A stretch of 57,464 bases of DNA from positions 1-57,464 of the forward strand of contig JAFGWA010000008.1 in NCBI GenBank assembly GCA_016937715.1, read 5' to 3'. A program made the translations under genes and the position numbers. The notes under the pieces are model-generated. The model ran no database searches. It was not told the DNA's origin and was given only the letters and a program-made list of their open reading frames with translations. Numbering within the stretch: position 1 is the first letter of the stretch; each line of letters begins with the position of its first letter. Shown one piece after another: positions 1 through 57,464 of this stretch. Source of the stretch: Candidatus Goldiibacteriota bacterium (GTDB lineage Bacteria; Oederibacteriota; PGYV01).

Positions 1-85
1 GCACCTCCGTATTTCTATGCTACCACGCCTTGGAATAGGACATTTCTATTTTGCATATTTAGGACATTATCACTTTGCGGTTACA
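1..85. mobile_element. Terminal fragment of an IS21-like insertion sequence (end only, runs off the left edge)
   Basis: Read on the minus strand from 85, the sequence starts with TGT and carries two related motifs, at 62-78 and 38-54. The inner copy, GGACATTTCTATTTTGC at 38-54, is the exact reverse complement of a motif at 57410-57426 near the other window edge. Two spaced copies of a terminal motif beginning with TG are typical of IS21-family ends. No transposase or helper gene lies inside the window, so family assignment is inference. The element would extend leftward out of the window, with its boundary near 85. Confidence 0.5.
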
Positions 86-140
86 ATTTATCCAATAAAC
101 TTTTATCCCATATCCCATAAATTAAAACCATTCAAACCAA

Positions 141-168
141 CTACCGCGGGCTAAAGACCCGCGTCTAC
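141..168. repeat. GC-rich palindromic interspersed repeat, copy 1
   Basis: The stem CGCGGG (145-150) and CCCGCG (158-163) encloses the loop CTAAAGA, followed by TCTACC. The same hairpin with the same loop recurs at 16746-16764 and 23065-23083. Degenerate versions occur near 3600, 18925 and 54257. All copies are intergenic. It resembles a REP-like dispersed palindrome; its function is unknown. Confidence 0.7.
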
Positions 169-169
169 C

Positions 170-237
170 AAACCTGCCAAACCTGCCAAACCTGCCAAAC
201 CTGCCGAGCTGCCGAGCTGCCGAGCTGCCGAGCTGCC
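170..237. repeat. Two adjacent short tandem repeats: 9-mer x4 then 8-mer x4
   Basis: Four perfect copies of AAACCTGCC fill 170-205. Four perfect copies of GAGCTGCC follow at 206-237. The array ends one base before the stop codon (239-241) of the first gene. The change of unit while CTGCC is retained suggests slippage-generated growth. It lies downstream of the gene on its coding strand. Confidence 0.85.
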
Positions 238-238
238 A

Positions 239-3127
239 TCAGTACCCAGTGCTTATAGAAAAATAAAATTTCCATATATCATCTGTTTTGTCTATCCTCT
301 TTGCCACTTCAAACTTCATCGGCATAAACTGGCGCTGCAGCACAAAAGTATCAATGGTAACCCCTACGCCTGCACCGCTTAAAATTTCTTTTTCATTTAT
401 GGCTTCCAGAACCCCTGTTTTCACCAATCCGGAATCAATAAATGCCTGTGTTTTAATATTTTTAACCATCCACCACTCTAACGGCCAAAGCTTAAAATTA
501 AGGTTTTTAGCTACAGTCTGGCGGAGTTCCGCGGACACAAACCCTATCTTATCACCTGTAAATTCGCCATAGCCGGCGCCGCGCAGGGTGTTTATGCCTC
601 CAAAGACAAAATACGGTTTATCATCGCCGTCTGTCATCCCGGCTACGGCACGCGCCGCAAACACGGTGTTCATACCGCTTATGAAATTAAGGTCAAAATA
701 CTTCCTGAATTCCGCCTGATACACACCGTAACTTCTTGTCCCGCCAAACATTTTTTCAGCGGCCTGTACATATAAAGAGAAATAATTGCCCGAAACCGGC
801 CACATATCGCGCCACGATACCGTATCGTGTTCATAATACAGCGCCGCCACATTTATAATATCAAACCTGTCGCCGTCAAATTCATAGCCGCTGCTGTAAT
901 TTATTTCGGTATATCTGTCAGAGACCCGCTGTGATGAAAAATTTATTCCCACGCTGTCATATAAGGTAAGCGGGTATTTCATGTCAACAGTCGCGCCCGC
1001 CTGCGTACTGTCAAGGCGCGAGAAAAAATCACCTGTTTCAAAATCGTATAATTTATACGTGTTCTGATTGTAAAAGAAATAAAACGACAAATCAAACGGC
1101 AGCGCCATGTAAAGGTACTGCGTTTCAAACTGCGTGTAATACCCGGGCACTGCGTTTAACAGGACAGCAATATTGTGGTCGCCCAGCATATCCGATAACT
1201 GCAGATATCCGGCGCCTATTATGCCCGTATCCGTGCCGGCGCCAAGTATGGCAAATATCATATCCGGCGAGAATGCGGTGGTGTATTTTTTATTTTCAGA
1301 AATAAGCTCCGCTGCCCTGTTTTCAATTTCTTCCCTGAATTCAAGGTCGTCCTGCCCTGTTGTCTTGGGTTCCTGTACCGCCGCTGTTATTCCCGCAGTA
1401 TCAGAAGAGTTTTCTTTTTTTAAGCCCGCTTCCCCGTAATAGGACAAAGGCAGGCCGGAAAAATCACTTTTAGCATTCCTTAGATATTTATAGACGTTAT
1501 AACAGCCGTCTTCGTAATATGAATAAGCTATAAAATCACCGGAAACAGAAGGCGAGAAAACACCCCCCGAAACATTGCTCAACTGGCGGATTTCTTTGGT
1601 ATCAATAATCATACTGTACAGGTTAAATATTCCGTTTTTATCAGAGACAAATATTATTTCTTTTTCCGCCGAAAATACCGGCGTTTCACAGTTACCCGCT
1701 TCTGCCGTGGTTAATAGCTGTTTTACCCCGCTTTTCAATTCATAATGACAAAGCATGTTTATTCCTTCGTGCTCTTCGGAAAAAACAAGCGCCGTTGCGT
1801 CCTGCGACCATGACACGCCGCTGTTTTCATAGACATTATCAGTTATTCTTAACAGCTTTCCTGTTTCAGGCTCATACAGATAAACATCCGAGAAACCGGA
1901 CACCGTACCGCACAGCGCTATGTATCGCCCGTCAGGAGATATTGCAGGCGAACTTATTATATCAATCCCCTCTATTTCATACTCTTTAAGCGCGCCGTTT
2001 TCAACATTGCCTTCAAACAAAATCATTTTTCCGCGTTTTTTTCCGGCAAAATATAACAGCTTTCCGTCTTTTGCCCATGATATCGCATTGCCGTTGGTAT
2101 CAAGACCTTCAAACTCCGCCATAAAAGGGCGCACTTTGCCCGTACCATCGTTTTTCATTATAAAGATTGTTTTAATTCCTTCTTTAGTGGAAACATACGC
2201 AATCCTGTTTCCGTCCGGTGAAAACGAAGGCGCAAGGTTATAAACAAGGTTCCTGTGGTCATTCTCTGTCAGCGCGGGGCCGTATTTTACCGCTTCATCA
2301 CGGCCCTGTATCTGCGCCCAATATTTTTTCTTAAGATAAAAAGCCCACTCTTTTTCAAACTGACTGAAATCTTTTTTTAATATCTGCCTAAACACAGCCT
2401 CTGTGCTTAATTCGTCGGTATAAAATTTAAGAATTTTCTGTATGTTTTCCGCGCCGTATTTTGAAGCTATGTAATCAATGGCGCTCTGCGCCTCTTTATA
2501 AGCAAGATACACCTCTTCAAGGTGGGAAAACCCTTCCGCCTTATTCAGCGGCACCAGCCTGTCATTTATAACCGCGTCCCTTAAAACCATCTCTCCGCGC
2601 GTGTCAAAATCATCCGCGCAGTGTTCGGCCAACCCCTCCATTACCCACAGCGGCATAAACAAATCCTTATAAAGAGTCGCGTAAGAACGCATGCCTTCGC
2701 CGTATAATATATCAAATGATATTGCGTGCGTAATCTCGTGGGTTAATACCTCTTTGAAAGCTTTAAGCGAACCGTTTGCCGGCAGTACCACCCTGTTCTT
2801 ATAAGCTTCCGTAAAACCGCCCGTTCCTTCGCCAAGGTATGAAAGCGTTATATTTGTTGTGCCAAAATCAATCGGGTTTTCATAGATAAACAGCGGGATT
2901 TTTTCTTTTGGGGTGTACCCAAGAATCTTGGTAATCTTTTCAAAAGCCTCTTCAGCGTAAATAACGCCAAACTTGGCAAGAAGTTCTTCGGATTTATAAT
3001 AATAAATTTTAAAATGCGGGGTTTCAAAAATATGCCAATCCATATCCTTTGTGCGTATTTTATTGTACGCGGAAACGGACGACACGGCAAAAAACAATAT
3101 CAAAAACACAGCGGCAATTTTCTTCAT
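239..3127 (-). CDS. Secreted gluzincin-type peptidase / TolB-like propeller / D15 surface-antigen fusion
   Basis: 962 residues with a clear N-terminal signal peptide (residues 1-20, ending VSA). Residues 30-280 resemble the peptidase MA-like domain. HEITH at 130-134 is an HExxH zinc site, and the Glu in WVMEGLAEH near 164 is the likely third ligand. Residues about 290-560 carry repeats of the PSFSPDGNRIAYVS and PAISPDGRYIAL type, typical of PD40/TolB beta-propeller blades. The last 330 or so residues have alternating beta pattern and a GGINTLRGAGYGEF segment typical of BamA/D15 surface-antigen barrels. Together these suggest a protein anchored in the outer membrane by its C-terminal barrel, with a periplasmic or surface protease and propeller. 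The substrate is unknown. It stands alone, with a repeat-rich intergenic region upstream. Confidence 0.8.
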   Translation of the reverse strand: MKKIAAVFLILFFAVSSVSAYNKIRTKDMDWHIFETPHFKIYYYKSEELLAKFGVIYAEEAFEKITKILGYTPKEKIPLFIYENPIDFGTTNITLSYLGEGTGGFTEAYKNRVVLPANGSLKAFKEVLTHEITHAISFDILYGEGMRSYATLYKDLFMPLWVMEGLAEHCADDFDTRGEMVLRDAVINDRLVPLNKAEGFSHLEEVYLAYKEAQSAIDYIASKYGAENIQKILKFYTDELSTEAVFRQILKKDFSQFEKEWAFYLKKKYWAQIQGRDEAVKYGPALTENDHRNLVYNLAPSFSPDGNRIAYVSTKEGIKTIFIMKNDGTGKVRPFMAEFEGLDTNGNAISWAKDGKLLYFAGKKRGKMILFEGNVENGALKEYEIEGIDIISSPAISPDGRYIALCGTVSGFSDVYLYEPETGKLLRITDNVYENSGVSWSQDATALVFSEEHEGINMLCHYELKSGVKQLLTTAEAGNCETPVFSAEKEIIFVSDKNGIFNLYSMIIDTKEIRQLSNVSGGVFSPSVSGDFIAYSYYEDGCYNVYKYLRNAKSDFSGLPLSYYGEAGLKKENSSDTAGITAAVQEPKTTGQDDLEFREEIENRAAELISENKKYTTAFSPDMIFAILGAGTDTGIIGAGYLQLSDMLGDHNIAVLLNAVPGYYTQFETQYLYMALPFDLSFYFFYNQNTYKLYDFETGDFFSRLDSTQAGATVDMKYPLTLYDSVGINFSSQRVSDRYTEINYSSGYEFDGDRFDIINVAALYYEHDTVSWRDMWPVSGNYFSLYVQAAEKMFGGTRSYGVYQAEFRKYFDLNFISGMNTVFAARAVAGMTDGDDKPYFVFGGINTLRGAGYGEFTGDKIGFVSAELRQTVAKNLNFKLWPLEWWMVKNIKTQAFIDSGLVKTGVLEAINEKEILSGAGVGVTIDTFVLQRQFMPMKFEVAKRIDKTDDIWKFYFSISTGY

Positions 3128-3695
3128 TCCTGCCCCTTAAACATAATTTTCTTTTAAATAACTATATTAATATAATTTTAGCATAAAATTATGTGTCAGG
3201 AGAAGAATTATGAAGAACCGGAGGGACAGAGGGACGGATGCACGGAGGCACGGAAGTAAAAACAAAAATAAACAAACATTGAAAATTCAAAATTCGAAAA
3301 TTAGTTTAACACATACAGGGGTTGGGTGTGTTTTTTCAGTATGCGCCGCCTTAACATACTGCGTATGCGTCAGGGGCGATTTAATGCATCGCCGGCAAAT
3401 CCGTATGTGCCGCGGGCTTACGGCTGCCAACGAATAAACATACCTTTGATTTCAAGTTTGTTTGGATGCAAACACACCGGTTTGCGGCGCGTACTGAAAA
3501 GATATACCCAAGCCCTGTAAAACTGGATGCTTGGATGCTTAGAGGCTTGGACGGTTGGTAAAAATAATTATAAAAAGCAAATACAACTGCCACGAGCGCC
3601 GCAGGCCAAAGACGCGCGGCTGCCAGATCTAACCCGGACCACCGAACCTCCGATTTGCCAAGCATCAAAGCATCTAAGCATTCCAAGCATCTGCC
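3128..3695. repeat. 568-bp intergenic region filled with repeat modules, no gene
   Basis: No credible coding sequence is present. In order it holds an AT-rich stretch upstream of the peptidase gene (about 3140-3200), a GGGACGGA-type repeat (3221-3256), a foldback with 35-bp inverted arms (3315-3518), and a composite element (about 3523-3690). The composite element starts with GGATGCTTGGATGCTTAG-type units, has a degenerate GC-rich core near 3590-3640, and ends with inverse units such as CCAAGCATC. Short ORFs read through it have no recognisable protein features. Confidence 0.75.
3315..3518 (+). ncRNA. Candidate structured RNA or foldback element with 35-bp inverted arms
   Basis: The left arm 3315-3349 and right arm 3484-3518 are inverted repeats matching at 30 of 35 positions. 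Four of the five differences become G-U pairs if the plus strand is transcribed, so an RNA would pair at 34 of 35. Between the arms are further small hairpins: CATAC/GTATG (3354-3366), GGCGAT/ATCGCC (3375-3393), CCGTA/TACGG (3401-3423) and TGTTTG/CAAACA (3459-3474). It could be a structured non-coding RNA or a MITE-like foldback. No promoter or terminator was identified with confidence. Confidence 0.35.
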
Positions 3696-5036
3696 TTAAA
3701 TCTCTTTCGTTTTCCAATGCCCTTTTTTATAAAATATCCAGCCCACTATTCCCTGAAATATAAATACGGAAGCGATACTTATGAATATCGCTTTATGGCC
3801 AATGGCGGGGTTACGCGAGAGGAAAAACGCCAGCGGAATCTGCAGCGCGAAGAATGCCACAATATTTATTGACATCGGCGTCTTAGTGGAACCCGCGCCG
3901 TTAAACGCCGCGCCCGCAAGCAGGCCTACACCCATTAAAAGATAAAACGGAGAGACAATTCTTAGATACTGCACGCCATATTGTATGACCATATAATCGG
4001 GATTGAAAAACTTAATTATCATCGGCGCAAAATTATAAGCAATAAGCCAGCAGGTAAACGTAAATAAGCTGTACATTTTCAGCCCCGTTATAACGCTGTC
4101 TTCCGCCCGTTTAATCTGCCCGGCGCCCATATTATGCCCCACCATAACCGCCACAGACGAACCAATAGCCCATCCAAGCATCATTACAAAAACATCTATC
4201 CTGCTGCCTATTCCCATTGTGGCCAAAAGCGCGTCGCCGTGAGGCGCGGCAATTTTAAGCATTACCAGCGCCGCAATATTGGAAGCAACTCCCTGAAGCA
4301 TGGCCGGAAGTGATATCCCCACATAATTAAAAAGAAACTTTCTTTCCAGCCTTATATCCTTAATCTGAATCTTTAAGATGCCTTCCTTCTGCGTAAGAAT
4401 GTAAATCATAATAAAAGTGGTTACAAAATAGGAAATAAGCCTTGCCATGGGCACGCCTATTATCCCAAGCTGCGGAAAACCCGCCCACCCATAAATAAAG
4501 ACCGGCTCCAGTATTGTATTAAGCGCGATAGATACAAACAGCAGGTAAAAATGTTTTCTAATACCCCCCGCCGCCCTTAAGACGCCAAAAAAAACAAACA
4601 AACCGCTGTCATTTATCAGGGAAATAAGCGACATAAGGTATATAGACTTGGCAAGTTCGTACGTTTCCCCTTTGGCTCCAAAATACACCAGTATATTATC
4701 CATAAAGATAATATTTATCAGCGCAAAAAGTATGCCCATGGCATATCCCGCGAAGATAACATTAACAACCGCTTTTTTTAACCCCGCATAATCTTTTTTT
4801 CCCGCATAGCGGGAAATTACAGCGGAAGCGCCGGTCATAAGCCCGCCTTCCATTGACCAGAAAACCCCGAAGATAAATCCGGTAATGGAAATGGCTGCCT
4901 GCGCCGACACGCCTATCTTTCCAAGCAGAAACATGTCAAATATGGAGAAGAAATTCTGCATAAGGTTAGTAATAAGCAGCGGCACGCTTAAGTATAATAA
5001 GTTATGTAAAATACTTCCTTTTTCAAGTTCTCTCAT
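3696..5036 (-). CDS. MATE family efflux transporter (first of a tandem pair)
   Basis: 446 residues, the normal length for multidrug and toxic compound extrusion transporters. About 12 hydrophobic segments form two six-helix halves, each beginning with a family-like pattern (LLYLSVPLLITNLMQNFFSI near the start; YVGISLPAMLQGVASNIAAL near the middle). It should act in the cytoplasmic membrane as a Na+ or H+ coupled exporter of organic cations or other small molecules. A second MATE gene of similar length lies just upstream on the same strand, separated by a 149-bp repeat-rich gap, which suggests an old tandem duplication. The substrate cannot be inferred. Confidence 0.92.
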   Translation of the reverse strand: MRELEKGSILHNLLYLSVPLLITNLMQNFFSIFDMFLLGKIGVSAQAAISITGFIFGVFWSMEGGLMTGASAVISRYAGKKDYAGLKKAVVNVIFAGYAMGILFALINIIFMDNILVYFGAKGETYELAKSIYLMSLISLINDSGLFVFFGVLRAAGGIRKHFYLLFVSIALNTILEPVFIYGWAGFPQLGIIGVPMARLISYFVTTFIMIYILTQKEGILKIQIKDIRLERKFLFNYVGISLPAMLQGVASNIAALVMLKIAAPHGDALLATMGIGSRIDVFVMMLGWAIGSSVAVMVGHNMGAGQIKRAEDSVITGLKMYSLFTFTCWLIAYNFAPMIIKFFNPDYMVIQYGVQYLRIVSPFYLLMGVGLLAGAAFNGAGSTKTPMSINIVAFFALQIPLAFFLSRNPAIGHKAIFISIASVFIFQGIVGWIFYKKGHWKTKEI

Positions 5037-5060
5037 TTATGCTCCAAATATTTAAATAAC

Positions 5061-5186
5061 GAGGGACGGAGGGACGGATGCACGGATGTTCGGTAAAACC
5101 AACCTTGCGTCCTTCTGACCTTCCGTCCTTTTAACCTTCCGTCCCTCTGTCCCTCTGTGCATCCGTCCCTCTATTCTGCCGTCCTT
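5061..5186. repeat. GGGACGGA-type inverted repeat between the two MATE genes
   Basis: The left arm (5061-5088) is built from GAGGGACGGA and CACGGATG units. The right arm (about 5121-5186) carries the inverse units. GAGGGACGGATGCAC at 5069-5083 is perfectly inverted at 5157-5171. Related arms occur at 3221-3256, 18801-18828 and 19052-19090. The structure could form a long hairpin after the upstream MATE gene, but it lacks the T-run of a classical terminator. Confidence 0.7.
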
Positions 5187-6514
5187 CAAAACTCCCTATT
5201 CATCCAATTTTCCCTTTTATAATAGAACAAGTAAATAAAAGCAAAAAATATAAGAGACAGGCTCATCGCCCAGAATACTCCGTATTCTTTAAGGGCTGTC
5301 ATCGGAAGAATTAAAGCCATAACTATGCGCACCGGCCAGTAAACTATGAAACTTAAAACAAGTGAGAATCCAATCGCCCCCGCAGCGTTAAACGCGCTCT
5401 GCGCCATAAGCCCGGCGCCCATAAGAGGAAGAGCAAAAGCAATTGTTTTCATAAAATACCGCCCGTAATTTAAAGTCGCCGGGTCAGATGTAAACAGGCC
5501 AAGCACAAATTCAGGGAAGAAAAAATACACTAAAGCAGCCGGTATTGTAAAAACGGAAAAAACAGCCGCCGCGTCTTTCACAGCCCGCATTGCCCTGTCC
5601 TTATACCCGGCACCCAGGTTGTGCCCCACCACCACGCCGCCGGAATTGCCTATTGGCCACCCTATCATCATTACAAAATACCCTATCCTTAATACTATTC
5701 CGTACGCTGCTATAAACGCGTTACCGTATCCGGAGATAAGCTTAAGCATTAACATTGAACTGGCGTCAAAAACAAATCCCTGCAGTATCGCCTTGACTGA
5801 AAACTGCGCGTAAGTTTTAAACAGAATCCTGTCCGGCTTAAAATATTCCGCCTTAAGCTTAAAAAAGTGCCTGCCTTTTAAAAATATAAAGCCGTAAACA
5901 AGCGCCATTAAAGTATTTGTGCACAAAGCTGTAAGAGCCACGCCTTTTAAACCAAGGTTAAGTTTAAATATAAAAATAGGATTCAATATCACCCAAAACA
6001 CGGACATAAGGGCCACTACTTTTAAGGGTGTTATGGAATCACCCGCACCCCTTAAAACACCAAGAAAAACAGAGAACACAGCAAAGGGCAGAAAACTTAA
6101 TAACATTATGGATGTGTATTCTTTTGCCATCGTGAAAACTTCGCCTTTAGCGCCAAAAAACACAAGCATTGGATCCATAAAAATATACGCGGCCAGGCTG
6201 AATAAACCAAAAGCCAGAACAGCAAAAATAAGCATCTGCGCCACAGCACGGTTAAGTTCCGCGTGGTTTCCCCTTCCGGTATAACGCGACGTCATAGTAA
6301 TGGCCGCGTTAATAAGCCCGCCGTGCAGGGAAAGATACAACCCGTAAAAACTTGACATAACGATGGCAAAAGCCGCCAGCGCTTCCAGATTTATTATTCC
6401 TATAAGATACATTTCAAATCCCGCGGCAAGATTCTGCAGCACATTTGCCGTAATCATAGGCCAGGACAGATGTATTATATGTGATTTTAAATTGCCGGTA
6501 TGAAGTTCTCTCAT
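5186..6514 (-). CDS. MATE family efflux transporter (second of a tandem pair)
   Basis: 442 residues with about 12 membrane segments and the MATE two-half architecture. Its start (MRELHTGNLKSHIIHLSWPM) resembles that of its neighbour (MRELEKGSILHNLLYLSVPL), pointing to paralogy. The pattern LGVLRGAGDSITPLKVVAL near residue 150 is typical of the family. It is predicted to export small molecules across the inner membrane. The start codon lies only 7 bp after the stop of the endonuclease IV gene, so the two may be cotranscribed. No regulator is adjacent and the substrate is unknown. Confidence 0.92.
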   Translation of the reverse strand: MRELHTGNLKSHIIHLSWPMITANVLQNLAAGFEMYLIGIINLEALAAFAIVMSSFYGLYLSLHGGLINAAITMTSRYTGRGNHAELNRAVAQMLIFAVLAFGLFSLAAYIFMDPMLVFFGAKGEVFTMAKEYTSIMLLSFLPFAVFSVFLGVLRGAGDSITPLKVVALMSVFWVILNPIFIFKLNLGLKGVALTALCTNTLMALVYGFIFLKGRHFFKLKAEYFKPDRILFKTYAQFSVKAILQGFVFDASSMLMLKLISGYGNAFIAAYGIVLRIGYFVMMIGWPIGNSGGVVVGHNLGAGYKDRAMRAVKDAAAVFSVFTIPAALVYFFFPEFVLGLFTSDPATLNYGRYFMKTIAFALPLMGAGLMAQSAFNAAGAIGFSLVLSFIVYWPVRIVMALILPMTALKEYGVFWAMSLSLIFFAFIYLFYYKRENWMNREF

Positions 6515-6521
6515 TTTTTCC

Positions 6522-7361
6522 TTACTGCCCGCGCAGGCTTTTCATCAGTTTAATATTTTTTATATCCATGTCATCTTCATCCGGCGTTTCCATGATAACC
6601 GGTGTATCTTTAAACCTTTTGTCATTTATAAGTTTTCTAAAAAACTCAATTCCAATCTCGCCCTGCCCCAGATGCTGATGCCTGTCTTTTTTGGAACCAA
6701 GCTCCACCATTGAATCGTTGGCGTGAAAACACAGAAGTTTTTCAAACCCTATTATTGAATCAAATTTTTTAAGTGTTTTTTCATATTCATTTTTAAGGTC
6801 ATATCCCGCGCCAAACGCGTGCGCGGTGTCAAAACACACACCGGTTTTCTCTTTATCTTTAACTTTATCAAGTATATAGGCAACTTCTTCAAAACTGCCG
6901 CCGATGGTATTTCCCGTGCCTGCCGTTATTTCCAGTAATAATTTAGAGTTAAACTTTTTCATGCGCGACAGCGCCAGATTCATGCTTTGCGCCACCGTAT
7001 CAAGCCCCTGCTCTAATGTGCCGCCGCGGTAACTGCCCGGATGAAAGACAAGGCCGTCAAGTTTTAATGCCTGCACCCTTTCCATCTCTTCATAAAAAGC
7101 ATTTCTGGACTGTGACAGTTTTGCGCCGTCTGTGCTTGCAAGATTAATCAGGTACGAATCGTGGGCAACTGCTTTTTTCATTCCGCTGTTCTTAAAGTCT
7201 TCAATAAATCTTTTAACATCAGCCGCGGGCGGCGTCTTAACATCCCACGTCCTTTGATTGGCGGTAAATATCTGAATGGCTTCACAGCCCGTCCTTATGC
7301 CTTCTGACACGGCATTATATATTCCGCCTGCTATGGATACATGTACCCCTATTAATCCCAT
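6522..7361 (-). CDS. nfo: Endonuclease IV (AP endonuclease)
   Basis: 279 residues, full length for the family. It cleaves DNA 5' of abasic sites in base-excision repair, using a three-zinc site in a TIM barrel. The expected metal ligands are visible: His67 (AHDSY), His107 (FHPGS), Glu144 (LLEITAG), Asp178 and His181 (CFDTAHAF), His213 (CFHAND), Asp226 and His228 (KDRHQHLGQGEIG) and Glu258 (METPDEDD). It sits between dcd (24 bp upstream) and a MATE gene, so with dcd it may form a small DNA-maintenance operon. Confidence 0.96.
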   Translation of the reverse strand: MGLIGVHVSIAGGIYNAVSEGIRTGCEAIQIFTANQRTWDVKTPPAADVKRFIEDFKNSGMKKAVAHDSYLINLASTDGAKLSQSRNAFYEEMERVQALKLDGLVFHPGSYRGGTLEQGLDTVAQSMNLALSRMKKFNSKLLLEITAGTGNTIGGSFEEVAYILDKVKDKEKTGVCFDTAHAFGAGYDLKNEYEKTLKKFDSIIGFEKLLCFHANDSMVELGSKKDRHQHLGQGEIGIEFFRKLINDKRFKDTPVIMETPDEDDMDIKNIKLMKSLRGQ

Positions 7362-7384
7362 TTGTTCTGCACGCTGCCCGGTTT

Positions 7385-7942
7385 TTACTTTTTTATTTTG
7401 GCTATAGTAATCTTTTTCTGCGCCTGATACTTGCCTTTTTTGTCAGCGTAAGAAACCTCACACGGTTCTTCCGCTTTTAAAAACAGAACCTGCGCTATGC
7501 CTTCGTTAGCGTAAAGTTTCGCCGGTAACGGAGTAAGGTTTGAAATTGAAATGGTGACAAACCCTTCCCATTCAGGTTCAAAAGGAGTGATATTCATAAA
7601 GATGCCGCTTCTGGCGTATGTGGACTTGCCGAAAGTAATGGTCACAATATCACGCGGAATACGGAAATATTCCACGCTTTTTGCAAGCACATAAGAGTTA
7701 GGCGGAATGATACATTCTTTTCCCTTATAATCAATGAAGTGCGATATATCAAAGTTCTTGGGGTCAACTATCGTTTTGGAAGCGGGATTAAAAATTTTAA
7801 ACTCATCAGATATTCTCATATCATAACCGTACGAAGACACGCCGGAAGATATTACTCCCTTTGCCACCTGCTTTGCCTGAAATGGTTCTATCATCCCCTT
7901 TTTTGCCATCATCTTTATCCATTTATCATTCATTACGCCCAT
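7385..7942 (-). CDS. dcd: dCTP deaminase
   Basis: 185 residues, the typical length. It converts dCTP to dUTP on the route to dTTP; some homologues are bifunctional and also cut dUTP, which cannot be decided here. Family signatures are [17 protein letters not shown] near residue 32, [10 protein letters not shown] near 105 and [20 protein letters not shown] near 120. The start at 7942 follows AAAGGAGAC; an in-frame ATG three codons later is possible. It heads the group with nfo. The 169-bp upstream region also contains the promoter of the plus-strand dehydrogenase. Confidence 0.94.
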
Positions 7943-8045
7943 TGATGTCTCCTTTTAAAACTTTTTTAATTTTCGGCATTATATCATAATGCAAAACAAA
8001 ATCAATAAATCCTTTTAAACTCTTATTTTGAACGTTAAAATGAGT

Positions 8046-8074
8046 ATTGACATTAACTGTCAATGTATTAAAAT
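8046..8074 (+). promoter_or_regulatory. Promoter of the SDR gene with a palindrome over the -35 box
   Basis: TTGACA (8047-8052), a 16-bp spacer and TAAAAT (8069-8074) form a good sigma-70 promoter about 40 bp upstream of the start. The inverted repeat ATTGACA-N5-TGTCAAT (8046-8064) overlaps the -35 box, so a repressor site is plausible. The ribosome site CCGGAGGT lies at 8098-8105. Confidence 0.6.
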
Positions 8075-8111
8075 GGTCAGGTAAAATATCAAATTACCGG
8101 AGGTACTATAA

Positions 8112-8828
8112 ATGGACGTTAAAGGAAAAACAGCAATAATAACAGGCGCTAACCGCGGGCTTGGTTTTGCAATGTCAGAAAAACTTGCGTCAATGGGAGC
8201 GACAGTTATTATGGCGTGCAGGGATGCTAAAAAAGGAAAAGAAGCCGCGACAAAGCTGACGGCAAAAGGTTATAAAGCAATAGCTATGCAGGTAAAGGTG
8301 GATGACACCAATTCAATTAATAAATTCGCAAAAGAAGTCGCCAAAAAGTTCCCTGTGGTGGATATACTGATAAATAACGCGGGGGTAAATTCAGAACCCG
8401 GCGAAACAGGAATTGAAAACCTTAACCTTAAGATGTTCCAGAAGATAATGCAGATTAACCTGGTAGGGCCTGTATGGATATGCAAAAACATAGTGCCGTT
8501 AATGAAGAAATCTGATGACGCAAGGATTGTGAATTTTTCATCGGGCTTGGGCCAGCTTTCAGTTCCAAGAATGGGGCCATACCCGTCATACAGCATTTCA
8601 AAAACAGCCATAAACCAGCTGACAAAATTTTTAGCCGAGGAATTGAAGAACACCAAAGTTAAAGTGTTTTCCGTTGACCCGGGCTGGGTTAAGACAGATT
8701 TAGGCGGCCCGCAGGCCCCCCTTTCAATTGAAGAAGGAATTGTAACCCCCATATGGTTAGCCACCGCAGACACGAAAGACCTTGTAAGCGGAGAATTCTA
8801 TAAAGAAAAACAGATACTGGGCTGGTAA
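8112..8828 (+). CDS. Short-chain dehydrogenase/reductase (SDR), NAD(P)-dependent
   Basis: 238 residues, a normal classical SDR length. The N-terminal cofactor motif TGANRGLGFA (near residue 12), the NNAG motif in ILINNAGVNS (near 90), the catalytic Ser in NFSSGLG (near 143), and Tyr/Lys in YPSYSISKTA (near 158-165) are all present. It should catalyse NAD(P)H-dependent oxidoreduction of an alcohol or carbonyl; the substrate is not predictable. A carbonyl-reductase-like enzyme is likely, judging from the PGWVKTDLGGPQAPLSIEEG region. It is the only clear plus-strand gene, with its own promoter and a strong terminator. Confidence 0.93.
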   Translation: MDVKGKTAIITGANRGLGFAMSEKLASMGATVIMACRDAKKGKEAATKLTAKGYKAIAMQVKVDDTNSINKFAKEVAKKFPVVDILINNAGVNSEPGETGIENLNLKMFQKIMQINLVGPVWICKNIVPLMKKSDDARIVNFSSGLGQLSVPRMGPYPSYSISKTAINQLTKFLAEELKNTKVKVFSVDPGWVKTDLGGPQAPLSIEEGIVTPIWLATADTKDLVSGEFYKEKQILGW

Positions 8829-8842
8829 TAATAATATAAATC

Positions 8843-8879
8843 AAAAGGCGGCGATTACTCGCCGCCTTTTTTTATTTAT
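8843..8879. terminator. Rho-independent terminator, left copy of a paired hairpin
   Basis: The stem GGCGGCGA/TCGCCGCC (8847-8866) with loop TTAC is followed by seven T residues on the plus strand and preceded by four A residues. It sits 15 bp after the SDR stop and touches the minus-strand EpsI-like stop (8872-8874), so it can serve both converging units. It matches 13240-13276 in inverted orientation at 36 of 37 positions. Confidence 0.9.
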
Positions 8880-9384
8880 CCACTCTTTCAGCTACCGTAA
8901 TTACCCACCAAGGAGAAATAGTCTTTTTCATTAAAACCGCCCAATACCACGCAGAAACATCACTATAGCTTGTATTAATCCCATAAATTCTTTCCCTGAC
9001 TAAAAAAACACTATCTTTTTTAGAAGCCTTAAAAACACCCCATATATTTCCATCTTTATCCTTATATAAAGGCATTGGTTTAACTTTATAACCCGAGCCA
9101 ACAAAACATTCTGAAGAAGGGTGAAGTTTTCTAGTTTGATTATATACCCACCTTATTATAATTTTTCGTCTACCATCAGTAAAACGATTGCTCTTCCCCG
9201 GGAAATCAGTATAGTACTTAACTTCTCTATCATCCATATGTTCAGTTATGAGTTTTACACCTTCAAATTCAAATGGCCAACCCGGAAAATCGGGTATATT
9301 ACTATTTGTTTTTACACTGTAAAAATTCACAAATGGAATTATCGCAGCCATAAAACATAAAATAAAATAAATAATAATTCTCAT
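8872..9384 (-). CDS. EpsI-like exosortase-associated protein
   Basis: 170 residues. One N-terminal hydrophobic segment (residues 3-22) would anchor or export it, and the rest is extracytoplasmic. The segment RKLHPSSECFVGSGYKV (near residue 83-99) matches the His-Pro...Cys...Gly pattern of EpsI-type proteins that accompany exosortases. Its role in those systems is unclear; involvement in surface polysaccharide export or protein sorting is proposed. Its start overlaps the exosortase stop by 4 bp, so the two are translationally coupled. Base composition is AT-rich like the rest of the cassette. Confidence 0.75.
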   Translation of the reverse strand: MRIIIYFILCFMAAIIPFVNFYSVKTNSNIPDFPGWPFEFEGVKLITEHMDDREVKYYTDFPGKSNRFTDGRRKIIIRWVYNQTRKLHPSSECFVGSGYKVKPMPLYKDKDGNIWGVFKASKKDSVFLVRERIYGINTSYSDVSAWYWAVLMKKTISPWWVITVAERVDK

Positions 9385-10175
9385 AATTTTTTATCCATAT
9401 AATAAGCTGTAAGAGTAATGACTGCAGTTAAGGAAATAAAAATAGCCGCGCCAACAGCCGCATGAAACCATTCCGGCATAACAAATATGCCTGACTCAGT
9501 GAAAAAAAGCAATGTCGACCTAATTATATTTCCTGCAATCACAAAAATAAATGCATAAATGGATAAAATCAAAGTCTTTTTATTTGTAAAACGGAAAAAA
9601 CCAGTTAGGATAAATGAGAGGAGAATACCCGTCCATAACATTTTTATGCCACTGCACGGAGCATCAACACATACAAATCTATTTCCATATTCAATCATAG
9701 TCCCTTCCAGTTCCACTCTATATCCAGACATTCTTATAAGCAAAAACGAGATATTTGTCGCTAATAATCTCAAAGGATAACCAAAATAAAAATCAATAGT
9801 AGGAATAACAGGCAGCGACAAAAAAAACAAACCCAATAATGTAAAATTAATTTTAATTTTAAAATATACTTCACTTAAAAGAAAAGCAATGATAGAAAAT
9901 GCCAGAAACGCCCTTACAAGTTCAGGTATATAATGAAAAAGAATTATATAAACGGACATTAATAAAATAAATAGATTATATTTCTTCAGTTCAATAATAC
10001 AGGCAATTTTCTTATCACGAACAATAAAAAAAATTATAGCAATTAAAGGTATTACAGATACATATTCAAAAGTTGAATACAATATTCTTCTCACATACCA
10101 TATCCACACAGGCCAAAAAACCACAATCGTGGCAATTACGGTCAATTTCCCTTTAATTAATGATAGTTTTTGCAT
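9381..10175 (-). CDS. Exosortase/archaeosortase family transpeptidase
   Basis: 264 residues from the chosen start, an integral membrane protein with about eight hydrophobic segments. The three catalytic signatures are present: Cys174 in DAPCSGIKM, Arg219 in GNIIRSTLLF and His238 in EWFHAAVGAA. Exosortases cleave C-terminal PEP-CTERM-type signals and are thought to transfer the protein to a surface acceptor. An upstream in-frame ATG at 10241 would add 22 polar residues and overlap the upstream gene by 85 bp. The start at 10175 leaves only 19 bp of overlap and begins just before the first membrane segment. The immediately upstream gene encodes the only PEP-CTERM-like protein seen. The exosortase subfamily could not be named. 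Confidence 0.88.
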   Translation of the reverse strand: MQKLSLIKGKLTVIATIVVFWPVWIWYVRRILYSTFEYVSVIPLIAIIFFIVRDKKIACIIELKKYNLFILLMSVYIILFHYIPELVRAFLAFSIIAFLLSEVYFKIKINFTLLGLFFLSLPVIPTIDFYFGYPLRLLATNISFLLIRMSGYRVELEGTMIEYGNRFVCVDAPCSGIKMLWTGILLSFILTGFFRFTNKKTLILSIYAFIFVIAGNIIRSTLLFFTESGIFVMPEWFHAAVGAAIFISLTAVITLTAYYMDKKL

Positions 10176-12772
10176 TCTGTTTTCTTGCCCAACAATACCA
10201 GTATCAACACTGCAACCATAGCGATTATTATCATTATCCATTCTTCAGGTTCGGGAACAGAAGGAACTTTCCCAACAGATTCGCCGGAATTCTTATCCAA
10301 CCCAAATTGCTCATATTGATTTTGATTTTCAAGAACAACAGCTCCACTTATGTGAGTTATTAATTTATATTTACCCGCAAATTCCAGGGCATCACTTCCG
10401 CCAAAGAGCACTTTATCATAAGCCCATAATCTTGCAAGATGATCCGAAGTCTGTTTACCTTCACTTGGTCGAGTATTTACCCATTCTCTTACATATTTTT
10501 TAACGCCAAGCTTTCCCTCCCAAATTAAAAAAAGCGATCTCAAATCCTCATACACATCACCTTTTGTATATACATTTTCCACCATGTTATTTGATTCAAA
10601 ACTTTCGCTTATCCTGTTCCTTTTTCCATTTACAGCCAAATCATATAGTTTTACTTTTCCCGGGCGCCTTTTCCATTTTTGCTCCAAAAAAATTGTCGGG
10701 CTCATAATCATCGGTTGCCCTCCGTGTATCCATAATATGGCCGAATTACTTTTTGACCCGGCAAGATCCCATGCCTTTTCAAGCGCGGGTATATTATCAA
10801 CACCACCTTTAAACGATTTAGAGGAAATCTTTTCCAAATCAACAATAGAAATATTCTTGTCCGCAATAACATAGACAATATCTTTAACTTGCAGGGTAGA
10901 AAAAGCTTTTTTAGTTAAATCGATATATGCTTTCATATCTTTTGATCCATCTATGACCACTATCAATTTTTCAGGAATTATATTCTTCTCTTCTACAATT
11001 TCCTGAGTAACATAAAATTTAGATCCATAAACATCTTTTGACCACACTCTGTTAACGTCCATGTTTCTGCTGACACGCAATAAACTTTTCCCTTCAAAGA
11101 GTTCTGTATCTTTTATTATCCCTCTCAGGGCATATAGCTTATCATCAGGATTTTCGGGCTTCAAATTTAGATTCTCTGAATTTATACTGTTTTTAGACTC
11201 ATACCAAACCGAATGCCTTACATTATTATGTATATAAAAATTCGAATCTGAAATATAAGGCAATTCAAGCAATGCCTCAGTTCCCTTTCCTTCTATCCTC
11301 ATCGGACTTGTAAAACCTATACGCACTTTCATTTTTCCGCCGTTCTCAGCAATAGGATAGCATTGAAGCATAACTCTGTCTCTGCCTTTCGATGTTAAAA
11401 GAGATGGATCTCTTCTTTTCCTGACAGTACTCTGATACGCCTCAACAACTTTACTTTTTTTGGCAAAAACAGCTTCCTGCTCCTCGCCATTCACCCAAAG
11501 CGTCATTCTTGTGGCAACACTTCCGTGCGGTAAAGCTATTAGAGCGCGGGCTTCCTGCTGTATTTTGGTCTTATTCTCAAATTCAAAAAACCACTCAGAA
11601 TATGCAATTCCTGAATCCGAATCAATAGTTCCATCAATCGTAGAACTTATAAGATTAATGCCGTTTATTTTCCCCCCCACATCAACATTACCCGCCTCAT
11701 CATCAAAATCACCAAAAGGAGGCAGCATAACACCTGGAAAAACACCTTCATTTAATACATCTTTGCGTGAGTATACATTAAAACTTTCTCCGTATACTCT
11801 ATAATATACTGTCCGTGCATCCTCCGGATTTACAAATTCCGCTTCTCTATCCGGGGACATAAACGAACTAAACCAAGATAGAGGGTTTACAAATGATAAT
11901 CGTCTTTGATCATAACAATTCATAAGTATATACTTTTTATTTCCAAAACTTCTTAACATTTCAACCGCTTTATTGCTTGCCACGCTATCAGTAGATAGGG
12001 CTTTTCTAATACCAAGATCAGTAACAAAATACTGTAAATTGATAAGTATCATAAAAATAGCAACTGCAATTATACCCGTCCAGGCAATACTTTTTTCTTT
12101 ATTATTGTAGTCAAATGTACTTCTAAGTTTCACAGAAAGAATTATCGAAACAACAATAGCAGCAACTGGGAAAAATGGGTAGATTCCAAGTCCGTAGAAA
12201 AATATTCCAAATAAAGCTATTACAGAAAAGCCTGAAATAATTATCACGGGAAAGAGCGTAATTATGAACATGAGCGATGCCCCTATAGCACATCCAATAA
12301 TAACACTTGCGATCTTATAATTGTTTTTATTACAGCTTTTTATTGTATTTAAAACAAAAAGATTGCCTAAAGGTATTATACAAACCACAAAAATATGCCA
12401 TATAGTCGGTATGGGATCAAAAAAAACTACTGTACAAGGCCTAAAAAGCAGCTCAACAAGAATAGCGATAACAGGAAATATTACTCCCAGAATAATTATC
12501 GCAGTAGTTGAAAACATTCCAATTCTTTTAGCTTTTCCCCTTATTTTCTCTTTATGTGCTTTTTTCTTTATATTGAAACCAATTTCTTTAATAACTTCCT
12601 GCACTTCCGTATCACCAATTACTCTTAACTTCTTTCTTAAAAGCGTTTCAACAATATGCCCATGAAGGTCTTCAGAGACGTCTTTTGGATTTGCCTCTGC
12701 TGGGTCTACTGACTTTTTAACATCTGATAAGTAATTTTTCAGTATTGTTTTTGCATCCCTCGTCCATTTCAT
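10157..12772 (-). CDS. Multi-pass HAAS-VIT-vWA-like protein with C-terminal PEP-CTERM-type sorting signal
   Basis: 871 residues. Residues 1-75 are soluble and resemble the HAAS-type domain that typically accompanies PadR regulators (SEDLHGHIVETLLRKKL, VQEVIKEIGF). Several membrane segments follow between about 84 and 250. Residues about 375-490 look like a VIT domain (ALIALPHGSVATRMTLWVNG...AYQSTVRKRRDPSLL). A von Willebrand A-like region has a degenerate MIDAS (VVIDGSKDM near 610). The C-terminus is VPEPEEW (839-845), a 16-residue hydrophobic stretch, then basic GKKTECKNYH, the tripartite exosortase signal. It lies 3 bp after padR and overlaps the exosortase gene. It resembles PEP-CTERM-associated integral membrane proteins with VIT domains; its function is unknown. 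It is probably the dedicated exosortase substrate. Confidence 0.75.
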   Translation of the reverse strand: MKWTRDAKTILKNYLSDVKKSVDPAEANPKDVSEDLHGHIVETLLRKKLRVIGDTEVQEVIKEIGFNIKKKAHKEKIRGKAKRIGMFSTTAIIILGVIFPVIAILVELLFRPCTVVFFDPIPTIWHIFVVCIIPLGNLFVLNTIKSCNKNNYKIASVIIGCAIGASLMFIITLFPVIIISGFSVIALFGIFFYGLGIYPFFPVAAIVVSIILSVKLRSTFDYNNKEKSIAWTGIIAVAIFMILINLQYFVTDLGIRKALSTDSVASNKAVEMLRSFGNKKYILMNCYDQRRLSFVNPLSWFSSFMSPDREAEFVNPEDARTVYYRVYGESFNVYSRKDVLNEGVFPGVMLPPFGDFDDEAGNVDVGGKINGINLISSTIDGTIDSDSGIAYSEWFFEFENKTKIQQEARALIALPHGSVATRMTLWVNGEEQEAVFAKKSKVVEAYQSTVRKRRDPSLLTSKGRDRVMLQCYPIAENGGKMKVRIGFTSPMRIEGKGTEALLELPYISDSNFYIHNNVRHSVWYESKNSINSENLNLKPENPDDKLYALRGIIKDTELFEGKSLLRVSRNMDVNRVWSKDVYGSKFYVTQEIVEEKNIIPEKLIVVIDGSKDMKAYIDLTKKAFSTLQVKDIVYVIADKNISIVDLEKISSKSFKGGVDNIPALEKAWDLAGSKSNSAILWIHGGQPMIMSPTIFLEQKWKRRPGKVKLYDLAVNGKRNRISESFESNNMVENVYTKGDVYEDLRSLFLIWEGKLGVKKYVREWVNTRPSEGKQTSDHLARLWAYDKVLFGGSDALEFAGKYKLITHISGAVVLENQNQYEQFGLDKNSGESVGKVPSVPEPEEWIMIIIAMVAVLILVLLGKKTECKNYH

Positions 12773-12775
12773 AAT

Positions 12776-13114
12776 TTACCCCTTTTCTCTTCTTAGTTTT
12801 TTCATTTTCATTACTAGTGATTCCAAATAGCCATTCATGACTTTTGTAGCTTCTATACCTTCCTTAGTTAATGAATAATACTTTCTAACAGGACCTTCAT
12901 TCGATTCAACAAGGCGAGTCTTGACAAGCCCTTGTTTTTTCAGCCTTGAAAGCAATGGATAAATAGTGCCGCTTTTAATATCAAAATCAGGAATCGTTTC
13001 CAGTGTTTTCGCAATATCATAACCATACATCTCTTTTACTTCTAAAATATTAAGCACAGAAAGTTCAGCTATGCCTTTTTTTACCTGTATTAGCCACTTA
13101 TCAATCGAATCCAT
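12776..13114 (-). CDS. PadR family transcriptional regulator
   Basis: 112 residues. A winged-helix core is visible in VLNILEVKEMYGYDIAKTLE and KSGTIYPLLSRLKKQGLVKT (TIYPLLSRLEKxG is the PadR signature), followed by the GPVRKYYSLTKEG wing and a C-terminal helix for dimerisation. It probably represses its own operon. It is the first gene of the exosortase cassette, and the next gene begins with a HAAS-like domain. PadR/HAAS pairs are known as membrane-linked regulatory modules. A strong ribosome site, GGAGGAGA, precedes the ATG. Confidence 0.93.
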   Translation of the reverse strand: MDSIDKWLIQVKKGIAELSVLNILEVKEMYGYDIAKTLETIPDFDIKSGTIYPLLSRLKKQGLVKTRLVESNEGPVRKYYSLTKEGIEATKVMNGYLESLVMKMKKLRREKG

Positions 13115-13129
13115 TTCTCCTCCATCTAT

Positions 13130-13174
13130 ATCGCTTTACACGGTATAGTACATTACAATATAGCGATTTGTCAA
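13130..13174 (-). promoter_or_regulatory. Promoter and candidate operator of the PadR-exosortase operon
   Basis: On the minus strand TTGACA (13169-13174), an 18-bp spacer and TACTAT (13145-13150) form a sigma-70-like promoter. The inverted repeat ATCGCT (13130-13135) / AGCGAT (13162-13167) brackets the -10 region and is a candidate PadR operator. Autoregulation is inference. Confidence 0.5.
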
Positions 13175-13239
13175 TAATTATTTACATAAGAAATATTATT
13201 TCGAATTTTAATCAATACATGAACTACTACTGATCCCAA

Positions 13240-13276
13240 ATAAATAAAAAAAGACGGCGAGTAATCGCCGCCTTTT
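13240..13276. terminator. Rho-independent terminator, right copy of the paired hairpin
   Basis: The stem GACGGCGA/TCGCCGCC (13253-13272, one mismatch) has loop GTAA and A/T tracts on both sides. On the minus strand it directly follows the stop of the 108-residue gene and has a seven-T tail, so it ends that transcript before the PadR promoter. It is inverted relative to the copy at 8843-8879. Confidence 0.88.
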
Positions 13277-13277
13277 T

Positions 13278-13604
13278 TTATTCCTCTACAATACTGAATT
13301 TCCCGTCATGCTCTTTAATAGAAAGTTCGGCTAAATATATGTATCCATCGGATGCTGATTCAAAGCTGAAACTGTAATCAAATTTATCTCTTTTATACCG
13401 GAAAAAGTTCTTTTTATCCCCTACTTTTAACTGAACAATAGTAATTCCATGCCTTTTGTAATCAGGATAAGGCCTCGACATTCTACATAGATAGTTATGT
13501 ACCTCGGATAATATATTATCCGGACCATGAATATCGAATTTTCTGACAGTCTCCATCTGATTTAAAAACATCTGCCTGAATTTCATAGGATGCAAAGGGG
13601 TCAT
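13278..13604 (-). CDS. Uncharacterised small protein, second gene of an antitoxin-led pair
   Basis: 108 residues, not recognised as a known family. It is rich in aromatic and charged residues, with a beta-rich second half (ITIVQLKVGDKKNFFRYKR, FDYSFSFESASDGYIYLAEL) and no signal peptide or membrane segment. The ATG at 13604 is preceded by AAGG that overlaps the stop codon of the upstream ribbon-helix-helix-like gene, so translation is probably coupled. Position and size suit a toxin or toxin-like partner, but no catalytic motif is visible. A strong terminator follows. Confidence 0.6.
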   Translation of the reverse strand: MTPLHPMKFRQMFLNQMETVRKFDIHGPDNILSEVHNYLCRMSRPYPDYKRHGITIVQLKVGDKKNFFRYKRDKFDYSFSFESASDGYIYLAELSIKEHDGKFSIVEE

Positions 13605-13613
13605 TAAATACCT

Positions 13614-13916
13614 TTATACCTTGCCCTTCCGTTGTTTACCATTTGCAAAAAATTTATCCTTCAGACCGTACTTTTCGGCAGCTTCCATAAAACTCAGGGC
13701 GGTTTCTTTCTCTTTCTGATGCCTGTAATAGTCAAGTACCGCATCTTCTTCCCTGACTCTTTTTACCGCGCTTTCAATAGCATCCGCTATAAAACGGTTC
13801 ATTTTTAACCCTTTTTCTTCGCAAATACTACGGACATTTATATTAATACTATGCGGTATTTTTATTGATACAACATCCTGCTTTTCCGTACCTGAAAGAC
13901 GCTCCTTCACAGCCAT
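13614..13916 (-). CDS. Ribbon-helix-helix-like small DNA-binding protein (antitoxin-like)
   Basis: 100 residues. The segment DVVSIKIPHSININVRSIC, then EEKGLKMNRFIADAIESAVK, fits a beta strand followed by two helices as in ribbon-helix-helix repressors. The rest is charged and helical (a possible toxin-binding tail). ATG at 13916 was chosen because AGGAGG ends eight bases upstream; the GTG at 13925 lies inside that ribosome site. A promoter is visible upstream. It forms a two-gene unit with the 108-residue protein. It could be an antitoxin or a plain regulator. Confidence 0.6.
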   Translation of the reverse strand: MAVKERLSGTEKQDVVSIKIPHSININVRSICEEKGLKMNRFIADAIESAVKRVREEDAVLDYYRHQKEKETALSFMEAAEKYGLKDKFFANGKQRKGKV

Positions 13917-13948
13917 ATCACACACCTCCTGTTTTATTCTTCAATTAG

Positions 13949-13977
13949 AATATACACATGAAAACTATAAAAAGCAA
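13949..13977 (-). promoter_or_regulatory. Putative promoter of the antitoxin-like operon
   Basis: On the minus strand, TTGCTT (13972-13977), a 17-bp spacer and TATATT (13949-13954) lie about 33 bp before the start at 13916. The hexamers are near consensus, but in AT-rich DNA such matches occur by chance. Confidence 0.4.
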
Positions 13978-14224
13978 GTAAAAGTAGTAAATAGTAATAT
14001 TTATTATGGATATTACAGCGTTTCTGCATTTCAAGGAAATTTACTCAAGGGATTAATCTTAATAACAGGGAACGGTTGAGGTATATTAGAAAAAATGGTT
14101 AACACATATAATTTTAATGCGTCCCTGACAATTCGTCACGCAGTGCGTGACGTTTCGCAATACGCTGTTTCTTCTATAAAAAATATTATCTGCTAAATTT
14201 TATATATAACCGGTTCTATCCGGT
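13978..14224. other. AT-rich intergenic region with one perfect hairpin
   Basis: No gene is seen. The only structure noted is CGTCACGC/GCGTGACG at 14134-14152 with a three-base loop. It has no T-run on either side and so is not a convincing terminator. It may be another dispersed palindrome, although only this copy was seen. Confidence 0.5.
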
Positions 14225-14791
14225 TTAAAACCACTTAGTATCCGTCTTTTCCGGTTTGTAGTTATCAAAGAAATAAAAAATATCATCCACAGTCTCCGCC
14301 ATATAGAACAGTTTGAAGAAATCGGGTTTAATGAATTTTTCGTCCTGCATTTTACGGAAGAGGAAAACCAGGCTGTTATAAAACCCGTTTGTATTTAAAA
14401 ATACCAGCGGACGGTCGTGATAATGCAGCTGTTTTAATGTTATAAGTTCCATGGCTTCTTCCAGAGTGCCGGAGCCGCCGGGTAAAAATACAAAAGCGTC
14501 TGACCGTTCATCCATCAGCGCTTTTCTTTCCCTTAACCCTTCCGCTATTATCACTTCATCAAGGTCTTCTTTTCCAACGCCCATATCCTTTATAGCCCTT
14601 GGAATTATCCCGATAACCTTACCGCCGTTTTTCTGTACGGTATTGGCAATCGCACCCATTAACCCTTTATTACTACCTCCATATACAAGCGTACTTCCCC
14701 TTTTTGCCATCTTTTCGCCCAATAATACCGCGTCATCAAAATATACTTTATCAAGAGCGTCAGAAGAAGCGCAGAATACGCAAATGTTCAT
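14225..14791 (-). CDS. LOG family protein (TIGR00730-type; possible nucleoside-monophosphate phosphoribohydrolase)
   Basis: 188 residues from ATG at 14791, which has the ribosome site AAAGGAGGC upstream. A longer reading frame upstream would add 22 unlikely residues. Family signatures are MNICVFCASSDALD at the start, GGSNKGLMGAIANTVQKNGGKVIGIIP (near residue 38), and the catalytic-type PGGSGTLEEAMELITLKQL (PGGxGTxxE, near 104). Homologues release cytokinin bases from riboside 5'-monophosphates; in bacteria the physiological substrate is often unknown. It is cytoplasmic. The gene upstream encodes a small membrane protein. Confidence 0.9.
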   Translation of the reverse strand: MNICVFCASSDALDKVYFDDAVLLGEKMAKRGSTLVYGGSNKGLMGAIANTVQKNGGKVIGIIPRAIKDMGVGKEDLDEVIIAEGLRERKALMDERSDAFVFLPGGSGTLEEAMELITLKQLHYHDRPLVFLNTNGFYNSLVFLFRKMQDEKFIKPDFFKLFYMAETVDDIFYFFDNYKPEKTDTKWF

Positions 14792-14804
14792 CTTTGCCTC
14801 CTTT

Positions 14805-15146
14805 TTATTTTTTAAATAAAAACAAAACCGCCGAAAGAACAACCCCCACAAGGACAATCATTGTTGTATCTTTTACCAGCATCGGATATGCCATAAGCAG
14901 TATCCCGTCAACAATATAAACCGCGTTTGCTTTTCTTTTTCCGTAAAGAAACGCAAATACGCCTACACCGCTGAAAATTACCGTCCATAAAAGCCCTGCC
15001 GCTGAAAATCCCATAATCATATCCGCGGTGGGCGGGCCTGCTTTCTGCTGTGCGTCTGACAGCTGCGCCAGTTTTTCAACCGCATCTTCTGAAAGCATAT
15101 CTTCCACCCTAAACCCGTGCAGAAATTTGTTAATTAACCTGATCAT
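14805..15146 (-). CDS. Small membrane protein of unknown function
   Basis: 113 residues. The N-terminal third is soluble and charged (residues 1-40). Three hydrophobic segments follow (about 45-68, 76-90 and 93-111), and the protein ends in KK. ATG is preceded by TGGAGGAAAT, a good ribosome site. It lies 13 bp after the phospholipase D-like gene and 13 bp before the LOG gene, so the three may be one transcript. No family was recognised. Confidence 0.75.
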   Translation of the reverse strand: MIRLINKFLHGFRVEDMLSEDAVEKLAQLSDAQQKAGPPTADMIMGFSAAGLLWTVIFSGVGVFAFLYGKRKANAVYIVDGILLMAYPMLVKDTTMIVLVGVVLSAVLFLFKK

Positions 15147-15159
15147 ATTTCCTCCATTT

Positions 15160-16614
15160 TTAAAAACTGCACCAGCCTGTCATTTCCTGCAGTTTGTATT
15201 TTAACTTTAATAACGTCCTTGTGTCTCTGTATTTTTCAAAATCAACAGTATATGTGTTGCCGTCATCATTGAACCATATCCGGTTAAAGTACCCTTCGGC
15301 CTTATCAAAAAATACCGTCTTCCCTCCGCATTCCACCATTATATCAGCTTCCAGATTAAGATTATCCATGTTCCTTCTGGTCATATTGCAGGAACCCTGT
15401 ATCATGCTGTAATTCCCGCCGTTTTCAAATATAAACATCTTGCCGTGGCACTGTTCCCCGTTTGTGTTATACCACCTTATCTTTGCCAGTTTATCCGACA
15501 ATTCGTAAAGTTCATTTGCCGCAGGCCTGTTTGGCGTGCCGTCACGCTGCCTGCCAAAAGAGTCTTTATTAGGGTCAAGAATAATTTTTACATCCACCCC
15601 TCTTTTGGCGGCCCTTGCAAGTTGCTTTATAATATCCCTCTCGCTTAAGTAAAACATCACAACCTTAATTGAAGAGCCTTTTTCTGACGCCTTTATCTTT
15701 TTAATAAGCGTTCTCTTTATCGCTTTTTCGGTGATAAAAGAAGCTTGTGTTGCCCCTGTATTATCTTTTACATCCCCCGGCTTATATTCAAACTTTGACC
15801 CGGAAAATTCCGCTATGCCTGCCTCGCTTTTTATCGCATCTTTCCAGACAAAATCATCAATACGCACAGCCGTATTGCCATGGGCGCTTGACGCATCGCT
15901 TGCGTTATTTGATGTAATAAGAACAGACATCTTATTGCCCGGCGCATCGGCAATTACAATTTTTCTGTGGTTGGCTTTTAAATTTAAAAGTTTTAAAATA
16001 GACCGAACGGTTATTTTCTTGTCATCAGCAGCAAGCAAATTCGGCAATAATCCTCCCTTATCCGAATTTCCCATCCACTGAAAGAAAAGCCTCCAGAACG
16101 CCGAATACAAAAACACGCTGTCACGCAGTTTTTCAAGGGCGGTAATCGTAACAACAATACCGGCTTTTTTCATTGCTTCAAAATTTTCTGACTTCACACC
16201 TCCATACTGGGTATTGATGGGGTCTGTGGTAACAGAGATAAAAACACCGGGATTATCTGTTTTCTTTTTAACAAGTGTATTACAGAATTCAGAACTTAAC
16301 TTTCTGAAGTTTTCAGGTTTTGAACCCTGAAAACCGTTGATAAGAAATATGTCGGCTATTATGACTTCTTTAGCTTCTTTTATCATGCTGAATATTTCAT
16401 CAAATATTTCCTGTTCCACGACACGCTTTCCGTCAGCGTTAACATATGTGACATCACACAGGAATTTAACAGAATCATCCGGTATGTTATATACAGTTCC
16501 GGTTATATCTGTACCTTCAGGCATAGGTTTAACTGTATTAATTATCATGGTTATTACAAGAATCCCGCATAATATTAACAGTGCCATCCCGATTTTATTT
16601 AACTTTATTTTCAC
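15160..16614 (-). CDS. Phospholipase D-like (PLDc) membrane-anchored protein
   Basis: 484 residues. An N-terminal membrane anchor (about residues 8-28) is followed by two PLDc lobes. The first HKD motif is intact (NHRKIVIAD). The second reads CHGKMFIFE, with Glu replacing the usual Asp, followed by GSCNMTRRNMDNLNLE. PLD enzymes hydrolyse or transfer phosphodiesters such as phospholipids, cardiolipin precursors or nucleic acid. GTG at 16614 is favoured because AGGAGG lies seven bases upstream; a TTG one codon earlier is also possible. The active domain is probably periplasmic. The exact substrate is not predictable. Confidence 0.85.
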   Translation of the reverse strand: MKIKLNKIGMALLILCGILVITMIINTVKPMPEGTDITGTVYNIPDDSVKFLCDVTYVNADGKRVVEQEIFDEIFSMIKEAKEVIIADIFLINGFQGSKPENFRKLSSEFCNTLVKKKTDNPGVFISVTTDPINTQYGGVKSENFEAMKKAGIVVTITALEKLRDSVFLYSAFWRLFFQWMGNSDKGGLLPNLLAADDKKITVRSILKLLNLKANHRKIVIADAPGNKMSVLITSNNASDASSAHGNTAVRIDDFVWKDAIKSEAGIAEFSGSKFEYKPGDVKDNTGATQASFITEKAIKRTLIKKIKASEKGSSIKVVMFYLSERDIIKQLARAAKRGVDVKIILDPNKDSFGRQRDGTPNRPAANELYELSDKLAKIRWYNTNGEQCHGKMFIFENGGNYSMIQGSCNMTRRNMDNLNLEADIMVECGGKTVFFDKAEGYFNRIWFNDDGNTYTVDFEKYRDTRTLLKLKYKLQEMTGWCSF

Positions 16615-16629
16615 CAAATCCCTCCTGTA

Positions 16630-16803
16630 ATGCCGATGCTTTGACGCTTAGATGGTTGGATGTTTAGTAAAACCAACCAAACCGCCGTTCTCCGCTTCTG
16701 CTTAACTGCCTAAAGCTTAATTTGCTATTTTTTTGAATCAACAACCGCGGGCTAAAGACCCGCGTCTACTAAACCTTCCAAGCATCCAAGCGTCCAAGCC
16801 TCA
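16630..16803. repeat. Composite intergenic repeat element with inverted short-unit ends
   Basis: The left side (16632-16662) has GATGCTTTGACGCTTAG-type units. The core contains the perfect hairpin CGCGGG-CTAAAGA-CCCGCG (16746-16764). The right side (16776-16801) has the inverse units CCAAGCATCCAAGCGTCC. The arrangement recurs with variations near 3523-3690, 22990-23090 and 54190-54290. Confidence 0.7.
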
Positions 16804-16807
16804 TTAC

Positions 16808-18391
16808 TTAAAGCATTTCCTCCACCGCATATTCCGACACCGCAAGGCCTATCTGTGACCTGCCGGGTCCGTATTCCTTATCATGCGATTCCGGACCGCC
16901 GCCCCATCCTTCATACCACATATACGTTTTCCCTTTATGTTCATATAACTGGCCGTACCATATTCCTCCGCCATCAAAAGCCCCTTTAGCAGAACGTGAA
17001 AATACAGGGTTCTGTGTGCCGCGGTGCCAGTTTACAAGGTCATAGGAATATGCCAGCCCAAAAAATGGCGGGTAATCAATATATTTGTTATCCCCGCAAT
17101 AAAGCATGTAATAAATACCGTTCTTTTCTGTTATTCTTGGCGTGGTCACACTTTTTCCATCCCACGTATTAACATCAGGCGCAGGTTCAAATACAGGTTT
17201 ATCAGAGTATTTTGTGAAATTATAACCGTCATCAGACGTGGCAAGGTAAATGGAGTATCCTGTTTTGGCGTTTGGCAGTACATAATAAAGATAAATTACA
17301 CCGTCCTTTAATACCGCTTCCGGCGCCCTGCCTTTAATAACCGGTTTCTTATATTTCTTAAAATCATAAAAATCTTTTGACACCGCAAGCCCTATGCTGT
17401 CATCCCCTTCGCCTAAGCCGCTATAATAAAGAAATACCTTTCCTTTGAAATGTATCGCGGCCGGGTCAAGCGCGGCATTGTCATCAAAAGCCCCTTTATT
17501 GCCAATCCCCACTACGGGATTTTTTAAATAATCAATAAAATGCACAGCGTCAAAAGTTTCCATTGAAGATGTGGCAAGGCATATTTTGTCATGCCCGTCT
17601 CCGCCCCTGTAATAAAAATACATTGTATTATTATCTATAAGAATATCCGGGTTTGCCGTGTGCCAGCTTTTATAAGAGTTTTGTACAATCGGAATCACAG
17701 GATTGCCTTCATATTTCTTCCAGTATGGATTTTTAGAAATCACCCTGCCTTTAAAATCGTATTTAATGACATTTTTTGAATTAATTAAATTCATTGCCCG
17801 CAATGCCGGACCTGATATATCCGGATTACTTTTAAACGCGGCCAAAAAAGGCAGCGCCTGCCTGTATTTTGCTTCACCTGCCAAAAGGCATATTTCATTT
17901 AAACTGACCACATCCAGTTTTTCAGCACCATCAAAGGTTAATATAGAAGCCTTGCCGTTTCTAAAAAGCACCGCATCGGCAAGCATTTTCTCCTGACCGT
18001 TTAAATCTTTATAGTTTACTTCTATGAACGTTAAAACATCTGCCGGTGCTTTTCTATTTTTGGAAGATAGAAGAAAATATAAAAGGTGTCCTTTTTTATT
18101 TTTAGCCCCTGCCATTCTCCCCACAACTATCATGTCTGCCATGGGTGAATCCATTAAAGCAAGCGTTTTTGCCGCATAAGGGTACAGGTTTTCATCTTCA
18201 AGGAATTTTAAGGAATCCACCATGTAACTGCTGTCATTCAACCGCCACATATCAATAAGGGCAGACTTTATAGATGTAATATCCCCTGAATCAAAGCGTT
18301 CTTTAATACCCGGCTTTTTTTCAGCACAGGAAATTAAAAAAAATGTCAGCAGTATGCCTGCTGTCAGCGCTTTCCAAACTCCATCGCGCAT
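16808..18391 (-). CDS. Lipoprotein with GH43/GH130-like five-bladed beta-propeller
   Basis: 527 residues. The signal ends in FLISC, a lipobox, so Cys22 is probably lipidated. Residues about 25-200 are helical and repeat-like, with no named family. Residues about 215-525 show propeller repeats: KKYEGNPVIP, ANPDILIDNNTMYFYYRG, LDPAAIHFKGKVFLYYSG, GRAPEAVLKDGVIYLYY, TTPRITEKNGIYYMLYCG. These are typical of GH43, GH32 and GH130-type glycosidases or phosphorylases. Candidate acidic residues (NPD, DPA, APE) match blade starts, but the catalytic set cannot be confirmed. The start overlaps the queF stop by 28 bp. The likely role is polysaccharide processing at the envelope. Confidence 0.75.
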   Translation of the reverse strand: MRDGVWKALTAGILLTFFLISCAEKKPGIKERFDSGDITSIKSALIDMWRLNDSSYMVDSLKFLEDENLYPYAAKTLALMDSPMADMIVVGRMAGAKNKKGHLLYFLLSSKNRKAPADVLTFIEVNYKDLNGQEKMLADAVLFRNGKASILTFDGAEKLDVVSLNEICLLAGEAKYRQALPFLAAFKSNPDISGPALRAMNLINSKNVIKYDFKGRVISKNPYWKKYEGNPVIPIVQNSYKSWHTANPDILIDNNTMYFYYRGGDGHDKICLATSSMETFDAVHFIDYLKNPVVGIGNKGAFDDNAALDPAAIHFKGKVFLYYSGLGEGDDSIGLAVSKDFYDFKKYKKPVIKGRAPEAVLKDGVIYLYYVLPNAKTGYSIYLATSDDGYNFTKYSDKPVFEPAPDVNTWDGKSVTTPRITEKNGIYYMLYCGDNKYIDYPPFFGLAYSYDLVNWHRGTQNPVFSRSAKGAFDGGGIWYGQLYEHKGKTYMWYEGWGGGPESHDKEYGPGRSQIGLAVSEYAVEEML

Positions 18392-18753
18392 TTGGCGTCT
18401 ATCCCCCCTCTTGTATTGTAAACCGTTTCTACAAGAAGATATTTTGGATTTAATATTTTTTTAATATCAGTAAAAATACGGTTAGTGGCTTTTTCCTGAT
18501 AAATACCCACATTGCGGAAGCTTACAAAGTAATATTTAAGCGCTTTTAGTTCAAGTATTTTAGCGGCAGGGATATAGGTAATAACCACTTCTGCCACATC
18601 CGGAAGCCCGGAAAAAGGGCATACAGCGGAAAATTCTTTTGTTTTATATTCAATAAGCTGCTTTCCGCCTTCATATTTTATAGTTTCCAGCGCTTTTGTA
18701 TCTATTTTAGATTCCGGTAAAAAATCATACGTCCTTCCTTCTGCTTTTGCCAT
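18364..18753 (-). CDS. queF: NADPH-dependent 7-cyano-7-deazaguanine reductase (preQ0 reductase)
   Basis: 129 residues, matching the short type I QueF. It reduces preQ0 to preQ1 in queuosine biosynthesis. The catalytic Cys45 in FSAVCPFSGLPD and Asp52 have the spacing known for QueF. The motif LELKALKYYFVSFRN (near 67) is the NADPH-binding QueF signature. The usual His-Glu pair after it reads Gln86-Glu87 here (GIYQE). No other queuosine genes are in the window. It lies in front of the beta-propeller lipoprotein and overlaps it, probably without functional relation. Confidence 0.93.
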   Translation of the reverse strand: MAKAEGRTYDFLPESKIDTKALETIKYEGGKQLIEYKTKEFSAVCPFSGLPDVAEVVITYIPAAKILELKALKYYFVSFRNVGIYQEKATNRIFTDIKKILNPKYLLVETVYNTRGGIDAKCAMEFGKR

Positions 18754-19092
18754 TTAAACCTCCTGTGATAATTAAATTATTATAACATATAATAGAACCT
18801 GAGGGACAGAGGGACGGATGCACGGATGATCGGCAAAACCGATCTTCTGTGCTGTTGCCTTTGCTTATCTACTTCTAGCTTAATTCGCTGTTTTAAACTT
18901 TTCCGCTCACAAACTCGCTCCAACCGCAGGCTGAAGACCCTCATCTGCCAAATTAAAAAATTCACTCCCATAAACACAGACCAAACAACAACGATCAGAT
19001 ACACGGATGATTGTTTACAACAAGTATACCAGTGAACGTGCCAGGAACAATCTTCCGTCCCTCTGTCCCTCCGTACATCCGTCCCTCTATCT
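18754..19092. repeat. 339-bp intergenic region with inverted GGGACGGA-type arms
   Basis: The left arm 18801-18828 and right arm 19052-19090 are inverted. A 17-base block, GAGGGACAGAGGGACGG at 18801-18817, is perfectly inverted at 19055-19071. Between them is a degenerate copy of the GC-rich core (about 18922-18950, CCGCAGGCTGAAGACCC). Short ORFs through the region look non-coding. It separates priA from queF. Confidence 0.7.
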
Positions 19093-21300
19093 TTATAACG
19101 TGCTCGCCGGGTCTACAATGACCGTTACGTCCGCGCCTTTCACTTTTTTCCTTGCCTCGCGGGCTATAAAATTCAGTTCTTTGCGCGACTTTCCTTTAAT
19201 AAGGATGCTTATCCTATATTTGTTTCTTATCCGCGAAAGCGGGGCGTCGCACGGCCCAAGAACTTCTATTCCGCTTATCTTATTTATTTCTATCTGTTCG
19301 TCAATTGCAGCGCGCAGTTTATCCCCTGCTTTTTCAGCTTTATCGTGGTCCTCGTCCTTACATACAAACTGAATTATCCCGGTGTAAGGGGGATAGTTCA
19401 TCTCTTTTCTTATGCTTAACTGTTCCTGATAGAATTTTTCAATTTCATATTTTTTTACGTATTTAATGCCCACTGCGTCAGGATTGTATGTCTGTATTGC
19501 CACAGTCCCGTTTTTTCCGCCGCGGCCTGTCCTTCCAGCCACCTGCGTTAAAAGCTGAAAGACGCGCTCTTCAGCCCTGAAGTCCGGCAGGTTTAAAACA
19601 GAATCTATTCCCACAACGCCTACAAAAGTCACTTCGGGAAAATCAAAACCCTTTGCTATCATCTGGGTGCCTATTAATATATCTATCTCTTTTTCTTTTA
19701 TTTGCCTGTACACTTCAAAGTATTCGTTTTTACCGCTCATGGTGTCCATATCCACGCGTTTTATCCTTTTATCGGGGAAAAATTTGGTTATCACTTCTTC
19801 TATCTTCTGCGTACCGGTGCCGGAAAAACTTAATTTACTTTTACATTTCGGGCAATAGACAGAAGGCTTTACGCTTAGGTCACAGTAATGGCACCGCATG
19901 TCATTGCCTTCTTTATGAAAAACAAGCGGTATGTCGCAGTTGTCGCACTTTTCTATATGGCCGCACTTTTTGCAGAAGATGAAACTTGAAAAACCCCTGC
20001 GGTTCATAAACAGTATTGCCTGTTCCCCCGCCTTTAACGTCTCTTTCATCGGATCCAAAAGCATATCTGACAGGAATAATTCCTGCCCGTGCTGCCAGTC
20101 AGCTTTCATATCCACCACTTTAATATCAGGCATCGGCCTTCCGTGCACTCTTTTTTCAAGTTTTATCATTTCATATTTACCGGTGACGGCGTTGTGATAC
20201 GATTCCGCGGAAGGTGTGGCGCTTCCCAGTATAACCACCGCATTATTCATTTTGGCGCGATATACGGCAACATCACGTCCGTTATATCGCGGCTCGCTTT
20301 CCTGTTTATAAGAACTGTCAAACTCTTCGTCTACTATTATAAGGCCTATGTTATCAAAGGGCGCGAATACGGATGACCGTGTCCCTACAACCACATCAGC
20401 ACCGTTGTTCTTTATTTTAAGCCATTCATGCAGCCTTTCGCCTTCTTCAAGGCCGCTGTGATATACCGCCACGCGCTCCCCAAACGCCCTTTTAAAACGC
20501 TCCATTATCTGCGGAGTTAAAAATATTTCCGGCACCAGTACAATTACCTTTTTTCCCTTTTTTACGGTATGCTCCGCAGCCTTAATATAAACTTCTGTCT
20601 TGCCGGAACCTGTCACCCCAAACACAAGAAATGCTGTAAACTTATTAATGTCTATCGCTGAATTTATTTTTAACAGCGCGTGTTTCTGTTCCGCTGTAAG
20701 TTCCTTATGGGTTTCAATTTCAGCAGCACCGCTGTCCGGCGCTTTGGACGGCTGGCGTTTTTCCTTTACCTTCGCGGAAAATTCGGAACGCAGCGCGCCT
20801 TTTTCTTCAAGCGATTCGGTAATTTTATAAATATTTTTTAAGTTAAGTATGCTCTGGGCATCCCTGATATCGGCCTTTTTTCCCCTTCTTTTATAAAGAA
20901 AATCATATAAAAGTTTTTCCTGCCCCTCAAGCTTTGCCGCGCCTGTAAAATCCGCCCTTAAACGTATAATCTTTTTTGAATTTACTTTTAACAAAGCGGC
21001 AAGCATCGAGGAAAAAACAATTCCCGGCGGAGAAATATAATACTGCGCAAGCCAAAGCCCCAGCTTCATCAGTTCATCACTTATCACAGGTTCAGCGTCA
21101 ACAATACGTTCTATTGGTTTTATCCGGTTTGTGTCTATACCAGCGTTTTTAAGATTATTATCTATTACTATTCCGGTTGCCAGTTTTTGCCCTAAAGGCA
21201 CCATTACCCTGCACCCTTTAATGACACTTAAATTTTCCGGGACAGCGTACGTTAAAAGGGCGTCAATTGCCGAAAAAACCGCCACATTTGCGTATTTCAC
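19093..21300 (-). CDS. priA: Primosomal protein N' (replication restart helicase PriA)
   Basis: 735 residues, full length. It recognises stalled forks and reloads the replicative helicase. An N-terminal DNA-binding domain is followed by the helicase core with Walker A FGVTGSGKTEVY (near 230), the DEEF box, GSATPSAES and the QVAGRTGRGG motif near 590. Two zinc-binding cysteine clusters are visible in CKKCGHIEKCDNCDIP and CHYCDLSVKPSVYCPKCKSK. The gene follows the LolA-like gene with a 4-bp overlap, so expression is coupled to envelope genes. The helicase motifs read as intact. Confidence 0.96.
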   Translation of the reverse strand: MKYANVAVFSAIDALLTYAVPENLSVIKGCRVMVPLGQKLATGIVIDNNLKNAGIDTNRIKPIERIVDAEPVISDELMKLGLWLAQYYISPPGIVFSSMLAALLKVNSKKIIRLRADFTGAAKLEGQEKLLYDFLYKRRGKKADIRDAQSILNLKNIYKITESLEEKGALRSEFSAKVKEKRQPSKAPDSGAAEIETHKELTAEQKHALLKINSAIDINKFTAFLVFGVTGSGKTEVYIKAAEHTVKKGKKVIVLVPEIFLTPQIMERFKRAFGERVAVYHSGLEEGERLHEWLKIKNNGADVVVGTRSSVFAPFDNIGLIIVDEEFDSSYKQESEPRYNGRDVAVYRAKMNNAVVILGSATPSAESYHNAVTGKYEMIKLEKRVHGRPMPDIKVVDMKADWQHGQELFLSDMLLDPMKETLKAGEQAILFMNRRGFSSFIFCKKCGHIEKCDNCDIPLVFHKEGNDMRCHYCDLSVKPSVYCPKCKSKLSFSGTGTQKIEEVITKFFPDKRIKRVDMDTMSGKNEYFEVYRQIKEKEIDILIGTQMIAKGFDFPEVTFVGVVGIDSVLNLPDFRAEERVFQLLTQVAGRTGRGGKNGTVAIQTYNPDAVGIKYVKKYEIEKFYQEQLSIRKEMNYPPYTGIIQFVCKDEDHDKAEKAGDKLRAAIDEQIEINKISGIEVLGPCDAPLSRIRNKYRISILIKGKSRKELNFIAREARKKVKGADVTVIVDPASTL

Positions 21301-22055
21301 TTTTTACCCGCCTTAAACTTAACCGTGCTTTCCGGTTTTATGTTTATACCCCGCTGTACAGCGCGTTTATTGTACTCTGCCGCTATATCATAAACCTTCA
21401 TATCGGCAGGAATCTCAAATAAAGCCGGATTTAATTTTGTTTTTACAAGTTTTTTCATCCTGTATTTTTCTAAAAGCGGCCCCGCTGTAATTTTGCCGCC
21501 GGCAAAATCCAGTTCGTGTTTTGGAGCTTTAATCTGCATCTCTTTCACAAAACCGCTTTTTGCATAACGCCATTCTGTTAATTTCGCCTTTAAATACATT
21601 GAAGAAGACTGCCTTAAAACAGAGAAATTTGTTTTTTCGCACATTGTAATCCCTAAAAGCGCGCTTTTAGACTCGCCTTCCTTTTTTTTAGCGTTTACCA
21701 CGAAAGGAAGCAGTTTTCCAAGATACCTTGTATACTCCGCCGCAGAATCCGCAAATACCGTGTTTGATGAATAGTTGGGAATAAAAATTTTATTGTCTTT
21801 TAAAATATAAACTTTATTAACGCCGCCGCTGTTTTCTTCTATCCTGTATTTCCCGCACGAATAATAAAAATCAGCATTTATTATCTGTTTTTGCCCGTCT
21901 TCTTCACGTTCTATTTTTGCTGTCCACCGGCATTGTTCGTAAGGCGGTGCCAGCCCTATAATATCAAGGCAATTCTCAGCCTTTATTCCCTCAGGAGATA
22001 ATACATACAACACCGCTATCAAAAAAAGTGTAATTACGCTTTTTATTTTGGCCAA
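21297..22055 (-). CDS. Secreted LolA-like / DUF4412-type lipoprotein-binding protein (putative)
   Basis: 252 residues with a signal peptide (MAKIKSVITLFLIAVLYVLS, cleaved near KAEN). The body has an alternating beta pattern (WTAKIEREEDGQ, ADFYYSCGKYRIEE, KVYILKDNKIFIPN, AKLTEWRYAKSGFVKEMQIK) that resembles the half-barrel of LolA/LolB-like carriers. It ends with ALFEIPADMKVYD, often seen in such proteins. The exact function is not established; a periplasmic lipid or lipoprotein-binding role is inferred. It overlaps the upstream TPM-domain gene by 13 bp and priA by 4 bp. Confidence 0.55.
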   Translation of the reverse strand: MAKIKSVITLFLIAVLYVLSPEGIKAENCLDIIGLAPPYEQCRWTAKIEREEDGQKQIINADFYYSCGKYRIEENSGGVNKVYILKDNKIFIPNYSSNTVFADSAAEYTRYLGKLLPFVVNAKKKEGESKSALLGITMCEKTNFSVLRQSSSMYLKAKLTEWRYAKSGFVKEMQIKAPKHELDFAGGKITAGPLLEKYRMKKLVKTKLNPALFEIPADMKVYDIAAEYNKRAVQRGINIKPESTVKFKAGKK

Positions 22056-22969
22056 TTTTCACCTTCAAACGCGTTCGGACTGTCAAATGCCCCGCCCGTT
22101 ATTTTATTAATATAGTTCTGCGCGGAAATTATTATATTATCGCCGTACATTACCGCCATATAAAAATACAAAGGCATCATCAGCCCGCAGGCAAGGGAAA
22201 ATACCCAGATAAATTCGGCATAAAAAACATCAAACCTTTTAAGAATAAGAAGCGCGGTTAATGCCATAAAAAAAAGCCATAAGGCCCTCGCTATTTTAAA
22301 TATTTTATTACCCCACAACAGCCCCGGCGCCCTTGCCATAAAGAAAAAAGTAATAAACGGAAAGTAAAACATAAAACTGACCGGTTCCGCGAAAAACAGT
22401 TTTATTATGTCGTTAAAGGGCTGATATTTGGAAAACAGATACACCTTATCATCTATGTTTATAATGCCGTCCTTTTGTTTTCTTAAATCCTCTTTTGAAA
22501 GTGTGTTTTTTTCAAGCCTGTATATAAAAGCCCCCAGCACTTTTCCCAGTATTTTCGCGTCAGAAGTATACCAGCGCCACAACATGCGCGCTATCAGGTC
22601 ATCTTCCATGTATTCCAAATATTGCGCCGGCATAATATAATTCAGGTTCTGTGAAACTGCTATGGCGCCGCGGCGCATGTATTTATTCAGATACACCGCT
22701 ATCACCTTATCATTTTCTGTTTTTATGCCCAAAGCCAGATATTCCTGCGCTTTAGCCTTAAGGTCAGTTTCTTGCTTATTAAGTTCATTAAACACAATAA
22801 CCTTAATCCCATGAAACTTTTCAAGGCGCCAGGCGTTCCACGAAAGGTAATTTTTTCCGCCTAAATCCCCGTATGGCTGATAATAATTGCCGGGAAGATT
22901 TACAAGCTGCATCCCATAGGCAAAAGCAGCTGTTAAAAGCATTAATACTAACATGATTGTTTTTTTCAT
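22043..22969 (-). CDS. Membrane protein with TPM-like extracytoplasmic domain
   Basis: 308 residues. The signal peptide (MKKTIMLVLMLLTAAFAYG) is followed by a soluble domain (about 20-165). That domain has the pattern HGIKVIVFNELNKQE, LALGIKTENDKVIAVYLNK, RRGAIAVSQNLN, YMEDDLIARMLWRWY, as in TPM/Psb32-like domains. Three or so membrane segments lie between about 190 and 285. TPM proteins are implicated in envelope or photosystem quality control; the function here is unknown. It is the first gene of a small group with the LolA-like protein and priA. A repeat-rich region lies upstream. Confidence 0.6.
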   Translation of the reverse strand: MKKTIMLVLMLLTAAFAYGMQLVNLPGNYYQPYGDLGGKNYLSWNAWRLEKFHGIKVIVFNELNKQETDLKAKAQEYLALGIKTENDKVIAVYLNKYMRRGAIAVSQNLNYIMPAQYLEYMEDDLIARMLWRWYTSDAKILGKVLGAFIYRLEKNTLSKEDLRKQKDGIINIDDKVYLFSKYQPFNDIIKLFFAEPVSFMFYFPFITFFFMARAPGLLWGNKIFKIARALWLFFMALTALLILKRFDVFYAEFIWVFSLACGLMMPLYFYMAVMYGDNIIISAQNYINKITGGAFDSPNAFEGENWPK

Positions 22970-22983
22970 GGATGCATTATACC

Positions 22984-23136
22984 ATAAACGAAGGGACGGT
23001 CAAAACAGATGCTTGGAGGCTTTGACGCTTGGCAAATACAGTTACACAAACCAACGGCAACTACCGCGGGCTAAAGACCCGCGTCTACCAATGCAAAAAA
23101 TTAAATCACCAAAGCAAGGCGCAATATATTGCGCCT
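22984..23136. repeat. Composite repeat element with a 20-bp perfect palindrome
   Basis: Units of the type GATGCTTGGAGGCTTTGACG (23008-23032) precede the GC-rich hairpin CGCGGG-CTAAAGA-CCCGCG (23065-23083). Next comes AGGCGCAATATATTGCGCCT at 23117-23136, a perfect 20-bp palindrome. The region separates the TPM gene from spoIID and contains no gene. Confidence 0.75.
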
Positions 23137-23188
23137 CTACAATTAAAAACTGACAGCAAATCCGCGGGATGAAAGTTCATATATATTA

Positions 23189-24319
23189 CTATTCAGGCGT
23201 TTTAATCATTTTCGTGTCCGGATAATAAAAACTTAGAATACCTTCGCATGTCCAGCCTTTTACCGCAAGCGCGTGAGCGCCTGCAAGGCAAAGCCCGCAG
23301 CCGTGTCCCGCGCCCCGGCCGGACAGGATAAAGTCACTTCCCCGTTTTTCAACTGCAAACTTTCTTGATGGAATATTAGCCCAGCCGTATTTTTTTCCAT
23401 AAGCGGAGATAAATTTATCAGCGGGCATTTCAGTTACACCCTTTGTGTGCTTCACCTTTATTAATCTTACGTTCCCGCCCGGGCTTACATCCCCGGTTAT
23501 AAAATCAATACTTCCTGAAATTCTTTCCCCCAAACTTTCTCTTATAACACTTCTAATCTCAGATGCTTTTATCTTTTTTTCCCACCTGTGAAATATATGT
23601 TTTTCGCAGAAATTACCGCTTGCAGCGCCGCATCTGACAACACTTTTAACATTATTTTCACCCCGCCATACATTACCCGCGGATTCCGATTCTCCCCCAC
23701 AGCATCCCGAAAAATAAATATCCGCCGGTTTATTATCTTTGCCTGCTAAAATTAAACCGCGTGTCCCGTTGGCGGCTTTTATACTGCTTCCCCTATTTAG
23801 TTCCGGCCTGCCGTTTAACCGCTGGCAGTGGGTAAGGTCACATAAATCATAATACCCGTGCCTTTTCCTGTTTCTTTCCGCGTAAGTCCTTATCGCAACA
23901 GCCAGCGCTTTGTCAGATTCAGGGTGTGAATACGCCCCTTCAAGCTCACCGTCAAGGCTGGCCGCCACATAATCTTCCAGGCCCATCTCTACAATAATAC
24001 CCGCCTCTTTCTCATCGGGCGGCAGAAAGAAAAATACGCTTCCCTTATATATAAATCTTCTTCCGTTAACACGTATTTCATACTCCCCATACTTTCCCCC
24101 GTTAAGGCGGTATTCCGCTGTCAGTTGCCTGCCTTTATTATTTATTACTTCGATATTATTTCCCTTTACATACCTCACTTTTACTTTTTCACCGCCGTTT
24201 AACTGCACCGCTTCCAGCGTTTTCGGATGATAAATATTTAATATCCTCACCTTAAGCGTCTGAGCGTATAAGGGAAAAGAAAATATAAGCAAAACCGCAG
24301 CTGCTGATAACACCCTCAT
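23189..24319 (-). CDS. SpoIID/LytB domain protein (peptidoglycan-cleaving)
   Basis: 376 residues with a signal peptide (1-20, ending LYAQ). The SpoIID signature is MGLEDYVAASLDGELEGAYS, then ALAVAIRTYAERNRKRHG; the Glu in GELE corresponds to the proposed catalytic residue. GAGHGCGLCLAGAHALA near the C-terminus matches the family's GHGxG motif. SpoIID-type enzymes are lytic transglycosylases acting on glycan strands. In this likely non-sporulating diderm a wall-remodelling role is more plausible. The start overlaps the pbpC stop by 4 bp. Confidence 0.9.
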   Translation of the reverse strand: MRVLSAAAVLLIFSFPLYAQTLKVRILNIYHPKTLEAVQLNGGEKVKVRYVKGNNIEVINNKGRQLTAEYRLNGGKYGEYEIRVNGRRFIYKGSVFFFLPPDEKEAGIIVEMGLEDYVAASLDGELEGAYSHPESDKALAVAIRTYAERNRKRHGYYDLCDLTHCQRLNGRPELNRGSSIKAANGTRGLILAGKDNKPADIYFSGCCGGESESAGNVWRGENNVKSVVRCGAASGNFCEKHIFHRWEKKIKASEIRSVIRESLGERISGSIDFITGDVSPGGNVRLIKVKHTKGVTEMPADKFISAYGKKYGWANIPSRKFAVEKRGSDFILSGRGAGHGCGLCLAGAHALAVKGWTCEGILSFYYPDTKMIKTPE

Positions 24320-26676
24320 TTTTTCACCATAATCTTGAAACTTACAGAATCCGACGCGCCCGTGTCATCCTGCACCGTAAGCAAGTATTTACCCGGCTTG
24401 GGGCTTATATATAACACTTCATCTGTCGCGCTTTTATTTACCGGGTTACCGTTTAAAAGCCATATTCCGCCCGTAACTCCTGACGCAAAAGACGCTTTAA
24501 GGGTTATTTTCTGAAAATCTTCCGGAAGGCTCTCTGTTATAAAATACGTACCGCCGTTTTCAGGGCTTGTTATTTTTGGTTTGAACATAATATTTTGCGA
24601 CACTTCCGCAGGGTCATAAGCAGGCACCGCTTCCAGATGCTGCCCCCTTTCCTTTAAGTACGCGGCAATATCAGCGGGCCATATTTCTGCCACATATGAA
24701 CGGTATGCCGAATCCGGATTCTTAAAAGAGCCGGGATCCGCCCTTAAGCCGGTTTTTTTATTAACATATATTTTTTTATGCACCCTGCATACCGGCTCTG
24801 TGTTAATACCTTTAATATAAATGTCTTCATCTGTTTTTTTGCAGTTAGGCCCTGCGGGCTGTCCGGAAACAGAACATATCTTTCTTGTACCGATATCTGA
24901 AGGAGGGGCAAACCACACATCCCTGCTGCGCGTAAGATAATTAAATATTTCTATTACTACCGGTGCCGCGGCCTTTATGCCCACAAGTTTAAACGAAGGC
25001 GAGGCATCGGCATTTCCAAGCCATACTCCCACGGTATAATCCGGATTGTAACCCACACACCACGCGTTGCCGTATCCAAAAGATGTCCCTGTTTTAAACG
25101 CCACTTTTCCCCTTGAATGGGTGAATTCCCACGCCTGCGGAAGGTCAGGCCTTACCGCTTCTGCCAGCATCTGCGTTATCATGTACGCGGTACCTGCGGA
25201 AAAAACCCTTACCGGCTCTTCTTTTTCTTTAATACCGTTATCCGTAAAATTCAGTTTCCTTAAAAGCCCGTAGTTCGCGATAGCGGCATACATTGTCACA
25301 AGTTCTTCCAGACTTACAGGATACGCGCCAAGCGCCGCGGCAAGGCCGGGATTTGTATCCCTTCTTTTAATGTCATAAAAACCATTTTTTCTTAAAAATC
25401 CCAGCAGGCCGTTGGCGCCAAGGCTGTATTCAAGATATACTGCCGTGCTGTTATAAGAACGTGACAGCGCGTCAAAAGCCGTTACCAGCCCGGAAAACTT
25501 GCGGTCGGAATTAACAGGCGAGTACCCGTCATAATCTCTTGGAATATCGTACAGGATTTTTTTTGGGGTTATCATTCCGTGCTCGGCTGCCATTGCGTAA
25601 ACAAAAGGTTTTAAAGCCGAACCGGGCGAACGCACTATTGAAACACCATCTATTTCACCGCAGTGCTCTTTATCTTCAAAATCAGGCGAGCCCACATAAG
25701 CCGCAACATTCATCGTGCGGTTGTCCACCACAATGACAGCGCCGTTATAAACGCCGTATTCTTTAAGTTCGCGGGACGCGAATTTAAGCCTGTATTCGCA
25801 CATTGACTGAAGCGCTTCATCAATAAAATACTTTCTTACATATCCGCTGTTTTGTATTCTTTTATTTACAAGGTGCTGCAGCCTGTATGGATTGTTATAC
25901 CTTTTATCAGAAACAGGTTCAGACACCGCGCTTTCAATTCCTTCCCCGAAAATCCCGCCTATTCTCTGTATTACTTCATCCCTTGCCTTCTGCGCCCTCT
26001 GCGGGCTGCGGTCAGGCCTTAAAGAATTCGGGGATTTTGGAAGGGCTATTAATAGCGCGGCTTCAGGAAGCGTAAGATTTATGGGGGCTTTGTTAAAATA
26101 AAGATAAGAAGCGGCAGCCACGCCTTCTATGTTTCCACCCATGGGAATATTATTCAGATACATTTCAAGAATCTGTTTTTTTGAAAAATTCACTTCCAGC
26201 TGCGACGCCCTGAAAGCTTCTATTATTTTCGCTCCCATAGTCCTTTTTCTTGGCTCTATAAGTTTGGCAAGCTGCATTGTAATAGTGGAACCGCCGGATA
26301 CCACGCGCATGCTGGTGACATTAAGAAAAACAGCGCGCGCCACGGCAAAAGGGTTTATGCCGCGGTGCAGATAAAACATTTTATCTTCATATTCCACGAT
26401 TCCGCGCTTTATAAATTCGGGCATATCCGAAAGCGGTGTTTTTATACGGTACATACCGGACGGGGACAAGCCCAGCCTTAACAGCCGGTTTTCCTGCGTG
26501 ATATGCAGTACAGAATAATCCTCCTGCAGCCTGTAAAGCGGCAGCGGAAAAAGAATGTTCAATAAAAACCATACGGCCGCGGGCAAAAGCACCGCGGCCG
26601 CTGTTATTAATGCCGGTTTATTTGCCGGCTTTAGAAGGTACTGCTTCAGGCGAAACAACAAGGTACTCTTTTTCAT
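24316..26676 (-). CDS. pbpC: Penicillin-binding protein 1C (glycosyltransferase/transpeptidase)
   Basis: 786 residues. It contains an N-terminal membrane anchor, a GT51 domain (EYEDKMFYLHRGINPFAVAR with catalytic Glu; GGSTITMQLAKL), and a transpeptidase domain with SPGSALKPFVYA (SxxK), SYNS and KTGTSFGYGNA. A C-terminal beta domain of the BiPBP_C type starts near KITSPENGGTYF. It polymerises and crosslinks peptidoglycan in the periplasm. An upstream ATG at 26703 would give 86 bp overlap with the macroglobulin gene; ATG at 26676 gives 59 bp and was preferred. The pairing with alpha-2-macroglobulin matches yfhM-pbpC in enterobacteria. Confidence 0.95.
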   Translation of the reverse strand: MKKSTLLFRLKQYLLKPANKPALITAAAVLLPAAVWFLLNILFPLPLYRLQEDYSVLHITQENRLLRLGLSPSGMYRIKTPLSDMPEFIKRGIVEYEDKMFYLHRGINPFAVARAVFLNVTSMRVVSGGSTITMQLAKLIEPRKRTMGAKIIEAFRASQLEVNFSKKQILEMYLNNIPMGGNIEGVAAASYLYFNKAPINLTLPEAALLIALPKSPNSLRPDRSPQRAQKARDEVIQRIGGIFGEGIESAVSEPVSDKRYNNPYRLQHLVNKRIQNSGYVRKYFIDEALQSMCEYRLKFASRELKEYGVYNGAVIVVDNRTMNVAAYVGSPDFEDKEHCGEIDGVSIVRSPGSALKPFVYAMAAEHGMITPKKILYDIPRDYDGYSPVNSDRKFSGLVTAFDALSRSYNSTAVYLEYSLGANGLLGFLRKNGFYDIKRRDTNPGLAAALGAYPVSLEELVTMYAAIANYGLLRKLNFTDNGIKEKEEPVRVFSAGTAYMITQMLAEAVRPDLPQAWEFTHSRGKVAFKTGTSFGYGNAWCVGYNPDYTVGVWLGNADASPSFKLVGIKAAAPVVIEIFNYLTRSRDVWFAPPSDIGTRKICSVSGQPAGPNCKKTDEDIYIKGINTEPVCRVHKKIYVNKKTGLRADPGSFKNPDSAYRSYVAEIWPADIAAYLKERGQHLEAVPAYDPAEVSQNIMFKPKITSPENGGTYFITESLPEDFQKITLKASFASGVTGGIWLLNGNPVNKSATDEVLYISPKPGKYLLTVQDDTGASDSVSFKIMVKK

Positions 26677-29600
26677 GAGTCTCCGCTTTAATATCCGGAT
26701 CATACATAGCTTCCGCGAATATATTGGGTATAGTATACTTTCCCGGAGTAACCGCCCTTACCGCGTAAGAGAAAGTTGTCTTTCCTGAAAAAGCGCCGGT
26801 AAACAGAAGTATTCTGTCGTCGCGGATATCCTGATATTCAAGCGACATATCGGATGCCGGAGTAAACTTTAAGAACCCGCTTGTCCTTAACCTTGGGTTT
26901 TCAATTTCAAACCCTGCCGGCAGCATATCCACAACTATTACGTTATCAAGGGACCTGCCGTTTAAGGCTTCAAGTTCTACAGATACCACTATAAGTTTTC
27001 CCTGCACCACATTGGTAAGGTTGATCTCTTTCCCGTTTTCATCAAAATATTTTCTTGAAACTTTAAGCCCGTTAGCGTAAGTTTTGGGCCTCTTTTCAAG
27101 AGGGGTGCCTTCAGTGTAAAAATTGTAATATAAAGGCGTTTCCCCGCTGTTTTTCACCGTATACTCTTTCCACACATTTTTTGTATCAGAATAAAATCCT
27201 TTGCCTTCATCCTTAATGGTGCTGTGTTTCGCGCCGTTAACATAAAGGTCCGCGCTCATTTCGCCGTTACGCCCCGGAAGGTTGTTTAACTCCGCAAGCC
27301 CCATTAACGCCCACGCTGTTTCCTGCGTACTGCCGAAAGAACCGTCATCCCTGACCCTTTCTATAAGCAGGTTTTCTGTTATCTTTGTGCGCGCTGTTTC
27401 TTTTGCCTCTGCCTGCGCCGCCGCTTTTAAGTACATTCCAAGGTTTCGCGTGTAGGAATTAAATGATTCGCTTAATTCCCTTAACATATATTTGGACTTA
27501 AAATCCTCGTATAGTACCATCTTTGCGGCATCCCTGTTATCAGCATAGGAGTATGACATAGAAAGAAGCATTTTATCGGATTCATCGGTTCCTTCAATAA
27601 ACCTTTTAGCATCCTTGTAAATAAGCCCGCCTTTTACCATTATGTCGCGCTGCTCGGTTCCTGGCAGATACTTTGTCTTTTCCAGCTGTTTCGCGAACTC
27701 TTTCATTGCCGCGCTTACCTTTTTATCTTTCTTCAGATACAGCATATACAGGCTTTCAATGTAATTCATTTTTTTTGCATCCGGCCTTCCCACAAGCGCC
27801 TGTATATACATTTTGTAAATATTGTTTGAAGTTTCGTATTCGCTGATTTCCTGATTATATGCCCGCCTGTCAAGCCTGCCCTGCTGCTGCACGGGTTCAT
27901 CCGGATTTTCTTTTATACCAAGCCTGTCAAGCACGCGCCTGTAAAAATCTTCCGGCACATTGTAACCCTGCCTTTTTGCCTCCACAAGAAAATGCGCGGT
28001 GTAAAGCGAAAGATACCTTGATGCGCTGCTGCTTCCGCCCGGCCAGTACGTTAATGTGCCGTCGGACATTACAAACTTATTAAGTTTTTTAATCCCTTCC
28101 TCAATGTACGCGTCAACGTTGGCAGCATAATCTTTTACCATCCACTGTACCACTCCAAGATCCTTTAAATAAAGCATAGGAAACACAGAAGACACAGTCT
28201 GTTCAAGGCAGCCGTAAGGATAACGTACAAGGTATTCAAGCGCCGGCGCGTATTCAGCCAGCCTGCTTTTGGATATAAAGAGCCTTACTTTTTTTCCGAA
28301 TTTTATGTACTCCTGCGGAATTTTGCCTGTTACTTCCTTGCCGGGTTCCAGTTTGCCCCTTACCGCTTTTGTTTCAAGATGCGCCGCGGGCCTTACGCTT
28401 AATTCACGCTTAACCGACATCTTCTGCCCGTTGCCTGTTACATTAATATCAAGCTTTGCGGCGCCGGCCTCTTTTAAGGCTTTTCCGGAGAAAGTTATTT
28501 TCTTTTCTTTCTTATTTTCAAGGTAAATCTCAGTCCCTTCCCCTTTTGCAACCGATAACGGGCCTTGCGTATTAACCCTTGCCGTAAACGTGCCCGAAAA
28601 ACCTGTATTATTGTAAATTCTGACCGGCATTTCAAATTCATCAAGCAGCGCCAGAAACCTTGGAAGGTTCGGGGTTATAACAATGGGGTCAACTATATTT
28701 ACAAACTTATCCGCGGAGCCAAACTGGCCGCCATCAACCGCAAGTACCATTATCCTTGCTTTGCCGTTAAACCTGGCGGATTCAAATTTGTAGCTTACTT
28801 CGCCGTTTTCATCCGTATAAAGGATGCCGGAGAATCTGGCAAAAGATTCAACCCTTTTCGCGATTACCGGGTTTAAATGTTTCTGAAGGGGTTCATAATA
28901 GTCGCCGCCTATCGCCCGTTTTGTTGCGTTTATATCCGTAAGTACTTTGTTCATTATTGAATAACTTCTGGTTTCCAGTGCTTTTTTCCTGTAATAATAT
29001 TCAAGCGGATCCGGGGTTTCAAACCTTATTATCTGAAGGATGCCCTCGTCCACGGCAGCCAATACCACAGCCGCGTTTGCCTTGGCTTTGCCAAGCCTTA
29101 CCTTTACGTTAATACCGTCGGTGGACATTACCTCTTCGCCGCAGATAATTTTCGGCGCAAGGTCTTTTGCCGACCGGTTTATTGAAACCGTTGCGATACC
29201 CGCGGACATAAACGGAAGCGAAGTGTATTTTTCTTCCGGTTTTCTTACTGCCATTACATTCAAATAAACATTGGGCAGATATTCATCTTTAATGTCAAAA
29301 TAAACCACCGCACTGCCGTTTTCAAGTTCTATGTATTTTTCCGCGAATACTTTTTCACGCTCCAGCGTCACATAAGCGCGGCCTGAAAAAGGCGCGTTGA
29401 TAACCGCCTTCATTTTATCGCCCGGCAGGTATTTGTCCTTATCCAGTACAATTTCCACCCTGTCTGCCTTTGTCATATCATAAGTCGTATATCCCGGGCC
29501 GCTTACGTTAACTTTTATACCCGTTCTCATACCCTGTTCGCTTCCGGCGTATATTGTATATTCGCCTTCTGTATCAGCGTCAATTTCCAGACTGGCTTTT

Positions 29601-32600
29601 CCGTTGATATCAAGGGCTTTATTGATTACCACTTCGCTGTAATTAGAAGACGCGTAATAATTTCTGTTCCAGCGGTTTCTGCGGAACATGGAATACCACA
29701 CAGTGCGCTTTACCAGCACCTGAACGTCTTTTATATTCTCTTCAACACCTTCCGCGTTCACGGCGGCAAGGTCTATTATTATTTTATCGCCTTTCTTATA
29801 AACCTTCCTTTCATCATTCACTTTTACGCCAAGATAATACTTATACACGTGAACCGGAATCCTTTTCATGGCTCCGACAGCCCTGCCGCCGTCGTCATAA
29901 ACTTCCGCGTAAACTTCCGCCATTAAAGCGGAAGGCGGAAGCACGGCACCCGGTATTTGAACTTCATAGTCAAAATTTCCTATCTCGTTTAATTTTTCAG
30001 TGCCAAGCCTTTCCATCCTTGCGTCATAAGACCTTTCGGGGTCTCCGAATACATATCCCTTATATGAAGGGTGGCTGAAAGCATGCTGTACAAACTGCAC
30101 CTGCGCGTTTACTTTATTGCCCGCCGCGGGCGGCCCAAACATTTGATTTGCTTTTACCCGAAACCTTAACGGATCGCCCGGAACAAGAGTGTCCTTATCC
30201 GTTGTTATTGAAACATTTATCTTGTCAGGGATGAATTCTTCTATTTTAATTGAAGTGCTTCCTATGCTGCGCCTTTCTGAATCAGGCACTATAAGCTGCA
30301 CGGAATACTCTCCCGTCTGCGCGCCACGAGCTATAGGCACTTCAAAAACCGCCATGCCTTTCGCGTTTGTCTGAACTTTTTTAATATAAAAATTTCCGCC
30401 CTGCGGATTGTAAATCACGCATTCCACAAACAAAGCCGGCGGAGTTGTGTTGTTATCCCCCCTGACAATTGCCGTGATAAATGCCTTTTCTCCCGGCCTG
30501 TACAGACCCCTTTCAGAGGTTAAGAAACCTTTTAACCCGTACTCCCCGTTTCTTTCGCCGCCGGTATCAAACAGGTAATTATTTGTCATATCCGAACCAA
30601 GAGTAAGGTATGAAAAATCTTCCCCATTTTCCGCAAGAATTAAGAACGGGTCAAATTCATAAAAATTTTTATTATAATTGTCAAACTGCGCCCTGCCTTC
30701 CGCGTCTGTTGCCAGCTGCTTAATTACCTGATTATCCCTGGACATAAGCTTTACCGTGACACCGGACATAGGGTTAAGTTTGGTGACAGATACAGCTTTT
30801 ACAAGCAGGGTATTATCATAGACTTTTGCCATAAGCCCTATATCCGTACAGCGTACTGTCTTTCTTTTTGTTTCATAAGTGCGCTGGTCGCGCAATTCCA
30901 CAAAAAAGACGCCCTTAAAAGGCTGGTCATTCAGGCTTTTCATATTAATAAATTCGGTCTGTTCCTGATTAATCTCCCCGCCGGAAATTTCATGCACAGT
31001 ATCAAACACGCGCTTGCCGGTATTATAGTAACTTCCGCTGCTAAGGTAATACACCAGATTATTTTTAAAGACTTTATTTACATATACGTTAAACCTGTCA
31101 AGATTCATTGTTTTGACCGCGATATTCATGTTTCCGTCAGGAGATAATATTTCACCCTGTTCCGCAAAATCGCACATTGACGGCATATCTTTAAGCGTTA
31201 CCCTGTTTGAATAATCGTTTGGCATGGGCTCACCGGTTTTTGCAACTATCCCCTTTGATACATTAACTTCATATGTTATATTGGGCTGAAAATCAGCTTC
31301 AAGCATGGCAAATCTGTATTCGGTGGAAACTTTAAACGGCAGGACTTCGGGTTCTTTTCCAAAAGAAGCGGGCTTTATAATCATTACGTGCTTTTTCACC
31401 TGTTCTTCGGAAATCGGCATATTAAAACCGATTGCCACAGAGCTGCTTCCTTCTGTATGCCAGGGGATTACTTCAGTCACACTCAAATACTCTTTTGACG
31501 GAATAGCAATCTCTTTTGCATATTCATTCCCCATTGAACCCCTGCATTCCACGCACATTAAATCCCTGTTAATTAACACTTTAATATACTGCCTGTCATA
31601 AATCCTCTTAAAATCCTTTATTTTTATGTAATATCTTGTGGGCTGATCGGATTTTTCAAGTTTGTATTCCAGCGGAGATTCGCTTGTACCCTTTGATGTC
31701 ACCACTTTTCTGAACGCGCTTAAACTGTTTCTTAGCGCCTGTTCTTCCACGGGATAATTAAAATTTATCTCGCCTATCAGCTCTTTCTCGGTGCCTGTTA
31801 TTACATCCCTGTCAAAGAAGTATCTGTGATCAACTATTTTTAAAAGCGGCGTATTAAAGGAAACTTTTTTTCCGCCCACTATTTTCTTTCCCAGCGCGGT
31901 AAAATGTTCTGTATTTACTTTTACCGTGTACGAAGAAGCAGGCGGAAGCGGCGCATCGGGTTTAAAGACTATCGTTTTTTCATTCCGGAATTCATAAACC
32001 CCCGTAATGTCAGGTGATATATCAAGCAGCTTGGCAGGGGTGGTTTCATTTTTAAGCTTCACCGGCGCTGTAAATTCCGCCCTTATGGTTACGCTTGTAT
32101 CAACCTCTCCTTTTGGCGATATATCGGCAACGCTTACAAGGAATTTTCCGGAAACAGCGCTTAATACAACTTTTAAAAGTATAAGTACAAGTATAGCCGC
32201 GGCAGCAACCGAAAGTTTTTTTCTTTTGTTTTTTATGCTTTTGACCTTGCCAACAGCAGCGGGCGCAAACCTGTTCCTGATATACGCAATAAGGCTTTTA
32301 ATTTTACCCCATACAAACTTTGAAACTTTTACAAAAAACGCCGATATTTTCGCCCATATAAACTTTAAAAACCAGCCAATTTCTTCCATATATCTGTATA
32401 TATAATAGGAAAGAAGCGGAAGGATATAAAACATGTTGAAACTTGTAATATACGTGTTTAAACCCCTGAAATATATATTTCTTAACCACCCTGTCACAAA
32501 AAACGTACCGATAAAAACAAGGGCCCCTTTTGTCAGTTCCCTTTCTTTCCCCCATTTCTTTTTCCTGAAATAAGCCAATAACAACAAAAGCAGGCCAAGA

Positions 32601-32791
32601 AGCACAAATTTTGGCGCTCCGGTTAAGAAATTACGAATTGTACTGATAAGATTCTGAAATTCCCTTACCGCCTGATAATTTAATTTTGGTATTAACAGAT
32701 ATGCAAGAAACGGAAGAATAACAAAAAAAAGAATTAATTTTCCTGTAAACAAAGCGCCTTTCATAAAACCTTTTTTGGGTATTTTAACCAT
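26618..32791 (-). CDS. Bacterial alpha-2-macroglobulin with multi-pass membrane N-terminus
   Basis: 2057 residues. The thioester motif GCLEQ lies near residue 1528, followed by an alpha-helical thioester domain. Before it are repeated macroglobulin beta domains (for example RGLYRPGEKAFITAIVRGDN near 765). Such proteins trap proteases in the periplasm and often work with PbpC to protect the wall. Usually they are lipoproteins; here the N-terminus instead carries about five hydrophobic segments (15-34, 61-75, 88-103, 118-133, 194-213) separated by basic loops. It overlaps pbpC by 59 bp. The length is somewhat larger than the usual 1600-1900. Confidence 0.93.
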   Translation of the reverse strand: MVKIPKKGFMKGALFTGKLILFFVILPFLAYLLIPKLNYQAVREFQNLISTIRNFLTGAPKFVLLGLLLLLLAYFRKKKWGKERELTKGALVFIGTFFVTGWLRNIYFRGLNTYITSFNMFYILPLLSYYIYRYMEEIGWFLKFIWAKISAFFVKVSKFVWGKIKSLIAYIRNRFAPAAVGKVKSIKNKRKKLSVAAAAILVLILLKVVLSAVSGKFLVSVADISPKGEVDTSVTIRAEFTAPVKLKNETTPAKLLDISPDITGVYEFRNEKTIVFKPDAPLPPASSYTVKVNTEHFTALGKKIVGGKKVSFNTPLLKIVDHRYFFDRDVITGTEKELIGEINFNYPVEEQALRNSLSAFRKVVTSKGTSESPLEYKLEKSDQPTRYYIKIKDFKRIYDRQYIKVLINRDLMCVECRGSMGNEYAKEIAIPSKEYLSVTEVIPWHTEGSSSVAIGFNMPISEEQVKKHVMIIKPASFGKEPEVLPFKVSTEYRFAMLEADFQPNITYEVNVSKGIVAKTGEPMPNDYSNRVTLKDMPSMCDFAEQGEILSPDGNMNIAVKTMNLDRFNVYVNKVFKNNLVYYLSSGSYYNTGKRVFDTVHEISGGEINQEQTEFINMKSLNDQPFKGVFFVELRDQRTYETKRKTVRCTDIGLMAKVYDNTLLVKAVSVTKLNPMSGVTVKLMSRDNQVIKQLATDAEGRAQFDNYNKNFYEFDPFLILAENGEDFSYLTLGSDMTNNYLFDTGGERNGEYGLKGFLTSERGLYRPGEKAFITAIVRGDNNTTPPALFVECVIYNPQGGNFYIKKVQTNAKGMAVFEVPIARGAQTGEYSVQLIVPDSERRSIGSTSIKIEEFIPDKINVSITTDKDTLVPGDPLRFRVKANQMFGPPAAGNKVNAQVQFVQHAFSHPSYKGYVFGDPERSYDARMERLGTEKLNEIGNFDYEVQIPGAVLPPSALMAEVYAEVYDDGGRAVGAMKRIPVHVYKYYLGVKVNDERKVYKKGDKIIIDLAAVNAEGVEENIKDVQVLVKRTVWYSMFRRNRWNRNYYASSNYSEVVINKALDINGKASLEIDADTEGEYTIYAGSEQGMRTGIKVNVSGPGYTTYDMTKADRVEIVLDKDKYLPGDKMKAVINAPFSGRAYVTLEREKVFAEKYIELENGSAVVYFDIKDEYLPNVYLNVMAVRKPEEKYTSLPFMSAGIATVSINRSAKDLAPKIICGEEVMSTDGINVKVRLGKAKANAAVVLAAVDEGILQIIRFETPDPLEYYYRKKALETRSYSIMNKVLTDINATKRAIGGDYYEPLQKHLNPVIAKRVESFARFSGILYTDENGEVSYKFESARFNGKARIMVLAVDGGQFGSADKFVNIVDPIVITPNLPRFLALLDEFEMPVRIYNNTGFSGTFTARVNTQGPLSVAKGEGTEIYLENKKEKKITFSGKALKEAGAAKLDINVTGNGQKMSVKRELSVRPAAHLETKAVRGKLEPGKEVTGKIPQEYIKFGKKVRLFISKSRLAEYAPALEYLVRYPYGCLEQTVSSVFPMLYLKDLGVVQWMVKDYAANVDAYIEEGIKKLNKFVMSDGTLTYWPGGSSSASRYLSLYTAHFLVEAKRQGYNVPEDFYRRVLDRLGIKENPDEPVQQQGRLDRRAYNQEISEYETSNNIYKMYIQALVGRPDAKKMNYIESLYMLYLKKDKKVSAAMKEFAKQLEKTKYLPGTEQRDIMVKGGLIYKDAKRFIEGTDESDKMLLSMSYSYADNRDAAKMVLYEDFKSKYMLRELSESFNSYTRNLGMYLKAAAQAEAKETARTKITENLLIERVRDDGSFGSTQETAWALMGLAELNNLPGRNGEMSADLYVNGAKHSTIKDEGKGFYSDTKNVWKEYTVKNSGETPLYYNFYTEGTPLEKRPKTYANGLKVSRKYFDENGKEINLTNVVQGKLIVVSVELEALNGRSLDNVIVVDMLPAGFEIENPRLRTSGFLKFTPASDMSLEYQDIRDDRILLFTGAFSGKTTFSYAVRAVTPGKYTIPNIFAEAMYDPDIKAETHEKEYLVVSPEAVPSKAGK

Positions 32792-32905
32792 ATTACCCTC
32801 CCCTGATTTTTTTTAAATTATAACACAAACCGTTATAAGGCGTAAATAAATATACCTATAGCCGCAGATAGTTGACAGGTAAATACGGTTAAAGGCTTGG
32901 AGGTT

Positions 32906-33727
32906 TTAAGTTATTTTAAGGAGAAACTTAATTGTGTTTTCAAGGGCATCCGTGTCAATTGCGGTATCTTTACAAGGGCCGAACGGACGCTTATTGGGAA
33001 TTCCAACTACGGTAATTGCCCCCGGGGTATCTGACATTCCGGCTATCAGGTCGCGTTCGCACGCCACCCCTATTATGGCATCCGGTTTTACCTTTTTTAT
33101 CATCTGCCTTGCGGAAGAACCGCCTGTGGCCGTGAAAGAAGTGACTTTATATTTTTCTGTCAGCTCCGCGGCTTTAACACGTGTATCCTTATCAAGGCAG
33201 CGCGGAAGCAGAACAAGAAGGTTTTGGCTTTTAAATTTTTTACGGGTGGCATATACAAGTGCATTGTTGACTTCAACCAGGGAATGCCCTATCCTGTCTT
33301 TTGATACTTTAAAAAAAGCGCCTATTTTATAAACTATAGGGTAGATCCATTCAATATGAAGCCCGTTTTTACGGGCAAACGGAAGCACTGCAATATTAAA
33401 ACTGACTGAAATTAAAAGCAGAAAAGACCAGATAAAAAGTATTGCCATAACAGCCGATATCACCCACATAATAAAAGTATCCACCACAGGATTCCACTGA
33501 TACAATCTTGGGGATATCATATAATAAACAAGCATCGCCCCTGCGGTTAAAAAAATCAGGGCCGCAAAGTAAACAGATAAAAACAGTTCTTTGCCTTCTT
33601 TTATCTCTTTTTCATAACCTGATAAATCACCCACCCACCCGGCCCATTCATCGCCAAGCCTGCGGTCTATTACCTTAGGGGTTGTTGTTATTTCCTGCGG
33701 GTTTTGTTTTTCTTCGTCTGCCATCAT
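32906..33727 (-). CDS. DUF116 family membrane protein
   Basis: 273 residues. Two or three membrane segments (about 50-72, 84-110) are followed by a cytoplasmic domain with the DUF116 pattern. This includes NLLVLLPRCLDKDTR, TATGGSSARQMIKKVKPDAIIGVACERDLIAGM, and VVGIPNKRPFGPCKDTAIDTD. The function is not known; some homologues lie beside Fe-S or formyltransferase genes. The conserved Cys residues suggest metal or cofactor binding. It lies 63 bp downstream of pgeF and 114 bp upstream of the macroglobulin gene on the same strand. Confidence 0.8.
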   Translation of the reverse strand: MMADEEKQNPQEITTTPKVIDRRLGDEWAGWVGDLSGYEKEIKEGKELFLSVYFAALIFLTAGAMLVYYMISPRLYQWNPVVDTFIMWVISAVMAILFIWSFLLLISVSFNIAVLPFARKNGLHIEWIYPIVYKIGAFFKVSKDRIGHSLVEVNNALVYATRKKFKSQNLLVLLPRCLDKDTRVKAAELTEKYKVTSFTATGGSSARQMIKKVKPDAIIGVACERDLIAGMSDTPGAITVVGIPNKRPFGPCKDTAIDTDALENTIKFLLKIT

Positions 33728-33790
33728 TACCTCTGTTTATTATTTTATTTGCCTGATTATACCAGGCACCGGAAAAATATGTTTTGCCTT

Positions 33791-34582
33791 TTATTTAATA
33801 CCTATCAAATACATCATTCTGCCTGTTTCTTTGCCGTCGCGCCTGTAACTGTAAAACATTTTGCTGTGCGTAAAAGTGTCCATTTCGTTAATAAATATAT
33901 TTTCCTCTTTTACCCCGCAGGATAAAAGCAGGTTTTTGTTCCCCTGCCACATGTTCATTGTAATGCCTATTTTTTTCTCTTTAAATATTCTGGCAAACAA
34001 CGGATCTTTTTGCAGAGTTTCGTATACATCCGGCCCCACAGCAAAAGACTTGGGCGCAATTGCCGGCGACATTGAAACAAGCATGTGTTCCGGGGAACAC
34101 TTGAATTCATTTATCATTATCATAGCCGTTTTAAGAATAAGTTTGTTTGCCACACCGCGCCAGCCTGTATGTACAGCCGCTATAACTTTTTTATCCGGAC
34201 AGGCTATAACGCTTGTAACACAATCCGCGGCGCGCACCGCGATGGCATAGCCCTTTTCATCAGTTATCAGCGCGTCACATTCAGAATCCGTCACATAAGT
34301 CCTGTTTTCCGGTGTTATCACGCAGACATTGTCCCCGTGCACCTGAACAGGCGCGTAAATTTTATCAATATGAAGCGCGCGTTTTATCTTGTCAATATTT
34401 TTCACAACTCTTTTATGGCTGTCCAAAGTATTAAAACCGGTATTTAAACTTTCATACACTCCTTCACTTTCGCCCCCCGTTCTTGTCGTAAACGCTTCAT
34501 AAAACAGCCCCGTCTTATTAATAACCTTATTTCTTATAAAATTCATCTGGTTCTTCGGATATAATTCAAAGTATTTATTCAT
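33791..34582 (-). CDS. pgeF: Peptidoglycan editing factor PgeF (YfiH/LACC1 family)
   Basis: 263 residues. Conserved metal-binding and catalytic elements are RAADCVTSVIACPDKK (Cys), AAVHTGWRGVANK (His) and SMSPAIAPKSFAVGPDVYE. Family members act as purine nucleoside hydrolase/phosphorylase-type enzymes, and PgeF in E. coli prevents misincorporation of L-Ser for L-Ala in peptidoglycan. Its place directly behind a peptidoglycan amidase and the dcw cluster fits the wall-editing role. It overlaps the amidase stop by 4 bp. Confidence 0.93.
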   Translation of the reverse strand: MNKYFELYPKNQMNFIRNKVINKTGLFYEAFTTRTGGESEGVYESLNTGFNTLDSHKRVVKNIDKIKRALHIDKIYAPVQVHGDNVCVITPENRTYVTDSECDALITDEKGYAIAVRAADCVTSVIACPDKKVIAAVHTGWRGVANKLILKTAMIMINEFKCSPEHMLVSMSPAIAPKSFAVGPDVYETLQKDPLFARIFKEKKIGITMNMWQGNKNLLLSCGVKEENIFINEMDTFTHSKMFYSYRRDGKETGRMMYLIGIK

Positions 34583-35685
34583 AGCACCCTTTCCAAATAA
34601 TCAAGCACGCCCGTGTAAATACCCGCCGCAATGGATGCCCTGAACTGCGCGTCCGCAAGTTTCTTCTCTTCTTCTTTATTTGATATAAAAGCGCATTCCA
34701 CCAGCACGGACGGCATACCTGTTTTTGCCAGAACATAAAAAGGCGCGCGTTCGGTGGGCAGCCATTTTAATTTAAGTTTTTTAACAAGGCTGCTTTGAAT
34801 ATAACCCGCTGATTCTATGCTTAAATATTCAAAAGCGCCTTTTTTTAAATCACTTAACAGCATATCAAAGGAACCACCCCTGCTGTTTTCAAACTTGGCG
34901 GCCTCGGCGGCTTCGCGCGAAGACGCAGTCCTGCTGTATATATAGCTTCTTGTCCCCTGCACGCCGCGGTTACGGGCGGCATTACAATGAATACTGATAA
35001 ACAAGTCGGCTTTATTTTTATTGGCAAATTCAGCCCTGTCTTTAAGGGGGATAAATACGTCTTTTTCGCGCGTCATAAGAATCTTTAAATCTTTATTTTT
35101 CTTAAGCTGCTCTCTTAATTTTAAACCCACATCAAGAACAACATCTTTTTCATATAATCCTGTAGGCCCTATCGCGCCGGGATCGTTTCCTCCGTGCCCC
35201 GGGTCAATAATTATAACAAAAGGCCCATCTTTCTTTTTCTTGCCGGTTTTTTTAGCCGTTTCTTCAACTATCCGTATGTCATCATCTGCTGCTGCAGCTG
35301 CTGCAGCAGGCACAGGTGTTGATTCCGTTTTTAAAACAGCCGGAACTGCCGCAGGCAATAACACGGTTTCAGGAACCTTTTGTTTAACTTCCCCCAGTAT
35401 CTGCGTTATCTCATCAAAAGTTTTCTGGCTTAGAAAAACATTTGCCCCGTTAACAAAAGGCGGAATATCCACACGGATTAACTTATTGCCTGATTTTATA
35501 TAAGGGTAATTAAGCACAATTTTTACTTCTTTACCGCCGCTAAGGTTTATAAAACCGCGGTCCCAGTCAGCGGTATATTCCGTATTTGTCTCTCTTAACA
35601 AATACTTTAAACTTACAAGTTCTTCCGCAAGGCAGACCCCTGCCGTTAAAAATAACAGTACCGGCAGGAGTATCTTTTTTAACAT
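34579..35685 (-). CDS. N-acetylmuramoyl-L-alanine amidase (Amidase_3, AmiC-like)
   Basis: 368 residues with a signal peptide (1-20). Residues 22-105 have a beta pattern like an AMIN or copper-amine-oxidase-like localisation domain. An Ala-rich linker follows (AAAAAAADDD near 128-137), then the catalytic domain from about 150. The zinc ligands are visible: His in IDPGHGGNDPGA, Glu in LYEKDVVLD, His in FISIHCNAA. The catalytic Glu is in VLVECAFISNKEE. It cleaves the peptide from muramic acid, usually to split daughter cells. Located 3 bp after ftsZ, it is probably the last dcw-linked division gene with pgeF. Confidence 0.94.
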   Translation of the reverse strand: MLKKILLPVLLFLTAGVCLAEELVSLKYLLRETNTEYTADWDRGFINLSGGKEVKIVLNYPYIKSGNKLIRVDIPPFVNGANVFLSQKTFDEITQILGEVKQKVPETVLLPAAVPAVLKTESTPVPAAAAAAADDDIRIVEETAKKTGKKKKDGPFVIIIDPGHGGNDPGAIGPTGLYEKDVVLDVGLKLREQLKKNKDLKILMTREKDVFIPLKDRAEFANKNKADLFISIHCNAARNRGVQGTRSYIYSRTASSREAAEAAKFENSRGGSFDMLLSDLKKGAFEYLSIESAGYIQSSLVKKLKLKWLPTERAPFYVLAKTGMPSVLVECAFISNKEEEKKLADAQFRASIAAGIYTGVLDYLERVL

Positions 35686-35688
35686 CTG

Positions 35689-36867
35689 CTACTGAAGCCT
35701 TTTTTCATACATGCGGGTTTCCATCATTCTCTGATAGGTGGGCCTGTCCACGTCTTCGTAAGAACCTTCATATGCCTTTCTTGACCACGCGGCCACATTG
35801 CGCGAACTGTTCCTTGATTCCTGTTCCTGCCTGATTTCGGGCTGTTCCCGGACTTTCGCCGTTTCAGCACACACTTTTACCTCTTCTGTTTCTTTGATTC
35901 CTGTTACAAGCACAATTACCTCTATTTCATCTCCCAGTTCCTCGTCATTTACCATACCATATTTCACAAACGCGTTTTCACCCGTCATTTTATTAAGGTT
36001 ATCGATTTCCTGCAGTTCATTTAAATTAATACAGCCCGCAAAGTTGACAAGTATATTCTTGGCGCCGTTTAACATGGCGTTGCCGGTGAACGGGTCGTTC
36101 ATTGCTTTTTCAAAAGCTTTTTTAATTTTATCCGTGCCGCCCGCTCTGCCGATTCCAAGAAAGACATCTCCGTCTGATTTAAGCGCCGTTTTTACATCTT
36201 CAAAATCTATGTTCTGGTAACCGGTTTTGGATATCATATAAACCATTCCGTTTATGATATTAACCAGGGCGCGGTTTACTTCCATATACGCCTCTGTAAC
36301 CGGCATCTGTTTGTCGCATGCCTGAAAAATTCTGTCATTCGGAATGGCAATTATATTATTGACCTTTTCTTTAAGCCTTTTCATTGACGTTTCAACTATG
36401 TGCTGCTTGCCCGCGTTCTTCATTTCCATCTTAAACGGGGTAATTACAACAGCCACTGTCATTATATCCAGTTCGCGCGCTATTTCAGCTATTACCGGCG
36501 CGGCTCCGCTTCCGGTGCCGCCGCCCAGGCCTGCCGCAATAAAAAGCAGGTCTGTCCCTCTTAACATATTTGCAATGTATTCCCTGTCTTCTTCCGCGGC
36601 GCGTTCACCCTGTTCAGGATTGCTTCCTGCGCCCCTGCCGCCCGTTAACATCCTTCCAATCTGAACTTTGTCAGCCACATTAACACGCTTTAACGACTGA
36701 ATATCGGTATTGACCGCAATTAAGTCCGCGTCACGCACGCCCATTTCTGACATTGCGTTGACAATGTTGCATCCGCAGCCTCCGACACCCACCACCTTTA
36801 TTATTGCCCCTACCCTTTCCCCTGCTGTTTCGTCATCCCCTACAAGTTCAAATTTCAGTGCATCCAT
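35689..36867 (-). CDS. ftsZ: Cell division protein FtsZ
   Basis: 392 residues. This tubulin-like GTPase forms the Z ring. The GTP-binding signature GGGTGSG is at 115-121 and VGVGGCGCNIVNAM at 26-39. The T7 region FEDVKTALKSDGDVFLGIG is intact. The C-terminal domain ends around residue 320, with a linker of about 45 residues. The terminal peptide (VDRPTYQRMMETRMYEKRL) is basic but does not match the common DIPxFLR sequence that binds FtsA. It lies 11 bp after ftsA, as in most dcw clusters. Confidence 0.98.
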   Translation of the reverse strand: MDALKFELVGDDETAGERVGAIIKVVGVGGCGCNIVNAMSEMGVRDADLIAVNTDIQSLKRVNVADKVQIGRMLTGGRGAGSNPEQGERAAEEDREYIANMLRGTDLLFIAAGLGGGTGSGAAPVIAEIARELDIMTVAVVITPFKMEMKNAGKQHIVETSMKRLKEKVNNIIAIPNDRIFQACDKQMPVTEAYMEVNRALVNIINGMVYMISKTGYQNIDFEDVKTALKSDGDVFLGIGRAGGTDKIKKAFEKAMNDPFTGNAMLNGAKNILVNFAGCINLNELQEIDNLNKMTGENAFVKYGMVNDEELGDEIEVIVLVTGIKETEEVKVCAETAKVREQPEIRQEQESRNSSRNVAAWSRKAYEGSYEDVDRPTYQRMMETRMYEKRLQ

Positions 36868-36878
36868 GGTACGCCTCC

Positions 36879-38126
36879 TTATATATATTCGCTTATCAGA
36901 TTTTTAATTATTTGCCATATGCTGTCACCGCTTTTTTTCTTTAAAAAGTGGTTGTTTAAGCCGCTTTCATTTACATAGTAACCCACAAGCCCTACCGCGG
37001 TGGAATATTCCGGCTGGCTTACAATATCATACAGCCCGACTATCTTTTCCTTTATCGGTATTCCGACGCGCGCCCTTACATTCATCTGTTCCCTGAACAT
37101 GCGCTCTATTCCGTTTAACTGCGCGGTTCCTCCGGTTATCACAACGCCGCCGCTGTACTCCCCTTTTTCAACACCTTCTTTTTCAAGTTCTATCTGTACA
37201 AATTCCACAAGTTCCTTTACGCGCGCCTGAATATAACTTGCAAGCTGCCTGCGGGAAACCTGCGTCACTTTATTGCTTCCCATATCCGGCACATCAACCA
37301 TTTCATCTTCTGCCGCGTCTTCGGGATAAACCAGCCCGTGCTTTTTCTTAATTTCTTCAGCATTTGTTTTTGTGGTCTGAAGAAGCGTCACAAGGTCAGA
37401 AGTGATAAGATTTCCGCCCACCGGAATTACCTTTACAAATTTCAGCGCGTCTTTCTGATATATCGCCAGGTCGGTGGTTCCTCCGCCTATGTCCACAAGC
37501 AGCACGCCGATATCTTTTTCATCCGCGTATAAAACAGCTTCAGAAGAGGCAATTGACTGAAGCACCACGTCTTCCGTGCTGTACCCGGCCTTGCTTATCA
37601 CTTTTCTTACGTTATCTATGGCGGTCACTGACCCTGTAATTATATACGCGTCCACTTCAAGTTTAAGCCCGGTCATTCCTATCGGGTTTTTAATTTCATC
37701 CTGCGAATCAACTATGTACTGAGTGGGAATAACATGCAGCACTTCCATATCATGCGACATGGGCACGCTTGTGGCGCCTTCAATCGCCCTGTCTTTGTCT
37801 GCTTCGGTAATCTCTTTCTGTTTGCTGTGCGAAAGCGATGTCATGCCGTGGCCTTTAATACCGGCAATATTTTTACCGGAAACAGACGCCACAACGGAAT
37901 TGACTTTCACGCTTGCCATCTGCTCGGCTTTCATCAGGGACTTTCTGATAGCTTCGGAAGTGTCGGCGATATTTACAACGTTGCCTTTGGAAACGCCTTT
38001 ATTTTCCTCCCAGCCTGTGCCTATTACATTTATCTCGTTCTCCCTGATTTCCGCGACAACCGTACACACCTTTGTGGTGCCGATGTCAACCGCGGCTACA
38101 ATATGCCCGTCATTTGATGATCCCAT
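36879..38126 (-). CDS. ftsA: Cell division protein FtsA
   Basis: 415 residues, an actin-like ATPase that tethers FtsZ to the membrane. It begins with the phosphate-binding motif AAVDIGTTKVCTVVAEI and contains VLLVDIGGGTTDLAIYQKD near 205. SHUT/1C-domain sequence ISKAGYSTEDVVLQSIAS is present. The last 15 or so residues (DSIWQIIKNLISEYI) form the amphipathic membrane-targeting helix. It is located between ftsQ (14 bp) and ftsZ (11 bp). Confidence 0.97.
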   Translation of the reverse strand: MGSSNDGHIVAAVDIGTTKVCTVVAEIRENEINVIGTGWEENKGVSKGNVVNIADTSEAIRKSLMKAEQMASVKVNSVVASVSGKNIAGIKGHGMTSLSHSKQKEITEADKDRAIEGATSVPMSHDMEVLHVIPTQYIVDSQDEIKNPIGMTGLKLEVDAYIITGSVTAIDNVRKVISKAGYSTEDVVLQSIASSEAVLYADEKDIGVLLVDIGGGTTDLAIYQKDALKFVKVIPVGGNLITSDLVTLLQTTKTNAEEIKKKHGLVYPEDAAEDEMVDVPDMGSNKVTQVSRRQLASYIQARVKELVEFVQIELEKEGVEKGEYSGGVVITGGTAQLNGIERMFREQMNVRARVGIPIKEKIVGLYDIVSQPEYSTAVGLVGYYVNESGLNNHFLKKKSGDSIWQIIKNLISEYI

Positions 38127-38140
38127 TTATTCACGCCCCT

Positions 38141-38725
38141 TCATCTGATTATCACCCTGTCTTTGTAACGCATATCAATGACAGAGTATTTTTTATTCAT
38201 CTCGCCCGCTTTTTTTATCACAAGGGCAAGGTTGCTTAACTTTTCATTATCCAGATCTTTGCCTGCAATAACCTTTTTTCCGTCCATAGTAATCATAATT
38301 ATCATTTCAGGATTTTTAATATTGATTTCCGATATGCCTCCAAGCCCTGACGAAGACAGCCTTAAAACAGATTTTAATATCTTTTTATGGGCAGCGCTTT
38401 TCACGCCGTCAGAAATACCCGTCAGTACCGGAAGGTCATGCCTTTGCGTGGCATCTTCGGCAGAATCAAGGCTGCCGGTTGAATTCATAACAGACAGCCC
38501 CGCGGATGTCATTACAAGATACTTCGGCTGCGCAAACGGCGAAGTAATCTGCGGCATTTCCGGAATCTTTAAATTTTTAGCCGCGTAGCCTATTATCCTG
38601 GTGCCGGCAAATAGAAGCATGACAATAAGCGCTCCGCCCAAAACAGCATTTTTAAAGCTGTTTTTCAGCGCAACAGCGCCCGCCGCATTAACCTTTCTGG
38701 CCATGTAGTGTTTTCTTTTATACAT
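38141..38725 (-). CDS. ftsQ: FtsQ-like division protein lacking an obvious POTRA domain
   Basis: 194 residues, shorter than usual FtsQ/DivIB (about 240-280). A basic N-terminus precedes one membrane helix (about 29-46). Only about 20 residues later a beta domain begins: PKYLVMTSAGLSVMN, DLPVLTGISDG, SEINIKNPEMIIMITMDGKK, YSVIDMRYKDRVIIR. These patterns match the C-terminal FtsQ domain, so the POTRA region seems to be missing. The start ATG overlaps the ddl stop by 8 bp; an ATG at residue 8 is possible. Its position between ddl and ftsA is the classical ftsQ place. Confidence 0.8.
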   Translation of the reverse strand: MYKRKHYMARKVNAAGAVALKNSFKNAVLGGALIVMLLFAGTRIIGYAAKNLKIPEMPQITSPFAQPKYLVMTSAGLSVMNSTGSLDSAEDATQRHDLPVLTGISDGVKSAAHKKILKSVLRLSSSGLGGISEINIKNPEMIIMITMDGKKVIAGKDLDNEKLSNLALVIKKAGEMNKKYSVIDMRYKDRVIIR

Positions 38726-39641
38726 TCTTCTTTTTTAACGCTCCTTCTATTAATATCAGCAGCAGATTGTAAAAACTTATTCCCGCAGCCCTGGCGGATT
38801 CCGGAAAAAGGCTTGTGGGCGTCATACCCGGAAGCGTATTAGCTTCAAGCACGTACGGCACACCTTTACTTACTATTATATCCACCCTTACGTATTCTTC
38901 GCACATCAGGGCGTACGCTGTTTTTAATGCTGTTTTTTTTGCGTTTTCCATATCTTTTTTTGAAAGCCTTGCCGGAATTATGTGCGTTGATTTGCCCGCG
39001 GTATATTTTGCGTCGTAATCATAGAATTCATTGGCCGGCACTATTTCTATTACAGGCAGCACTTTGCCGTTTAAAACAGGAAGAGAAATTTCCACTCCTT
39101 TTATGTATTTTTCCACAAGCACTGCCCTTCCTATTTTCAGGACCGCCTTTAACGCGGCCTGCGCCTGCTTTTTATTCTTCACCAGAAAAACACCGACCGA
39201 AGAACCGTTATCCACCGGTTTAAAATACAGCGGATATTTCAGCTTTAAGGCGCCCAAACCGTCTTTTTTGTTTATCACCTGAAATGCAGGTGTGGGAATA
39301 TGATTGCTTAACATTATCTCTTTTGATTTCACCTTGTCCATCACAAGGGCGGAAGCAAGCACGCCGCACCCTGTATATGGTATTTTGTAGAATTCAAGCA
39401 TGCCCTGCACTATTCCGTCTTCGCCGTAAGTACCGTGCAGCCCGTTAACAACCACATCCGGCTTTGCTTTTAAAACCGCGGAAAAATCCCTTGAATTAAG
39501 GTCAATTTCCGTCACTTTATGCCCGTTTGCCCTTAACGCAGCGGCAATTCCCGCGCCTGTCAGAAGTGAAACTTTGCGCTCTTTTGAAAGGCCGCCTTTT
39601 AAAACCACAATCTTAAGCTTTTTTAAATCTGCCTTTTTCAT
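38718..39641 (-). CDS. ddl: D-alanine--D-alanine ligase
   Basis: 307 residues. It makes the D-Ala-D-Ala dipeptide used by MurF. The N-terminal motif VVLKGGLSKERKVSLLTG is typical. The ATP-grasp domain shows YPLYFKPVDNGSSVGVFLVKN near 135, VEKYIKGVEISLPVLNGK near 175, and the metal-binding end VLEANTLPGMTPTSLFPESA. All key segments are intact. It lies 29 bp downstream of murB and is overlapped by ftsQ. Confidence 0.96.
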   Translation of the reverse strand: MKKADLKKLKIVVLKGGLSKERKVSLLTGAGIAAALRANGHKVTEIDLNSRDFSAVLKAKPDVVVNGLHGTYGEDGIVQGMLEFYKIPYTGCGVLASALVMDKVKSKEIMLSNHIPTPAFQVINKKDGLGALKLKYPLYFKPVDNGSSVGVFLVKNKKQAQAALKAVLKIGRAVLVEKYIKGVEISLPVLNGKVLPVIEIVPANEFYDYDAKYTAGKSTHIIPARLSKKDMENAKKTALKTAYALMCEEYVRVDIIVSKGVPYVLEANTLPGMTPTSLFPESARAAGISFYNLLLILIEGALKKKNV

Positions 39642-39670
39642 AGTGTCTCCGCGAATATTTTAGCTTAACG

Positions 39671-40570
39671 CTATCTTATGTACCGTACTTCCTCTTCAAG
39701 GCGGATTCCTTTTTTCTTAAACACCGTCTTTTTCACATAATCCGCAAGTTTTATTACATCGTTAAACCGGGCATTGCCTTTATTTATTATAAAATTGGCG
39801 TGCTTTGCAGACACCGCCGCGCCGCCTATCTGTTTTCCTTTAAGCCCGCACTCTTCAATCACTCGCCCCGCCACATATTCCGGAAACTTATTCTTAAAAT
39901 AACTGCCGGCGCTTGGCTCCTGCGGGTGTTTTGCTTTACGCAGTTCTATTATTCGGTTTACCTCTTTTTTCACCTTTGCGGGTGTGCTTCTTTTCAATTT
40001 AATATCAACACCTGTTATTACGCACTCTTTTTTCATGAATATGCTTTTTCTGTATGAAAACACCCTTTTACAGGATTTAACTTTTTTTGTTGAACCTGCC
40101 GCGCCGGCGGTATAAACCGCTCCTATCACTTCCGAAAAAGATTTTCCAAAAGCTCCCGCGTTCATATACGCGGCGCCGCCCACAGAACCGGGTATGCCTG
40201 ACATAAATTCCATTCCCGACAGCCCGTTCTTCGCGGCAAATTCCATAAGCTCTTCAATTGTGGCGCCCGCGCCGGCAAAAATACCGGACGCGCCTTTTCT
40301 TTCAATATGCGAAAAACCGTTTTTCAGCGAAATAAAAACCTTATTAATTCTGCCGTCTTTTATCACCATATTTGACATGCAGCCTACGGCCATAAAAGGC
40401 ATGCCGTGTTTCTTGCACGCCTTAATCACAGCGCTTACTTCTTTTTCAGAACGCGGAATAACAAACAAAGCGGCCTTTCCGCCTATTTTAAAGTATGAAA
40501 GTTCTTTTACGGAAAAATCCGCGAACAGTTCAATTCCCGCCTCTGACAACTGCCTGCGCAGAGAATTCAT
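39671..40570 (-). CDS. murB: UDP-N-acetylenolpyruvoylglucosamine reductase
   Basis: 299 residues. This FAD enzyme makes UDP-MurNAc. The FAD-binding segment is FFVIPRSEKEV-like (LFVIPRSEKEVSAVIKAC), then MAVGCMSNMVIKD. GLSGMEFMSGIPGSVGGAAYMNAGAFG is the classical MurB signature. The catalytic Ser is in EPSAGSYFKN, and the C-terminal Glu is within GIRLEEEVRYIR. The size corresponds to type II MurB. It overlaps murC by one base. Confidence 0.96.
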   Translation of the reverse strand: MNSLRRQLSEAGIELFADFSVKELSYFKIGGKAALFVIPRSEKEVSAVIKACKKHGMPFMAVGCMSNMVIKDGRINKVFISLKNGFSHIERKGASGIFAGAGATIEELMEFAAKNGLSGMEFMSGIPGSVGGAAYMNAGAFGKSFSEVIGAVYTAGAAGSTKKVKSCKRVFSYRKSIFMKKECVITGVDIKLKRSTPAKVKKEVNRIIELRKAKHPQEPSAGSYFKNKFPEYVAGRVIEECGLKGKQIGGAAVSAKHANFIINKGNARFNDVIKLADYVKKTVFKKKGIRLEEEVRYIR

Positions 40571-41934
40571 TAAGCCTCCCTTTCAAGGAGTTTCTGTAAC
40601 TGATTCACGTTTCCGGCTCCCATTAACATTACATAGTCGCCTTTTTTTACGATGCCCATAACCCTGTTGACTATAGCTTCCCAGTTTTTCTCATAATACA
40701 CATTTTTATAACCTGACTCTTTCATCGCGTCCAGTATAAGCTGGCTGGTTACACCGGGTACCGGCGCTTCCCTTGACGGATAGATTGAGTCCAGCACCAC
40801 CACATCGGCAAGGGATAATGACTTTGCGAATTCAGGATAATGAAACTGCGTGCGCGAAAAAAGGTGCGGCTGAAAAACCGCTATTACCTTTTTCTTTCCC
40901 GCCACAACCCTGGCTGTTTCCAGCGTCTTTGCTATTTCCGCAGGATGATGCGCGTAATCATCCACCACAGTAAACAGTTTATTCGGGTAAACATTAAACC
41001 TTCTCTGAACATTCTGAAAACCGGCAAGGGCTTTTTTAATAACCGCCGGCTTTATCCCCTGCCCGTAAGCTATGGAAATGCACAAAGCCGCGTTCATAAC
41101 ATTATGGCTTCCCGGTATGTTCAGTTTAAACACGCCAAGTTTTTTATTTTCAAAAGTTATTTCAAATGTCTGCGAAAAACCCTTTACTTTTATATTGCTT
41201 ATAACCACATCATTATCGCGTTTTGTGCCGAAAAACACTTTTTTCACGTAAATCTCGCTTTCGATATCCCTTACATTTTTATCATCGCCGTTAAGATAAG
41301 CCGCGCCAAAAAACGGCGTCTTATTAATAAACTGCACAAAAGCCTGTTTTAAATTGTCCATCCTTTTATAGTAATCCATGTGGTCATTATCTATGTTTGT
41401 AACGCCGCAAATCACGGGATTAAGGTGAAGGAAAGACCCAAACGCCTCACACGCTTCCGCGATTACATATTCCCCTTTTCCGGCTTTGGCGTGCGCGCCT
41501 TTTGATTTGACAAGCCCGCCCACTACAAAAGTGGGGTCAAGCCCGGCCTCTTCAAATATTCCGGCAAGCATGGAAGTGGTTGTGGTTTTACCGTGCGACC
41601 CGGCTATTGCCACGCCTTTTTTTAGCCTCATCACTTCGTTAAGCATAACAGCGCGGGGTATAACCGGTATTTTCATCTTTCTGGCTTCGGTTATCTCCGG
41701 GTTTGTTTCCGGTACCGCGTTGCTGTACACAAGCACCTGCGCGTTTTTAACATTCTTTTTATCATGGCCTAAAAATACTTTGCCGCCCATTAATTTAACG
41801 CGCATTGTGGTGTCAGACTCTTTGGCGTCGGAGCCGCTGACTGAATAGCCCATATTGATAAAAATTTCCGCCAGGCCGTTCATCCCTGACCCGCCGATGC
41901 CCACAAAATGAATCCTTTTTACCGTTTCAGCCAT
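40570..41934 (-). CDS. murC: UDP-N-acetylmuramate--L-alanine ligase
   Basis: 454 residues. It adds L-Ala to UDP-MurNAc. The start HFVGIGGSGMNGLAEIFINMG is typical for MurC, the P-loop is AIAGSHGKTTTTSMLAGI (near 108), and NIDNDHMDYYKRMDNLKQAF follows. The C-terminal domain includes VVDDYAHHPAEIAKTL. It is in the order murG-murC-murB, with 12 bp after murG. Confidence 0.97.
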   Translation of the reverse strand: MAETVKRIHFVGIGGSGMNGLAEIFINMGYSVSGSDAKESDTTMRVKLMGGKVFLGHDKKNVKNAQVLVYSNAVPETNPEITEARKMKIPVIPRAVMLNEVMRLKKGVAIAGSHGKTTTTSMLAGIFEEAGLDPTFVVGGLVKSKGAHAKAGKGEYVIAEACEAFGSFLHLNPVICGVTNIDNDHMDYYKRMDNLKQAFVQFINKTPFFGAAYLNGDDKNVRDIESEIYVKKVFFGTKRDNDVVISNIKVKGFSQTFEITFENKKLGVFKLNIPGSHNVMNAALCISIAYGQGIKPAVIKKALAGFQNVQRRFNVYPNKLFTVVDDYAHHPAEIAKTLETARVVAGKKKVIAVFQPHLFSRTQFHYPEFAKSLSLADVVVLDSIYPSREAPVPGVTSQLILDAMKESGYKNVYYEKNWEAIVNRVMGIVKKGDYVMLMGAGNVNQLQKLLEREA

Positions 41935-41946
41935 GTAACTCTCCTG

Positions 41947-43044
41947 TTATTTTGCGTATCCTGTTTTTTCAAATATAATCCGCGTTATGTTTTCCGCGCC
42001 GTTGCCGGCATATGAACTTAACAGTTTTTCACGCATTACTTTTCCTGTATTTACATCCAAAACTTTCTTCAAATTTTCCATAAGCGTTATAACGTTCAGT
42101 GCGCTGTCTTTTATCACAAGCGCCGCCTGCCTTTGCGCAAAAGATACGGCGTTCTTTTCCTGATGATTGCCTGCCGCGTGCGGGTAAGGCACAAGCACCG
42201 AAGGCAGGCCGCAAGCCGTTATCTCTGTCAGGGTTCCGGCTCCGGCCCTTAATACGCCCGCGTCAGCTGCCGCGTACGCAAGTTGGGCTTCATTTATAAA
42301 TTTTAAGAGCTTTATTTTTATTTTGCTATTCCCGGCCGTTTCTTCAAGCCTTACATAATCATCATCGCCGCACATCCACAGAAGCTGTAAATCCGGCAGT
42401 TGTTTTTCAATTTCCGGCAGCGCTTCTTCAATCACCCTGTTAATTTTCTTTGCTGCCCTGCTTCCCGGCATTATAAGAAGCACTTTCTTTGCCAGATCAA
42501 GATCAAATTCCAGATATCCTTCTTTTTTATCCGCGTTTATTATCCCTTCCCTGACAGGGTTGCCTGTCACAGAAGTTTTTTTTGCCGGAAAATATTTTTT
42601 TGTTTCCATAAAACCAACCGTCACGGCAGACACCGCCGCGGCAAGCATTCTGTTTGCCAGCCCCGGATACACATTAGGCTCGTGTATAAGCGTCTTTCTG
42701 CCGGTCAAAGCGGCCGCCAGCACAAAAGGGAAAGAGGCAAAACCTCCTGTTCCCATCACTATATCCGGCCTGAATTCATTTACTATTTTTAACGCGTCAA
42801 AGAGCGACTTTATGACAAACGCTCCGTTTATAACATTCTTAAATGTAAACTTTCTTATCAAAGGCCTTGTTTCTATACCCTTAAAGTCATAATCTCTCCG
42901 CGGAATTATTGAAGCTTCCATTCCGCTCTTATTGCCCGCAAAAAGCACTTCGGCATTTTTTACTTTCTTCTTCATATCTTCGGCAACAGCCAGCGCCGGA
43001 TATATGTGCCCGCCTGTACCGCCGCAGGCAAAAATTATCTTCAT
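41947..43044 (-). CDS. murG: UDP-GlcNAc:lipid I N-acetylglucosaminyltransferase
   Basis: 365 residues, a GT28 enzyme that converts lipid I to lipid II on the inner face of the membrane. The N-terminal glycine-rich loop ACGGTGGHIYPALAVAEDM, GTGGFASFPFVLAA and HEPNVYPGLANRMLA are diagnostic. The C-terminal UDP-GlcNAc region has RAGAGTLTEITACGLPSVLVPYPH, written here only in part as the Glu-containing GTLTEI and PYPHAAGNHQEKNA. It overlaps ftsW by 4 bp. Confidence 0.97.
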   Translation of the reverse strand: MKIIFACGGTGGHIYPALAVAEDMKKKVKNAEVLFAGNKSGMEASIIPRRDYDFKGIETRPLIRKFTFKNVINGAFVIKSLFDALKIVNEFRPDIVMGTGGFASFPFVLAAALTGRKTLIHEPNVYPGLANRMLAAAVSAVTVGFMETKKYFPAKKTSVTGNPVREGIINADKKEGYLEFDLDLAKKVLLIMPGSRAAKKINRVIEEALPEIEKQLPDLQLLWMCGDDDYVRLEETAGNSKIKIKLLKFINEAQLAYAAADAGVLRAGAGTLTEITACGLPSVLVPYPHAAGNHQEKNAVSFAQRQAALVIKDSALNVITLMENLKKVLDVNTGKVMREKLLSSYAGNGAENITRIIFEKTGYAK

Positions 43045-44162
43045 TTGCCCTCACCAAACACTTTGCGTGACACGCCAAGCAGAATTCCCGCGGCCATAAG
43101 CGAAATTAAAAGCGACGAACCGCCGGCGCTGAAAAACGGAAGCGTGGTGCCTTTTGGCGGCAGTATGCCTGTTGCCACACCCATATTGGTAAAAGCCTGC
43201 ACGCCAATCATAAAAGTCACGGAACACGCAAGAAGCTTTAAAAACCTGTCTTTGGCGTTTATTGCTATCGCGCTTCCACGCCATAAAAACACAAAGAACA
43301 TCACAGCCACAAGGGCCGCGCCGATAAATCCCGTTTCCTCACCCACTATTGAATATATATAATCCGTATGCGGCGTGGGCAGATATAAAAACTTCTGCTG
43401 CCCCTGCGAAAGTCCCATTCCAAATATGCCTCCGGTGCCTATAGCTATAAGCGACTGCGCTGTCTGCCAGCCGGCTCCAAAATAATCTTTCCACGGGTCA
43501 AGATACACAAACATTCTTTTTACCCTGTAAGGTTCCGCAATGATAAGCGCCGCGACCACAAGCGCCGCCGCCGGAATAGTGACCGCGAATATTTTTAAAG
43601 GCGCCCCTGATATAAGCGTCATAATTATAAAAAGCGCCATTATTATAAATGTGCCTCCAAGGTCGCGCTGCAGTATAAGGCCAAAACAAATAACTCCGGT
43701 AACCATAAGCGATTTAATAAATATTTTTTTAAACGGCAGTTTGACATCGCTGAACAGAAATGCCAGATACATGGCATAAAACAGTTTAACAAATTCAAAG
43801 GGCTGTATCTGCGGAAGGCCCGGCAGTTTAAGCCAGCGCACCGCACCGCCTGCTTTTTTTCCGAATCCCGGCACATGCACCATAAAAAGCATTATTACGG
43901 AAACAAGAAGGAAAAAAGGTATAAGTTTCTTCATTTTTTCCGGCTCATACAGCATAAAAAAACCGGCGGCTATTATTCCCAAAAACGCCCACATAAGCTG
44001 TTTTTTAAAAAAGTACGCCGAATCGCCGTAGTCTTCATAACTTACGACAGAACTTGCGCTGTAAACCATGATAAGGCCAAGAAGCGTAAGAACCAATACA
44101 TCAATCAGAAGTATCGGATCCACGCTGTCAAGCGCTTTTGTTTTGGCGTTAGACTTTGCCAT
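43041..44162 (-). CDS. ftsW: Lipid II polymerase FtsW (SEDS family)
   Basis: 373 residues with about ten membrane helices. SEDS signatures are KQLMWAFLGIIAAGF, GLILQRDLGGTFIIM (with the catalytic Asp of the RDLG segment), GIFGMGLSQGQQKFLYLP, PTPHTDYIYSIVGEETGF and GTTLPFFSAGGSSLLISL. It polymerises septal glycan with the class B PBP encoded upstream in the same operon. The start overlaps murD by 14 bp. Confidence 0.96.
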   Translation of the reverse strand: MAKSNAKTKALDSVDPILLIDVLVLTLLGLIMVYSASSVVSYEDYGDSAYFFKKQLMWAFLGIIAAGFFMLYEPEKMKKLIPFFLLVSVIMLFMVHVPGFGKKAGGAVRWLKLPGLPQIQPFEFVKLFYAMYLAFLFSDVKLPFKKIFIKSLMVTGVICFGLILQRDLGGTFIIMALFIIMTLISGAPLKIFAVTIPAAALVVAALIIAEPYRVKRMFVYLDPWKDYFGAGWQTAQSLIAIGTGGIFGMGLSQGQQKFLYLPTPHTDYIYSIVGEETGFIGAALVAVMFFVFLWRGSAIAINAKDRFLKLLACSVTFMIGVQAFTNMGVATGILPPKGTTLPFFSAGGSSLLISLMAAGILLGVSRKVFGEGK

Positions 44163-45519
44163 TTTCAGCCGCCTTTAAAACATATTTTTTAAATTCATCA
44201 CCCCTGTGCCCGTAGCTTTTAAAAAGGTCAAAGCTTGCGCACGCCGGAGATAACAACACCACTTCCACATCAAGCGCGCACCCGGCATTAACCGCTTCTT
44301 CCATAGAGGCGCACTTTACAACAGGCACTGAATCTTTAAATATAACCTCTAATTTATCCCTGTTCTCGCCCAAAGCAATAACAGCCTTAACATTACCGGG
44401 CAGCACTTTTTTTAACTGTTCAAAATCCGTATTTTTCTCCCTGCCGCCCAGTATAAGCGCCAAAGGCCTGTCAAACGTTTCCAGAGCTCGTATTACCGCA
44501 TCCACATTGGTTCCCTTAGAATCGTCATAAAACTTCTTTCCGCCGGCCTCTGCCACAAATTCAATCCTGTGCGGAAGGCCTTTAAAATTCTTAATGGTTT
44601 CCTCCGCTTTATGCATGTCAAGGCCGCATGCTTCCGACAAGGCCAGGCATGCCAGAATATTTTCAACATTGTGTTTTCCAAGCAGCTGCACACCCGCCGC
44701 ATCAAACAACTTTTCCTTTTTCCCGTTTATCTTTCTGAAATAAGCTTCATCCCCAAAGAAATAACAGTCATCGGATTCCGCGTACGCGGAAAAATATACC
44801 TTGCGCGACTTTGACATGGACGCCATTATTTCCGTGAACCTGTCATGCCTGTTTAACACCAGAATATCCTGCGGCGTATGATTTAAAAATATTCTCGCCT
44901 TGGATTCCGCGTACGCCTGCATGGAGTCATACCTGTCCATATGGTCATCAGTAATATTAAGAATAACCGCGGCATCTGTCTTAAATTCCTTTATTGTATC
45001 CAGCTGAAAACTGCTTATTTCCATTATTACATGGGTGTATCCCTTCTTGGAGCAAACCACATCACAAAAAGGAATCCCGATATTTCCGGCCAGCACCGCT
45101 TTATCGCCAAGCTGCGCCTTAAAAATTTCATCAGTAAGCGTCGTAACTGTTGTTTTTCCGTTTGTCCCGGTTATGCCGATAATTTTCGCGCCCTTTTCCA
45201 TAAAGCGGTAGGCAAACTCTATCTCGCCAAGAACCTCTTTATTATGCCTTTTGGCCATTTCAAACCATTCGCCAAAAAGAGAAACTCCGGGGCTTACCAC
45301 TATTATGTCCGCGTTTAAAACAGTTTCATTGCCATGGCCGCCGGCTTCTATTTCAATTCCCGCCGTTTCCAGGTTTAACACATCCTGTTCCATCTTCGCC
45401 TTTGGTTTAACATCGCTTAAAACAACTTTACCGGCGCCTTTTTTCTTTGCAAGCACGGCAGCTAAAATACCGCTTTTACCTGCGCCAAGCACTACAATGT
45501 TTTTTCCGTTGATATCCAT
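44149..45519 (-). CDS. murD: UDP-N-acetylmuramoyl-L-alanine--D-glutamate ligase
   Basis: 456 residues. It adds D-Glu in the cytoplasmic part of peptidoglycan synthesis. It begins with NIVVLGAGKSGILAAVLAKK, a Rossmann motif. The P-loop is GITGTNGKTTVTTLTDEI (near 113), then NITDDHMDRYDSMQAYAESK. The C-terminal domain has FYDDSKGTNVDAVIRALE and LILGGREKNTDFE. It lies 4 bp from mraY and overlaps ftsW. Confidence 0.97.
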   Translation of the reverse strand: MDINGKNIVVLGAGKSGILAAVLAKKKGAGKVVLSDVKPKAKMEQDVLNLETAGIEIEAGGHGNETVLNADIIVVSPGVSLFGEWFEMAKRHNKEVLGEIEFAYRFMEKGAKIIGITGTNGKTTVTTLTDEIFKAQLGDKAVLAGNIGIPFCDVVCSKKGYTHVIMEISSFQLDTIKEFKTDAAVILNITDDHMDRYDSMQAYAESKARIFLNHTPQDILVLNRHDRFTEIMASMSKSRKVYFSAYAESDDCYFFGDEAYFRKINGKKEKLFDAAGVQLLGKHNVENILACLALSEACGLDMHKAEETIKNFKGLPHRIEFVAEAGGKKFYDDSKGTNVDAVIRALETFDRPLALILGGREKNTDFEQLKKVLPGNVKAVIALGENRDKLEVIFKDSVPVVKCASMEEAVNAGCALDVEVVLLSPACASFDLFKSYGHRGDEFKKYVLKAAENGKV

Positions 45520-45523
45520 AAGG

Positions 45524-46615
45524 TCACCTTATCTTCAGTGTGGTTAACGTGAACAGCAGCACAATCACCGCCGCTATCCAGAAACGCACTATGATTTTCG
45601 GTTCAGATACGCCTTTAAGCTGAAAATGGTGGTGCAATGGCGCCATTTTAAATATTCTTTTCTTTGTAAGTTTAAAGGACGTCACCTGAAGTATCACTGA
45701 CAGCACTTCCACCACAAAAACAAGGCCAAGTATAAGAAGCAGTATTTCCTGTTTTATAAGCATCGCTATGGTGCCTATTACACCGCCCAGCATAAGGGCT
45801 CCCACATCGCCCATAAAAACTTCAGCCGGATAAGAATTAAACCACAGGAATCCAAGCAGAGCGCCGGCAAAAGCCGCGCCGAATACCGCAAGTTCGCCCG
45901 CTTTTGGCACATGGGTAAGGATAAGGTAAGAAGAAAAATTCATGTTTCCTATTATATACGCAAGCACCACAAGCGCCGCGAATACAAATAAAGCCAGCCC
46001 GCTTGCCAGACCGTCAAGGCCGTCCGTAAGATTAACCGCGTTTGACCAGCCGGAGATTAAAATCCCTCCAAAAATGAAGTATGCCCAGAACGGCAGTACC
46101 AGCACATGCTTAATAAACGGAAGCGCCACCTGCGCGGCATAAGCTTTATCAGCTTCCAAATGAAGGTAAAAAGCGGTTATGGCAAACGCCCCGGCAAACT
46201 GCAGCACAAGTTTCCAGCGCCCGCTTAAACCTTTTGTGCCGATTTTAAGTTTTAAGATATCATCAAGAAGGCCTATTCCTCCGAACCACAGCGCGGCAAA
46301 AAGGACCATATAAACATATTCATTATCAAACCTGCCCCATAAAAGGATTGAAACAACCACCGAAAACAGTATCATTATACCGCCCATGGTCGGCGTTCCC
46401 TGTTTTTCAAGGTGTTTTTTAGGCCCGTCTTCCCTGACCACCTGCCCAATCTTCATTTTACGCAGCATTTTGATTACAAATTTACCGATAAACACCGTAA
46501 TAAGAAAAGCTGTAATCGCGGCAAAAGCGGACCTTACCGTAATATACCTGAAAACATTAAGCGCCGAAAACTGCGCGCTAAGCGGGTATATCAAATGATA
46601 AAACATGTGCGGCAC
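45524..46615 (-). CDS. mraY: Phospho-N-acetylmuramoyl-pentapeptide transferase
   Basis: 363 residues with about ten membrane helices. It forms lipid I from UDP-MurNAc-pentapeptide and undecaprenyl phosphate. Diagnostic segments are KHLEKQGTPTMGGIMILFSV, NAVNLTDGLDGLASGLALF, NSYPAEVFMGDVGALMLGG and MAPLHHHFQLKGVSEPKIIV. Together they contain the conserved Asp pairs and the His cluster. It is located 20 bp after murF. Confidence 0.98.
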   Translation of the reverse strand: MPHMFYHLIYPLSAQFSALNVFRYITVRSAFAAITAFLITVFIGKFVIKMLRKMKIGQVVREDGPKKHLEKQGTPTMGGIMILFSVVVSILLWGRFDNEYVYMVLFAALWFGGIGLLDDILKLKIGTKGLSGRWKLVLQFAGAFAITAFYLHLEADKAYAAQVALPFIKHVLVLPFWAYFIFGGILISGWSNAVNLTDGLDGLASGLALFVFAALVVLAYIIGNMNFSSYLILTHVPKAGELAVFGAAFAGALLGFLWFNSYPAEVFMGDVGALMLGGVIGTIAMLIKQEILLLILGLVFVVEVLSVILQVTSFKLTKKRIFKMAPLHHHFQLKGVSEPKIIVRFWIAAVIVLLFTLTTLKIR

Positions 46616-46635
46616 TTCCTTTTCTTAAAGTTATT

Positions 46636-47964
46636 TTATTTAATTATTTCTTCCAGTTTGTTTCCCCTTGAACCTTTAAGAAAAACCGTATTTCCCTTTT
46701 TAAGGTACGGCGCAAGGGCTTTTTTCAGTTCCTGCCTGTCGGTAAAACACACGGCTTTATTTTTTCCGTTTTCTTTAACATAACCTTTTTCCACATCACG
46801 GGCAAAACCGCCGTATATAAGAAGCGCCAGAGGTTTAATCCGCGCTATCTTTGCGCCTATTTCCCTGTGCATGGCAGGTGAATCTTTGCCAAGTTCCAGC
46901 ATATCTCCGGACACTATCACAAGGTTCTTTCTTTTCATCTGTTTTAAAGACATAAGCGAAGCCGCGTAAGAATCCGGATTCGCGTTATAACTGTCATTAA
47001 TCACGCTTGCGCCTTTTAACTTTATCTCTTCAAACCTCATTAACCCTTTCATGGAAAAAACTGCCAGCGCTTTTTTTACCTTCTTTAAATCCACGCCAAG
47101 TACTCCTGCTGCCGCAGCAGCTGCAGCTATATTATAAATATTATGAATGCCTTTAAATTTCGTACTCATCTGAACCTTATTAAGCGAAAATTTCGTTCCC
47201 GTCACTGACTCTTTTACCGCCGATATTCTGTAATTCGTTTTCGCGCCTGTTCCAAAACTTATCACCTTATTTCCTGCTTTTTTGCTTAAAAACTTATAAT
47301 AGCGGTCATCGCCGTTTAATACAGCAGCTCCGCCTCTTCTTAAACCTTCAAATATTTCCGCCTTCGCCTCTGCTATCTTATCCTGACTTCCCATATTGCC
47401 GATGTGAGCGCGGCCGATGTTTGTTATTATCACCGCGTCTAAAGGCGTCAGCCGGGCAAGTTTACTAATCTCGCCTTTATGGTTCATTCCCATTTCAAGT
47501 ACCAGCGCCCGGATTTCATTTTCCAGCCCAAATAGCGTAAGCGGCACTCCAAGGTAATTATTAAAACTTTTCTCGCTTTTCTTTACAGCATACATTTCCT
47601 GTAAAAAAGCCCCAAGCAGCTCTTTTGTAGTGGTCTTACCGTTGCTGCCTGTTACCGCGGCTATCTTTAAGTTATTAAACTTGGCCGCGTAATACCTGCC
47701 AAGGTTCATTATTGCCTCTTTTGTATCATCAACAATAATACACGGTACGCCTTTTATCTTTCTTTGTGTTATGCATACAATAGCGCCTTTTTTTACCGCT
47801 TCAGACGCATAATCATGGCCGTCATTTTTTTCGCCTTTTATCGCCACAAACACATAATTTTTTTTTATTGCCCTTGTATCCGCGGTAATTCCCGCCACTT
47901 GTACATCTTTACCTTTAAACGGGGCGCCAAAAAGCGAGTATATTTCACTTAGATTTATCCTCAT
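46636..47964 (-). CDS. murF: UDP-N-acetylmuramoyl-tripeptide--D-alanyl-D-alanine ligase
   Basis: 442 residues. It adds D-Ala-D-Ala to the tripeptide precursor. The N-terminal domain resembles MurE/MurF, with VAGITADTRAIKKNYVFVAI. The P-loop is AVTGSNGKTTTKELLGAF (near 105), and EMGMNHKGEISKLARLTPLD is a MurF marker. The C-terminal domain has VINDSYNANPDSYAASL. An Ala-rich stretch near 285 is natural for this fold. It begins one base after the murE stop. Confidence 0.97.
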   Translation of the reverse strand: MRINLSEIYSLFGAPFKGKDVQVAGITADTRAIKKNYVFVAIKGEKNDGHDYASEAVKKGAIVCITQRKIKGVPCIIVDDTKEAIMNLGRYYAAKFNNLKIAAVTGSNGKTTTKELLGAFLQEMYAVKKSEKSFNNYLGVPLTLFGLENEIRALVLEMGMNHKGEISKLARLTPLDAVIITNIGRAHIGNMGSQDKIAEAKAEIFEGLRRGGAAVLNGDDRYYKFLSKKAGNKVISFGTGAKTNYRISAVKESVTGTKFSLNKVQMSTKFKGIHNIYNIAAAAAAAGVLGVDLKKVKKALAVFSMKGLMRFEEIKLKGASVINDSYNANPDSYAASLMSLKQMKRKNLVIVSGDMLELGKDSPAMHREIGAKIARIKPLALLIYGGFARDVEKGYVKENGKNKAVCFTDRQELKKALAPYLKKGNTVFLKGSRGNKLEEIIK

Positions 47965-47965
47965 C

Positions 47966-49441
47966 TTATTTATTACCCCTGTTTTTCAATGCCGCACGCG
48001 CCTCTTCCTGATCCGAAAAATGCGCCTTTTTTCCCATAACATCCTGATAAGTCTCATGCCCCTTGCCCGCCAGTATTACAATATCTTCTTTTTCAGCAAT
48101 ATTAACGGCAAGCTTTATGGCTTTTCTTCTGTCAGGTTCAAGATATATATTGTCTCTGCGCTTTATTCCTTTTGTAATATCTTTTATTATATCTTCAGGT
48201 TTTTCCATTCTGGGATTATCAGAGGTCACCACAACAACATCCGCCAGTTTTGCGGCGGCAGCTCCCATCATGGGCCTTTTACCGCGGTCTTTGTTCCCGC
48301 CTGCGCCAAAGAGCATAATTACGCGCCCGGTCTTTATCTCATTTACCACTTCCAGCACTTTTTCTATTGAATCAGCCGTATGCGCAAAATCCACTATTAC
48401 AGTTATGTCTTTCGCGTAAACTATTTCCATCCTGCCTGCCACGCCTTTAAACTTTTTTATGGCTCTAATCACGGCTTTTATACCGGCAAACTTTATTACA
48501 GCGCTAATGGCGCACATAATATTACTTATGTTGTGTTCTCCGGTCATCGTGCAGCTTAAGCTTACGGGCCTATTTTTTAATAATAATTTTACATCCATGC
48601 CGCTGCGGGACAGTGAATATTCAACAGCACTGATATCCGCGTCTTTCTTTAACGAACATGTGGCTGTTTTTATTCCGGCTTTCTTTGCCGCGCTGATAAA
48701 TTTCATGGCACCCGGGTCATCCTTATTCACGGTAAGCATCCCGCTTTTATCAACGTATTTAATTATCTTTAACTTTGCAGCCAGGTAATTTTCATAATTT
48801 CCGTGATAATCAAAGTGATCCCTGGTGACATTAGTAATTACCGCCGCAGCCAGTTTTATATTCTTTATTCTGTCCTGGTCAAGGCCATGGCTTGAAACTT
48901 CCATCACCAGGTATTTAATTTTTTTAATCGCCGACTGCTTTATTATCCTGTGAATTGCCAGGTTGGAAGGCGTGGTATTATTTGATGTTACCGCCTTTTT
49001 TCCCACCCTATATTCCACAGTACCTATCATGGACTGTTCTTTACCTTCCGCTTCTTTTAACATGGCGGCCGCAAGATAAGCCGTGGTGGTCTTGCCTTTC
49101 GTACCGGTAATACCTATTACCCGGACTTTTTTTCTGTATTCACCGTAAAAATAATCCACGGTTTTGTACAGCGCTTCTCTTACATCGTTCACCTTTATCA
49201 CACACGTGGCTTTTAAGCCCGGTATTTCCCTGCTTACCACAACGCATGAAGCTCCGCGCGCCGCGGCATCGGACGCGTAATTATGCCCGTCTGTTGTTCT
49301 TCCAATAACGCAGAAGAAAGCCAAACCCTTTTTTACAAGGGCTGAATTTTCTTCAGCGTCGCTTATTTTCACAGAGCCGCGCCCGGATATAATTTTTCCG
49401 CCCAGCATCACCGCAAGTTTTTCGCAGGTTATCATTTTCAT
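47966..49441 (-). CDS. murE: UDP-N-acetylmuramoyl-tripeptide synthetase, meso-DAP type
   Basis: 491 residues. The P-loop is GITGTKGKTTTAYLAAAML (near 108), with MEVSSHGLDQDRIKNI and NVTRDHFDYHGNYENYL downstream. The C-terminal substrate motif reads VTSDNPRMEKPEDI. DNPR is the signature for meso-diaminopimelate rather than L-lysine, which supports a diderm-type peptidoglycan. It overlaps ftsI by 4 bp. Confidence 0.97.
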   Translation of the reverse strand: MKMITCEKLAVMLGGKIISGRGSVKISDAEENSALVKKGLAFFCVIGRTTDGHNYASDAAARGASCVVVSREIPGLKATCVIKVNDVREALYKTVDYFYGEYRKKVRVIGITGTKGKTTTAYLAAAMLKEAEGKEQSMIGTVEYRVGKKAVTSNNTTPSNLAIHRIIKQSAIKKIKYLVMEVSSHGLDQDRIKNIKLAAAVITNVTRDHFDYHGNYENYLAAKLKIIKYVDKSGMLTVNKDDPGAMKFISAAKKAGIKTATCSLKKDADISAVEYSLSRSGMDVKLLLKNRPVSLSCTMTGEHNISNIMCAISAVIKFAGIKAVIRAIKKFKGVAGRMEIVYAKDITVIVDFAHTADSIEKVLEVVNEIKTGRVIMLFGAGGNKDRGKRPMMGAAAAKLADVVVVTSDNPRMEKPEDIIKDITKGIKRRDNIYLEPDRRKAIKLAVNIAEKEDIVILAGKGHETYQDVMGKKAHFSDQEEARAALKNRGNK

Positions 49442-51564
49442 ACGCCGTCCCTCATATCAAAACTTACCGTGCAGACAGCGCCTTTTTTCATCGCCACTCC
49501 CGGTTTTGGCTCCTGGCTTACCGCAAAACCGCTGCCCGTGCATTTCGCGTTCAAGCCGTAGAGCCTTAACACTTCCATCGCACGCCTTACAGTCATGCCC
49601 TTTACATTCGGCATGTATGTTTTTTCTTTATTATCATTATTTTCATCACCAAGAAAAATCTGCGCGTATTTACCGGATACCATTTTTTCACCGGGTTCCG
49701 GTTCCTGAGCTATTACCACTTTTCCAAAACCATGCCTCTGATATTTTATTTTTTCTTCCGCAAGCAGTAATTTTGCCTCGTTAAAAGTTTTATCTTTTAT
49801 GCGCGGCATCTTTGCGGTTTGAAAATTATCGCCGCTTTCTTCCGCCTTCGCTATAACAGTCTCCTCAGGAAGCACCTTAAAATATGAAGCCATCATGGTA
49901 TTTAAATTTCTGAATATCGGCCCTGCAAGATCGCCTCCAAAATATACAAACCCCTGCGGTTCATCTATTGTCACCAGCGTTACCGTCTTAGGATTATCCG
50001 CAGGCATAAACCCTATAAAAGAGGCTACATACTTATTTGCCGCATAACCTTTTCCGTCTGTCCTGTGCTTCTGCGCGGTACCTGTTTTTCCCGCCACGCG
50101 ATAACCCGCCACAGCCGCTTTTTTTCCTGACCCGTCTTTTTCCGTGACAGTTTCAAGCATCGATACAAGTTTCTCTCTCCTGCTGCCGGTGGCAGGCCCG
50201 TCCTGTTTTTTAATTCTATGCCTGTATACCGTGCGCCCGTTCTTCTGTATCTTTTCAATAAGGTAAGGAGTCACAAGTTTGCCGCCGTTTGCAATAGCCG
50301 CATACGCGCGCACAAGCTGAAGCGAAGATACCGCAACTTCCTGGCCATAAGGCACGGAAGTAATTGATACCTTATCCCATTTATTCACGTTTCTTAAAAG
50401 CCCTGTAACTTCTCCCGGGAGGTCAATACCGGTCTTTGAACCAAAACCATAAGCCAGGTATTCCTGATACAAATCAGCCGGCTTTAGTTTCATTGCCAGT
50501 TTTACCGTACCGATGTTGGATGAAACCTTTATTATTTCAGCCGCCGTCAGGTCGCCGTGTTTCTCATGGTCGTGAATAGTCCTGTTATATTTGCCTATTT
50601 TAAAAACCTCTTTGCCCATTCCACAGTAGGTTTTTTCGTCATCGGAATTGGGAAACTTTTTCAGATAAGCGGCCATTGTAAATATTTTAAAAGTGGAACC
50701 GGGTTCGTACATATCGGTTATAATACGGTTCCTTTTTTTATCGGCATTGGCCGTGGCCGGGGTATTAGGGTCATAAGACGGATAATTTACAGCCGCGTAA
50801 ATCGCCCCTGTCTCCGGATTCATGACAATTATGCTGCCGGATTTCGCCCTGCTTTTATTAACGGTCTCTTCCAGCTGGCGGTAAGCCGCGTACTGAATAT
50901 TTCCGTCTATAGTGGTATAGACATCCGCGCCGCGTTCGGCTTTTTTTATTTTTTTATTACCTATCAGTATAGGCCTTCTTTTGGCATCAACGCGGATTTC
51001 TTCCCTGCCAAGTTTCCCTTTCATGTATTTCTCGTAAGCCATTTCAATGCCTTCAAGCCCTTTATTATCAGTACCGGCAAAGCCTGTAATGTGCGCGGTT
51101 ATTTCGCCGTAAGGGTAATACCTTTTTTCTTCCGACCGCGAAAATACGCCGGGTATCTTTTTATCAAGTATTTCATCCGCGATTGAGGAAGGAACTTTTC
51201 TTTTGATATATTCAAACCCGCTGCGGCTTTTAAGTTTGGACAGCACAAACTGCCTGCTTAAACCCAGTTTTTTGCTCAAAAAGTCCGCTGTCCTGTCTTT
51301 ATACTTTACGTTTCTTGGGGTGACGCAGATGCTCTCCGTTTTTATGCTCATGGCAAGCTGCCTGCCGGTGCTGTCATATATGGCGCCCCTGCCTATCTGC
51401 TTTTTCACTGTTGACATCTGCCCTTTATCCGCGCGGTCTTTTAACGACGAATGCATTATCACCTGAAGAAAAAGAAGGCGTACAAAAAGCACGGCAAGCA
51501 CAAAAACAAACGCCGCCAGTACCAGCTCTATTCTCTTTTCTTCGGAAAAAACGCCGTGCTTCAA
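49438..51564 (-). CDS. ftsI: Class B penicillin-binding protein with two PASTA domains (FtsI/SpoVD type)
   Basis: 708 residues. A membrane helix at about 13-33 is followed by a dimerisation domain, then the transpeptidase domain with EPGSTFKIFTMAAYL (SxxK), VSSNIGTVKLA (SxN) and AGKTGTAQKHRTDG (KTG). The C-terminal part carries two PASTA-like domains (about 570-635 and 640-705; MPRIKDKTFNEAKLLLAE and MPNVKGMTVRRAMEVLRL). PASTA on the FtsI homologue is frequent in Gram-positives and some diderm lineages. It crosslinks septal peptidoglycan with FtsW and is preceded by ftsL. Confidence 0.95.
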   Translation of the reverse strand: MKHGVFSEEKRIELVLAAFVFVLAVLFVRLLFLQVIMHSSLKDRADKGQMSTVKKQIGRGAIYDSTGRQLAMSIKTESICVTPRNVKYKDRTADFLSKKLGLSRQFVLSKLKSRSGFEYIKRKVPSSIADEILDKKIPGVFSRSEEKRYYPYGEITAHITGFAGTDNKGLEGIEMAYEKYMKGKLGREEIRVDAKRRPILIGNKKIKKAERGADVYTTIDGNIQYAAYRQLEETVNKSRAKSGSIIVMNPETGAIYAAVNYPSYDPNTPATANADKKRNRIITDMYEPGSTFKIFTMAAYLKKFPNSDDEKTYCGMGKEVFKIGKYNRTIHDHEKHGDLTAAEIIKVSSNIGTVKLAMKLKPADLYQEYLAYGFGSKTGIDLPGEVTGLLRNVNKWDKVSITSVPYGQEVAVSSLQLVRAYAAIANGGKLVTPYLIEKIQKNGRTVYRHRIKKQDGPATGSRREKLVSMLETVTEKDGSGKKAAVAGYRVAGKTGTAQKHRTDGKGYAANKYVASFIGFMPADNPKTVTLVTIDEPQGFVYFGGDLAGPIFRNLNTMMASYFKVLPEETVIAKAEESGDNFQTAKMPRIKDKTFNEAKLLLAEEKIKYQRHGFGKVVIAQEPEPGEKMVSGKYAQIFLGDENNDNKEKTYMPNVKGMTVRRAMEVLRLYGLNAKCTGSGFAVSQEPKPGVAMKKGAVCTVSFDMRDGV

Positions 51565-51585
51565 CCTTATACCCCTTTGCCCGCT

Positions 51586-51981
51586 TTAAAAGAAACCAAG
51601 CGCGCTGAACTCTTTTTTTATGACATATACATCGCCGGGCCTGGCCGCTCTAAAACCGTACCGTTCCCTTGCAACCTTTTCAATTCCGCTTCCGGACATG
51701 GCCACCTGTACTTTCATTTCAAGCATTTTATTCTGGGATTTAAGGGTATCCCGCTCCCTGATAAGTTCATTTACGTCATAATTTAATTTGGCGCTCTGGG
51801 TGTAAAACCACACCACAAGAAGAAAAGGAAACGCCAATAAGACTATACGCCCTATAATTTTATTCGCTCCGCCTCTGGCAGGCCTTACGCTTCCCGCGTT
51901 TAAGCCCCTTAAAAACCTGTTTGAAAACTCCGCCACTGTCTTCTCCTGAATTTTTATTGCCGCTAAAGTTTTTCCGCGCAC
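51586..51981 (-). CDS. ftsL: FtsL-like septum protein
   Basis: 131 residues. It is a small bitopic protein: a basic N-terminus, one membrane helix (about 46-61, GRIVLLAFPFLLVVWFYT), and a coiled-coil-like stretch (VNELIRERDTLKSQNKMLEMKVQV). Next comes the IEKVARERYGFRAARPGDVYVI segment, typical for FtsL/DivIC-like proteins. Start codon GTG overlaps the rsmH stop by 19 bp. Position between rsmH and ftsI is the classical ftsL place. Sequence identity among FtsL proteins is low, so the call relies on topology and context. Confidence 0.82.
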   Translation of the reverse strand: MRGKTLAAIKIQEKTVAEFSNRFLRGLNAGSVRPARGGANKIIGRIVLLAFPFLLVVWFYTQSAKLNYDVNELIRERDTLKSQNKMLEMKVQVAMSGSGIEKVARERYGFRAARPGDVYVIKKEFSALGFF

Positions 51982-52874
51982 CTTAATTTCGCGCTTCTTG
52001 CGCGGGGATTCTGCCTTGTCTCCTCAAAAGATGCTGTTACGGGTTTCTTTGTCACCGCTTCAAGTTCTTTTATCTTATGGCATATGCACGGCCTGTATCC
52101 GCAGTCGCAGCCGCGCGATTTTTCCCTGATAAAGTTTTTAACTATCCTGTCTTCAAGCGAATGGAATGAAATCACGCACATTCTTCCGCCCGGTACTAAA
52201 AGCGAGGCCGCGCTCTTAATACTTTTTTCAAGCGCGCCCAGTTCGTTATTTACCTCTATCCTTATTGCCTGAAACACTTTTGTGGCCGGGTGTATCTTTT
52301 CTTTGCCAAACTTTGCTTTTTTGATTATCTCCGCAAGCTCCAACGTTCCCTTCACCGGCCTGCTTTTCATTATGAAATCGGCTATTTTCGCGTAATACCC
52401 TTCTTCTCCGTAATCTTTTATCACACGCTCCAGGTCCGCCCTGTTGTACCTGTTCACCACATCATCAGCGGACAAGGGCGACGTTTCATCCATTCTCATG
52501 TCAAGCGGCGCGTCTTTCATGAAAGAAAAGCCGCGTGTGCCGTCATCAAGCTGCATGCTTGATACTCCAAGGTCGTAAACTATCCCGCTTATTGACTGCG
52601 AACCCTGTTCATGCACTATCTTTTCAAGATCTTTAAAATTGCCTTTTATCGCCTTAAAATTAGAATATCCTTTAAGCCTGTCAGACGCGTATTCAAGAGC
52701 CCTGTCGTCCTGATCTATACCTATTAAAAAGGCCTCAGGTGACATATCTTTTAATATCCTTTCGCTATGTCCTCCGAAGCCCAGCGTTGCGTCCACCCAC
52801 AGCCCTTTTTTCCCGGCCAACCGCAGAAATTCCGCGGTTTCTTCAAGAAGTACGGTCTTGTGGGAAAATGTCAT
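51963..52874 (-). CDS. rsmH: 16S rRNA (cytosine1402-N4)-methyltransferase
   Basis: 303 residues. It methylates C1402 of 16S rRNA with S-adenosylmethionine. Motifs are HKTVLLEETAEFL, VDATLGFGGHSERIL (SAM binding), YDLGVSSMQLDDGTRGFSF, PLDMRMDE and VISFHSLEDRIVKNFIREK, then the Cys-rich insert CDCGYRPCICH. All are standard for MraW/RsmH. It overlaps the STAS gene by 4 bp and ftsL by 19 bp. Confidence 0.98.
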   Translation of the reverse strand: MTFSHKTVLLEETAEFLRLAGKKGLWVDATLGFGGHSERILKDMSPEAFLIGIDQDDRALEYASDRLKGYSNFKAIKGNFKDLEKIVHEQGSQSISGIVYDLGVSSMQLDDGTRGFSFMKDAPLDMRMDETSPLSADDVVNRYNRADLERVIKDYGEEGYYAKIADFIMKSRPVKGTLELAEIIKKAKFGKEKIHPATKVFQAIRIEVNNELGALEKSIKSAASLLVPGGRMCVISFHSLEDRIVKNFIREKSRGCDCGYRPCICHKIKELEAVTKKPVTASFEETRQNPRARSAKLRCAEKL

Positions 52875-53212
52875 ATAAGGCAGCTAAAAGCCCTGACCGC
52901 TTCTTCTTCATTCGCAAAGAAATCAAATTCGCCCCAATACCCGGCGTAAACAAAGAGATTGCGGACGTAATCATTGGCGCCTATAATTTTAATATCGCCG
53001 CCAAGGCTGCGGACCCTTTCCTTTCTTTCATTTAAGTACTCTATTCCACTTACATTTATATGCGTCACTCCGGCAAAATCAATTATAAATAAGAACTGTT
53101 CCATCTCTATAAAACTGTTTATTATCTCTTTTAAGGCGATGATATCTTCAAGCGCTATCTCGCCCTTCATGATAAGCATTACGAATTTTTTTGATGTTGT
53201 CTGTACACTCAT
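52871..53212 (-). CDS. STAS domain protein (anti-sigma-factor-antagonist-like) inside the dcw operon
   Basis: 113 residues forming a single STAS domain: FVMLIMKGEIALEDIIALK, FLFIIDFAGVTHINVSGIEYL, SLGGDIKIIGANDYVRNLF. In SpoIIAA-type proteins the phosphorylated Ser lies in a DSSG loop. Here it reads NVSG with Ser55 kept, so phosphorylation by a SpoIIAB-like kinase is possible but unproven. It lies between mraZ (12 bp) and rsmH (4-bp overlap), so it is cotranscribed with them. No kinase or phosphatase partner is in the window. Mg chelatase-like or transporter roles are unlikely because it is a stand-alone domain. Confidence 0.85.
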   Translation of the reverse strand: MSVQTTSKKFVMLIMKGEIALEDIIALKEIINSFIEMEQFLFIIDFAGVTHINVSGIEYLNERKERVRSLGGDIKIIGANDYVRNLFVYAGYWGEFDFFANEEEAVRAFSCLI

Positions 53213-53224
53213 TTTATTTCCTCC

Positions 53225-53647
53225 CTATTTGTTGTTATCGTCAAAAGTATTTTTATCCCATATTTCAAACCTGTCCCCGATGCCCGCAAACACCACATTT
53301 TTTCCAATTTTAGCGTATTCCTTAAGGAATGGAGGAATAATTATCCTTCCCGCCTTGTCAATATTTACGGATTCCGTATTTGCAAGTTTTGCCCTCATAT
53401 ACTTTAAATCGCGTTCCTGTTCATCAAGTTTTGTCCCTTCCGCGTACTGTTCCATCATTTTTTCCCACTTCTCCGGCGCAAAGACCTCTATGCACTTGTC
53501 TTTGCTTTTTGAAAGAACAAGGGTTGCGCGTTTATCCGGGTCAGAAGTTATCTCTTCAATATATTTTTTATACCTGGACGGAATACTTACGCGGCCTTTT
53601 TCATCAAGGCTGTGCTCATGCTGCCCTATAAAACCAATTTTTATCAC
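53225..53647 (-). CDS. mraZ: Transcriptional regulator MraZ
   Basis: 140 residues with the two AbrB-like swapped-hairpin repeats (HEHSLDEKGRVSIPSRYKKY and ESVNIDKAGRIIIPPFLKEYA). MraZ binds TGGG repeats in its own promoter and regulates the dcw operon. The start codon is GTG at 53647, preceded by AAAGGAG. It is the first gene of the dcw operon. A consensus promoter and two candidate binding repeats lie upstream. Confidence 0.97.
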   Translation of the reverse strand: MIKIGFIGQHEHSLDEKGRVSIPSRYKKYIEEITSDPDKRATLVLSKSKDKCIEVFAPEKWEKMMEQYAEGTKLDEQERDLKYMRAKLANTESVNIDKAGRIIIPPFLKEYAKIGKNVVFAGIGDRFEIWDKNTFDDNNK

Positions 53648-53672
53648 TATAGCGCTCCTTTAAATAAATCCA

Positions 53673-53727
53673 TCCCACTTTTTCCCACTATTTGCCTAAA
53701 TTATACCCCAAAACACTGTTTTGTCAA
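53673..53727 (-). promoter_or_regulatory. dcw operon promoter with two MraZ boxes
   Basis: On the minus strand TTGACA (53722-53727), a 16-bp spacer and TATAAT (53700-53705) are both perfect sigma-70 hexamers. Downstream are two direct repeats TGGGA at 53683-53687 and 53673-53677 with a 10-bp period. This matches the known MraZ recognition pattern of TGGGN repeats separated by 5 bp. The usual third repeat is not seen. Confidence 0.75.
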
Positions 53728-53951
53728 TACATATATCCCACCCGCGGTATGATTTACACTTGTATTTTTGCCTTATTTTTAAGATGTTTTTTGACTTATC
53801 CCCAAAAAAATGAAAATAGTTGTAGTTTAAATGCATTATTTTTTGTTTTTTTATATTATTTTAAAACAGATTTAAATGATATTAATACCTTTTGCCCATC
53901 AATATACTGATTTGAGTATTTGATTTACCTGAAAAACGCCGAATTCTTTTT
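53728..53951. other. AT-rich spacer upstream of the dcw promoter
   Basis: No gene is seen. The sequence is strongly AT-rich with T-runs and may act as an UP element or spacer between the Arg-rich small gene and mraZ. No convincing terminator hairpin was found. Confidence 0.5.
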
Positions 53952-54119
53952 TTAAAATTCTATCCGGCTTAAAGGGTTGTTTTTAAAACGGCGTTCTTCT
54001 CTTATTCTGCGTTTTGAACGGCGCGCGGTTTCAAAAGTTTTCCCCATATAACCGCCCTTCATACGCCTTTCTTCCTGCCTGCGTTCGCTGCCTGACCTTC
54101 TGTTATTGAAAGCGGACAT
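53952..54119 (-). CDS. Small Arg-rich protein of unknown function
   Basis: 55 residues from ATG at 54119. The ribosome site AAAGGCGGTGA lies about seven bases upstream, which is near ideal and supports translation. A longer frame to 54188 has no such support. The sequence contains two RR-rich repeats: NRRSGSERRQEERRMKGG and ARRSKRRIREERRF. RRSG-ERR-type motifs occur as tails in some regulatory proteins and as stand-alone small proteins, with no known function. It may bind nucleic acid. It lies upstream of the dcw operon on the same strand. Confidence 0.55.
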   Translation of the reverse strand: MSAFNNRRSGSERRQEERRMKGGYMGKTFETARRSKRRIREERRFKNNPLSRIEF

Positions 54120-54189
54120 ATATATCACCGCCTTTTTACTTTTCTGTCTTCCCAATGCAATTATAGCCCCGAATAAGCGTAAGGTCAAA

Positions 54190-54300
54190 TAGAGGCTTGG
54201 ACGCTTGGAAGTTTGGAGGCTTGGTAAAGATAATTACACAATCCAACTGCAACCGCCCCGGGCTGAAGCCCGCGCCTACCACTGCCACCACAAAAACCAC
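54190..54300. repeat. Composite interspersed repeat, divergent copy
   Basis: Units of GAGGCTTGGACGCTTGGAAG type (54191-54222) precede a divergent GC-rich core, CCCCGGGCTGAAGCCCGCG (54256-54274). The right-hand inverse units are absent. Intergenic between the methyltransferase and the Arg-rich small gene. Confidence 0.65.
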
Positions 54301-54369
54301 AAAATAAAAATGTTAAAATTATTTATAAAATAAGGGTTATGCGTGTTTTTTCAGAAATAAAAAACAAAA

Positions 54370-55095
54370 TTATTTTGATGAAAATTCAAAAAAGATAATT
54401 GCCGCAGCCGCTGCCACGTTCAGCGATTCCACATCACCGGGATAGTGTATTTTTATTTTATTTTTTGATATTTGTTTTATCTCTTCACTGACGCCCATTC
54501 CTTCACTGCCAAATACCAAAACCGTTTTGCCTTCTGTTTTTACTTTTTTGATATCAATGCCGTCATTTACGTCTGTTACAAAAAACCTGTATTCACGGGC
54601 AAAATCAGCAATTTCTTCAGCACTTATTATTTTTGCATTCACTTTAAAAACCGCGCCGGCTGACGCGCGTATGGTTTTTTCCGAATAAATTCCTGCGCAG
54701 CCGTCAGTTAAAATATACGTATTAAACCCAAAAGCCGCGCCGCTTCTTATTATAGCGCCAAGGTTGGAAGGATCCTGAATTCCGTCCAGCAAAATGATAT
54801 TTTGCTCGGATTTGAAGTCGTTAAGTGTTTTTTGCGGCACCCTGCACAGCGCCAGAAATCCCGCGGGAGTTTTAACAGACGCAAAACGGCTTATGTCATT
54901 TGATTTTACTTTTTCTGCTGCGGATATTAGAGTGCTGAATTTTTCAAGCAGCTGTTTATTATCATAAAAAAACCCTTCCACCTTTATCCCGGCATCCAGC
55001 GCCTCTTCAAGTATTTTCTCCGTATCAACAAGAAAGAAACCTTCATCTTTCATTGCTTTTTTATCTTTTAAAAGAGACTGTATTTTTTTATCCAT
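54370..55095 (-). CDS. SpoU/TrmH family RNA 2'-O-methyltransferase
   Basis: 241 residues. An N-terminal substrate-binding region (KAMKDEGFFLVDTEKILEEAL) is followed by a SPOUT knot domain. Motif 1 is IQDPSNLGAIIRSGAAFGFN, motif 2 is LVFGSEGMGVSEEI, and motif 3 is YPGDVESLNVAAAAAIIFFE. It methylates ribose 2'-OH in rRNA or tRNA; the target base cannot be named. It is located 14 bp downstream of the glycoside-hydrolase-like gene. Confidence 0.93.
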   Translation of the reverse strand: MDKKIQSLLKDKKAMKDEGFFLVDTEKILEEALDAGIKVEGFFYDNKQLLEKFSTLISAAEKVKSNDISRFASVKTPAGFLALCRVPQKTLNDFKSEQNIILLDGIQDPSNLGAIIRSGAAFGFNTYILTDGCAGIYSEKTIRASAGAVFKVNAKIISAEEIADFAREYRFFVTDVNDGIDIKKVKTEGKTVLVFGSEGMGVSEEIKQISKNKIKIHYPGDVESLNVAAAAAIIFFEFSSK

Positions 55096-55109
55096 AATTA
55101 CCCGCTTTT

Positions 55110-57305
55110 TTATTTATATTCCCTTATTCTAATCGCCGCGTCTTTATCAAACGTCGGCAGGTCCAGCCTTAAATCTTCTTCATGTTTTATTACCTGTTTT
55201 TTATCAGTCACGCCGCCTGTATAAGTGTCAAAATACTCAATCACATAACGGCCGGGCCTTAAATCCGAAACATCTATATAACTGCCTTCAACTTTATCCG
55301 TCTGCGTGTTTTCCCATGTATAGTCCCTGTGTTTGTACCAGATATACGCGGAAGCTTCACTCTGCACTCCCGCAATAAAAACAGGCGCGATTGAAGGGTC
55401 GGTAAAATCAGTTATTTCCACGTAATCAAGTTTAATCCAGTCCGCGCCGGTATTTTTTATTGTTACCTCATTATCCCCAGCGTGCAGGTCAACGGTATAT
55501 GTAAGTTTGCAGTCCGCCTGATAAACATTTAATTCTTTCTGAAAAACCGCCCCGGGCTGATCTTTAGCGTTTATTTCAGTTTTAAAAACACGCTCGCCGT
55601 TTATTTCCACCAGAAGCGTATTATTATCAGATACTTTATTAATGCCTATAATCAGCTTCGCCGGAAATCTGTTGGTCATTACAAGTACAGGGTCATTTTT
55701 CATTTCCGGTTTTAATTCCCCGTAAAGAAACGCCATAAACTGGTCTGTGTTTAAAGCGTCCCCGGCAGGGGTGATTATAAACCTGTTCTTTTTTGCTTTT
55801 GCCTGCCTGTCTTCAGGGTATATTTTTACGCTTCCCGGTTTTTTATTTTCGTAATCATAGTAATACGCTTTTTCCGCGCGCAGCTGAAAATAATCCCCCC
55901 TTGCCCAGTTTATCCCGCGCAGAAAATCAGACAGGGGTTTATAAATATCCCACAACCCGAATTTATCAACATATACGTCCCACCGCCATATCATGGGCCA
56001 GCCGGCGGAAAGCGAAAGCGCTCCACCCCAGATACCCGTATGCAGCTGAATGCCTTTTTCATCTTTTACACTGTCTGTCATGCCTTCCAAAACCGCCGCC
56101 GGTCCAAACCCGCCTACAATATGCGGCTTGTTATACTTTTCCGTTTTTATCCTTGAAGCGTCAAATATTTCCACCGCCGCGTCTTTAAGGCTGTAAATAT
56201 GCGTCTGAACAAAATCAATACTTTCAAGTTTCCAGACATCCTCACCCCCGGCAGGGTCAAAAAATGACGCCGTTGTTAAATGTTTATTTACATCATATTT
56301 TTTAATAAAAGAAAAAATATCACTGTGCCATTCGGCAACGGCGGCAGCATCAAATTTATCAGTCAAATCCGCTTCATTAAACGGCTCCCACGCAAAAAGA
56401 TTTCGGGAATAACCCCACCTTGCAATAATATAGCGCAGGCGGTTTTTAAACATCTGCCGCGCCACTTTAGATGTAAAAAATTCCTGTGGTTCATCAATCA
56501 CTCCGTCATTTTTGGAATTGTAAGGATTATCATCCCACGCGGAGTTTGTGTTTATGGAGTATTCCCCGTGAGACACAAGGCACATCTGAATATAAACATC
56601 ATGCTCCCTGCAAAGTTCAAAAACCTGATCCAGCATTGCCGCCTGTTTCTGGCGCGAAGAATAGCCGCCAAGCTTGTCTGTTTCAATGCCAAAACTCCAC
56701 GGAGCCATCCAAATCTTTATAAGATTACCGCCGTTTGCGGAAAACTTTTCTATCCAGTATTTATAATCTTCGTACATGCGTTCCTGGTTTGCCCACGCCA
56801 TATTAATACCCTTTGCAAAAAAAGGCTCTTTGTTTTCAAATTCAAAAAACAGGGTGTCTGCAGGGCTTATCCTTACAAAACCACGGGAATCAGAACTTCT
56901 TTTGCACGTGAATGTTTCCCACGCGGTTATTGTCACAGGCTTGCCGCCTATGTTTAATTCCATTCTATATGTCCATTCACCGGCTTCTTTTGGGATAATA
57001 CGCGCCTTAAACGAACCGCCTGCAGATAAGTATTCCGCTTTGCCGTCAAATTCAAAATCATCGGAATAAAAACCTTCTATTTCATTACGTTTGGACGAAG
57101 GCGATTTAAAAGTGGTTTTAAACTGAACCTTTGAATAATCATACGGGTTAATACCGGTAATATCATATTCCAGGGAAGCTTCAAACATTTCCATCTGTTT
57201 AACCACGCTCTTAGCCGGCTTAATGGCCTGTTCCTGCGCAAAAACTGCTACCTGTGATAATATCCCTGAAATTACCGCAATCAGCAGTACCTTTACGGTC
57301 CTCAT
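55110..57305 (-). CDS. Secreted DUF5060 / GH-A clan glycoside-hydrolase-like protein, probable altered active site
   Basis: 731 residues with a signal peptide (1-23, ending VFAQ). Residues about 40-115 match a DUF5060-type beta sandwich (FEASLEYDITGINPYDYSKV, PKEAGEWTYRMELN). Residues about 130-470 form a TIM-barrel glycoside hydrolase-like domain. Glu near 310 in WEPFNEADL is the expected acid/base. The strand that normally carries the nucleophile (KPxxxGEFG) reads KPHIVGGFGPA near 399, with Gly in place of Glu. The region about 520-630 is a carbohydrate-binding-like jelly roll, followed by a small beta domain. A polysaccharide-binding or altered-catalysis role is possible. It is followed 14 bp later by the RNA methyltransferase gene. 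Confidence 0.8.
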   Translation of the reverse strand: MRTVKVLLIAVISGILSQVAVFAQEQAIKPAKSVVKQMEMFEASLEYDITGINPYDYSKVQFKTTFKSPSSKRNEIEGFYSDDFEFDGKAEYLSAGGSFKARIIPKEAGEWTYRMELNIGGKPVTITAWETFTCKRSSDSRGFVRISPADTLFFEFENKEPFFAKGINMAWANQERMYEDYKYWIEKFSANGGNLIKIWMAPWSFGIETDKLGGYSSRQKQAAMLDQVFELCREHDVYIQMCLVSHGEYSINTNSAWDDNPYNSKNDGVIDEPQEFFTSKVARQMFKNRLRYIIARWGYSRNLFAWEPFNEADLTDKFDAAAVAEWHSDIFSFIKKYDVNKHLTTASFFDPAGGEDVWKLESIDFVQTHIYSLKDAAVEIFDASRIKTEKYNKPHIVGGFGPAAVLEGMTDSVKDEKGIQLHTGIWGGALSLSAGWPMIWRWDVYVDKFGLWDIYKPLSDFLRGINWARGDYFQLRAEKAYYYDYENKKPGSVKIYPEDRQAKAKKNRFIITPAGDALNTDQFMAFLYGELKPEMKNDPVLVMTNRFPAKLIIGINKVSDNNTLLVEINGERVFKTEINAKDQPGAVFQKELNVYQADCKLTYTVDLHAGDNEVTIKNTGADWIKLDYVEITDFTDPSIAPVFIAGVQSEASAYIWYKHRDYTWENTQTDKVEGSYIDVSDLRPGRYVIEYFDTYTGGVTDKKQVIKHEEDLRLDLPTFDKDAAIRIREYK

Positions 57306-57377
57306 AATGCCTCCAAAACACGAATTTGGGACATTATATACCTAATAAAGTATTTTTAAAACCAATAAAAAAAGGGG

Positions 57378-57464
57378 TGTCAACGCAAAATAGAAGTGTC
57401 CTATTTTCTGCAAAATAGAAATGTCCGCTTTTCAAAGTACAGCCTGCCAAGAATCCCCGGTTAC
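57378..57464. mobile_element. Terminal fragment of an IS21-like insertion sequence (runs off the right edge)
   Basis: From 57378 the sequence reads TGTCAACGCAAAATAG. It holds two copies of a 17-base motif, at 57385-57401 (GCAAAATAGAAGTGTCC) and 57410-57426 (GCAAAATAGAAATGTCC), 25 bp apart. The second is the exact inverse of 38-54. The layout matches the left-edge fragment, so both edges seem to carry ends of related elements. Transposase genes would be beyond the window. Confidence 0.5.

Follow-up and report, generated by a model that had tools for sequence, protein, structure and literature searches.

A probably laterally acquired exosortase cassette with a single VIT/PEP-CTERM substrate and a co-encoded PadR regulator

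The window, as we call the whole stretch of 57,464 nucleotides of Candidatus Goldiibacteriota DNA analysed here, contains a compact cassette between positions 8843 and 13276. As the initial annotation had described, it consists of four genes, all on the minus strand. They encode a PadR-family regulator of 112 residues (12776–13114; Pfam PF03551, 74 bits, above the Pfam cut-off), an 871-residue VIT/PEP-CTERM substrate (10157–12772) with a HAAS-like domain, about five transmembrane (TM) helices, a VIT/vWA-like ectodomain and a PEP-CTERM tail, an exosortase (9381–10175) and an EpsI-like protein of 170 residues (8872–9384). The junctions are as tight as had been reported, with a gap of 3 bp between padR and the substrate gene, an overlap of 19 bp between the substrate and exosortase genes, and one of 4 bp between the exosortase and EpsI-like genes. 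The length of several relatives favours the shorter exosortase product of 264 residues, which most likely starts at the ATG at 10175; the first ATG, at 10241, would extend the overlap with the substrate gene to 85 bp.

Two near-identical hairpins (37 nt, 97% identity, inverted relative to each other) delimit the cassette on the left (8843–8879) and right (13240–13276), and their outer edges fall exactly on positions 8843 and 13276. The left hairpin is the bidirectional terminator of an SDR gene and is common to both congeners. The hairpins were also considered as a genome-wide repeat; this was rejected, with no further copy in the 310 kb of the genome that were sampled. Next to the right hairpin lie two small, AT-rich minus-strand genes without a Pfam match (13278–13925), the second of which is partly conserved in a congener.

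The identification of the exosortase was borne out by a PF09721 match of 86 bits (cut-off 25.7) and by the Cys/Arg/His triad, present as C174, R219 and H238. The EpsI-like protein has one N-terminal TM helix and an HPSSECF motif. It matched no Pfam family; among NCBIfam models, its sole match is to exosortase T, in the C-terminal EpsI portion.

The substrate begins with a HAAS-like three-helix domain (residues 1–70, positions 12563–12772; helices 5–21, 29–46 and 54–64 or beyond), followed by a Lys/Arg-rich stretch and a TM bundle (residues 83–258, 11999–12526). Its five predicted TM helices (86–110, 124–146, 149–179, 198–220 and 229–258) fit both the AF2 model (pLDDT 80, pTM 0.72) and the hydropathy profile. 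Unlike in usual PEP-CTERM proteins, an N-terminal signal peptide is lacking, and the soluble HAAS-like domain and the TM bundle occupy its place. The ectodomain comprises a VIT domain (PF08487, residues 386–485, 11318–11617; 35 bits, cut-off 26.5) and a vWA-like fold (residues 600–765, 10478–10975), with DGS at the MIDAS site instead of DxSxS. A PDB search with the substrate sequence returned no match. The best fold match of the model was inter-alpha-inhibitor heavy chain 1 (PDB 6fpy; E=3.6e-18, 11% identity over 582 columns), a human extracellular protein that shares the VIT and vWA architecture and whose processing is unrelated. The C-terminus of this heavy chain is esterified to a glycosaminoglycan, which is at most an analogy for the substrate.

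At its C-terminus, the substrate carries the tail SVPEPEEW...TM...GKKTECK (residues 838–871, 10160–10261; P840-E841-P842). The succession of VPEPEEW, a TM helix (842–870) and GKK matches the PEP-CTERM layout and is conserved in the family. PF07589 and TIGR02595 do not reach this tail; TIGR02595 exceeds its cut-off in two relatives (L009 and L012). Because the Lys/Arg-rich stretch precedes the first TM helix, the topology suggests a cytoplasmic N-terminus; the VIT/vWA part would then lie outside and the basic tail inside. With a polytopic N-terminus and no signal peptide, cleavage at the PEP motif would therefore not free the substrate from the membrane.

According to the initial annotation, the only PEP-CTERM-like protein is the one in the operon. 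The genome (2.59 Mb, 96% complete) contains a single exosortase, as found by a PF09721 search. A genome search with PF07589 is uninformative on its own, given that it did not list the known tail of the cassette itself. A profile built from 16 PEP-CTERM tails recovered the substrate's tail at E=8e-13 and no second tail below E=1 in this genome; the next matches, with E above 1, cover only the hydrophobic part and lack the PEP motif. The genome was thus found to hold neither many other PEP-CTERM proteins nor a second exosortase. This supports a one-to-one pairing of enzyme and target at the sensitivity of the profile, though not in an absolute sense, and the exosortase probably processes the surface protein encoded beside it.

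The cassette stands out from its surroundings. Its GC content is 34.2%, compared with 42.2% for the window, and PF09721 matched in none of the 44 other genomes of the phylum, the two congeners included. The left flank, with genes for a MATE-like transporter, an endonuclease IV-like protein, a dCTP deaminase and the SDR protein, is collinear in the congeners (93% and 85% identity). Similarity to the congeners breaks off at the left hairpin (window positions 8877 and 8879) and returns at a LOG-family gene near 14220; the stretch between the two holds different cargo in the congeners. In one congener (G001), a stretch 74% identical to window positions 13601–13727 begins 10 bp past the end of the left-flank match; this congener site therefore has neither the cassette nor the right hairpin nor the small gene at 13278–13604. 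Since an AT-rich block lies between near-identical hairpins and is missing in two congeners that keep the flanks, the cassette was probably acquired laterally, and a discrete insertion into a variable interval is the simplest reading. This interval, between the SDR and LOG-family genes, spans 8880–14222 in the window, 5279–7701 in congener locus L123 and 3888–4916 in L124. Outside the interval, L124 carries a 48-bp tandem repeat of 6.6 copies (5913–6218), of which one or two related copies occur at window positions 16692–16777.

The cargo of this interval raises the question of whether it is a defence-like or competition hotspot between two housekeeping genes, in which the VIT protein would act in competition and not in envelope upkeep. 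In congener G002, the same interval holds a YhcG/DUF1016 nuclease (PADLOC PDC-S02); in G001, it encodes a DUF4062 protein that also has a RecG C-terminal-like domain. PADLOC, however, gave no defence match for the exosortase, the substrate or the EpsI-like protein, and we dropped the reading of the cassette as a defence system; padR matched merely parts of Cas-associated regulators. Relatives of the cassette, moreover, occur in ordinary chromosomal settings and together with CreBCD genes. We therefore regard a role as hotspot cargo for competition as very improbable.

Relatives were sought by scanning 84,980 species genomes for two degenerate motifs; the query was a hand-built alignment around the window proteins that exposes the likely conserved motifs. 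The scan yielded 16 loci, all of them confirmed in tblastn comparisons with the real sequence. The hosts belong to Verrucomicrobia, Kiritimatiellales, Pyrinomonadaceae, Desulfococcaceae, Sedimentisphaerales, Melainabacteria/Obscuribacterales and other bacteria. Most substrate relatives have 38–54% identity across the VIT region, and L005 entered the set by way of its exosortase. By profile search, 26 of 388 Verrucomicrobiota genomes and 3 of 396 Acidobacteriota genomes proved to encode a member of the substrate family. No relatives turned up when viral contigs were scanned with single proteins or when plasmids were searched by tblastn.

The association of the four genes is conserved outside the phylum. 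The exact order padR-substrate-exosortase-EpsI recurs in L006, and L084 has it with an additional PadR/HAAS pair and a fused exosortase-EpsI gene, in the order PadR, HAAS protein, PadR, substrate, exosortase-EpsI. Substrate and exosortase, with or without EpsI, occur without PadR in L005, L079, L080, L066, L069, L070, L125, L126 and L127. Most of the Verrucomicrobiota loci have the substrate with padR and no linked exosortase. Fusion of the EpsI-like protein to the exosortase was seen in L005, L077/L084, L125 and L126; the last two (Melainabacteria/Obscuribacterales; 3193–6153 and 7184–10573) have tails with VPES instead of PEP and come from genomes with a single exosortase each. The initial reading of a regulated cassette with one exosortase and one substrate is thus supported on both points on which it could have failed, the number of PEP-CTERM proteins in the genome and the recurrence of the gene set elsewhere.

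The regulator itself needs a more specific description. Across the relatives, padR lies directly upstream of the substrate gene in 21 loci, always as a stand-alone gene. The view of PadR as the cassette's own regulator holds in that padR adjoins the substrate gene; the association, however, is with the substrate and not with the exosortase, because most loci with PadR and substrate have no linked exosortase. Substrates next to padR have an N-terminal extension of about 80 residues ahead of the TM bundle, with the pattern W-T-x2-A...D-E-V-x2-D-L-R-x-H-I-E-E...V-V-T-x3-V...I-G. This HAAS-like domain, resembling the known partner of PadR regulators and not noted in the initial annotation, is present in all 21 substrates with an adjacent padR. 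Among 18 substrates with readable upstream sequence and no padR, 14 lack the domain; the four that have it are L059, where no PadR was found, and three CreBCD-type loci. On a quick substrate tree, the padR label changes about eight times, with at least three changes forced by well-supported branches. The co-occurrence of padR and the HAAS-like domain is therefore not one inherited event.

Several comparisons indicate that the N-terminus of the substrate is likely, though not proven, to be homologous to HAAS, hence our term HAAS-like. The domain is predicted to fold into three consecutive helices (pLDDT 81), matching the published description of HAAS (PMC11237479). Searched against 3532 ORFs, a 26-row profile of the N-terminus found a single non-substrate match below E=1, a PF22564-positive HAAS protein (E=1.6e-5) that adjoins the L084 cassette. 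A comparison with a canonical HAAS protein in hhalign gave a probability of 88%, and of 13% with only seven rows. The Pfam HAAS model (PF22564) misses the cassette substrate, both whole and as the isolated N-terminus, and gives only 12.9 bits for L019 (cut-off 27). With the predicted domain, no Foldseek match reached significance (the best had E=0.28), and the known HAAS-related structure 2O3L was absent among the 50 matches listed. In L084, the region 4260–10000 holds, next to the cassette, a pair of PadR genes along with a HAAS protein encoded on its own that exceeds the PF22564 cut-off.

A promoter ahead of the operon had also been proposed. A sigma-70-like site with TTGACA at −35, an 18-nt spacer and TACTAT at −10 lies on the minus strand at 13174–13145 and is among the best matches in the region, although this shows no general enrichment of promoter-like sites. 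Adjacent to the −10 element is a candidate PadR operator, TACCGTGTAAAGCGATATA (13127–13145, minus strand). Its model is the dyad TACCTTG-N5-CAAGGTA, which occurs upstream of padR with at most two mismatches in 12 of the 21 loci (0.0008 per locus in shuffled sequences); it replaced an ACAA-N-TTGT dyad that was found in only three of the 21. The candidate in the window is weak, with four mismatches to the dyad and rank six in 57 kb.

The genes of L081–L083 are arranged as CreD, substrate, exosortase, EpsI, CreB, CreC, the place of EpsI being taken from the matching loci L066, L069 and L070. In L081, CreD and CreB exceed the curated cut-offs, as does CreC in L083. Three of the four HAAS-like substrates without PadR have CreD, CreB and CreC in the same cluster. 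This Verrucomicrobia clade carries CreBCD instead of PadR.

HAAS-PadR operons are described as autorepressed and tied to envelope stress in two papers (PMC11237479; PMC6624303), one of which proposes them as an alternative to two-component systems in the envelope stress response (PMC11237479) and the other of which covers autorepression for the Listeria relatives LstR and LltR (PMC6624303). CreD maintains envelope integrity (PMC4689548). The cassette may thus have a role in sensing the envelope, for which these HAAS-PadR, Listeria and CreD precedents give the main, contextual support.

The same genes could also form a dedicated enzyme–substrate pair under an ordinary autorepressor, in which PadR senses a small molecule, the N-terminal domain only tethers or titrates PadR and the substrate is a surface anchor rather than a sensor. 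Small ligands are known to act on classical PadR proteins such as LmrR and PadR, and signal flow through the substrate is not demonstrated by sequence data. Against this stand the pairing of HAAS-like domain and padR in 21 of 21 loci, the joint gains or losses of the two over the substrate tree, and the presence of CreBCD signalling genes instead of PadR in another clade. On balance, a small-molecule autorepressor appears rather unlikely to us.

The exosortase subfamily tree proposed in the initial annotation was built from 23 sequences, comprising linked exosortases and general ones from the same genomes. It separates the linked enzymes as a clade of their own on a 100/100 branch. Three exosortases for which no linkage had been known (L034, L035 and L043) grouped with the linked ones, and their surroundings then showed a substrate gene directly ahead of each. 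Each of the 16 genomes of the first scan encodes one exosortase or more, in most cases a general type at another site; six of these 16 genomes have a member of the subfamily, in each case adjoining a substrate. An alignment of 12 linked exosortases has the triad C174/R219/H238 invariant, and D-A-P-C-x-G, W181, N216, R219 and H238 are common to all; the signature of the dedicated exosortase is [VI]DAPC[SA]G-x-x-(M)-x-W. Tree and gene neighbourhood together delineate an XrtQ/N/T-like subfamily, phylogenetically apart from the general exosortases and always found beside a VIT substrate.

How far this subfamily coincides with catalogued systems was assessed with curated models. The closest NCBIfam model for the enzyme is exosortase Q (NF012182), with a full-length match of 138 bits, half of the cut-off of 270; L006 and L005 reach 131 and 176 bits. 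In contrast to exosortase Q, the linked clade is defined by a fused or adjacent EpsI and by the VIT substrate. The XrtN system (TIGR04476 and TIGR04477) resembles the cassette in pairing a specialised exosortase with a VIT protein thought to be sorted by it. Here the enzyme scores 52 bits for TIGR04476 (cut-off 200) and the substrate 122 bits for TIGR04477 (cut-off 250), its closest NCBIfam model, and the cassette differs in having the HAAS-like domain, PadR and a separate EpsI gene. Substrate relatives match the MSEP-CTERM/XrtK system (TIGR04286 and TIGR04287) over the TM region and the VIT domain, with 78 bits for L006 and 27 bits for the cassette, both under the TIGR04286 cut-off of 150; the cassette has a PEP rather than an MSEP tail. 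To our knowledge, the XrtN and XrtK dedicated systems come without PadR.

These likenesses would fit a merely divergent member of a catalogued dedicated system (XrtQ, or XrtN and its VIT protein) next to which PadR lies by chance. TIGR04477 and XrtQ are indeed the best models for substrate and enzyme, and each of the 12 linked exosortases has matches to XrtQ, XrtN and XrtT. The inspected scores are, however, well below the curated cut-offs (250, 270 and 200): the exosortases of the window, L005, L006 and L084 stay under every one in NCBIfam except that of the general signature TIGR04178. A chance neighbourhood of PadR is contradicted by its recurrence in 21 loci in several phyla. We consider such a membership improbable.

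The closest functional parallel is the proteobacterial dedicated sortase system (TIGR03784, 03785, 03787 and 03788), in which one enzyme serves a single VIT/vWA target bearing a sorting tail at its C-terminus (PMC3237569) and for which NCBIfam models are named after its histidine kinase and response regulator. That system is of the LPXTG/sortase type, whereas the cassette combines PEP-CTERM with an exosortase and links PadR through a domain of the substrate itself. HAAS-PadR dyads resemble the cassette in placing padR directly before a gene for a membrane protein that starts with a three-helix domain, and in having a promoter dyad. The available text names fusions of HAAS to PspC, Toastrack, FtsX, FtsW and similar partners and mentions none to an exosortase substrate (PMC11237479; PMC6624303). 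A literature search for exosortase together with PadR gave only an unrelated co-mention. The concept of one enzyme with one VIT substrate is already known from TIGR04476/TIGR04477 and from the proteobacterial dedicated sortase; what is new is a distinct exosortase clade spread over several phyla, a substrate that bears the partner domain of its regulator, and the replacement of PadR by CreBCD.

Our preferred interpretation, which we hold to be more likely than not, is that the cassette reached the genome laterally as a self-contained exosortase system whose one substrate also feeds a signal to the co-encoded PadR repressor. The anatomy of the cassette is read directly from the DNA, and from it we infer the following signalling. 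PadR would repress the operon from the dyad at its promoter. The exosortase would cleave at the PEP motif and hand the C-terminus of the ectodomain to an acceptor in the envelope or outside the cell, while the N-terminal TM bundle would remain in the inner membrane. Envelope state, or the success of processing, could then pass through the HAAS-like domain to PadR, and this relay may tune the amounts of substrate and exosortase made. A bolder version has the substrate report its own sorting: cleavage would couple the membrane-embedded HAAS sensor to a polymer of the envelope or outside the cell, its processing or tension would set PadR repression of the entire cassette, and the single operon would be a transferable envelope sensor-tether, an alternative to CreBCD-type signalling. 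We put this version forward tentatively, as possible but doubtful.

With a minimal set of enzyme, substrate and own regulator, the preferred system would be the simplest place to seek the acceptor of an exosortase, and the HAAS-like domain would supply a built-in transcriptional readout of processing. The exchange of PadR for CreBCD in one clade connects the sorting system with envelope-integrity signalling, and so compact a cassette could be transferred whole for study. In an acidobacterial locus (L085, 10213–11653), genes for an ECF sigma factor and a zinc-finger, anti-sigma-like protein lie directly downstream of the substrate-exosortase-EpsI set.
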